This document shows positions 1 through 39,393 of a DNA stretch of 39,393 nucleotides, in pieces. The stretch lies in assembly GCA_020832055.1 (NCBI GenBank), contig JAFIFL010000009.1, positions 1-39,393 on the forward strand, in the 5' to 3' direction. Each line of letters begins with the position of its first letter. Position 1 is the first letter of the stretch. Under the pieces are notes generated by a model. The model saw only the letters and a program-made list of their open reading frames with translations. It did no database searches and was not told the origin of the DNA. The stretch is from Gammaproteobacteria bacterium. Its GTDB lineage: Bacteria > Pseudomonadota > Gammaproteobacteria > Pseudomonadales > Azotimanducaceae. The position numbers and the translations under genes were made by a program.

Positions 1-846
1 GTTCTGATCAGCTATGGAGACGAGTTCCCCTGCACGCCGGAGAGATTGGCGGAGCTTGCGGTTGACGATGTTTGGCGGCCTCCGCGTAGTGGTCGACAGC
101 TGGTGCGGAAGTTGCTCAAGCTCCGCCCGTGGCTTGCGCGTACCCGTGCAGTTCACAGGCGGCTGGATGCCCAAACTGCGGAGTTGGAAGAGCTCGAAGG
201 GCGCTACTACCACGCCCGGCTGGCGCGCGATCGGTTGGCAAGAAATGTCGAGAACGCCCTGCTCACGGAGCAGCCGCATTTGGATGACATGCTGTGGTGG
301 TGGCAGGGTTATCGAGAGATGCTGCAGCACCGCGTCGGGCTTTGTCCGATCGACCCGGAGCCGTTGCGGCTGGTGGATATCATTGGCAGAGCGCTGGAGC
401 GCCGTGAACTGCAGCGCTGGAGGTTTCCCAAGGCCCTGCCTGCAAACCAGCGTGTCTGGCTCGATCCTGGTCTGGTCAATCGTATGACCCGATGTCTACT
501 GCGGGGTGTGCTCGAAGCGGGCGATCGCGAGGCGAAGGTTCGATGGGGCCGGTTTCGCGCCAGCGGTTCCTTCACCACGATTCAGCTCTGCGTCGAACCG
601 ATCCGTGAGGTGATCGATGACGTGGAGGCGCTGCTCGAGGATCCCTTTGCGCGCATGCCCGATGGGCCGCTTAGGGACCTCTCTATTGATTTGCCCCTGG
701 CGAACGAATTGCTGCATACCCAAGGTGGGCGCCTCGATGGCGTGCTGACTCCGCCCGCGCTGACTGTCGAATGGATCATGCCGCGCCGCTGCCCTGAATT
801 AGTGCATCCCCTTTGTTTCCCGATTCGGCCCATCGGCAACCCTTAG
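1..846 (+). CDS. Response-regulator/histidine-kinase-like protein, C-terminal part (5' end outside window)
   Basis: The frame is open from base 1 and stops at 846, giving 281 residues of a longer protein. The first ~35 residues (ISYGDE, then VDDVWRPP) resemble the last strand and helix of a CheY-type receiver domain. A charged helical linker follows (about 45-85). The remainder resembles a worn kinase ATPase domain: an LRLVDIIGRALE segment like that after an H-box, and near the end a DLPLANELLHTQGGRL segment placed like the GLGLALA..GG.L G2 box. No clear phospho-accepting His and no intact N or G1 box are visible, so catalytic kinase activity is doubtful. It ends 84 bp before the chosen hisB start. 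The family assignment is an inference from weak motifs; a signalling scaffold or anti-sigma-type ATPase is possible. Confidence 0.55.
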   Translation, partial: VLISYGDEFPCTPERLAELAVDDVWRPPRSGRQLVRKLLKLRPWLARTRAVHRRLDAQTAELEELEGRYYHARLARDRLARNVENALLTEQPHLDDMLWWWQGYREMLQHRVGLCPIDPEPLRLVDIIGRALERRELQRWRFPKALPANQRVWLDPGLVNRMTRCLLRGVLEAGDREAKVRWGRFRASGSFTTIQLCVEPIREVIDDVEALLEDPFARMPDGPLRDLSIDLPLANELLHTQGGRLDGVLTPPALTVEWIMPRRCPELVHPLCFPIRPIGNP

Positions 847-866
847 CGAGCCACAATGGCCACGAG

Positions 867-897
867 TTGTGGTCACAGGGCCTATGGCGGCTATAAT
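867..897 (+). promoter_or_regulatory. Candidate sigma70 promoter for hisBA
   Basis: A perfect TATAAT lies at 892-897, 33 bp before the hisB ATG at 931. The best -35 (TTGTGG, 867-872) has a 19-bp spacer and is poor. The -10 box lies inside the longer reading frame that begins at 856, which argues that hisB starts at 931. Confidence 0.5.
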
Positions 898-930
898 CGC
901 CGCCCCTCAACGCCACCGCCGGATTCCGCC

Positions 931-1524
931 ATGGGACCCCGTGTCGCCACTGTTGCCCGAGATACTCTGGAAACGCAGATCGAAGTGACCGTCAATCTGG
1001 ACGGTACTGGAATGGGTCGTCTGGATACGGGCGTGCCTTTTCTTGATCACATGCTCGATCAAGTGGTCCGTCATGGCCTGATCGATCTTGATGTTCGGGC
1101 CCGGGGCGATCTGGAGATCGATGCCCACCACACGGTCGAGGACATCGGTATCACTATCGGGCAGGCGTTTGCCCAGGCGCTGGGAGACAAGGTTGGCGTG
1201 CGGCGCTATGGTCACGCCTACGTCCCGCTCGATGAAGCCTTGTCTCGAGCCGTCGTCGACCTCTCGGGGCGTCCCGGGCTGACATTCAATGTCGTGTTCA
1301 CGCGGGCCTGGATTGGTGAATTCGATGTTGACCTGTTCCATGAGTTCTTCCAAGGCTTCGTTAATCATGCCCGCGTGACGCTGCACGTCGACAATCTGCG
1401 TGGCGACAATGCGCATCATCAGGCGGAGACAGTGTTCAAGGCCTTCGGTCGCGCGTTGCGAATGGCTGTAGAGGCCGATCCGCGTGCCGACGGAGCGATG
1501 CCGTCCACCAAGGGTACGCTTTGA
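931..1524 (+). CDS. hisB: Imidazoleglycerol-phosphate dehydratase
   Basis: HisB dehydrates imidazole glycerol phosphate to imidazole acetol phosphate, step six of histidine synthesis in the cytoplasm. The 197-residue product is the monofunctional form, without the N-terminal histidinol-phosphatase domain of the E. coli enzyme. Metal-binding motifs are intact: DHMLDQ at 39-44, HHTVED at 66-71 and [10 protein letters not shown] at 162-171. The frame extends upstream to an ATG at 856, but residues before 931 are not family-like and span a TATAAT box, so ATG 931 is preferred. No strong ribosome-binding site precedes it. The stop codon shares one base with the hisA start, so the two are probably translationally coupled. 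Confidence 0.95.
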
Positions 1525-2288
1525 TGGCGACTCAGAACGCCCCGGCGGAGTTGATCCCTGCCATTGATCTCAAGGAAGGCCGTTGCGTGCGCCTGCGGCA
1601 GGGTCGGATGGACGATGCGACGGTGTTTTCGGATGACCCTGTGGCCATGGCGCTGCACTGGCAAGCGTTGGGTGCGCGTCGGTTGCATGTGGTGGATCTC
1701 GACGGCGCTTTCGCGGGTCGGCCCGTCAACGGCGACGTGATTGCCTCGATCTGCGCGGCACTCGACATTCCGGTTCAGATTGGCGGTGGGATCCGGGATG
1801 CGACCACGCTTCAGGGCTATCTCGATGTCGGCGTGCGCTGGGGCATCATCGGAACGCGCGCCGCCAAGGATCCGAAATGGGCAGTGGAACTCGCTCAGGC
1901 GTACCCGGGGCAGGTCATCGTGGGGATTGATGCCCGCAATGGGCTCGTGGCTACGGAAGGGTGGGCGGCGGCGACTGAACTCGCGGCGGTCGACCTTGCG
2001 CGTTGCTTCGAGGATGGGGGCGTGGCGGGCATCATCTACACCGATATTGACCGCGATGGGATGCTCTCTGGGATCAATCTCGATGAGACCGTGAGGCTTG
2101 CGGAATCGGTTGGTCTCCCCGTCTATGCCTCGGGTGGCTTGGCTTCGCTGGCGGATGTTGAGCGGCTTGCGTCGGCGATAGCGCGCTGTCGCGGACGGCT
2201 TGCAGGCTGCATCAGTGGACGTGCGCTCTACGAGGGCTCTCTGGACTATCGGCAGGCCAGCGAGCTTCTCGCTGGTTCCGTGTCCTGA
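1524..2288 (+). CDS. hisA: ProFAR isomerase (phosphoribosylformimino-5-aminoimidazole carboxamide ribotide isomerase)
   Basis: HisA carries out the Amadori rearrangement of ProFAR to PRFAR, feeding the HisH-HisF synthase. The 254-residue half-repeat TIM barrel shows the catalytic aspartates at D15 (PAIDLKEG) and D136 (VGID), and phosphate-binding loops IGGGIR (87-91), YASGG (201-205) and GRALYEG (232-238), plus TDIDRDG at 173-179. ATG 1524 overlaps the hisB TGA by one base. In many gammaproteobacteria hisH lies between hisB and hisA and hisF follows hisA; neither is present here. Downstream is a non-coding stretch with short repeats and then genes on the other strand. Confidence 0.95.
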   Translation: MATQNAPAELIPAIDLKEGRCVRLRQGRMDDATVFSDDPVAMALHWQALGARRLHVVDLDGAFAGRPVNGDVIASICAALDIPVQIGGGIRDATTLQGYLDVGVRWGIIGTRAAKDPKWAVELAQAYPGQVIVGIDARNGLVATEGWAAATELAAVDLARCFEDGGVAGIIYTDIDRDGMLSGINLDETVRLAESVGLPVYASGGLASLADVERLASAIARCRGRLAGCISGRALYEGSLDYRQASELLAGSVS

Positions 2289-2402
2289 CTGCGCATGGCC
2301 CTGGATCGACAAGTCGCCTTCGGGTGACCCGTTGAGCTGAATACAGGTCTCCCAAGACCCTGAGTGCAACGATCACGGCAGGCATCGCTCTGGGGTCGGA
2401 TG

Positions 2403-2583
2403 TGGGTGTCCAGAGATCGCCCCAGAGATCTCCAGGGTGGTCGCTTTTGGGTGTCCAGGGCCCGTTCTCCAGGGCCCGTTCCTGGGTCCGTCCAAGTTGG
2501 GGCGTTTGGGTGTCCAGAACTGTTCAGAGCTCTTTCGGAGCCTCCCACTGCCTGCTATGGGTGTCCAGAACCTGCAGAACCTG
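2403..2583 (+). repeat. Intergenic cluster of four TGGGTGTCCAG repeats with tandem duplications
   Basis: Exact copies of TGGGTGTCCAG lie at 2403-2413, 2448-2458, 2507-2517 and 2558-2568, all in the same orientation. Three are followed by a short tandem duplication that begins inside the motif's CCAG end: 12 bp (2410-2421 and 2422-2433, one mismatch), 14 bp perfect (2454-2467 and 2468-2481) and 9 bp perfect (2566-2574 and 2575-2583). The third copy has only a degenerate echo. The whole non-coding gap is 2289-2691, between hisA and the convergent yibQ. I see nothing gene-like in it apart from this cluster; the open frames across it are by-products of high GC. Confidence 0.85.
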
Positions 2584-2691
2584 CGCGCGGAACTCGTGAG
2601 CATCTTTTGCTGGAACGCTTCTCGTCGACGGCCTGCGCCGAGGGGAGGCGGGTGCAGTCGGAAGATGGCTTGGTCAGGTGGGGACGCCGGC

Positions 2692-3468
2692 CTACTCGCC
2701 AACGCCCTGTGCCCGGTTCGAGCGCTTCTCTAGGGTCACCAACGAGGACACCGGCACCAATTCCACGCGCCGGAGAATGTAAGGCAGCTGTGCTTCGAGG
2801 ACTTCGAGGGTGGTAGCGTGAGGGTGCCCGATCGCCACGGCGTGACCCCGTCGTTCCGCAAGGCGGACAGCGCTTTCCAGTGCACGCTCGATGGCCTCTG
2901 GGTCCCGAATGGTGTCGAGAAAGACGTCGCGTCGGGTCGCCGGGACGTTTGCGGCCTGCGCGCTGTACAACGCCACCGTTTGCGGGGTGGTTCGGTTGTC
3001 GAGGAAGTAGAGTCCGCGCCGGGACAGTTCCGCCATCACGGCGTTCATGGAGGCTTCGCAGCGCGTCAGCAGGCTGCCCATGTGATTGGAGACGCCTCGA
3101 TGATACGGCACTTCCGCGAGGTTGGCGGCGAGCATGGTCGCAATCGCAGCCGGTTCCATATCCGGCAGCAGATTGCCGGGACCCGCATCCTGGCCTCTTT
3201 CGGCGGTCATGGGCTGGTGAAGCATGACTTCGCGGCCGGTGTTGTGAGCCTCGAGGGCGAGCTTACTGCCCACCGGTGTGCCTGGCAGCACGGCGACCGT
3301 CAGGGCCCCTGGCAGGTTCAGCACTCGCCGCCCCATGTTCAGATCCCAGCCGATGTCATCGATCACGAGCGCCAACTTTGGGCGTTCAGCCCAGGCGGCC
3401 TGGATCAGCAGCAAGGACGCTAACAGGCTTGCGGACGTCAGCGTTCTGATGATTTCCCGCCAGTTCAT
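2692..3468 (-). CDS. yibQ: Divergent polysaccharide deacetylase, YibQ family, secreted
   Basis: The 258-residue protein has a signal peptide (hydrophobic 8-25, cleavage probably after A27 in AAWA) and a divergent NodB-like fold. Visible blocks are VIDDIG (35-40), HQPM, NHMGS, FLDNRTT and IGHPHATTLEVL, which are typical of the YibQ/DUF610 family of periplasmic proteins. The carbohydrate substrate is not established. It is the last gene of a minus-strand run gpmI-envC-ctpA-yibQ, and its ATG overlaps the ctpA stop by 4 bp. The family normally sits beside envC, which supports an envelope or peptidoglycan role. Confidence 0.88.
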   Translation of the reverse strand: MNWREIIRTLTSASLLASLLLIQAAWAERPKLALVIDDIGWDLNMGRRVLNLPGALTVAVLPGTPVGSKLALEAHNTGREVMLHQPMTAERGQDAGPGNLLPDMEPAAIATMLAANLAEVPYHRGVSNHMGSLLTRCEASMNAVMAELSRRGLYFLDNRTTPQTVALYSAQAANVPATRRDVFLDTIRDPEAIERALESAVRLAERRGHAVAIGHPHATTLEVLEAQLPYILRRVELVPVSSLVTLEKRSNRAQGVGE

Positions 3469-4751
3469 TCGGTGGAGCGGCCGAGGAGGTGCATTCCGCG
3501 CAGGATATTGAGTGCCTCCATGATCTGGCGGTCATCACTGGCGAGGTCTCTCTCGGGTACGTCCTGTGAATCACCGTTCCCACGCAGATGGCGGGGCAGG
3601 TCGACTTCACGCCGGGTGCTGAGGGGTTCGTCGGTGGACCTGCTGCCTCGTTCCACGCGAATGTCCGGGTCGATGCCGTGCGCCTGAATGGAGCGCCCTC
3701 CCGGCGTGAAGTAGAGCGCCGTGGTCAGCTTGATCGCACGTTCGTCGGACAGGGGCAGGATGGTTTGGACCGAACCCTTGCCAAAGCTTGGCGTCCCGAG
3801 GACGAGGGCGCGGCGGTGGTCCTGCAGCGCGCCGGCGACGATCTCTGCCGCACTCGCGGAACCAGCATTGATCAGCACGATGAGGGGTACGCCGTTTCCG
3901 AGATCCTGACCATTGGCTGAGTAGGACACCTGGGCACTGGACAGGCGGCCTTCCGTGTATACGATCCGGCCGCTCGCAAGGAAGGTGTCTGCGACGGCAA
4001 CGGAGGCCTGCAGGACCCCGCCGGGATTGTTGCGCAGGTCGAGAATCAGTCCGCGCAGACCCTCTTCAGACTCATGCTGAAGCCGGGCGAGCTCGCGCCT
4101 GAGATCGTCGCCGGTACGATTCTGGAACTGGGCGACCCGCAGGTATCCGAACCCCGGTTCGAGCATCTTTGCGGAGACACTCGGCACTTCGATCAGGCTG
4201 CGGACTAGGGATAGCTCCATCAACTCGACCGTGCCCGGGCGTCGGATGCTCAGCTCCACGACGCTACCCACCTCTCCGCGCATGGCATTGACCGCATCGG
4301 ACAGCGTCATATCTCGAACCGGCCGGTCGTCGATGCGGATGATGAGATCGCCGGGCTGAAGGCCCGCGCGCTCCGCTGGCGTTCCATCCATGGGTGCCAC
4401 GACGCGGATCAGGCCGTCCTCCTGATCGACTTCGATCCCGACCCCGCCGAATTCGCCGCTCGTGGCTTCCTGCAGGCTGCGATAGGCCTCTTCGTTCAGG
4501 TAGCTGGAATGCGGGTCCAGCCGGCTCAGCATGCCCTCGATGGCATTCTCGAGCAGGGTACGGTCATCCACCGGCTCGACGTAGGCCGAACGAATGCGAT
4601 CGAGAACTTCGGCAAAGGCGCGCAGTTCCTCCAGAGGCAGGCCCGTACTGTTGGGTGCCGCGGGTTCGGGGGCCGCGTTCACGGGAAGGACGATCAGGCA
4701 CGCCACGAGCAGGGGAGTGAGAGCCAGCAGGTGACCATGGCGGGATGGCAT
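3465..4751 (-). CDS. ctpA: Carboxyl-terminal processing protease, S41 family
   Basis: This is a periplasmic serine protease that trims envelope proteins. From ATG 4751 it is 428 residues: signal peptide 1-27, an N-terminal helical region with SRLDPHSSYL, a PDZ domain (about 100-180, GVGIEV and GLQPGDLI), then the S41 protease core. The catalytic pair is visible as S300 in GSASAAE and K325 in FGKGSVQT, with the 25-residue spacing of the family. The frame continues upstream to 5018, but those residues are antisense to the end of envC and unlike the family; GGATCC precedes the chosen ATG. In this operon it may act on the EnvC/amidase system, which is an inference from position only. Confidence 0.93.
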   Translation of the reverse strand: MPSRHGHLLALTPLLVACLIVLPVNAAPEPAAPNSTGLPLEELRAFAEVLDRIRSAYVEPVDDRTLLENAIEGMLSRLDPHSSYLNEEAYRSLQEATSGEFGGVGIEVDQEDGLIRVVAPMDGTPAERAGLQPGDLIIRIDDRPVRDMTLSDAVNAMRGEVGSVVELSIRRPGTVELMELSLVRSLIEVPSVSAKMLEPGFGYLRVAQFQNRTGDDLRRELARLQHESEEGLRGLILDLRNNPGGVLQASVAVADTFLASGRIVYTEGRLSSAQVSYSANGQDLGNGVPLIVLINAGSASAAEIVAGALQDHRRALVLGTPSFGKGSVQTILPLSDERAIKLTTALYFTPGGRSIQAHGIDPDIRVERGSRSTDEPLSTRREVDLPRHLRGNGDSQDVPERDLASDDRQIMEALNILRGMHLLGRSTE

Positions 4752-4842
4752 GACACAGGATCCGACGTCGACACAGGGTCGGATGATCGCATCGCAGCGC
4801 CATCGCGCCAAGCTCATCACAAGGGGCTGCTGCAGTAGCTGC

Positions 4843-6009
4843 TCAGGTACGTTGCGGGGGCCGGCACCAGCGGCTCGGATCGGTGGGTTGGCCGTTGTGG
4901 CGGATCTCGAACCAGACACCGCTTTGGCTGCTACCACCAGACCGCCCGGCAGTTGCCAGAGGTTCGCCCGCCTCGACCATGTCGCCGACGTTGCGCAGCA
5001 GTGATTCGGCCTGGGCATAGAGCGTCATGTAGCCACCACCGTGGTCGAGGATGACTAGAAGCCCAAGCCCGCGCATCCAATCTGCGAAGACCACCCGGCC
5101 GGGGTGGATGGCGTGGACGCTGCTCCCTGGTTCGGCAGCAAGCAGAACGCCACCGCTGCGTCTGGACCCTCCCGATCGACTGGCCTCGAAGCCTTGCAGA
5201 AGGCGGCCCTGCACGGGCCATGGCAGATTGCCCCGGCTGGCGACGAAGGTTTCTCCGCTGGGCTCCACGACCTGTCGGGACAGACGCTCGAGCAGCTCCT
5301 GGAGGCGTTCCTGATTGCGCAGGAGCTCGGTGCGCCGGGACTCCCGGTCCTCGATGTCCGTCTCGATGCGGGCAAGTGCCGCGCTCTGCTCCTGTCTTGC
5401 CTCGCCGAGTTGTCTCGCTTGGGTGTCCAGCGTGGCGCTTTCCTGCTCGAGCTGCTCCCGAACGACGTCCAGCTCGCGGCGTCGGCCTTCGAGTTCACGT
5501 CGGCTCTGACGATAGGCGTCGATGGCCTCCGATCGGGAGCGGGCCAGGTGCTCATGGTAGGCCAGCAGCCTGGCAACCCGCTCCGGACTCTCGGCCTCGA
5601 GCAGCAGCTGCAGCGGGCCGCGCCGTGACAGGAGCCAGGCCTGCCGGACCACGGCCTGAACAGCTTCCCGTGCCTGCGCCTCCCGTTCCGCGATGTCGAC
5701 GATGTCCGCTTCGAGCTGCTCGGCCAGCTCCACTTGGGTGTCCAGAGCCTGTCGGGTCTCCCGGGTGCGCGTCGCGAGCTCCGCCAGTGCGAGATCGGCG
5801 CGGCGGAGTTCGTCTTGCAGTTCTTCGCGATCGCGACGGCTCGATTGCAGCCAGCTTTCCAGTCGGCCGAGATCAGCCTGAATGGCTTCCAGGCGCTGCT
5901 GAGGCGTGGTTTCGGCGAAGACGCCTGCCGCGAGTGTCACCGCGGCCAGCAGCAGGGCGGCCGTCCGTCCGCCGTGGCGTTTAGTGCTGGCGGGGCGGCG
6001 TCGGTTCAC
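4843..6009 (-). CDS. envC: Murein hydrolase activator EnvC
   Basis: EnvC is a periplasmic activator of AmiA/AmiB amidases at the division septum. The 388-residue product has a signal peptide (1-32), long coiled coils (about 35-245) and a C-terminal LytM domain (about 262-378). The LytM zinc ligands are missing: the usual HxGxD segment reads [12 protein letters not shown] reads YAQ (331-333), and HLHFE reads VWFE (365-368). This is the expected degenerate state for an activator rather than an enzyme. Two coiled-coil stretches encode LDTQ (89-92 and 194-197) from exact copies of the dispersed 11-bp repeat. Its ATG overlaps the gpmI stop by 4 bp. Confidence 0.93.
5420..5430 (+). repeat. TGGGTGTCCAG repeat copy inside envC
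   Basis: This is an exact copy of the dispersed 11-mer. On the envC coding strand it reads CTGGACACCCA and encodes L194-D-T-Q197 in the second part of the coiled coil. No local duplication is seen beside it. Confidence 0.8.
5735..5745 (+). repeat. TGGGTGTCCAG repeat copy inside envC
   Basis: This is a second exact copy within envC, encoding L89-D-T-Q92 near the start of the coiled coil. It has the same orientation and the same reading phase as the copy at 5420. Confidence 0.8.
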
Positions 6010-7559
6010 TGAACGAGCAGCGATCTGCCCGTCATCTCCTTAGGCCGCTGAATGTTCATTAATTCCAGCAGCGTCGGAGCGATGTCGGCGAGACAGCCAG
6101 GATCATCATCGAATTGCACCTGCTGAGGACCGATGTAGACCAGAGGTACCGGGTCGGTCGTGTGCGCAGTGTGGGGCTGGCCGGTTGCTTCGTCCCGCAT
6201 TTTCTCCACGTTGCCATGGTCCGCGGTCAGCAGGCACTGGCCGCCGGTCTCCAGGACCGCCTCCTCGATGCGTCCGAGACAGCTGTCCAGCACTTCGACG
6301 GCTTTGACGGCGGCGTCGAAGTCGCCGGTGTGTCCGACCATGTCGCCATTGGCGTAGTTGCAGACAATGAGGTCGTAGCGCCCCGACCGGATCGCTTCCA
6401 CCAGCTTGTCTGTCACCTCCGGTGCGCTCATCTCGGGTTTGAGATCGTAGGTGGCCACCTTGGGGGACGGGACCATGATGCGGTCCTCCCCCGTAAACGG
6501 CTCCTCACGCCCGCCGTTGAAGAAGAAGGTCACATGGGCGTACTTCTCCGTCTCGGCGATACGCAGCTGGGTTCGGCCGAGGTTGGCAAGAAACTCGCCT
6601 AAGGTGTTGTCGAGGCTGGTGGGTGGATACGCGCAGGGGGCGTCGATGTCCTCGGCGTAGCGGGTCAGCATGATGAATCGCCCCAGAGCCGGATGCGTCC
6701 GGCGCTTGAAGGGCGTGAAGTCCTCGTCTACGAAGGCATGGCTGAGCTGCCGGGCTCGATCGGCGCGAAAGTTCATGAACACGACCACATCACCGTCTTC
6801 GATCCGGATAGGCAATTCGTCGGCATCATGAATGGCGGTGGGCTGCACGAACTCGTCGGATTCGTCCCGGGCGTAGGCGGCTTCGAGTCCGGCCGCGGCA
6901 CTGTTGGCGTGAAAGGGCGCTTCGCCACGGGTCAACAGGTTGTAGGCGCGCTCTAGGCGATCCCAGCGCTGGTCCCGGTCCATGGCGTAGTAGCGGCCCA
7001 CGAGCGAAACGATTCTGCCGCAGCCAAGCTCATGGAGGCGGGCATCCATGGCTTCAATGGACGCTTTGGCGCTGCGTGGTGGCGTGTCCCTGCCGTCGAG
7101 GAAAGCGTGTACGTATATGCGACGGACCCCGCGCCTGGCAGCGTTTTCCACCAGGGCCGCGATCTGCGCCTCGTGGCTGTGAACGCCCCCGGGCGACAGC
7201 AGACCCAGGACGTGCATCGGGCGGTCTCCGGCGATGGCGAGATCCATGGCCTCTCCGAGCACAGGATTGTCGGCGAAGGTGCCTTCTTCCACATCCTTGT
7301 TGATTCGCGTGAGCTCCTGATAGACGACCCTGCCGGCGCCGAGATTCATGTGACCCACTTCCGAATTGCCCATCTGGCCCGACGGCAGACCCACTTCCAG
7401 CCCGGAAGTGGCGATCAAACGGTGCGGTCGCCGCTCCCAGAGGCCGGTCCACACGGGTGCCTGGGCTGCAGCAATGGCGTTGGCCTCGGCGCTGTCGGCG
7501 TGGCCGAAGCCATCGAGGACGAGGAGCATGGTGGTACTGCGGGCGTTCGGTGCGGCCAT
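6006..7559 (-). CDS. gpmI: 2,3-bisphosphoglycerate-independent phosphoglycerate mutase
   Basis: GpmI interconverts 3- and 2-phosphoglycerate in glycolysis using two Mn2+ ions and a phosphoserine intermediate. The 517-residue protein has the alkaline-phosphatase-fold ligands: D16 in LVLDGFG, nucleophile S66 in QMGNSEVGH, and the late LTADHGN plus HTTDPVP blocks. The DGRDTPP segment marks the inserted transferase domain. Length and motifs match the family. It is the first gene of the run gpmI-envC-ctpA-yibQ and is divergent from yibN, as in enterics. Confidence 0.97.
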
Positions 7560-7608
7560 GACGGATTCCAGCAGGTGGCGGGTCGATCAGGACGGGTATC
7601 GCGCGGGG

Positions 7609-7638
7609 ATTCTAGCGACGCAGTGGGTCCGGCGCCAA
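7609..7638 (-). promoter_or_regulatory. Candidate promoter for the gpmI operon
   Basis: On the minus strand, TTGGCG (7638-7633) and TAGAAT (7614-7609) are separated by 18 bp, about 50 bp upstream of the gpmI ATG. It lies back to back with the yibN promoter. Confidence 0.45.
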
Positions 7639-7668
7639 CGCAGGGACTGCGGTCTCTGTCGGGCTGTG

Positions 7669-7674
7669 TATAAT
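7669..7674 (+). promoter_or_regulatory. Candidate -10 box for yibN-grxC-secB
   Basis: A perfect TATAAT, preceded by CTGTG, lies 21 bp before the yibN ATG. The following bases (TATAATCGC) match those at the hisB promoter. No good -35 is visible. Confidence 0.5.
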
Positions 7675-7695
7675 CGCGCCCTCACTGGAGGGCAC

Positions 7696-8118
7696 ATGGC
7701 GCGGTTCTTCGAATTCGTCAGTAATCATTTGCTTCTGGTCGGTGTCTTCATCGGCCTGCTGGTGCTGTTCGTCTGGAACGAGGCACGGCGGGGCGGGCGG
7801 AGTGTCTCGGCCCAGGAGTTGGTCAATCTGGTCAACCGGGAGCAGGCCCTGGTGCTGGACGTTCGCGAGCGCAAGGAATTTGCCGCAGGGCACATCGTCG
7901 ATGCGGTGAACATACCCTTTGCGACCCTGGAGAAGCGCATGTCCGAGCTGGATCGCCATCGTGAGCGACCCATCGTGGTGACCTGCAAGATGGGCCAGCA
8001 TGCCGGTGCCGCTGGAGCGCTCCTGCGCAAGGCGGGCTTCCCCAATGTCATGCGCCTGTCAGGCGGCATCGCGGAGTGGCGAAGCAACTCCCTGCCGGTG
8101 GTCAAAGGCAAGGAGTGA
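7696..8118 (+). CDS. yibN: Membrane-anchored rhodanese-like protein YibN
   Basis: The 140-residue protein has one N-terminal membrane helix (about 11-27) and a single rhodanese domain. The DVRERKEFAAGHI block (55-67) and the active-site loop CKMGQHAG, with C97, are present, so sulfurtransferase chemistry is possible. The physiological acceptor is unknown. The frame extends further upstream, but ATG 7696 has GGAGGG just before it and sits 21 bp after a TATAAT. The order yibN-grxC-secB is conserved in enterics. The gpsA gene that follows secB in E. coli is absent. Confidence 0.92.
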   Translation: MARFFEFVSNHLLLVGVFIGLLVLFVWNEARRGGRSVSAQELVNLVNREQALVLDVRERKEFAAGHIVDAVNIPFATLEKRMSELDRHRERPIVVTCKMGQHAGAAGALLRKAGFPNVMRLSGGIAEWRSNSLPVVKGKE

Positions 8119-8121
8119 GTC

Positions 8122-8385
8122 GTGGCTGACGTGATCATGTACGGCACTCGCTTCTGCCCCTACTGCCTGGGCGCAAGGCAGTTCTTCGATCGTCGCGGTA
8201 TTGCCTACGACGACATTCGCGTCGATGAGGAACCTGCGCGTCGGGACGAGATGCGCGCTCGTGGCGGTGGCCGGACGGTGCCGCAGATCTGGATCAATGC
8301 CACTCACGTGGGTGGATTCACCGATTTGCTGGCCCTCGACCGTGAGGGCCGGCTCGAGACACTCTTGAAGGAGCCGAACCCATGA
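8122..8385 (+). CDS. grxC: Glutaredoxin 3
   Basis: This small dithiol oxidoreductase reduces protein disulfides with glutathione in the cytoplasm. The 87-residue product has the CPYC active site at 12-15, the TVPQIWI cis-proline loop and the GG glutathione-binding pair. It starts with GTG at 8122; AAGGAG at 8110-8115 gives good spacing and overlaps the end of yibN. The stop overlaps the secB ATG by 4 bp. Confidence 0.95.
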
Positions 8386-8885
8386 CGGACACGCCGCAGG
8401 ATGATGCGGTTGCAGGTGGCGAAGGGGCTGTGGGCCCGAGCTTCGCGCTGCAGCGGATCTACGTGAAGGACATCTCCTTCGAGAGTCCGCGTTCGCCGGA
8501 GATCTTTCGCGGTAACTGGAAGCCACGCATCAACCTCGACCTCAATACCCGGTCGCGAATTCTCGAGACCGATGTCTATGAGGTGATCCTGACGCTGTCC
8601 ATCGAGGCTTCGACGGAAGACGAGCAGACCGGGTTCATCGTCGAGCTGCAGCAGGCCGGGGTGTTTCACATCAGCGGCCTCGACGAGGCTCAGCTCCAGC
8701 ACACCTTGGCGAGCTATTGCCCGAATCTACTGTTCCCCTATGCGCGGGAGACGGTGGATTCCCTGGTCATGAAGGGCAGCTTCCCGCCCCTCATGCTGGC
8801 TCCGGTCAACTTCGATGCGCTCTACGCCGAGGCGATGGAACGCCAGAAGCAGCAAGGGGAAGGTGGCGGCGCCGTCGCCCACTGA
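8382..8885 (+). CDS. secB: Protein-export chaperone SecB
   Basis: SecB is a tetrameric cytoplasmic chaperone that holds preproteins unfolded and passes them to SecA. The 167-residue sequence carries the family core: [17 protein letters not shown] near the start, the [12 protein letters not shown] strand, [17 protein letters not shown] and the [16 protein letters not shown] end, followed by a short polar tail. ATG overlaps the grxC stop. The gene converges with the symporter gene, separated by two hairpins. Confidence 0.96.
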
Positions 8886-8894
8886 TCTCTGGGT

Positions 8895-8919
8895 CCTGGA
8901 CGCCCGGGTGCGGTCCAGG
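8895..8919. terminator. Hairpin after secB (possible decayed repeat pair)
   Basis: CCTGGAC (8895-8901) and GTCCAGG (8913-8919) form a perfect 7-bp stem with an 11-nt loop, 10 bp after the secB stop. No T-run follows. The arms resemble the CTGGAC/GTCCAG end of the dispersed 11-mer in inverted arrangement. Confidence 0.35.
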
Positions 8920-8931
8920 GCAGCCTTGCAA

Positions 8932-8958
8932 CGCCCGGGCGCTCAATGGGCCCGGGCG
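8932..8958. terminator. GC-rich hairpin between convergent secB and symporter genes
   Basis: CGCCCGGGC (8932-8940) pairs perfectly with GCCCGGGCG (8950-8958) around a 9-nt loop. It overlaps the last codons of the symporter gene. It lacks a U-tract, so it is a candidate bidirectional stop or mRNA 3'-end stabiliser rather than a classical terminator. Confidence 0.45.
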
Positions 8959-10709
8959 GCAGTAGACCCGCGTGGAATCCGGATCGACTCGACCATGTCC
9001 TGAACCGGTTGCGGTGGTGGTCGCGTTAGCGCGCTGACACTGAAGGCGACGGCGAAGTTCAACAGCATCCCCACGGCACCAATCCCCTCCGGTGAAATCC
9101 CGAACAGCCAGTTCTCCGGGATGTCGGCGGCCATCGGTTCGATGATCACGCCCTTGAACCAGACCAGGTAGCCGAGGGTGAACAGCAGGCCGGTGAGCAT
9201 GCCCGCGATGGCCCCCTCGCGGTTCATGCGCTTGGAAAATATCCCCATCAGGATGGCCGGAAACAGCGATGCCGCGGCCAGCCCGAAGGCGAATGCAACC
9301 ACCTGGGCCACGAATCCCGGCGGGTTGTAGCCCAGATAACCTGCCATGCAGACGGCCACGGCGGCTGCGCAGCGTCCCGCCAGGAGTTCGCCACGCTCCG
9401 AGATGCGTTTCCAGAACACGCTCTTGAGCAGGTCGTGGGAGAACGCCGCAGAGATGACGAGCAGCAGGCCGGCGGCGGTGGACAGCGCCGCAGCGATACC
9501 CCCTGCTGCCACCAGCGCAATGACCCAGTTGGGCAGCCCGGCGATCTCCGGGTTGGCGAGGACCAGGATGTCGCGATCCACGGTCAGCTCATTGCCGGCC
9601 CAGCCGTATGCGGCCGCCTGTTCTGCGAAGGCTTCATTGGCGTCGTTGTAGTACTGCACCCGGCCGTCTTCATTTTTGTCTTCGAAGGTGATCAGGCCGG
9701 TGGCGGCCCAGGTGTCGAACCATTCCGGGCGCTCACTGAAGAGCAGATTTCCGGCCGGGTCCCCTACCGGGCCGGTCTGTACGGTCTCGATCAGGTTCAT
9801 GCGGGCCAGGGCACCCACCGCGGGTGCCGTCGTGTAGAGGATGGCGATGAAGACCAGTGCCCAGAAGGCGGAGCGGCGGGCATCAGAGACCTTGGGAACC
9901 GTGAAAAAGCGCACGATGACGTGAGGCAGGCCGGCGGTACCGACCATGAGCGCGGCCGTGATGAAGAACACATCGATGGTGCTCTTGGAGCCGTCAGTGT
10001 AGGCCGTGAACCCGAGATCCGTGACCAGATTGTCGAGGTGGTCGAGCAGGTAGGTGCTGCCATCGTTCAGGGTGCTGCCGAAGGCCAGTTGCGGAATCGG
10101 ATTGCCGGTCATCTGCAGGGCAATGAACACCGCCGGGACCGTGTAGGCGAAAATGAGCACACAGTACTGGGCGACCTGGGTGTAGGTGATGCCTTTCATA
10201 CCGCCGAGCACGGCGTAGAAGAACACCACGGCCATGCCGATCAGCAACCCGGTGGTGACGTCCACCTCCAGGAAGCGGGAAAAGACGATGCCCACCCCGC
10301 GCATCTGCCCGGCGACGTAGGTGAAAGAGATGAAGATCAGGCAGATGACCGCCACGATACGTGCTGATTGGGAATAGTAGCGGTCACCGATGAACTCCGG
10401 GACGGTGAACTTGCCGAACTTGCGCAGGTACGGGGCCAGCAGCAGGGCGAGCAGAACGTAGCCGCCGGTCCAGCCCATCAGGTAGACCGCCCCGTCGTAG
10501 CCGAGGTAGGCGATGAGGCCGGCCATGGAGATGAACGAGGCGGCGGACATCCAGTCGGCCGCGGTGGCCATGCCATTGGCGACCGGGTGGACACCCTTGC
10601 CGGCCACGTAGAAGTCGCCCGTGCTGCTGGCCCGGGAAGCGATGGCAATGCTGATGTAGAGCAGGAAACTTGCGCCGACGACCAGGTAGATCAGGGTCTG
10701 GAGTGCCAT
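8943..10709 (-). CDS. Sodium:solute symporter (SSS family, partner of DUF4212 subunit)
   Basis: The 588-residue polytopic protein has about 13 membrane segments typical of the SSS family. Near the N-terminus DFYVAGKGVHPVANGMATAADWMSAASF covers the conserved helix-1 region, and FTVPEFIGDRYY and GGMKGITYTQVAQY are acetate-permease-like. Pairing with a DUF4212 protein 7 bp upstream places it in the VC_2705-like subgroup, whose substrate is usually inferred to be acetate or another small carboxylate. A hydrophilic loop at about 320-385 contains DKNEDGRV (344-351), resembling an EF-hand-type acidic loop. Substrate identity is inference. Confidence 0.88.
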   Translation of the reverse strand: MALQTLIYLVVGASFLLYISIAIASRASSTGDFYVAGKGVHPVANGMATAADWMSAASFISMAGLIAYLGYDGAVYLMGWTGGYVLLALLLAPYLRKFGKFTVPEFIGDRYYSQSARIVAVICLIFISFTYVAGQMRGVGIVFSRFLEVDVTTGLLIGMAVVFFYAVLGGMKGITYTQVAQYCVLIFAYTVPAVFIALQMTGNPIPQLAFGSTLNDGSTYLLDHLDNLVTDLGFTAYTDGSKSTIDVFFITAALMVGTAGLPHVIVRFFTVPKVSDARRSAFWALVFIAILYTTAPAVGALARMNLIETVQTGPVGDPAGNLLFSERPEWFDTWAATGLITFEDKNEDGRVQYYNDANEAFAEQAAAYGWAGNELTVDRDILVLANPEIAGLPNWVIALVAAGGIAAALSTAAGLLLVISAAFSHDLLKSVFWKRISERGELLAGRCAAAVAVCMAGYLGYNPPGFVAQVVAFAFGLAAASLFPAILMGIFSKRMNREGAIAGMLTGLLFTLGYLVWFKGVIIEPMAADIPENWLFGISPEGIGAVGMLLNFAVAFSVSALTRPPPQPVQDMVESIRIPRGSTAARAH

Positions 10710-10716
10710 GTGGGGG

Positions 10717-11007
10717 CTACTCCTCGTCGACGTCGAAAGCCCGATCGAGCCGGGTCATCGCACGGGCGTAGTAAGCGATGACGGCCATGAAGACCAGGAT
10801 CGAGCCCTGCTGCGCGAACCAGAAGCCCAGCGGGAAGCCGCCGATGCGGAACTGATTGAGCACATCCACGAACAGGATGCCGCAGCCGTAGGAGACGAAG
10901 AACCAGACGGCGAGGCAGCGCAGCACCAGCCGCAGGTTGGCGCGCCAATAGTCTCGGTGGTTCGGCGTGATCGATGGTTCACCCGGATGCTCAGGCTTGT
11001 CAGTCAC
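10717..11007 (-). CDS. DUF4212 sodium/substrate symporter small subunit
   Basis: The 96-residue protein has the family signature YWRANLRL (20-27) and two membrane helices (about 29-52 and 64-84). It is the usual small partner of VC_2705-type SSS permeases. GTG 11007 is preferred because GGAG lies 6-7 bp before it and the family normally begins a short distance before YWRANL. Upstream ATGs at 11025 and 11049 are in frame but poorly placed. The SSS gene follows 7 bp later and is surely co-transcribed. Confidence 0.85.
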   Translation of the reverse strand: MTDKPEHPGEPSITPNHRDYWRANLRLVLRCLAVWFFVSYGCGILFVDVLNQFRIGGFPLGFWFAQQGSILVFMAVIAYYARAMTRLDRAFDVDEE

Positions 11008-11030
11008 TTGCAGCTCCCCTCCCATGGACT

Positions 11031-11046
11031 CCCCGCGAACGCGGGG
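11031..11046. terminator. Short GC hairpin between trmL and the symporter pair
   Basis: CCCCGCG (11031-11037) and CGCGGGG (11040-11046) form a perfect stem. On the plus strand it is followed by CATTTTGTTT, but no plus-strand gene enters it. On the minus strand it lies in the leader of the DUF4212 gene, 24 bp before its start, and lacks a U-run there. It may end trmL transcription or shape the symporter leader. Confidence 0.35.
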
Positions 11047-11113
11047 CATTTTGTTTGAACCAGCTGTTGGCTGGGACCTCGGATTCAGCGGGCCGGACCT
11101 CATCCTCGCAGGC

Positions 11114-11647
11114 TCAGGATCCCCCGCTGAACTCGAGTTGCCGCCAAGCTTCGAAGACGGCTACCGCCACCGCGTTGCTCAGATTCAGGCTGCGATTGTG
11201 CGGTCGCATCGGCAGGCGCACGCGTCGGGCCTCGGGTATACCCGCAAGAATGGCTTCGGGCAGGCCCCGGGTCTCGGCACCGAACAGCAGAACGTCGCCA
11301 GCCCGCCATCTGATCTGGTCATGGCGCCGGGCACCGCGCGTCGAGAAAGCGTACACCCGCCGCCGACTCTGGACACCCAAGTGAAGTCCCATCACCTCTT
11401 GGGTGTCCAGGGTTCGATCGGGTGTTTCCTGGGTGTCCAGAGACGTCAGGCATGCCGACAGGTCTCGATGGACGAGGACACCGGCATACTCGTGGTAGTC
11501 CAGGCCGGCCCGGCGCAGGCGGGCATCCTCCAGAGTGAAGCCGAGGGGCTCGATCAGGTGCAGCCGGCAGCCGGTGTTGGCGCACAGACGAATGACATTG
11601 CCCGTGTTGGGTGGGATTTCGGACTCATGGAGGACGACTTCGAACAT
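11114..11647 (-). CDS. trmL: tRNA (cytidine/uridine-2'-O-)-methyltransferase TrmL, with repeat-derived insertion
   Basis: TrmL is a SPOUT enzyme that 2'-O-methylates the wobble base of tRNA-Leu. The N-terminal half (VVLHESEIPPNTGNVIRLC, then RLHLIEPLGF and RRAGLDYHE) and the knot (LLFGAETRGLP, RSLNLSNAVAVAVFEAWRQL) are intact. From ATG 11647 it has 177 residues, about 20 more than E. coli TrmL (157 residues by recall). The excess lies at about 65-95 and is encoded by three copies of the dispersed 11-bp repeat: LDTQ at 70-73 and 80-83, and LGVQS at 90-94 from an inverted copy. The frame stays open, so the enzyme is probably functional. The frame extends upstream to 11740 without family similarity. 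Confidence 0.9.
   Translation of the reverse strand: MFEVVLHESEIPPNTGNVIRLCANTGCRLHLIEPLGFTLEDARLRRAGLDYHEYAGVLVHRDLSACLTSLDTQETPDRTLDTQEVMGLHLGVQSRRRVYAFSTRGARRHDQIRWRAGDVLLFGAETRGLPEAILAGIPEARRVRLPMRPHNRSLNLSNAVAVAVFEAWRQLEFSGGS
11369..11440. repeat. Three TGGGTGTCCAG repeats inside trmL, two as an inverted pair
   Basis: A reverse copy lies at 11369-11379, and forward copies at 11400-11410 and 11430-11440. The first two extend to a perfect 13-bp inverted repeat, CTGGACACCCAAG (11369-11381) and CTTGGGTGTCCAG (11398-11410), with a 16-nt loop. A degenerate GGGTGTTTCC lies between the two forward copies. The block is in frame with trmL and accounts for its extra length. Confidence 0.85.
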
Positions 11648-11758
11648 GTGATGCCCAGTGTCAGATCCGGTCGCGAGGACGTTATCGAGAGTTGAGGGGC
11701 TGACATCGCTGCCCCGTTTGAGCGCTGACGCTGGCGCCAAGAGGGAGTGCTGCGGACA

Positions 11759-12847
11759 TCAGTTCGGCAGAGCCCGGGGGACCATCACAGGGCGCTCGAG
11801 CCAGCGCTCGAAGCGCTCCTTGAGCCGGTCGAGATTGGCCGCCCACCACTCGGCGTCGCCCTCGATGGCGGTTGCCATGTTTTCTTCTGCCGTCGGCAAC
11901 TGACGGCGGATCTCCGGGTCGATCCGCTCCAGGGATGATCGGCGTACTGGTCCGTAGGGGATGTAGCGCATCTGTCGGGCCAGGCTTTCGGTGCTGGTGG
12001 CGAAACGGATGAAATCCGCCGCCAGTTCCGGGCGACGGCCGTTGCGGGGCATGACCCAGACATCCATGAACCAGACCTGATGATCCCACAGTATCGCGAA
12101 GTTCTCGCCACGCTGTACCGCGTCGAACACGCGGCCATTGAACACCGATGTCATGCTCACCCGACCGGTCTCCAGCAGCCGGATTGCTTCTTCGCCGCTG
12201 CGCCACCAGTCCACCCAGGGCTTGATCCGGTTGAGTACGCGAAAAGCGCGCTCGACCCCTTCCTCCGTGTCGAGTACCCGGTAGACGTCCTCCCGTGCAA
12301 CGCCGTCTGCGATCAGGGCCCATTCCAGATTCACCTTTGGCGAACGCCGCAAGCCGCGCCGTCCGGGGAAGCCCTGGACGTCGAAAAAGTCCTCGACGCT
12401 CCGAGGCGGTCGGTCGATCCGGTCCTGGTCGTAGGCGACGACGGTGGCGGCGACTACGTTGCCGATGCCACAGGGCAGCAGGCTGCCGTCGAGAAAGTCC
12501 TGCCCGGCCGGGGTGCCATCCGGGGCCGGTGGCAGCGTGTCGTGGTCGAACGGCAGCAGCAGACCCTCGCGGCAGGCGCGGCCGGCATCGAACAATTCCA
12601 TGTCCACCACGTCCCAGCGCACGTTCCATGAGCGGACCTGGGAGCGCACCTCCTTGATGCCGCCATTGTACTCGAGGACGTCCACCGTGATGCCGGCAGC
12701 CTCCTCGAAAGGCAGGATGAACCCCAGCATCTGGCTTTTCACGTAGGCACCGCCCCAGGACACGACCGTCAAACGGTCTGCCGCGAAAGCGGGCGAAAGC
12801 AGCAGCGCAGTCGTGCACAGCAGCATGAATCGTCGCAGCATGCTCAC
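11759..12847 (-). CDS. Periplasmic spermidine/putrescine-type substrate-binding protein
   Basis: This 362-residue secreted protein has a signal peptide (cleavage near A22-A23 in PAFAAD) and a PotD/PotF-like fold (COG0687): LTVVSWGGAYVKSQ at the mature start, VEYNGG-type segment, WDVVDMELFDAG, and YDQDRI..PRSVEDFFDVQGFPGRRGLR. It begins at GTG 12847, overlapping the porin stop by 4 bp; ATG 12841 is an alternative. No ABC permease or ATPase gene is adjacent. Pairing with a porin suggests uptake of a small cationic or acidic solute across both envelope layers, but the substrate is unknown. Confidence 0.85.
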   Translation of the reverse strand: MSMLRRFMLLCTTALLLSPAFAADRLTVVSWGGAYVKSQMLGFILPFEEAAGITVDVLEYNGGIKEVRSQVRSWNVRWDVVDMELFDAGRACREGLLLPFDHDTLPPAPDGTPAGQDFLDGSLLPCGIGNVVAATVVAYDQDRIDRPPRSVEDFFDVQGFPGRRGLRRSPKVNLEWALIADGVAREDVYRVLDTEEGVERAFRVLNRIKPWVDWWRSGEEAIRLLETGRVSMTSVFNGRVFDAVQRGENFAILWDHQVWFMDVWVMPRNGRRPELAADFIRFATSTESLARQMRYIPYGPVRRSSLERIDPEIRRQLPTAEENMATAIEGDAEWWAANLDRLKERFERWLERPVMVPRALPN

Positions 12848-14166
12848 CAGTAGTACCCCAGGTTGATGTTGAGGCGGCCCCGCCAGCGGTCGTCACTGCC
12901 GTCTGCCAGGGAGCCCTCGCCGAAGAACAGCATGTTGCGTGCGAAGATCAGGTCCACGTACGCGAACAGGGGCCCGGCGCCGGCACCGCAGCCTACGGTA
13001 TTGAGTTCCGAATCCTGGCCATCACCCACGTCCTTGAACAGGCGCGAGTAGTTGTTGTAGCACACCAGCTGGTCGAGCCAGCGGCCGGTCAGATCGAAGT
13101 TGTAGGCGAGGTTCGCTGCGGCCAGTTTGCCGCGGGCGGCGAGGTCGAAGCTGGTGCCGAACGCCCCGAGGCGGATCGTGTCGTTGCTCACGCCTGCGGG
13201 ATTGTCCGGATCATAGTCGTAGCGGATGCCCTGCAGCTGGAGGTTCCAGCGACCGCAGCGGCTGTCCACATGCCCGGCTGCGGCCCAGTGGCTGCCGCGG
13301 CTGTCGGTGATGGCATTGACCAGATCCCCCCGCTGCCCCGAAATGCCGAACTCGTTTTCGCAGCCGGTGTCCCGCCCGATTGTGTAGGCGACTCGGGCAT
13401 TGAAGCGGTTGATGTCCTCGTTCTGCTGGTCGTCCTTTCGGACCACGTCAGGCGCGTAGCGTGCCAGCCTGCCGGCGTTGCCGAGTTCCTCGTTTTTGTA
13501 GAACGCCAGATGGAAGTCCCAGGGACCGTCGCTGCGCTCATAGGCAATGCCGAGATCGTGGTTGTCCGAGAATCCGGCATAGAACGGGACGCCATCCCAG
13601 AAGTTGTGGGATGCAAATGGGAGCAGTCCGAACGGCACCCGGTGGATACCCAGCTTGATCATGCTCTCATCACCGAACCGGTAGCCGATCCAACCATGGC
13701 GGATCACGTCCATGTCGGGCGTGTAGCGGTACTCCGCCGAGAGGATGATGTCGCGGATCTCGCCATCCACGTTGAGGCGGAACAGATCGAAGCCGCTGTC
13801 ACCGCGGCGCGTGCGGGAGTCGCGCACGTCCTCGCGAAAGGAGTGGTTGAATCGCAGGGCACCACCGAAGCGGATTGGCGGCGGCTCGGGGGCCGCGCCA
13901 ATGCGGGCCTCCTCGAGACGCTCGGCGCCAGTCACGGCCTCATCGAGCCGCTCCGTCTCGAATCGCGGTTCAGGCACTTCCGGGCGCGCAGCCGAACGCC
14001 GCCTTTCCGTATCCAGGCGCCGTTCGAGGACCTCCAGGCGTTGCTGCAGCGCCTCGAGCTGTTGCTGCAATCGTGCGACTTCGTCCACCTCCGACCTTGA
14101 CGGCGCTGGGATGAACGCCAGCATGAGTAAAGCCACGGCAGCAGTGCACCGGCTTACGGTGGCCAT
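12844..14166 (-). CDS. Outer-membrane porin with N-terminal coiled coil (OprO/OprP-like)
   Basis: The product is about 440 residues: a signal peptide (1-25), a short coiled coil (about 26-57, LQQQLEALQQRLEVLERRL), a proline-rich linker, and a beta-barrel from about 95 to the end. Alternating aromatic strands, a GYRFGDESMIKLGIHRVPFGLLPF segment and the C-terminal tryptophan (LGYYW) fit the phosphate-selective porin O/P superfamily. GTG 14172, with GGAGGG before it, is an alternative start. It is translationally coupled to the binding-protein gene. Substrate selectivity cannot be read from the sequence. Confidence 0.82.
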   Translation of the reverse strand: MATVSRCTAAVALLMLAFIPAPSRSEVDEVARLQQQLEALQQRLEVLERRLDTERRRSAARPEVPEPRFETERLDEAVTGAERLEEARIGAAPEPPPIRFGGALRFNHSFREDVRDSRTRRGDSGFDLFRLNVDGEIRDIILSAEYRYTPDMDVIRHGWIGYRFGDESMIKLGIHRVPFGLLPFASHNFWDGVPFYAGFSDNHDLGIAYERSDGPWDFHLAFYKNEELGNAGRLARYAPDVVRKDDQQNEDINRFNARVAYTIGRDTGCENEFGISGQRGDLVNAITDSRGSHWAAAGHVDSRCGRWNLQLQGIRYDYDPDNPAGVSNDTIRLGAFGTSFDLAARGKLAAANLAYNFDLTGRWLDQLVCYNNYSRLFKDVGDGQDSELNTVGCGAGAGPLFAYVDLIFARNMLFFGEGSLADGSDDRWRGRLNINLGYYW

Positions 14167-14247
14167 ACTCACAGCACTCCCTCCACATTGCCCCACTGCC
14201 GCGAATACCCTATCAGCCAACCCCTGCCAGGCAGAACGCAGGTGAGG

Positions 14248-14778
14248 TCAGCCGAACAGGGATGACTGACGCTCAGCCAGGAACACGCCCTCGTGCTGCA
14301 GCAGCCAGCGCTTGGCAGCCAGCCCGCCGGCGTATCCGGTGAGCGAGCCGTCGCTGCCAATGACACGATGGCAGGGCACCACGATGGCCAGTGGATTGCG
14401 GCCATTGGCGGCGCCCACCGCCCGGGTGGCCGTGGGCTGACCGAGCCGGCGGGCGACCTTGGCATAGCTCTCGGTCGTGCCGTAGGGAATCTCCGCCAGA
14501 GCCCGCAGCACGGCGAGTTGAAACGACGTGCCCTGAGGTGACAGCGACAGGTCGAAGGTTCGGCGTGTGCCGGCAAAGTACTCTTCGAGCTGCCCACGGG
14601 CATTGGCGAGCGCCTCATCGTCACGTCGCCAGCCCGGTTCGGGGTCCATGGCCTCGTTCTGTTGCGGCAGGAAGATGCGGCACAAACCCTGGTCGCAGGC
14701 CACCAGCAACAGGGGGCCGAGCGGGCTCGGCATTTGCGTCCACAGCAGGGTGTCAGCGGAACTTTGAGTAGCCGTCAT
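14248..14778 (-). CDS. ogt: Methylated-DNA--protein-cysteine S-methyltransferase
   Basis: This suicide enzyme transfers alkyl groups from O6-alkylguanine to its own cysteine. The 176-residue product has the active-site motif VVPCHRVIG with C136, the helix-turn-helix region [21 protein letters not shown] and a C-terminal [16 protein letters not shown] precedes ATG 14778 at good spacing. It follows the Ada-AlkA gene by 76 bp on the same strand and supplies the O6-methylguanine function which that fusion lacks. Confidence 0.95.
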
Positions 14779-14854
14779 TGCATCCTCTCCTGATGGCGGG
14801 CTGTCGACATGTCAGGTTCGGCAACCTGTCTGGGTGCCTTGCACACTTTGGCCG

Positions 14855-16342
14855 TCATGGACCCTGCGTGGCCTGGGCGGCCCAAAGTTGCAGCACGGCA
14901 TAGGCGCGCCAAGGCCGCCAGGCTTCCGCGCGCTCGCGCACGGCCCGTTCAGAGGCAAGACGTCCATCCCGACCCAGCCTGGAGCGCAGGACCAGATCGC
15001 CGGCGGGGAAGGCATCCGGGTCGCGCCCGGCGCGCATGCACAAGTACTCCACGGTCCAGGGTCCGATACCGGGTAGTGCGAGCAGACTGTTGCGCCAGCG
15101 CTCCAGCGGCGCCGCGAAGTCCACTGCGCCTTCGGTGCAGGCCAGCGCCAAATGCTCCAGGGCACGGCGCCGGGTTGCAGGAATGCCGAGTTGGGAGAGA
15201 TCGGCGGCAGCGACTGCCCCGGGATCGGGAAATGGCAGAGGACCAGCGTCTCCCGACCGATCGCACAGGCGCAGCAATCGGGCCGTGAGCGTGCGCGCTG
15301 CAGCGACGCTGACCTGCTGGCCGAGGATCGCGCGTACCGCGCCCTCGAACGGATCCCACATGCCGGGGACCCGGCGTCCGGGCAGGGCAAGCACGCCGGG
15401 AGCCAGTAGCGGATCCCTGGCCAGGGCGGCATCAATGGTGTGGCTGTCGGCATCGATATCCGTGAGCCGGCGCACCCGCCCGAGCAGGTCCATCAACGGC
15501 AACGTGCCCTGACCGGAAAGTTCGAGATCTACGCCGCTCGGCGCGAAGCTGATCTGCAGGTCGCCGGAACCTTCAGCCGTCTGCCAGCGGCGGCCGAGCG
15601 TGCCTGCCTCCATCCGCTCGAGTCCGGGTACCGCTCGCATTGAGAAAAAATCCGCCATGGCGGCGTGAGCAAAGGGAGTTCGCGTGCCCAGTCGAAGCCG
15701 CACCGGCGGAGCCGCCTCCCAGCGCCGATGCCGCGCCAGCCGTCGCAATTCCGTGGGGCTGCGCTGCCAGCAGCGCGCCACGGCGGCATTGAAGGTGCGA
15801 ACACTGGCGAATCCTGCAGCCAGCGCCACATCGGTGATCGGCGCATCCGTATCATCGAGGAGACGCTTGGCGACCCGGAGCCGGTGACTCGCGACGAGTG
15901 CCCGGGGACCGACACCGAAGCGTGCTTCGATGACCCGACGCAGATGGCGGCTCGACACGCCGAGGTCCGTCGCCAGCGCCTCGATGCCGCCGCCGTCTGT
16001 CGCCGTCTGCTCGATGCGGGCGAGGGCGCGATTGGCGAGATCCGCCTGCTCATCTCCCGTGGGCGCCCGCTCGGGGCGGCACCGCAGGCACGGCCGGTAG
16101 CCGGCCGCCTCCGCGCTGGCTGCCGTCGCGTGGTAGCGTTGATTCGAAGGATCCGCCAATGGCGCAGGACAGACCGGGCGGCAGTAGATCCCGGTGCTGA
16201 CGACCGCGACGAAGAAGCGGCCATCGAAGCGCGGATCACGGGCGGCTCGCGCCTGCTCGCACAGCTCGGGCGCAAGATCAGGCGAAACTTCCTGAGGAAG
16301 TTCCAGCGAGAGTCGTGCCGGGCGTGTCACTGCACTTGCCAT
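14855..16342 (-). CDS. Ada-type regulator fused to AlkA (3-methyladenine DNA glycosylase II)
   Basis: This is a 495-residue fusion. Residues 35-95 form the Ada N-terminal zinc domain; cysteines 54, 58, 85 and 88 have exactly the spacing of E. coli Ada C38/C42/C69/C72, so C54 should be the methylphosphotriester acceptor. Residues 100-205 are an AraC-type DNA-binding domain. Residues 215-320 resemble AlkA-N, and 325-490 the HhH-GPD glycosylase with LPGIGPWTVEYL and catalytic D449 (FPAGDLVLR). It would sense methylated DNA, regulate transcription and excise alkylated bases. ATG 16342 with GAGGG upstream is preferred; an in-frame start at 16381 also exists. ogt follows. Confidence 0.92.
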   Translation of the reverse strand: MASAVTRPARLSLELPQEVSPDLAPELCEQARAARDPRFDGRFFVAVVSTGIYCRPVCPAPLADPSNQRYHATAASAEAAGYRPCLRCRPERAPTGDEQADLANRALARIEQTATDGGGIEALATDLGVSSRHLRRVIEARFGVGPRALVASHRLRVAKRLLDDTDAPITDVALAAGFASVRTFNAAVARCWQRSPTELRRLARHRRWEAAPPVRLRLGTRTPFAHAAMADFFSMRAVPGLERMEAGTLGRRWQTAEGSGDLQISFAPSGVDLELSGQGTLPLMDLLGRVRRLTDIDADSHTIDAALARDPLLAPGVLALPGRRVPGMWDPFEGAVRAILGQQVSVAAARTLTARLLRLCDRSGDAGPLPFPDPGAVAAADLSQLGIPATRRRALEHLALACTEGAVDFAAPLERWRNSLLALPGIGPWTVEYLCMRAGRDPDAFPAGDLVLRSRLGRDGRLASERAVRERAEAWRPWRAYAVLQLWAAQATQGP

Positions 16343-16506
16343 ACGCCCTCGCTCCGCCCGCGCCCATCGTCGTCCGTGCACGCCCGCTCAAACCTTGCGT
16401 GCGGGCTGACAGCGGAATGGTTTCGACGCCACATCTGTACTATAGGTCCTGCCCGGTGTTCGCGTCCGGCCGAAATCGGACACTCATGCAGGAAAGGTCG
16501 ACCGCC

Positions 16507-16686
16507 GTGGAGAGTGCCATACCCACCATGACCCTGCCCGCAATCGGCCACTGCGCAGACGTCTACAGCCGGCGCTGGCAGCTGCGGGCTTCGGGACGCC
16601 TGCCGCCGCAGTCACTGGTGCGAGGCCATGCCCGGGCACTCGACTGCAACCGCCAGCCCATGCTCAACATCGAGGCTCAGCCATGA
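16507..16686 (+). CDS. Small ORF of unknown function, coupled to the metallophosphoesterase gene
   Basis: A 59-residue frame runs from GTG 16507, with AGGAAAGG about 9 bp upstream, to a TGA overlapping the next gene's ATG by 4 bp. No family is recognised; it is basic, with no membrane helix. It may be a leader peptide that couples translation, or chance. The rest of the gap from the Ada-AlkA start (16343-16506) shows only an AT-rich ACTATAGG at 16438-16445 that could serve as a -10 region. Confidence 0.35.
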   Translation: MESAIPTMTLPAIGHCADVYSRRWQLRASGRLPPQSLVRGHARALDCNRQPMLNIEAQP

Positions 16687-17804
16687 ACCAGCAGCGCGAT
16701 GCATCGCGGCCACGGCGTCGCGGTCTGCGGCGCCTGCTGCTGCCGGGGCTGATCCTCGTCACCGTGTACTTCGGCGTCCTCGTCTATCCGCCGCTGCGGG
16801 TCGCGTGGCTGATTTGGCCCCAGTGGCAGCCGGGCACCCTGACGTTGCTGGTGCTGCTCGTAGTGCCGATTCTGGGCCGGCTCGCCTATGAATGGCGACC
16901 CGGTGCCTGGGCAAGGCGGGTCGCAGCGGTGTCCATGACCTGGCTCGGGATGGCCTTCATCCTGTTCTGTGTGGTCATGCCATGGGAAGTGCTCAACCTG
17001 CTGCTGCCGCTACCGCCGCGGGCTTCGGGGCTGACGCTTGCGGTGGTTGCCGGAGCGCTGTGCCTGCTTGCCGCCGTCAATGCCCAACGGCTGGCGGTTC
17101 GCGAACGGGTGCTTGCCGCGCCGGGAGTCGAGAGAAGCTGGCGCTTGGTCCAGATCAGCGATGTCCACGTCGGCTCCCGGGAGCCTGCCCTGTTGCGCCG
17201 GATCGTGGCCAGGGTGAAGTCACTCGAGCCGGACGCGGTGCTCATTACCGGCGACCTCGTCGATTTTCGCGACATCCCCCGCGAGGACCTCGAGAGCCTC
17301 GCCGAACTGTCCATGCCGGTGTGGTACTGCATCGGCAACCACGAGCGCTACGTGGACCTCGAAGCCATCTGCGAGCGTCTGCGCAGCCTCGGCGTCCGCG
17401 TGCTGCGCGATGAGGTCGACTGCAGCGTGCCGCCCCTGGTCGTGGCGGGTATCGACGACGCCGACTCCCGCCGGCGCGTTGCCCAGGGGCTGGCCGCCAT
17501 CGGTCCGCTGCAGGAGGGCTTCAGGTTGCTCCTCTACCATCGACCGGACGGGCTCGAGGACGCTGCCGAAGCAGGAGTTGACCTCATGCTTTGCGGTCAC
17601 ACCCACAACGGCCAGATCGTGCCGTTCAATTTCCTGGTTCGGCGGGTGTTCCCGAGGATCAGAGGGCTCTACGAGATGGCCCGTCGCGACGGCGGCAGGA
17701 CCTGGCTGCATGTATCCCCCGGAACCGGCACCTGGGGCCCGCTGCTCAGGCTTGGGTCCCGCAACGAGATCACCCTGATTCACCTGCATCCGCCTGCCCG
17801 CTGA
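16683..17804 (+). CDS. Membrane-anchored metallophosphoesterase (YkuE/YaeI-like)
   Basis: The 373-residue protein has four N-terminal membrane segments (about 17-37, 50-66, 80-100 and 115-132) and then a calcineurin-like phosphoesterase domain. The dinuclear metal motifs are complete: ISDVHVG (D160, H162), GDLVD (D191), GNHE (N219, H220) and GHTHNGQ. Related proteins act on lipid A precursors or phospholipid head groups (for example UDP-diacylglucosamine hydrolase-like members); the substrate here is not determined. Transcription runs toward the repeat-containing gap at 17.8-18.08 kb. Confidence 0.85.
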   Translation: MNQQRDASRPRRRGLRRLLLPGLILVTVYFGVLVYPPLRVAWLIWPQWQPGTLTLLVLLVVPILGRLAYEWRPGAWARRVAAVSMTWLGMAFILFCVVMPWEVLNLLLPLPPRASGLTLAVVAGALCLLAAVNAQRLAVRERVLAAPGVERSWRLVQISDVHVGSREPALLRRIVARVKSLEPDAVLITGDLVDFRDIPREDLESLAELSMPVWYCIGNHERYVDLEAICERLRSLGVRVLRDEVDCSVPPLVVAGIDDADSRRRVAQGLAAIGPLQEGFRLLLYHRPDGLEDAAEAGVDLMLCGHTHNGQIVPFNFLVRRVFPRIRGLYEMARRDGGRTWLHVSPGTGTWGPLLRLGSRNEITLIHLHPPAR

Positions 17805-17863
17805 GACTGCCGCATGCCTGTTTGGGCCGCTCGACCCCCTTGCCGCCATTCGGGGGCCGCCTT

Positions 17864-17980
17864 TGGGTGTCCAGAGTTCCTGAGCGAGATTCCTGGATGT
17901 CCAGAGTCCTCCCAGAGCGAGATTCCTGGGTGTCCAGAGTCCTCCCAGAGTCCTCCAGCGGGGGTAGCTTGGGTGTCCAG
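17864..17980 (+). repeat. Second intergenic cluster of TGGGTGTCCAG repeats with 33-bp and 11-bp tandem duplications
   Basis: Exact copies lie at 17864-17874, 17927-17937 and 17970-17980, with a one-mismatch copy (TGGATGTCCAG) at 17894-17904. A 33-bp unit containing the motif is duplicated (GAGCGAGATT restarts at 17882 and 17915). After the third motif an 11-bp unit CAGAGTCCTCC is perfectly doubled (17935-17945 and 17946-17956), beginning inside the motif. All copies have the same orientation. The cluster fills the gap between the metallophosphoesterase gene and the NTF2-like gene. Confidence 0.85.
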
Positions 17981-18079
17981 GGATGGGGTACGACAGTTGC
18001 TGCCGCTGGGGGCGGGCCTTCCGGGGCGGTCCGAGCCGTGGCTTACTGGGCCCCGGTTTCACGTTCGGAGGATGCAGGC

Positions 18080-18550
18080 ATGGCCATGACCATCGAAGAC
18101 AGGTTGCAGCGACTCGAAGACATCGAGGAGATTCGTCAGCTCAAGGCCCGCTACTGTGCCGGCTGCGACGATGACCACAACGCCGACACCCTCACCGCCT
18201 TGTTCGTGGAGGATGGCATCTGGGACACGCCCGGCCTGGCCTACTGCGAAGGGCGTGACGAGATCCGTACGTTCATGACCAATCTGGCGGCCAGTGGCCG
18301 CATCCGCAACTCGGCCCACATGGTCATGAACCCGCAGATCGAAGTGAACGGTGACACCGCTACAGGGCACTGGCGCTTCGTCATGGCCTACACCGGCAAT
18401 GCTCCGGACGGCACCGTGCAGTTTCACCGCATCATCGGTTACTACCAGGACGACTTCGTCCGCCGCGACGGGAAGTGGTACTTCCAGTGTCTGCGACCGA
18501 GGGTCGAGGAGAGTGACGCCTACACCGTGGAGAAAAGCAAGTTCGATTGA
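18080..18550 (+). CDS. SnoaL-like / NTF2-fold protein
   Basis: The 156-residue cytoplasmic protein has the SnoaL_4-type pattern: an N-terminal helix IEDRLQRLEDIEEIRQLKARYC, ALFVEDGIWD, EGRDEIRTFM, then an HMVMNP..EVNGDTATGHWRF strand and a YYQDDFVRRDGKWYFQ strand. Members include dehydratases, isomerases and ring-hydroxylating dioxygenase small-subunit relatives, so no reaction can be named. GGAGG lies 8 bp before ATG 18080. It stands alone, downstream of the repeat cluster, and converges with the GDSL lipoprotein gene. Confidence 0.82.
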   Translation: MAMTIEDRLQRLEDIEEIRQLKARYCAGCDDDHNADTLTALFVEDGIWDTPGLAYCEGRDEIRTFMTNLAASGRIRNSAHMVMNPQIEVNGDTATGHWRFVMAYTGNAPDGTVQFHRIIGYYQDDFVRRDGKWYFQCLRPRVEESDAYTVEKSKFD

Positions 18551-18609
18551 CCGCGTTCAGGCGCGCTCCCGGCCGCCGGGCTCTGCGGCGGATGGAGCGG
18601 TCGGGCCTC

Positions 18610-19218
18610 TCACAGCGCGCCGCTCGCCACCAGCAGATCCCGCACCGCCTCGGCCATGAGGCGGTAGCCGTCTGCATTGAAGTGGACCTGATCGGATTTG
18701 TACTCGCTGTTGCGCATCAGGCGCCGCAGTGTGCCGGCATCCATGGGCACGGACGCTGCGTCGGCCACCTCGGCATAGTAGTCCGGCGGCGCGAAGGTCA
18801 GAGAGGCCCCGGGCACGGCCATCAACACCACCTGCGCGCCTGAGGCCCGGATGTCGTCGATCATGGCCATGAGGTTGTCGCGGGTGGTCGCAGCCGGTTG
18901 TCGCCGCAGGGTGTCATTGCCGCCGTGGACGAGCACCACCAGCGCGGGACGATGCTCCGCCAGGACGTTTGGCAGACGCTGTCGGCCTGCCATCGTCGTT
19001 TCACCGGGATTCCCGGCGTTGACGACTTCGAGTCCGGTGAGTTCGGCCAGCACTTCCGGATAGCCTTGGCCCCGCGGCGCTCCCGTCCCGAAAGTCAGGC
19101 TGTCACCGAAAGCGAGGATGCGATCTTCTGACCCCAGGGGCGTCAGCTCTGGTCCGGCCCCGCCGCACCCCACCAGCACCCAGACAAGCAGCGCCCAGGC
19201 GATGCTCCCGGACTTCAA
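18610..19218 (-). CDS. GDSL-family lipase/esterase lipoprotein (TesA-like)
   Basis: The 202-residue protein has a lipoprotein signal peptide (lipobox LVGC, C18) and an SGNH-hydrolase fold: block I AFGDSLTFG with nucleophile S40, block II NAGNPGETT, block III HGGNDTLR, and block V DQVHFNADGY with the Asp-His pair. It should hydrolyse small esters or lysophospholipids at the envelope. Its start overlaps the preceding unknown gene by 4 bp, so it is the end of an operon running mdh, DUF4404 gene, unknown gene, GDSL gene. Confidence 0.9.
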   Translation of the reverse strand: MKSGSIAWALLVWVLVGCGGAGPELTPLGSEDRILAFGDSLTFGTGAPRGQGYPEVLAELTGLEVVNAGNPGETTMAGRQRLPNVLAEHRPALVVLVHGGNDTLRRQPAATTRDNLMAMIDDIRASGAQVVLMAVPGASLTFAPPDYYAEVADAASVPMDAGTLRRLMRNSEYKSDQVHFNADGYRLMAEAVRDLLVASGAL

Positions 19219-19520
19219 TGGGGATCCCCGGTTGCCGAAAAGGCGAATGCCACCGCCTCCGCCTGGGCCAGCAGCTGATCGAGGCGCAGCCGAGCCAGTG
19301 CACCGAAACCGGCCGCATCAGCCATGGGGCCGGTGGGCCCGAGCTGTTCGAGAAAGATCAGCAGCAGATCCTCTTCCTGCCGCGCCGCCTCGAGCGCGGC
19401 CCCCACCTGCCGGAACCAGGCGGCCGAGCCGGGATCGCCGTCGGCTTCGAGTTGCCCGACGAGGGCATCCACCAGGGGCAGCAGCTGCTTGCGAACATTG
19501 CTGATGGCGTCCATGAGCAC
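19215..19520 (-). CDS. Hypothetical protein
   Basis: This is a 101-residue, mostly helical, acidic protein with no signal peptide and no recognised family. Tight coupling (4-bp overlap) to the GDSL gene and about 50 bp to the DUF4404 gene support it as real. ATG 19520 or ATG 19514 could start it. Confidence 0.7.
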   Translation of the reverse strand: MLMDAISNVRKQLLPLVDALVGQLEADGDPGSAAWFRQVGAALEAARQEEDLLLIFLEQLGPTGPMADAAGFGALARLRLDQLLAQAEAVAFAFSATGDPH

Positions 19521-19568
19521 TCTCCGCGCACCGCCCGTGGCGGAACTCAGGCCAGCGGCCGGGGACCG

Positions 19569-19832
19569 TCAGATGCCCATGCGGCCCAGGGCATCGACGA
19601 TCTCGTTCATCACCCGCGCCAGGCGTGGATGCTCAGCCTCGAAGTCCACGGCCGCCTTCTCCATCTTGCCGCGCACCGTGTCGGGCGTGGTCTCGTCCTC
19701 TTCATCGAGCACGCGCTCGATGTCGGCGGCGACCTGCTCGAGCAGGGCGCGATTGGCATCGTCCACAGCGCCGGGCTCGTCCAGCTCCCGGCGGATGGAT
19801 TCCAGGGACTCGCGCAATTTTGAAGATGGCAT
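19569..19832 (-). CDS. DUF4404 family protein
   Basis: The 87-residue helical acidic protein matches the DUF4404 pattern: KLRESLESIRREL near the start, an LLEQVAADIERVLDE core and a final FEAEHPRLARVMNEIVDALGRMGI. Function is unknown. It lies 33 bp after mdh on the same strand and is likely in its transcript. Confidence 0.8.
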   Translation of the reverse strand: MPSSKLRESLESIRRELDEPGAVDDANRALLEQVAADIERVLDEEDETTPDTVRGKMEKAAVDFEAEHPRLARVMNEIVDALGRMGI

Positions 19833-19865
19833 CGTTGTGCCTCGCTCGTGAGCAGGTCCGGACCG

Positions 19866-20843
19866 TCAGTCCTTCAACAGGTGCGCCACCGCGCCCTTCT
19901 CCTCGGCCAGTTCGGTTTCCGTGGCCGTCATCTTCGCACGGGAGAAGTCGTTGACCTCGATGCCCTGCACGATCTCCCAGTCGCCGCCCTTGCAGCGCAC
20001 AGGGAAGGAGTAGATCAGTGCCTTCTCGATGCCGTAGCTGCCATCGCTGTAGACGCCCATGCTGACGACACCGTCGCACCCCAGCGCCCAGTCGCGCATG
20101 TGGTCGATGGCTGCATTGGCGGCCGACGCCGCACTCGAGGCACCGCGAGCCTCGATGATGGCCGCTCCACGCTGCTGCACGATAGGAATCATTTCCTTGG
20201 CGTACCAGTCCTGATCCACCAGATCGAGAGCCGGCGTCCCCTTGACGGTGGCCCTGTGGATGTCCGGATACTGGGTTGCGGAGTGGTTGCCCCAGATGCA
20301 CAGCCCTTCGACGTCGGTCACATGGGCACCGGTCTTCTGGGCCAGCTGGGCCATGGCGCGATTGTGATCGAGGCGCGTCATGGCGGTGAACTGCCGCGGA
20401 TCGAGGTCCGGCGCATTGCGCTGGGCGATCAGCGAGTTGGTGTTGGCCGGATTGCCAACCACGAGGATCTTCACGGCAGGGTTGGCGTGGTCGTTCAGAG
20501 CCTTGCCCTGGACCGAGAAGATCGCCGCATTGGCCTCGATGAGGTCCTTGCGCTCCATCCCCTTGCTGCGCGGCCGGGACCCCACCAGCAGGGCGTAATC
20601 CGCATCCTTGAACGCAACGTTGGGATCGTCGGAGGGAATGATGCCGGCCACCAGTGGGAAGGCACAGTCCTCGAGTTCCATGACCACGCCGCGCAGTGCG
20701 TCCATTGCTGGTGTGATCTCCAGCAACTGCAGGATCACGGGCTGATCCTTGCCGAGCATGTCGCCCGATGCAATCCGGAACAGCAGGGAGTAGCCGATCT
20801 GACCTGCAGCGCCGGTCACCGCAACGCGGACGGGTTGTTTCAT
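19866..20843 (-). CDS. mdh: Malate dehydrogenase (NAD-dependent)
   Basis: Mdh oxidises malate to oxaloacetate in the TCA cycle. The 325-residue product is of the type found in many proteobacteria that resembles cytosolic eukaryotic MDH: NAD-binding [11 protein letters not shown] (10-20), [34 protein letters not shown] and catalytic-histidine loop [12 protein letters not shown]. The open frame begins at 20963, but [17 protein letters not shown] at 20843 is the family start and GAGAGGAT precedes it. Confidence 0.97.
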
Positions 20844-20908
20844 GTGTCTATCCTCTCGATTCGATTCGCGATTCGTCTTGGGTCCCGGGCGGGACTCGGG
20901 CGGCGCGC

Positions 20909-20917
20909 ATTGTACCA
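20909..20917 (-). promoter_or_regulatory. Extended -10 promoter for mdh
   Basis: On the minus strand TGGTACAAT (20917-20909) forms an extended -10 (TGn plus TACAAT), about 65 bp before the mdh ATG and just past the NUDIX stop. No good -35 is visible. Confidence 0.45.
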
Positions 20918-20928
20918 GAGCGCCTCCG

Positions 20929-21384
20929 TCAATGGCCCTCGACGTACCAGTGCGCTGCAGCACCCGGGCTCATGCGCTCCGCAGCGGCATCGAGCGCCAG
21001 CGCCGCATCCAGCCACGGCACCCGCGCCCGGGGCAGGGCTGTCCGCGGCCACCATTGGGCTGCGTCCGCGATGGTGCGATCAAACTGCGGTATCCTCTGC
21101 GCTTCGAGCATCGCGGCGAACAGCAGATTGAAGCCGCCACCCTCGCTGGCGTAGTGCATGAGCCCCGCCGCCCGCAGCTGAGCGGAGTGGAGCCTGAACC
21201 CGATTTCCTCGCGGGTTTCCCTTACGGCCGCGGCGCGCGGGCTCTCACCCGGCTCCACGTGACCACCGGGCGGCGCCCATAAGCCATCGAAGCGCCCGGT
21301 CCCGGCCCGGCGCAGCAGCAGCAGCTGATCGGCGCTGAAGATTAGCGTATGCACGAGGACGGGGAAGCGGTAGCGCTCACTCAT
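20929..21384 (-). CDS. NUDIX hydrolase
   Basis: The 151-residue protein has a complete Nudix box, [24 protein letters not shown] (GX5EX7REUXEEXGU). It would hydrolyse a nucleoside diphosphate linked to another moiety; layout resembles MutT-like housecleaning enzymes, but the substrate is unknown. ATG 21384 (MSERYRFP) is chosen; a TTG at 21420 extends the frame without support. It is upstream of mdh but separated from it by the mdh promoter. Confidence 0.88.
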
Positions 21385-21444
21385 GAGTGGATCATCGAGC
21401 CCGGAGGGCTGCGATGACAAGCGTTGCTGACCGGCCCCGGCCGG

Positions 21445-21472
21445 TTGACTTATCCGTTGCGGGTGCTAAATT
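21445..21472 (+). promoter_or_regulatory. Candidate promoter for gltBD
   Basis: TTGACT (21445-21450), a 16-bp spacer and TAAATT (21467-21472) preceded by TGC form a strong sigma70-like site with an extended -10. It implies a leader of about 290 nt. Apart from an 18-bp tandem duplication, I see no gene or known riboswitch in 21473-21756. Confidence 0.55.
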
Positions 21473-21680
21473 CCCCTGCCGGCCGCGCCGCGGCCACGGT
21501 ATTTACCGTCTCTTCGGGGGAATCGGCAGCCGACCGGGGCAGTGGGCCGGCCGCTGGTCATGCCCGCGACAGCCATTCGACGCCGCAGCAACGCAGCCCG
21601 CCGGGTGCGGACCAGGGTGACTGACGGCGGACGAAAGTCGGCGATGGGCCGGCAGCGGATTCGACGTCCAGCGTGTCCTA

Positions 21681-21716
21681 CAGCACAGCAGTCCCATGCA
21701 GCACAGCAGTCCCATG
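21681..21716 (+). repeat. 18-bp perfect tandem duplication in the gltB leader
   Basis: CAGCACAGCAGTCCCATG occurs twice in a row (21681-21698 and 21699-21716), about 50 bp before the gltB start. Each unit ends in ATG. Confidence 0.85.
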
Positions 21717-21768
21717 TCCCACGAGCTGCTGGCCACCGAATACGAGCGGGTTAGAGATGGAGAAGCGC

Positions 21769-24700
21769 ATGCAAAGTCTCGCAGACCAGTTGAAGCTCGG
21801 CCTTCCCGAGAAACACGGCCTCTATAACCCGGATTTCGAGAAGGATGGCTGTGGCGTCGGCTTCATCTGCGACATCAAGGGACGCGCAAGCCACCAGATC
21901 ATCCTCGAAGCCCAACAGATGAACTGTTGCATGGTTCACCGTGGCGGCCAGGGCTACGAGAAGAACACGGGCGACGGCGCCGGCATCCTCACGGGCCTGC
22001 CCCATCGCTATCTGACTGAAATCGCCGCCAGCGAACTCGGCTCCGAGCTGCCGCAGCAGGGTCGGTATGGTGTCGGCAACGTGTTTCTGCCGCGTGACGA
22101 GGCCGCCAGGGAGCACTGCAAGGCTGTGCTCGCCGAGCAGATCGCCGCAGCCGGCCAGACCCTCATCGGCTGGCGGGATGTGCCGGTGCAGCCGGATGTC
22201 GCCGGTATCGGCAAGGCCGCCCGGGCCGCCATGCCGCACGTGGCGCAGCTGTTCATCGCCGCAGCCGACGGCGTCGTCGGCGACGACTTCGAGCGCAAGC
22301 TCTACACCATCCGCAAGCACGCCACCCATCTGCTGCGGGGCAATGCGTCCCTCACCGAACGCAAGCTCTTCTATGTCTGCTCCCTGTCCTCCAAGGTCAT
22401 CATCTACAAGGGCATGCTGACGCCGGAGCAGGTATTCCCGTTCTATCCGGACCTCACCGACGACCGCTACGAGTCGCATCTGGCCATGGTGCACTCGCGC
22501 TTTTCCACCAACACCTTCCCGAGCTGGGACCGGGCACAGCCGAACCGCTTCATGAGCCACAACGGCGAGATCAACACCCGGCTCGGCAACATCAACTGGA
22601 TGAACGCCCGGGAGGGCATGGCCGCCAGTCCGCTGTTCGGCGACGACATCCACAAGCTGTTTCCCATCGTCGAGCCCGACTGCTCGGATTCGGGCACCTT
22701 CGACAACGTGCTGGAATTCCTGCTGATGACCGGCCGGACGCTGCAGGAAGCCATCATCATGATGATTCCTGAGGCTTGGCAGTCGCACCCGAACATGCCG
22801 GCAGAGAAGCGGGCCTTCTACGAGTACTATTCCTGCCTGATGGAACCCTGGGACGGCCCGGCTTCCATCGCCTTCACCGACGGTCGCTACATCGGCGCCG
22901 TACTCGACCGCAACGGCCTGCGGCCGTCCCGCTACTACATCACCGACGACGACAAGTGCATCATGGCCTCGGAAGTGGGCGTGGTGGATGTGGATCCGGC
23001 GCGGGTGGTGGAGAAGGGCCGGCTCAAGCCCGGACGCCTGTTCCTGATCGACTTCGAAGAGGGCCGCATGATCCCCGATGCGGAGATCAAGGCCGACTTC
23101 GCCCGCGAGCACCCCTTCGGTGAGTGGCTCGACCGTCAGCGCATCGACATCCGCGATCTCTCACCCGAGAAGGAGCCCCGCGGTTTCGATCCAGCCACGC
23201 TGCTGCCGCGCATGCAGGCCTTCGGCTACACGGTCGAGACCATGCACTTCATGCTGATGCCCATGGTGCGCGAACTTCGGGACCCGCTTGGGTCCATGGG
23301 CAACGACAGTGCGCTGGCCGTTCTCTCCGACAAGCCGCGCATGCTCTACGACTACTTCAAGCAGCTGTTCGCCCAGGTCACCAACCCCGCCATCGATTCG
23401 ATCCGGGAAGAAGTGATCATGGGGCTCGAGTGCTACATCGGGCCCGAGGGCAACCTGCTCGAAACCACCGAGGCCCACGCCCATCGCCTTTGGGTCCCGC
23501 ACCCGGTGCTGAACAACGACGAACTCGCCAGCCTCAAGCACATCAATCATCGCGGCTGGACCTCGAAGACCATCGACATCACCTTTGCCAAAGGCTCCGG
23601 CCGCGACGGCCTGCTGGCCGCTCTCGATCGCATCTGCGAAGAGGCCACCGCGGCCATTGATGCCGGCCACAGCCTGATCGTACTCACCGACCGCGGTGTC
23701 GGCCCGGATCGGGTGGCCATCAGCAGCCTGCTGGCCACCGGCGCGGTGCACCACCATCTAGTGAACAGCCACGCCCGCACCCGCATCGGCATCGTCGTGG
23801 AAACGGGTGAGGCCCGCGAGGTGCATCATCTCTGCCTGCTGATCGGCTATGGTGCCGACGCGGTGAATCCCTATCTCGCTTTCGAGGCCCTCTGGCAGTC
23901 CCGCGCGGATGGCCTCCTCGACGATGCCGAGCACATCACCTGCGACGACGACGTGGTCTACGCCTATCGCAAGGGCACTGCCAAGGGCATCTTCAAAGTC
24001 ATGGCGAAGATGGGCATCTCCACCCTTCAGTCGTACAAGGGTGCGCAGATCTTCGAGGCCGTGGGGCTCGCCGGAGAGGTCATCGACCGCTGCTTCGCCG
24101 GCACGACCAGCCGGGTGCAGGGTGCGGACTTCGCGATTCTCGCCGAGGAGATGGAGCGTCGCCACGAACTCGGCTATCCAACCCGCGAACAGGTCCGCCT
24201 GCCGGTGCTGCCGAATCCGGGTGAATTCCACTGGCGCCGCCATGGTGATCGCCACATGTGGGATCCCATCGCGGTGGCCGACCTGCAGGTGGCCGCCCGG
24301 ACCAACAGCGAGGACGCCTATTGGCGCTTCGCCCGCTACACCAACGAGGTGGCGACCCGGGAAGCGACGCTGCGCGGCCTGCTGGCGTTCAAGGCCGGTG
24401 CCAATGGCGGTCCGATTCCCATCGAGGAAGTGGAACCGGAAGCGGAGCTGGTGAAGCGCTTCGCTACCGGGGCCATGAGTTTCGGCTCTATTTCCGCCGA
24501 GGCCCACGAAGGGCTTGCCATCGCCATGAACCGGATCGGTGGTAAATCCAACACCGGCGAGGGCGGTGAGGATCCCGAGCGGTTCACGCCCTTGGCCAAC
24601 GGCGACTCCAAGCGCTCCGCCATCAAGCAGGTGGCGTCGGGCCGCTTTGGCGTCACCATCAATTACCTGACCAACGCCGACGAACTGCAGATCAAGATCA

Positions 24701-26370
24701 TCCAGGGCGCGAAGCCGGGTGAGGGCGGCGAGCTGCCGGGCGGCAAGGTCGACGACTACATCGCCAAGATTCGTCATTCCACCCCCGGGGTGGGCCTGAT
24801 CAGTCCGCCGCCGCACCATGACATCTATTCCATCGAGGACATGGCGCAGCTGATCCATGACCTGAAGAACTCCAATCCGTCGGCCCGGGTCAGCGTCAAG
24901 CTCGGCGCGGAGGTCGGCTGCGGCACGGTGGCGGCAGGGGTCACGAAGGCCAAGGCCGACCATATCGTCATCGCCGGCCACGACGGCGGCACCGGCGCCT
25001 CCCCGCTGACCTCCATCAAGCACGCGGGGCTGCCCTGGGAACTCGGTCTCGCCGAGACCCATCAGACCCTGGTGAGCAACAACCTGCGCTCGCGGGTGGT
25101 GCTGCAAACCGATGGTCAGCTCAAGACCGGTCGCGACGTCGCCATGGCCGCCCTGCTCGGCGCGGAGGAATTCGGTTTCGCTACGGCCCCGCTGGTCGTC
25201 CTCGGCTGCATCATGATGCGCAAGTGCCACTTGAACACCTGCCCGGTAGGCATCGCCACCCAGGACCCGGAGCTGCGGGCCAAGTTCCGCGGTCAGCCCG
25301 AGCACGTGGTGAACTATTTCTTCATGCTGGCCAAGGAACTGCGCCAGATCATGGCGGAGCTCGGCTTCAGAACCTTGAACGAGATGGTCGGCCGTACCGA
25401 CTGTCTGGAACCGAACCTGGCCGTGGCGCACTGGAAGGCCCAGGGCCTCGATCTGACGCCGCTGCTGACGCCGGCGCGGGAGCCCGAGGATTTCCTCGGT
25501 CGCTACGCCCAGCATCCCCAAGACCACGAACTCGGGCGGGCGCTGGACAACAAGCTGATCGAGCTCGCCGAACCGGCGCTTGCCCGTGGCGAGAAGGTGA
25601 AGATCGACCTGCCCGTCATCAACACCAACCGCGTGGTCGGTGGCACCCTGTCCCATACCATCATCAAGCGGGTGGGTCCGGACATGCTGCCCGATGACAC
25701 CATCCACATCCGCCTCGCCGGCTCTGCCGGCCAGAGTCTCGGCGCGTGGCTGGCGAAGGGCGTGACCATCGAGGTGGAAGGTGATGCCAACGACTTCGTC
25801 GGCAAGGGCCTCTCCGGCGGTCGCGTGGTGATCTATCCGCCCCGGGTGAGCCAGTTCAAGGCGGAGGAGAACATCCTCATCGGCAACGTCTGTCTCTATG
25901 GCGCCACCAGTGGTGAGGCCTACTTCCGGGGCGTAGCTGCCGAACGCTTCTGCGTCCGCAATTCCGGGGCCCGGGCCGTGGTCGAGGGGGTCGGTGATCA
26001 CGGCTGCGAGTACATGACCGGTGGCCGGGTGGTGATCCTCGGCGCCACCGGCCGCAATTTCGCTGCCGGCATGTCCGGTGGTATTGCCTACATCTGGGAC
26101 CCCTTGGGGGAGTTCCCCGCCAACTGCAACATGGAGATGGTGGATCTCGATCCGGTGGTCGACGATGCCGACGCCGCCGAACTCGAGGCCATGATCCGGC
26201 GCCATGCCGAGCACACCGGCTCCACGGTGGCAAGCGGGATCCTCGAACGCTGGCCGGCGGCCCTCGCTGAGTTCGTCAAGGTGATGCCCCAGGACTTCAA
26301 GCGGGTTCTGGCCCAGCAGGCCAGCGACGCCCAAAAAGCCCCGATCCAGGCAGGAGCGCAGGCGGGCTGA
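21769..26370 (+). CDS. gltB: Glutamate synthase (NADPH), large subunit
   Basis: GltB makes glutamate from glutamine and 2-oxoglutarate. From ATG 21769 it is 1533 residues. The class-II amidotransferase nucleophile is C28 (DGCGVGF), implying removal of a short propeptide. Next come the central domain, the FMN/2-oxoglutarate synthase domain (TGEGGEDPERF, GAKPGEGGELPGGKV), the 3Fe-4S cysteines C1147, C1153 and C1158 with the same spacing as E. coli, and the C-terminal glycine-rich beta-helix (GLSGGRVVIYPP, GVGDHGCEYMTGG). GGAG lies 6 bp before ATG 21769; ATG 21757 is a weaker alternative. It forms an operon with gltD. Confidence 0.97.
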   Translation: MQSLADQLKLGLPEKHGLYNPDFEKDGCGVGFICDIKGRASHQIILEAQQMNCCMVHRGGQGYEKNTGDGAGILTGLPHRYLTEIAASELGSELPQQGRYGVGNVFLPRDEAAREHCKAVLAEQIAAAGQTLIGWRDVPVQPDVAGIGKAARAAMPHVAQLFIAAADGVVGDDFERKLYTIRKHATHLLRGNASLTERKLFYVCSLSSKVIIYKGMLTPEQVFPFYPDLTDDRYESHLAMVHSRFSTNTFPSWDRAQPNRFMSHNGEINTRLGNINWMNAREGMAASPLFGDDIHKLFPIVEPDCSDSGTFDNVLEFLLMTGRTLQEAIIMMIPEAWQSHPNMPAEKRAFYEYYSCLMEPWDGPASIAFTDGRYIGAVLDRNGLRPSRYYITDDDKCIMASEVGVVDVDPARVVEKGRLKPGRLFLIDFEEGRMIPDAEIKADFAREHPFGEWLDRQRIDIRDLSPEKEPRGFDPATLLPRMQAFGYTVETMHFMLMPMVRELRDPLGSMGNDSALAVLSDKPRMLYDYFKQLFAQVTNPAIDSIREEVIMGLECYIGPEGNLLETTEAHAHRLWVPHPVLNNDELASLKHINHRGWTSKTIDITFAKGSGRDGLLAALDRICEEATAAIDAGHSLIVLTDRGVGPDRVAISSLLATGAVHHHLVNSHARTRIGIVVETGEAREVHHLCLLIGYGADAVNPYLAFEALWQSRADGLLDDAEHITCDDDVVYAYRKGTAKGIFKVMAKMGISTLQSYKGAQIFEAVGLAGEVIDRCFAGTTSRVQGADFAILAEEMERRHELGYPTREQVRLPVLPNPGEFHWRRHGDRHMWDPIAVADLQVAARTNSEDAYWRFARYTNEVATREATLRGLLAFKAGANGGPIPIEEVEPEAELVKRFATGAMSFGSISAEAHEGLAIAMNRIGGKSNTGEGGEDPERFTPLANGDSKRSAIKQVASGRFGVTINYLTNADELQIKIIQGAKPGEGGELPGGKVDDYIAKIRHSTPGVGLISPPPHHDIYSIEDMAQLIHDLKNSNPSARVSVKLGAEVGCGTVAAGVTKAKADHIVIAGHDGGTGASPLTSIKHAGLPWELGLAETHQTLVSNNLRSRVVLQTDGQLKTGRDVAMAALLGAEEFGFATAPLVVLGCIMMRKCHLNTCPVGIATQDPELRAKFRGQPEHVVNYFFMLAKELRQIMAELGFRTLNEMVGRTDCLEPNLAVAHWKAQGLDLTPLLTPAREPEDFLGRYAQHPQDHELGRALDNKLIELAEPALARGEKVKIDLPVINTNRVVGGTLSHTIIKRVGPDMLPDDTIHIRLAGSAGQSLGAWLAKGVTIEVEGDANDFVGKGLSGGRVVIYPPRVSQFKAEENILIGNVCLYGATSGEAYFRGVAAERFCVRNSGARAVVEGVGDHGCEYMTGGRVVILGATGRNFAAGMSGGIAYIWDPLGEFPANCNMEMVDLDPVVDDADAAELEAMIRRHAEHTGSTVASGILERWPAALAEFVKVMPQDFKRVLAQQASDAQKAPIQAGAQAG

Positions 26371-26495
26371 CACAGCGGGCTGCGCGCAACCGCACAGGCG
26401 GACCGGCGCACCGGCAGCATTGACCAATCGATCCGCATCTGCAGCCGGGAATCGGTGAGTGATGTGGGCTCAAGCAAGCAGGAGCAGTGCCACCG

Positions 26496-27959
26496 ATGGG
26501 TAAGCCTACCGGTTTCAAGGAGTTTCCACGCCAGGCCGCACCCTATCGGGACGCGGCCGTGCGGCTGGTGGATTACAAGGAGATCTTCACACCACCGGAC
26601 GAGGAGCGGCTGCGCACGCAAGGCGCCCGCTGCATGGATTGCGGGGTGCCCTTCTGTCAGTCCATGCCTCACGGCTGTCCGATCTACAACCTCATTCCCG
26701 AGTGGAATGATCTGGTGTATCAGGGCCGCTGGCGCGATGCCCTCGATCGCCTGCATGCGACCAACAATTTCCCCGAATTCACCGGGCGGGTGTGTCCGGC
26801 ACCCTGTGAAGGCGCCTGCGTGCTCGGCATCACCGACCCGGCCGTGACCATCAAGAACATCGAGCAGGCCATCGTCGATCGGGGCTATGCCGAAGGCTGG
26901 ATCGTTCCCACGCCGCCCTCGCATCGCACCGGGCGCCGGGTGGCCGTGGTCGGCTCCGGCCCGGCCGGACTCGCCGCCGCAGCGCAGCTCAACAAGGCCG
27001 GACACACGGTCACGGTCTACGAGCGCGCCGACCGGATCGGCGGGCTGCTGATGTACGGCATTCCCAACATGAAGCTCGGCAAGGACGTGGTGCAGCGGCG
27101 GGTGGATCTGCTGGCTGCCGAAGGCGTGGAGTTCATCACCGGTACCACCGTGGCCGATGGCCGTGACGGCAGTCTCGACGTCCGGGCACTGCGGGGCGAC
27201 TACGACGTCGTGCTGCTCACCACGGGCGCTACCCGGCCGCGGGATCTGCCCATTCCCGGTCGCGAACTCGCAGGCGTTCACTTCGCCATGGAGTTCCTGC
27301 ATGCCAACACCCGCAGCCTGCTGGACTCCGAACATGCCGACGGCGCGTACATCTCGGCCAAAGACAAGAACGTGATCGTCATCGGTGGCGGCGACACCGG
27401 CACCGACTGCATCGGCACGTCCCTGCGCCACGGCTGCAAGTCGCTGGTGAACTTCGAGATTATGCCGCAGCCCCCCAAGGGCCGGGCGCCCAACAATCCC
27501 TGGCCGGAGTGGCCGCGAATCTTCCGCGTCGACTATGGGCATGAGGAAGCCGCCCACAAGTTCGGTGACGATCCGAGGGTCTACTGCATTTCCGGCAAGA
27601 ACTTCATCGACAACGGCAACGGCCACATCAAGGGCATCCGCACCGTCGAGGTGGAATGGTCAGAGGGCGGTCCCAAGGAGATCCCCGGCACTGAGAAGGA
27701 TTGGGAAGCGGATCTCATCCTGCTGTCCATGGGCTTCCTCGGGCCGGAGCACGCGGTCAGTGACGCCATCGGTCTCGACTATGATCAGCGGTCCAACTAT
27801 CAGGCCGAGCATGGTCGTTTCACCACCAGTATCGAGGGCGTGTTCGCAGCCGGCGATTGCCGCCGTGGCCAATCCCTGGTGGTCTGGGCCATCAACGAAG
27901 GCCGGGAAGCCGCGCGAGAGATCGACCGTCATCTGATGGGGTCCAGCGACCTGCCGTGA
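26496..27959 (+). CDS. gltD: Glutamate synthase (NADPH), small subunit
   Basis: GltD passes electrons from NADPH through FAD and two 4Fe-4S clusters to GltB. The 487-residue product has the N-terminal cysteine clusters ([13 protein letters not shown] and [12 protein letters not shown]), FAD-binding [11 protein letters not shown], a second nucleotide-binding [10 protein letters not shown], and [17 protein letters not shown] near the end. ATG 26496 ([10 protein letters not shown]) is the family start; GTG 26487 lies in frame upstream with GGAG too close. The gap from gltB is 125 bp, with no terminator seen. Confidence 0.97.
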
Positions 27960-27984
27960 TGGCGGGGCCGGCAGCAGGCCGGCG

Positions 27985-29586
27985 TCAGTCGCGCAGTTCG
28001 TTGTGCACCGAAGCCATGTCGCGCACGAAGGGCGTCTGGCCGGTGGCGCTCGCGACGCTGGCCGCAGCCGCGCTGGCCGCCCGGCGATCCGGGTAATCAC
28101 CCTGCAGGATCACATACTGGGTCGCCCCATCCCGGGTGCGCGGGTAGATGGCGTAGGCAGACGGCTCGCTGCGCTCAGCAACCCAGGCCTCCGCCCGGTC
28201 GCGAGCCGACAGCACCAGGACCTGCAGGACATACCTCGAAGGATTCCGGTCGAGCAGGGCGTTTCGGGCCGGGCCGCGTCCGGCCGGGCCGCGTCCGGCC
28301 GGGGTCGAGGGCTGTGCTGATTCCTGCGTCGCAGTCACCGGGGGGGGCTGCTGCGCGCGGTCGCCATCGGCGGGCGATGGTGCGTGTTGCGCCACGACCG
28401 GCGCCGCCGGTTCCGGGACGGCAGCGGTGGGTATTTCGGCGCGGCGCGGCTCAGGTGCCGCTGCAGGCTCGCCCTCTGCCGTCAGCGGCAGCCAGCCGCC
28501 GTCGCGAACACCCGAGGCGGCGCCTGACTCGCGGCGACTGCTGCTCTGCGTCGGCGCTGCTGATGGGGGCGTTGCTGTCGATATCGAAGTTTCTGTCGAT
28601 GACGGTCGCGAGGAGTATGACGATGACGATGTCAGCGTCAGATCCACCGTCGGTGCCCCCGGCAGAGGCAGTTCACGCACCGGTGCCGGATCCGGTCCGG
28701 AGGTCGTCGGGCTGAGCAGAATGACGAGCAGGCCGACGACGAGCAGGGCGGCGACGCCGCCACCGATGAGCATGCTCCGCGCCGGCCAGAGGCGTTTGCC
28801 GTGGGTGAGCAGGATGCGCCGGGCTTCGGCGTTGGCGGCACGTGGCAACCCCAGTGACGCGACGTAGATGTCCTGATAGTCCTGCTCGGTGAACGGGGAT
28901 TGGCCGGACAGTCCGGCGCGGGCGAGCCGGAACTGCAGGTAGCCCCGCAGTTCATTGAGCGTATAGGGTTCCAGGCGAACCTCGTGGGCAAGCGGTTCGA
29001 CCCGCTCGGCTCCCACCGCATCGGCGAGCACCCTTCGCAATCCCTGGCCACCGAACAGCAGCACGCGGACGTTGGGCGTCTCTGCGGACAGCTCCGCCAG
29101 CCCGATCAATTCTTCCAGAGCATCGGCTTCGAGTTCATCGGCATCGTCCACCAGTGTTGCACAGAGGGTGCGGGCCGAGTCGAGTTCGGCAATCTGCTCA
29201 TACAACCGCTCCCTGATCTCCTCGCGGCTCTCCTCGGCATCCACCGCCAGACCCATGGCGCGGGCGACGGCCTGCAGCAGATTGCGCGCCGACAGGAAGA
29301 CGCCAGCCGTGACCCGCGCCGATCGCACGTCGTCAGGCAGCCGGTGCATCAGGGCATGGAAGAACGTGGAACGTCCGACCCCGGTGGGGCCGGTAATCAG
29401 GACCAGGGGGCGCCCGAGCCCCCGGAGATCCGCGAGGGCGTCGAGGTGACGTTCGCGACCGCCGCGGCTGAAGAAGTCCATGTGCAGATCGGACTCCGGG
29501 AACGGATCACGCTCCAGGCCCATCGCCGCGAACCGCTGTGAAGCCCGGTCCGCGTCACGTTCACTCGGTTTGCCCGGCTCACTCAT
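27985..29586 (-). CDS. damX: DamX-like protein: AAA domain, membrane helix, SPOR domain
   Basis: The 533-residue inner-membrane protein has a cytoplasmic AAA/ExeA-like domain (about 20-265), a membrane helix (272-292), a Ser/Pro/Ala-rich periplasmic linker and a C-terminal SPOR domain (about 450-528) that should bind denuded septal glycan. The P-loop reads GPTGVGRST (66-74): arginine replaces the expected lysine. A Walker-B-like LVDDAD is at 145-150. The order aroK-aroB-damX is conserved in gammaproteobacteria, and the start overlaps the aroB end by 8 bp. A 15-bp tandem repeat sits in the linker. Confidence 0.88.
28267..28303 (-). repeat. 15-bp tandem repeat in the damX linker
   Basis: Two perfect 15-bp units (28267-28281 and 28282-28296) and part of a third encode a repeated Pro-Ala-Gly-Arg-Gly stretch. 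This is typical low-complexity expansion in a disordered linker. Confidence 0.75.
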
Positions 29587-30688
29587 GGGGTGCTCCAGCG
29601 GCCAGCAGCGTGGAGGCGATCATGCCCTCGTCGATGTCATCCCGCACCACCGCGGTCCCGAGTCCGTCGAGCACGATCAGTCGCAGCCGCCCGTTCACGA
29701 CCTTCTTGTCGACGGCCATGTGGTCGAGGAAGGCCGGAACGCCGAGATCCGGTGGCGGCGCGACCGGCAGCCCGGCTGCCCGCACCAGGGCTCCGATCCG
29801 GGCCGCATCGGGAGCCGGCAGCGTACCGAGGGCCACCGACAGTTCGGCAGCGATGACCATGCCCACGGCGACAGCTTCGCCATGCAGCCAGCTCTGATAG
29901 CCGGTATGGGTCTCGATGGCATGGCCGAAGGTGTGGCCGTAGTTGAGGATGGCGCGCAAACCGGACTCGCGCTCGTCGATGGCGACCACTTCGGCCTTGG
30001 TCTCGCAGGAGCGCAGAATGGCCTCCGACAGGGCGGTGGCATCGCCGGCCAGCAGTGCCGGCATGTTCGCTTCCAGCCAGTCGAAGAATGCCGGGTCCCG
30101 AATGCAGCCGTACTTGATCACCTCGGCCAGTCCCGCCGCGAGTTCCCGCGCCGGCAAGGTGGTGAGGACGTCGGTGTCGATGAGCACGCCCCTCGGCTGA
30201 TGGAACGCGCCGATCATGTTCTTGCCCAGGGCATGATTGACGGCCGTCTTGCCGCCAATGGACGAATCCACCTGGGCCAGCAGCGTGGTCGGAATCTGGA
30301 TGAAGTCCACGCCGCGCTGATAGCAGGCCGCTGCAAACCCGGTCATGTCACCGATCACGCCGCCACCGAGGGCGACCAGCGTGGTCGAGCGGGAATGCCG
30401 CTGCTCGAGCAGGGCGCCGATGATGTGGTCGAGGGTGCCCAGATGCTTGTGGCTCTCACCATCCGGGAGCGCCAGGGTGCCCACCCGGCAATCCGCAAAA
30501 GCGGCTTCGACTCGTTGCAGGTAGAGGGGCGCTACGGTGGTGTTGGTGATGATGAACACTTCGCGACCGCTGACCCAGCTGCGCAGGGTGGCCGCATCAT
30601 CGAGGAGTCCGGGGCCGATCAGGATCGGATAACTGCGATCACGCAGCTCCCCGGGCAGCTGCACCGAAAGTCGGCGCGCTTTCGTCAT
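29579..30688 (-). CDS. aroB: 3-dehydroquinate synthase
   Basis: AroB converts DAHP to 3-dehydroquinate, the second step of the shikimate pathway, using NAD+ and Zn2+ or Co2+. The 369-residue protein shows [13 protein letters not shown], the NAD-binding [49 protein letters not shown] and the metal-binding [11 protein letters not shown]. It follows aroK by 26 bp and overlaps damX by 8 bp. Confidence 0.97.
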
Positions 30689-30714
30689 GCCATCGGCTTC
30701 GCGATGTTGCGCTT

Positions 30715-31239
30715 TCAGTCCTGGCCCTCCCGCAGTACCCGCGCGATCTCTCCTGCGAGCACTTTCGCCGAACGGCGATCAGCAGTAAAGACAAAGTCCG
30801 CCACCTCGCGATAAAGCGGGTCGCGCTCGTCCCGCAGCCGCTCGAGCACTTCCCGTGGCTCACCGTCCTGCAGCAGCGGTCGATTGCGGTCGTGGCTGGT
30901 CCGTTCCACCTGCTGATCGAGCGGGGCATCGAGATAGATCACCGTGCCCCGACTCACCAGTCGCTTGCGATTCTCTTCGCTGATCACCGCGCCGCCACCG
31001 GTGGCCACCAGCACGCCCTGACGTGCGGTCAGTTCGTCGAGCATGGACTCCTCCCGGCGGCGGAATCCGGCCTCTCCTTCGACGTCGAAGATCCAGGCGA
31101 TATCGGCACCGGTGCGCCGCTCGATCTCGCGATCCGTATCGAGGAACTCGAGGCCAAGCGCATCAGCGAGCAGCTTGCCCACCGTGGTCTTGCCCGCTCC
31201 CATGGGACCGATGAGGAAAACGTTGCGGGGTTTCTCCAT
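30715..31239 (-). CDS. aroK: Shikimate kinase
   Basis: AroK phosphorylates shikimate with ATP. The 174-residue protein has the P-loop GPMGAGKTT (11-19), the shikimate-binding aspartates in FLDTDREIE (D34, D36), FRRRE (R60) and the GGG loop (81-83), with a lid region NRPLL. ATG 31239 with GAGAGGG before it is the family start; the frame extends to 31266. It lies 188 bp downstream of pilQ. That gap (31240-31427) is GC-rich and shows no gene. Confidence 0.96.
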
Positions 31240-31427
31240 GCCCTCTCTAAACCGAAATATGCCCAAAAATGGCCGCGGGCCTCCTGATTCATGCTCCAGT
31301 GAAGGAGCGAAGTCAGGGGCCGGACGGGACTCGTCTGCTGCTGCCGGATGCTGCCGGCGGCGTCGGGTACACCCGTGCGCGGGGCGCAGCCGCTACAGCC
31401 CGCCCCCGCGCAACCTTGCCGTGCTAC

Positions 31428-33533
31428 TCAGCGCTGGGTCAAGGTATCCTGAATGATACGTGGCGTAATGAAGATCAGCAGTTCCTGTTTGTCCTCGCTC
31501 TGCAGGTTGCGGCGGAACAGTCCACCCACGATCGGCAGATCGCCGAGGAAGGGGGTCTTGTCCGTGGAACGGCTGGAACTGGTCTGGAAGATACCGCCAA
31601 GCACCAGGGTCTGGCCATTATCCACCAGAACCTGGGTCGTGATCGAGTTGGTGTTGATGCTGGGGATGCCCCCGAAGACCGCACCCACCGAGTCCTGATT
31701 CACCGCCAGATCCATGATGATGCGGTCATCCGGTGTGATCTGGGGCGTGACCTCCAGCGACAGTACGGCTTCCTTGAACTGCGTCGCTGTCGCACCGCTG
31801 GCGGCCGCCTCCTGGAACGGGATTTCCACCCCTGAAGCGACCGTGGCAGTCTGCTTGTCCGCAGTGATCACCTTCGGTCGGGCCACCACCTCCGCCTGGC
31901 CATCCGAGGCCAGGGCCGAGATTTCCAGATCGAGCAGGTAGTCCTGCCCGGTGATGCCGATGGCAAAGGAAGACGTCGCAGCCGCCGCGGCCAGATCCAC
32001 CGCAAAGGCATCCGGGAACGTAATGGCGCCGCCCCCCGCCTGCGCCTCGGCCAGGGTCGGCTGGCTGCCGCCAATGGTGAGGAAGTTGTCACCGGAACCG
32101 ACGTTGTTGCGGTACCCGCCACCCCAGCGGATCCCGAGGGACTCGGTGAAGTTGGTGTTGGCGGTGACGATCCGCGCTTCGATCTGCACCTGACGGACCG
32201 GGATGTCGAGTTGCTGCATCACGCGGCGGATGTCGGCAAGGCGCTCCGCGGTATCCGTGATGATGATGGCATTGGTGCGATCGTCGACGATGACGCTGCC
32301 GCGCTCCGACAGCAGCCGGCCTTCGCCTTCGCCTGCCCGGAACAGCTGGACGATCTGTCCGGCGTTGGCATAGCGGACCTGGATGAACTCCGACCGCAGC
32401 GGCGCGAGCTCCTGGATCTGGCGCTGGTTGTCGAGTTCCTGCCGCTCGCGGGCAGCGATTTCCGCAGCCGGACCCACCATCAGGACGTTGCCCACCTCGC
32501 GCTTGTCGAGGCCCTTGGTGCGCAGCACGATTTCCAGAGCCTGATCCCACGGCACGTTCTGCAGGCGCAGTGTGATGCGCCCGGTGACGGTGTCGCTGGC
32601 CACCAGATTCATGTCAGTGAAATCGGCGATGAGCTGCAGCACCGAGCGGATCTCGATGTCCTGGAAGTTCAGGGACAGCTTGTCGCCGCGGAAGCGGAAA
32701 GGGTCGTCGAGGCGCGCAGCCTCGTCGGGCCGGGTGCGCCGCACGTTCACCGTCAGCGTGTCGTCGGCCTGGAAGGCCAGATAGTCGTATTCGCCCCGGG
32801 GCCGGATCGTGATCACCGCGCGCCCGGCCTGCTCGACCGCATCCACCGTGGCGACCGGGGTGGCAAAATCGGTGACGTCGAGGCGCCGGCGCAAGGCCTG
32901 CGGCAGATTGGTCGAGCCGACCTCGATGCGAATGGTGCCCGCCTCGCTCAGCACGTCCACCGGCGCCTTGGGATTGGACAGCTTGACGATCACCTGGCCT
33001 TCGCCCTCGGGGCCGCGCCGGAAGTCGATGTCGCGAATCTCAGACGGCGCGGTGGCGTCCGGCCGGGTGCGCACGGTGGCCACCGGTTCGGCGACCGGAC
33101 CGGCCTCGTCGGCCATGGAACCGACGTCGAGGAACAGGGAATTGCCGCGCACGCGGGTCTCGTAGGGCACCAGCCGGGTGAGGTTGACGATCACCCGCAG
33201 GCGATCGTCGGCTTCCACCACGGTGACGCTGCGCGCGTTGCCCGTGCCAAGGCTGTGGTAGCGGGACGCGAGCGCACTGCTCACGCCGTCGAGATCGATG
33301 GCGATCCGCGCCGGCTGGTCAATGGTGTAGCCGGATGGCGAAGGTGGCGCCGAATCGAAGCGCAATTCGATCTGGGTCACGTCGTTGGGCAGGCTCGAAA
33401 ACCGAATGTCTTCCAGCGTTCCCGCCCGGGCCTGAGCCGACACCGCCAGCGCCGCGATGCCGAGCAGCGCGAGAAGCCGCCGCGCGCGGCTGCCTCCCGT
33501 CCACTCCCTGTTGCTTCGCATCAGTGCTCGCAT
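31428..33533 (-). CDS. pilQ: Type IV pilus secretin PilQ
   Basis: PilQ forms the outer-membrane ring through which type IV pili and incoming DNA pass. From ATG 33533 the 701-residue protein has a signal peptide (about 20-37), two AMIN-type domains for peptidoglycan binding (about 40-120 and 160-255), an STN/secretin N0 region (LSLNFQDIEIRSVLQLIADFTDMNLV), an N1 domain and the secretin barrel ending in LLIFITPRIIQD. The VPWDQALEIVLRTKGL block is typical. The upstream extension to 33581 has no support. It is the last pil gene, 112 bp after pilP. Confidence 0.96.
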   Translation of the reverse strand: MRALMRSNREWTGGSRARRLLALLGIAALAVSAQARAGTLEDIRFSSLPNDVTQIELRFDSAPPSPSGYTIDQPARIAIDLDGVSSALASRYHSLGTGNARSVTVVEADDRLRVIVNLTRLVPYETRVRGNSLFLDVGSMADEAGPVAEPVATVRTRPDATAPSEIRDIDFRRGPEGEGQVIVKLSNPKAPVDVLSEAGTIRIEVGSTNLPQALRRRLDVTDFATPVATVDAVEQAGRAVITIRPRGEYDYLAFQADDTLTVNVRRTRPDEAARLDDPFRFRGDKLSLNFQDIEIRSVLQLIADFTDMNLVASDTVTGRITLRLQNVPWDQALEIVLRTKGLDKREVGNVLMVGPAAEIAARERQELDNQRQIQELAPLRSEFIQVRYANAGQIVQLFRAGEGEGRLLSERGSVIVDDRTNAIIITDTAERLADIRRVMQQLDIPVRQVQIEARIVTANTNFTESLGIRWGGGYRNNVGSGDNFLTIGGSQPTLAEAQAGGGAITFPDAFAVDLAAAAATSSFAIGITGQDYLLDLEISALASDGQAEVVARPKVITADKQTATVASGVEIPFQEAAASGATATQFKEAVLSLEVTPQITPDDRIIMDLAVNQDSVGAVFGGIPSINTNSITTQVLVDNGQTLVLGGIFQTSSSRSTDKTPFLGDLPIVGGLFRRNLQSEDKQELLIFITPRIIQDTLTQR

Positions 33534-33645
33534 GATGAAACCCCCGATTGAACTGCTGGAGCATCCAGCATTGCGCAGCACTTTCGTGCGCGCCCCTTGT
33601 GGTACCCAGGCTGTCGAATGTCGCTGCCGAAAAAGGCGTTCTCAG

Positions 33646-34167
33646 TCAGCCGTCCTGCGCAAGCCGGATGGTCCGCGAGCGCAGCAGCCAGCCACCCACG
33701 CCGTCTGGAACGATCTCCTCGAGCTCGATGTCGGATTCGGCGATGGCCTGGATCTCGCCGTGATTGGGCCCGAGGAAGTCACCTGCGGTGACCCGATGTA
33801 CCCCACCTCTGCCATCCCGGATGAGGGCGTAGACCTCGGACTCGCGCTCGATGGTGCCGACCATCCTCAGATCATTGAGCGAGAACTGTTCGAGGAACTG
33901 CTTGACCCGGTTCGGATCGGGCTGAACGTCAGGCATACCCTCCGGTCGGCGCCGCTGTTCCACGGGCGGCTCGAACGGGCTGCGCTGGCCGGCCGCGCTG
34001 TAGGCGAACGGCTCGTAGGGCTGGAACTCCGGCAACGGCTCCGGCGGTCGATGGGGCCTGGACTGGACTTCGCTCATGAAGTCCTCCAGATCCGCGAACT
34101 GCTGCTGTCCAGAAGAGCACCCCGCCAGTACCGACGCCGCCAGCAGCCAGGCCAGTGACTTGTGCAT
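33646..34167 (-). CDS. pilP: Type IV pilus lipoprotein PilP
   Basis: PilP is an inner-membrane lipoprotein that links PilN/PilO to PilQ. The 173-residue product has a lipobox LAGC (C17), a proline-rich extended region with RSPFEPP, and the folded C-terminal domain (LEQFSLNDLRMVGTI, then ALIRDGRGGVHRVTAGDFLGPNHGEI). The start is ATG 34167 or GTG 34170; both overlap the pilO stop. Confidence 0.95.
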   Translation of the reverse strand: MHKSLAWLLAASVLAGCSSGQQQFADLEDFMSEVQSRPHRPPEPLPEFQPYEPFAYSAAGQRSPFEPPVEQRRRPEGMPDVQPDPNRVKQFLEQFSLNDLRMVGTIERESEVYALIRDGRGGVHRVTAGDFLGPNHGEIQAIAESDIELEEIVPDGVGGWLLRSRTIRLAQDG

Positions 34168-34805
34168 CACGACCCCCCGTCCTGGTAGCGATAGGTGCGC
34201 GCCTGGATCTGCATGGTCAGTTCACCTTCACCATCGCCGCCACGCCGCGCCCGCGCGCCGCCGGCCGGTGAAATGTTGAAGTCATGCAGCGTGACGATCC
34301 GGGACAGATTGGCGACGCCACTGACGAATGCGCCCATGGCGTGATAGGTCCCGGACACGGTGATCTGGATCGGCAGCTCGCGGTAGAACTCCGCGGTGCG
34401 CTCCGCCTGCAGGTCGATGGCGCTGAACTTCAGCCCGGCATCGAGGCCGGTCATGGTGATGTCCTCGAGCAGCCCCGGGACTTCGGTATCCGTGGGCAAT
34501 TGGCGCAGCAGGGCACCGAAGGATTCCTCCATTTCCTGCTGCTGCCGGCGCAACAGCGGCAGGTTGGCGGCATCGCGGGACTTGTTCTCGAACTCGGTTC
34601 GCAGTGTGGCTTCCTGCCGGGCGATGCGCTCGAGCTGCTCGAGTTTGCCCGTGAGGTAGCCGAAGTAGCCACCAGCGACCGCCAGGGCGAACACCAGCAC
34701 CAGCGCAATGCCCTTGACCGGTCCGGGCCAGTCGCCCGGATTGTTCATGTCGAGGCTGGCGACGTCGAAATTCTGGAGCTGCTGCAGCTTGTCTTGGAAG
34801 GCCAT
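34167..34805 (-). CDS. pilO: Type IV pilus inner-membrane protein PilO
   Basis: PilO pairs with PilN in the periplasmic alignment ring. The 212-residue product has an N-terminal cytoplasmic stub with LDMNNPGDWP, one membrane helix (about 30-50), a coiled coil (about 53-100) and a ferredoxin-like fold including FYRELPIQITVSGTYHAMGAFVSGVANLSRIVTLHD. Only 3 bp separate it from pilN. Confidence 0.96.
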   Translation of the reverse strand: MAFQDKLQQLQNFDVASLDMNNPGDWPGPVKGIALVLVFALAVAGGYFGYLTGKLEQLERIARQEATLRTEFENKSRDAANLPLLRRQQQEMEESFGALLRQLPTDTEVPGLLEDITMTGLDAGLKFSAIDLQAERTAEFYRELPIQITVSGTYHAMGAFVSGVANLSRIVTLHDFNISPAGGARARRGGDGEGELTMQIQARTYRYQDGGS

Positions 34806-34808
34806 CGG

Positions 34809-36573
<1,765 letters not shown>

Positions 36574-39042
36574 ATGAAATTTATGCGTTTTCTAAACCCC
36601 CGGAAAATTTTGACCTGGATGGCGGTTGCCCTGGGAACAAGCGTGGCAGGCGCCGTGATGGTCATTGCCGGGGTCTTTCTCTATCTCGATCCGCAGATTC
36701 CAAGCGCCGCGAGCTATCGCGATCTGCGTCTGCAGACGCCCCTGCGTGTCTATGCCGACGACGGCAGCTTCATTGCCGAATTCGGTGAGCGGCGACGCAT
36801 CCCTTTGCCCATCGACCAGATCCCCAATCTGTTCATCCGTGCCGTTCTCGATACGGAAGACAAGCGATTTTACGCGCACAGCGGCATTGATTTCGTGACG
36901 CTCGTCAAGTCGACAGTGCAACTGCTAGCCAATCCTGACGAAATTCCGCCCGGTGCGAGCACCATCACCATGCAGCTCGCCCGCAACATTTCCTTCACGC
37001 TGGAGCAGACCTTCCTGCGTAAGTTCAAGGAGATGCTGCTCGCTGTGAAGATCGAGAATGAACTCGACAAGGACGAGATCTTAGAGCTCTATCTGAACGT
37101 GATTCCCTTCGGGCACCGCTCCTACGGCGCCGAAGCCGCCGCGCAAACCTACTATGGGCGCCCCCTCGCGGAGCTCGATGTTGCCGAGTTCGCCATGTTG
37201 GCCGGCATTCCCCAGGCGCCCTCCATCGGCAATCCGGTGAGCGGACCGGAGCGGGCCGTCCGCCGCCGCAACCTGATCCTCTTCAACATGCTGGAGCAGG
37301 GCAGCATTGACGCCGAGACCTACCGTCGCGCCATCGCTGCACCGAACAACGCCCGCCTGCACCAGCGCAGTCGCGACCTCGATGCGCCCTGGGTCGCCGA
37401 GTGGGCCCGCCGGCAGGTCCTGGAGCGCTACGGTCGCGGTGCCTACGACGACAGCTTCGAAGTGTTCACGACCGTGGACCCCACCCTGCAGGCCGCGGCC
37501 ACCCGGGCTCTGCGCAACGGCCTGGTGGCCTATGACCGTCGCCACGGTTACCGTGGGCCGGAACGCACCCTGACCCCGCCGCCCGCCGGCGAGGACTACG
37601 ACGAAGCCATAATCGAGCGCTGGTCGCGGACCCTGCAGCAGACTCCGGTCCTGGGGGACGAAATCCCGGCTCTGGTTCTCGATATCGATGACGAAGGTTT
37701 CGACGCCCTGCTGGCGGATCGCAGCCGGGTCCGTGTGGAACTCGCTGACATGCGCTGGGCCAGACCGTATCTGACCGTGAACAGCCGTGGCGCGCGTCCG
37801 GATCATCCCTCCAGCGTCGTCGAGCGGGGCCACCTGGTGCGTCTCAACGTCAAGCCCGAGGGTGGCTGGCGGCTTGGTCAGGTGCCCGAGGTGCAAGGTG
37901 CCCTGGTGGCCATTCGGCCCCAGGATGGCGCGGTTCGGGCCATGGTCGGCGGCTTCGACTTCCGCCAGTCCCAGTTCAACAACGCCATCCAGGCGGCGCG
38001 CCAGCCGGGATCCGCCTTCAAGCCGTTCATCTACTCCGCTGCGCTGAACGCCGGCGAGACGGCCGCCAGCATCTACAACGACGCCCCTCTGGTGTTCGAG
38101 GATGCCAGCCTCGAAGCCATCTACCGGCCCCGCAACGACAGCGGAGAGTTCGGGGGTCCGACGCGGATGCGTCCGGCGCTGTTCAGGTCGGTGAATCTGG
38201 TGTCCATGCGGGTGCTGCTGAAGATCGGCGCCAGCGAGATCATCGACCACATCACCCACTTCGGCTTCGATACCGCGAGCTTCCCCCGCAACCTCCAGCT
38301 CGCCATCGGTGGCGGCACCATGGCCGTGACCCCGCTGGACATGGCCCGCGCCTACGCCGTCTTCGCCAATGGTGGATTCCTGGTGGACCCCTGGTTGGTG
38401 GAACGCATCGACCAGGCGCAGGAAACCCGCTTCCGGACCCAGCCGCTGATCGCCTGCCGCAGCGATTGCCCGGCGGACCGCCGCAATGAAGGCAGGTGGG
38501 ATCACGGTGCCGATCGCAACGGTAACGGTCGCGTCGACGACATCCTGTCCGATGTGCTGACCCAGGCGCCGCGGGTACTCGACGAGCGCATCGCGTACAT
38601 CATGCACTCCCTGCTCGGTGACGTGATCCAGTACGGCACCGGTCGCCGGGCGCGGACGCTTCAGCGCAGCGACCTGGGCGGCAAGACCGGCACCACCAAC
38701 GAGGCCGACACCTGGTTTGCCGGCTACCAGCCTGAACTCGCCGCCGTGGCCTGGATCGGGTTTGCCAACAACCGGCCACTGGGCAACAACGAGTACGGAT
38801 CCAACACGGCGCTGCCGGTCTGGATCGAGTTCATGGAGACAGCGCTTGAAGGCGTCGACGAATTCACTTGGGATCAGCCCCCTGGCGTCGTCCGCCTGCG
38901 CATCGACCCGGCCACCGGAGCCGCCGCCGGCCTCGATCAGGCCAACGCCATCTTCGAGCTCTTCACCGTGGAAACGGCGCCGACTACCCACCGTCAGGGC
39001 ACACCCTCCGAGCCGGAGGCCACGCCGGAATCGATCTTCTGA
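36574..39042 (+). CDS. mrcA: Penicillin-binding protein 1A (bifunctional peptidoglycan synthase)
   Basis: PBP1A polymerises and cross-links peptidoglycan. The 822-residue protein has a membrane anchor (about 14-38), a GT51 glycosyltransferase domain with catalytic E95 (TEDKRFYAHSG) and the GASTITMQLARN motif, an OB-like insert, and a transpeptidase domain with S480 (GSAFK), S539 (SVN) and K704 (KTGTTN). A hydrophilic insert before the KTG box carries DRNGNGRVDD (647-656), like a calcium-binding loop. Its ATG has no Shine-Dalgarno and lies in a palindrome. Divergent from pilM. Confidence 0.96.
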   Translation: MKFMRFLNPRKILTWMAVALGTSVAGAVMVIAGVFLYLDPQIPSAASYRDLRLQTPLRVYADDGSFIAEFGERRRIPLPIDQIPNLFIRAVLDTEDKRFYAHSGIDFVTLVKSTVQLLANPDEIPPGASTITMQLARNISFTLEQTFLRKFKEMLLAVKIENELDKDEILELYLNVIPFGHRSYGAEAAAQTYYGRPLAELDVAEFAMLAGIPQAPSIGNPVSGPERAVRRRNLILFNMLEQGSIDAETYRRAIAAPNNARLHQRSRDLDAPWVAEWARRQVLERYGRGAYDDSFEVFTTVDPTLQAAATRALRNGLVAYDRRHGYRGPERTLTPPPAGEDYDEAIIERWSRTLQQTPVLGDEIPALVLDIDDEGFDALLADRSRVRVELADMRWARPYLTVNSRGARPDHPSSVVERGHLVRLNVKPEGGWRLGQVPEVQGALVAIRPQDGAVRAMVGGFDFRQSQFNNAIQAARQPGSAFKPFIYSAALNAGETAASIYNDAPLVFEDASLEAIYRPRNDSGEFGGPTRMRPALFRSVNLVSMRVLLKIGASEIIDHITHFGFDTASFPRNLQLAIGGGTMAVTPLDMARAYAVFANGGFLVDPWLVERIDQAQETRFRTQPLIACRSDCPADRRNEGRWDHGADRNGNGRVDDILSDVLTQAPRVLDERIAYIMHSLLGDVIQYGTGRRARTLQRSDLGGKTGTTNEADTWFAGYQPELAAVAWIGFANNRPLGNNEYGSNTALPVWIEFMETALEGVDEFTWDQPPGVVRLRIDPATGAAAGLDQANAIFELFTVETAPTTHRQGTPSEPEATPESIF

Positions 39043-39087
39043 GGGCGCCGCACCGCTGTGTGAGGGCGCCAGTTCACAAAGCGACGT

Positions 39088-39393
39088 GCGCCGATCGGCA
39101 TGACATCCAGCGAGGGCCGCGCCGTCAGCTCCGGCAGAGGCCCTTGAGATCGGCCCAATCGCTGTGCGATTAGGGCCTTCCCACAAGTTGGGGGCGCTGC
39201 CAGCTTGTGGGAGAGCGCTATTTCGCGCAGCGAAATGCGCCGATCTGCATGACATGCAACGGAGGCAACGTCATCAGCTTCGGGGCAGCGTGTCGAGATC
39301 GGCCCAATCGCTTTGCGATTAGGGCCTTCCCACAGTGAGGGCGCTGCCAGCTTGTGGGAGAGCGCTATTTCGCGCAGCGAAATGCGCCGATCT
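39088..39393 (+). repeat. Tandem ~148-bp structured repeat downstream of mrcA, running off the window
   Basis: GCGCCGATC recurs at 39088, 39237 and 39384 (periods 149 and 147 bp), giving two full units and the first 10 bases of a third. Each unit carries three hairpins. In unit 1: AATCGC/GCGATT (39157-39171), extended by GGCCC/GGGCC around a one-base bulge; CCCACAAG/CTTGTGGG (39180-39211); and ATTTCGC/GCGAAAT (39220-39236), extended by GCGC arms. In unit 2 the second hairpin's left arm is shortened. The first half of the unit is more divergent than the hairpin half. The rest of 39043-39393 holds no gene. Confidence 0.85.

Follow-up and report, generated by a model that had tools for sequence, protein, structure and literature searches.

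Among the described single-strand transposases, TnpA_REP enzymes cut DNA between C and T, one of them also between C and A, and leave a 3′-OH and a 5′-phosphotyrosine, as stated in passages of PMC8266576. For subclass 2.3, passages of the survey by Quentin et al. (2018, PMC6006769) give a median length of ~325 aa, an NHYH consensus, a YVDLNP motif and a long C-terminal part, and place it mainly in Chromatiales and Alteromonadales, with several copies per genome. According to the same passages, REP-like sequences for subclasses 2.1 and 2.3 were found neither by automatic nor by manual search, and the 26 TIRYTs were assigned to subclasses 2.1, 2.2 and 2.5 and none to 2.3 (PMC6006769). Here we describe a short motif, TGGGTGTCC(AG), that is probably the terminal motif of Y1/HUH elements of the subclass 2.3 type, with an enzyme that would cut and rejoin the DNA and an end that would grow outward. 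In the open-access literature, TGGGTGTCC, GGACACCC and GGGTGTCC were not named as a bacterial repeat among the matches listed, for TGGGTGTCC judging by title; among these, GGGTGTCC occurred in a Streptomyces phage paper only, and GGACACCC together with repeat terms in a fungal paper.

The window (the whole stretch of DNA that was analysed, 39,393 nucleotides) belongs to a draft genome of 4.29 Mb in 361 contigs and holds 12 exact copies of TGGGTGTCCAG. Four lie between hisA and a deacetylase gene, three within a SpoU-family methylase gene, which we take to be trmL, and two in an M23-peptidase gene; three further exact copies and one variant are found between two other genes. The features outside the methylase gene are:

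2403..2413, + strand: motif copy 1, TGGGTGTCCAG
2410-2430, + strand: imperfect 12-bp tandem duplication starting in CCAG of copy 1 (9/12 bases repeat)
2448..2458, + strand: motif copy 2
2454..2481, + strand: exact 14-bp unit present twice, starting at TCCAG of copy 2
2507..2517, + strand: motif copy 3, without an anchored duplication in the tandem-event search
2558..2568, + strand: motif copy 4
2566..2584, + strand: exact 9-bp tandem duplication starting at CAG of copy 4
5420..5430, + strand: motif within the M23-peptidase gene
5735..5745, + strand: second motif in the same M23-peptidase gene
17864..17950, + strand: 33-bp array with the motif at 17864, 17894 (TGGATGTCC variant) and 17927
17934..17956, + strand: exact 11-bp tandem duplication starting at CCAG, site 17927
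17970..17980, + strand: motif copy

An earlier note on this DNA had read tandem duplications of 12, 14 and 9 bp after copies 1, 2 and 4, and one of 11 bp at 17935-17956. The units at copies 2 and 4 indeed proved exact and that at copy 1 imperfect; the 11-bp unit is exact as well, with its start at 17934. At 6208 positions drawn at random from the same loci, 4 complete duplications began within a given stretch of 3 bases. On this background ~0.01 duplications would be expected at the window's 15 TGG[GA]TGTCC copies, and 3 were observed (P about 1.5e-7). The two motifs in the M23-peptidase gene are spaced by 315 bp, a distance that is identical in three other genomes (G001, G003 and G005), and may represent an old in-frame insertion or a coincidence. 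Elsewhere in the window, an exact 18-bp tandem duplication without the motif (21681-21716) lies near the start of the glutamate synthase frame, and the contig end (39040-39393) consists of three tandem units of ~147-149 bp, two of them 98% alike over 58 nt; these units carry palindrome-like TTTCGCGCAGCGAAA and are perhaps another REP-type repeat.

Comparison of many copies revealed a fixed anchor inside the motif, as the earlier note had supposed. Complete duplications of 6-20 bp at 750 distinct copies from many bacteria started at offsets 6, 7 and 8 (TG^T, TGT^C and TGTC^C) in 20, 7 and 24 cases, with at most 6 starts at any other listed offset. The mirror test on the inner side of the motif gave no such peak (largest value 6), so that the suspected side preference was confirmed, with duplications starting on the CCAG side only. 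When imperfect repeats were included, 311 tandem events were found over 751 distinct TGG[GA]TGTCC copies; 29, 13 and 27 of them began at −1, 0 and +1 around the first C and at most 11 at each offset elsewhere. These 69 anchored events, not all of them independent by descent, had a period of 8-16 in 68 cases and of 20 in one, and the unit ended 7-14 nt past the first C in 68/69 (9-11 nt in 43). Many loci behind the ~750 copies had been fetched for carrying two motif copies, a criterion that does not require short units. Moreover, the anchor reappeared at 156 copies in 49 loci picked by the transposase protein and not by the motif (5, 10 and 7 starts at offsets 6, 8 and 9, at most 2 at the others listed). 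Chance as the origin of the anchored duplications was rejected on the strength of the random-position background and of the anchor in these protein-selected loci. Reversed and scrambled motif controls, which supplied only 4, 38 and 35 copies, showed no event. A nick at the anchor, already considered in the earlier note, is upheld as the likeliest cause.

Assembly artefacts are an unlikely cause, as the anchored duplications turn up again in assemblies of unrelated origin, including those of cultured isolates of Pseudoalteromonas (L082), Sedimenticola (L079), Psychromonas (L088) and Alteromonas (L066). A search of plasmid records for near-identical strains with arrays yielded none. Unequal upstream arrays were present in two Pseudoalteromonas shioyasakiensis isolates (L261 and L262), by eye 6 versus 2 copies in 385 bp. 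In both, the transposase gene lies downstream of an isocitrate dehydrogenase gene, and the ends read AGACACCCA and TGGGTGTCT.

We then considered the junctions of the 66 complete anchored events. The repeated tract was exactly two units long in 37 events, one base longer in 17 and longer still in 12, where third units account for some cases; zero or one base was thus common at the junction in 54/66. The duplications can therefore form without microhomology. At least one shared base was present in 29/66, a modest excess over the random 25-30% (P 6e-4 versus 25%, 0.01 versus 30%) that stems partly from third units. Replication slippage at the motif, in which a pause or hairpin would lead to duplication of the neighbouring DNA with no dedicated enzyme, would find its classic product in tandem duplications, could draw on the short TGG...CCA arms of the motif and is in line with this modest excess. 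However, the breakpoints are sharp and one-sided, 37/66 junctions have no shared base, the two direct-array stretches tested for folding showed nothing special (z −0.08 and 0.22), and the motif points outward around one transposase family. We regard slippage, which the earlier note had offered and the junctions did not support well, as quite improbable; rather, we infer that the duplications are cut-and-join products of the transposase.

The outer (distal) junctions pointed to a second regularity. A pyrimidine occupied position −2 in 51/58 events, compared with 55-66% at neighbouring positions (P 8e-8, 3e-6 and 1e-4 versus backgrounds of 55, 60 and 66%). In a separate set of 21 exact whole-motif duplications, the upstream start had a pyrimidine at −2 in 19/21 (neighbours 12, 6 and 9/21); the outer ends of this set, with 15/21, were not distinct from their neighbours. 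Both motif breakpoints, TG^T and TGTC^C, carry T at −2. Since the pyrimidine rule was noticed in the data and not predicted, it is exploratory.

The transposase family emerged from a search of named genomes for pairs of motif copies separated by 5-35 bases, which returned at least 115 stretches, some of them coding-sequence coincidences such as Flavonifractor and Oscillospiraceae loci with alike contexts. Single-linkage blastp clustering of the open reading frames placed one family near arrays in 26/115 loci among the matches listed, with 6 loci for each of the next two families; several of the 26 came from one genome, and some frames were pieces. The 26 loci come from Gammaproteobacteria, Phycisphaerales and, to judge by their titles, other Proteobacteria. 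Loci whose titles name Acidobacteria (L089, L107) and Bdellovibrionales (L149) also hold arrays with anchored duplications, the gene not being seen there. Y1 genes picked by PF01797 turned out to be others, with TGG[GA]TGTCC in 1/16 of their loci; the relevant family came to light only via the clustering. In 16 aligned rows of this family, NH.H was present in 16/16, YVDLNP in 12/16 and exact NHYH in 6/16, and 38 columns were invariant; 15/16 rows measured 302-352 aa, the remaining row being cut by the locus end. The genome of the window encodes an intact copy of 335 aa (L190:1441-2448) with YVDLNP and the variant NHCH. Its structure model (mean pLDDT 76.9) gave as first match 4er8_A (E 2.1e-3, prob 1.00), a RAYT bound to a REP hairpin, and further matches included IS200/IS605-group transposases (IS608, ISDra2); no structure match reached E <0.001. 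Family scores were at or below the cut-off for Pfam Y1_Tnp and about half of the cut-off for NCBIfam. By length and Y motif, the family fits the published description of TnpA_Y1 'subclass 2.3' as a Y1/HUH transposase. A phage origin was tried and dismissed: the paired motif had 0 occurrences in viral_contigs, and a search of the phage collection with the protein gave no match. Among 72,556 plasmid records, 13 encoded the protein, 7 of them from Pseudoalteromonas.

Around the transposase gene the motif faces outward. In flanks of up to 700 bp at the 49 loci from protein searches, searched with the pattern TG[GC][ACG]TGTC[CT], 124 copies pointed outward and 11 inward (binomial P 2e-25); among flanks of ≥300 bp, 13/43 upstream and 17/47 downstream had no outward pattern copy. 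The 15 array-selected gene loci that we examined mostly had arrays outward on either side of the gene. Four loci without TGG[GA]TGTCC carried variants such as GTGGCTGTCC and GTGCCTGTCC, and the motif variants tracked the protein tree weakly (14 changes, shuffled mean 17.1, as low in 1/200). Neighbouring copies within 150 bp were arranged outward in 35 + 21, inward in 4 + 4 and directly in 336 + 63 cases, the scan itself having required direct pairs. An Alteromonadaceae contig (L154) contains four short elements with a common inverted motif pair that differ in the number of right-end units. On a contig titled Bacillota (L057), the motif array alternates with GAACCGTCCCCC repeats resembling the TIRtron motif GGGGWSAS.

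A short element with an inverted motif pair lies within trmL of the window, with the following features:

11114..11740, − strand: SpoU-family methylase gene with an in-frame array (LDTQ repeats)
11369..11379, − strand: inverted left motif of the mini-element
11400..11410, + strand: right motif of the mini-element
11430..11440, + strand: extra direct motif copy

The motif pair at 11369-11379 and 11400-11410 forms an uninterrupted 15-bp stem (single-strand fold z −5.5). An in-frame motif insert of variable make-up was found in 7/7 trmL genes of the genus and was absent in 5/5 readable proteins from other genera (16 loci tried); most trmL matches there came as two pieces at most ~36 bases apart, where the query has ~26 residues. 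In G004, contigs C84 and C195 (L036 and L034) carry two different trmL genes with different inserts, which points to a paralogue or a mixed bin.

In the genome of the window, the exact motif TGGGTGTCCAG occurs 28 times and its reversed form, used as control, once. All six genus genomes searched contain it (28, 49, 23, 17, 56 and 19 copies); outside the genus, G025 has 39 copies and G013, more weakly, 13, and the remaining 50/58 genomes have 0-8. Motif copies in the genus concentrate on transposase-bearing contigs, with 23/49 in G001 (C32), 10/17 in G003 (on a 172-kb contig), 9/23 in G002, 5/28 in G000 and 4/56 in G004. Further transposase-bearing contigs were outside this test, namely C52 of G001 with 2 exact copies, C154 and C230 of G025 with 1 apiece, and C338 of G004, whose copies are listed in part. 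The transposase gene of the window's genome is flanked by what are presumably a phosphotransferase-like gene and a mutY-like gene. Within 700 bp of it there is no outward TGGGTGTCC pair, as is also the case at L184 and L192 of the genus, and its arrays lie further off. From the gene order in G001, the window is probably next to the transposase-bearing contig C261. In G005 (93% complete) arrays are present and the transposase gene was not found at E 1e-20, and the gene-rich genomes G043, G052 and G054 have few copies of TGGGTGTCCAG (5, 3 and 1).

Arrays also differ between species across the genus, as had been anticipated. At the locus of the first cluster, G000 has four copies, G001 three, and G002 and G003 none, the interval being comparable in these genomes only. 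This bears on the view that the arrays are binding sites of a host regulator or chromosome organiser, kept by selection, with the transposase being incidental. Such sites would account for the intergenic position of the clusters and for the many copies in one chromosomal region of the genus, but the first cluster is missing from 2/3 comparable related genomes, array length is variable, copies lie within trmL, and in many lineages the motif is found together with the transposase. We therefore consider a host-protein role very improbable.

As for the mechanism, the motif, its anchor, the side preference and the outward arrangement lead us to infer that the transposase makes the cuts and performs the joining step. 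A gene-bearing unit would have the motif at either end, facing outward; mini-elements would retain the inverted pair only, and many sites would consist of one end. The enzyme would recognise the end on single-stranded DNA, cut near the outer motif edge (TG^TC^C) and cut again ~10 nt outside, after which the outer 3′ end and the inner 5′ end would be joined, whether a small excised circle is inserted again or sister strands are exchanged. Each round would add one unit beside the motif, so that the end grows outward. Units starting further upstream would bring a new motif, and those starting in CC would bring none. Several observations count against this reading: an outward pair is missing close to the transposase gene at three loci of the genus, G005 has arrays and yielded no gene, about a third of the flanks lack outward copies, some gene-rich genomes are poor in the motif, its variants track the protein tree weakly, the Pfam and NCBIfam scores are low, shared bases at junctions are in modest excess, and the pyrimidine rule is exploratory. 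The earlier note had been right about the anchor; it lacked the enzyme, the outward inverted arrangement, the second breakpoint ~10 nt outside the motif and the spread over several phyla.

A related account keeps the same transposase, which would nick TGTC^C, and lets the end grow as ~10 nt are filled in by strand displacement and then re-ligated to the 5′-phosphotyrosine end. It is compatible with the fixed start, the variable length and the lack of microhomology, and replication priming from the 3′-OH is named as a possibility for TnpA_REP in passages of PMC8266576. By itself, however, fill-in leaves both the starts upstream of the motif and the −2 pyrimidine at the outer junction unexplained, and we rate it as rather unlikely. 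The sequence patterns cannot separate circle re-insertion, sister-strand exchange and nick with fill-in. Returning to cutting and rejoining by the transposase, we tentatively propose, with a chance that we put somewhat below even, a more specific form: for a TnpA_Y1 of the subclass 2.3 type, the terminal motif would be the growth point, the enzyme would cut one base past a pyrimidine, both in the motif and ~10 bases outside, and rejoin the ends, and solo ends, mini-elements and gene units would be stages of one family found in several phyla. If this is true, a cutting rule could be read straight from genome sequence. The motif would give a transposase subclass reported without repeats a candidate partner DNA, and the short tandem duplications with a fixed start would be accounted for. 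Since such duplications may record cut sites, the growth of REP-like clusters becomes testable. The array in trmL, moreover, is a case of repeats tolerated in frame within a conserved gene.

Compared with known systems, the family resembles subclass 2.3 in its length of ~325 aa, NH.H, YVDLNP and the long C-terminal part; it departs from the description in that exact NHYH is confined to 6/16 rows and in the outward TGG[GA]TGTCC arrays and their variants, none of which are reported in the passages of the survey (PMC6006769). CRISPR arrays are unlike the present ones, whose spacing is irregular and whose units often have a common spacer sequence. With IS200/IS605 elements (IS608, ISDra2) the family would share Y1 chemistry, to judge by the predicted fold, whereas here inverted terminal motifs stand at both ends and the ends are present in several copies. 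REPs and REPINs with their RAYT are alike in having an HUH/Y1 enzyme, clustered short repeats, inverted pairs as hairpins and in-frame gene insertions; unlike them, the present repeats are mainly direct arrays of a 9-11 nt motif, with growth at a fixed point within it and no special fold in the two direct stretches tested. TIRYTs/TIRtrons, according to passages of PMC3733652, likewise have a tyrosine transposase gene between inverted repeats, and some of these repeats also occur as families in other parts of the genome. Theirs, however, share GGGGWSAS, and anchored tandem growth is not among the features described in those passages (PMC3733652). The complement of the TIRtron motif, STSWCCCC, can share the TGTCC core with the motif reported here. 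Of the known systems, TIRtrons and REPtrons come closest.
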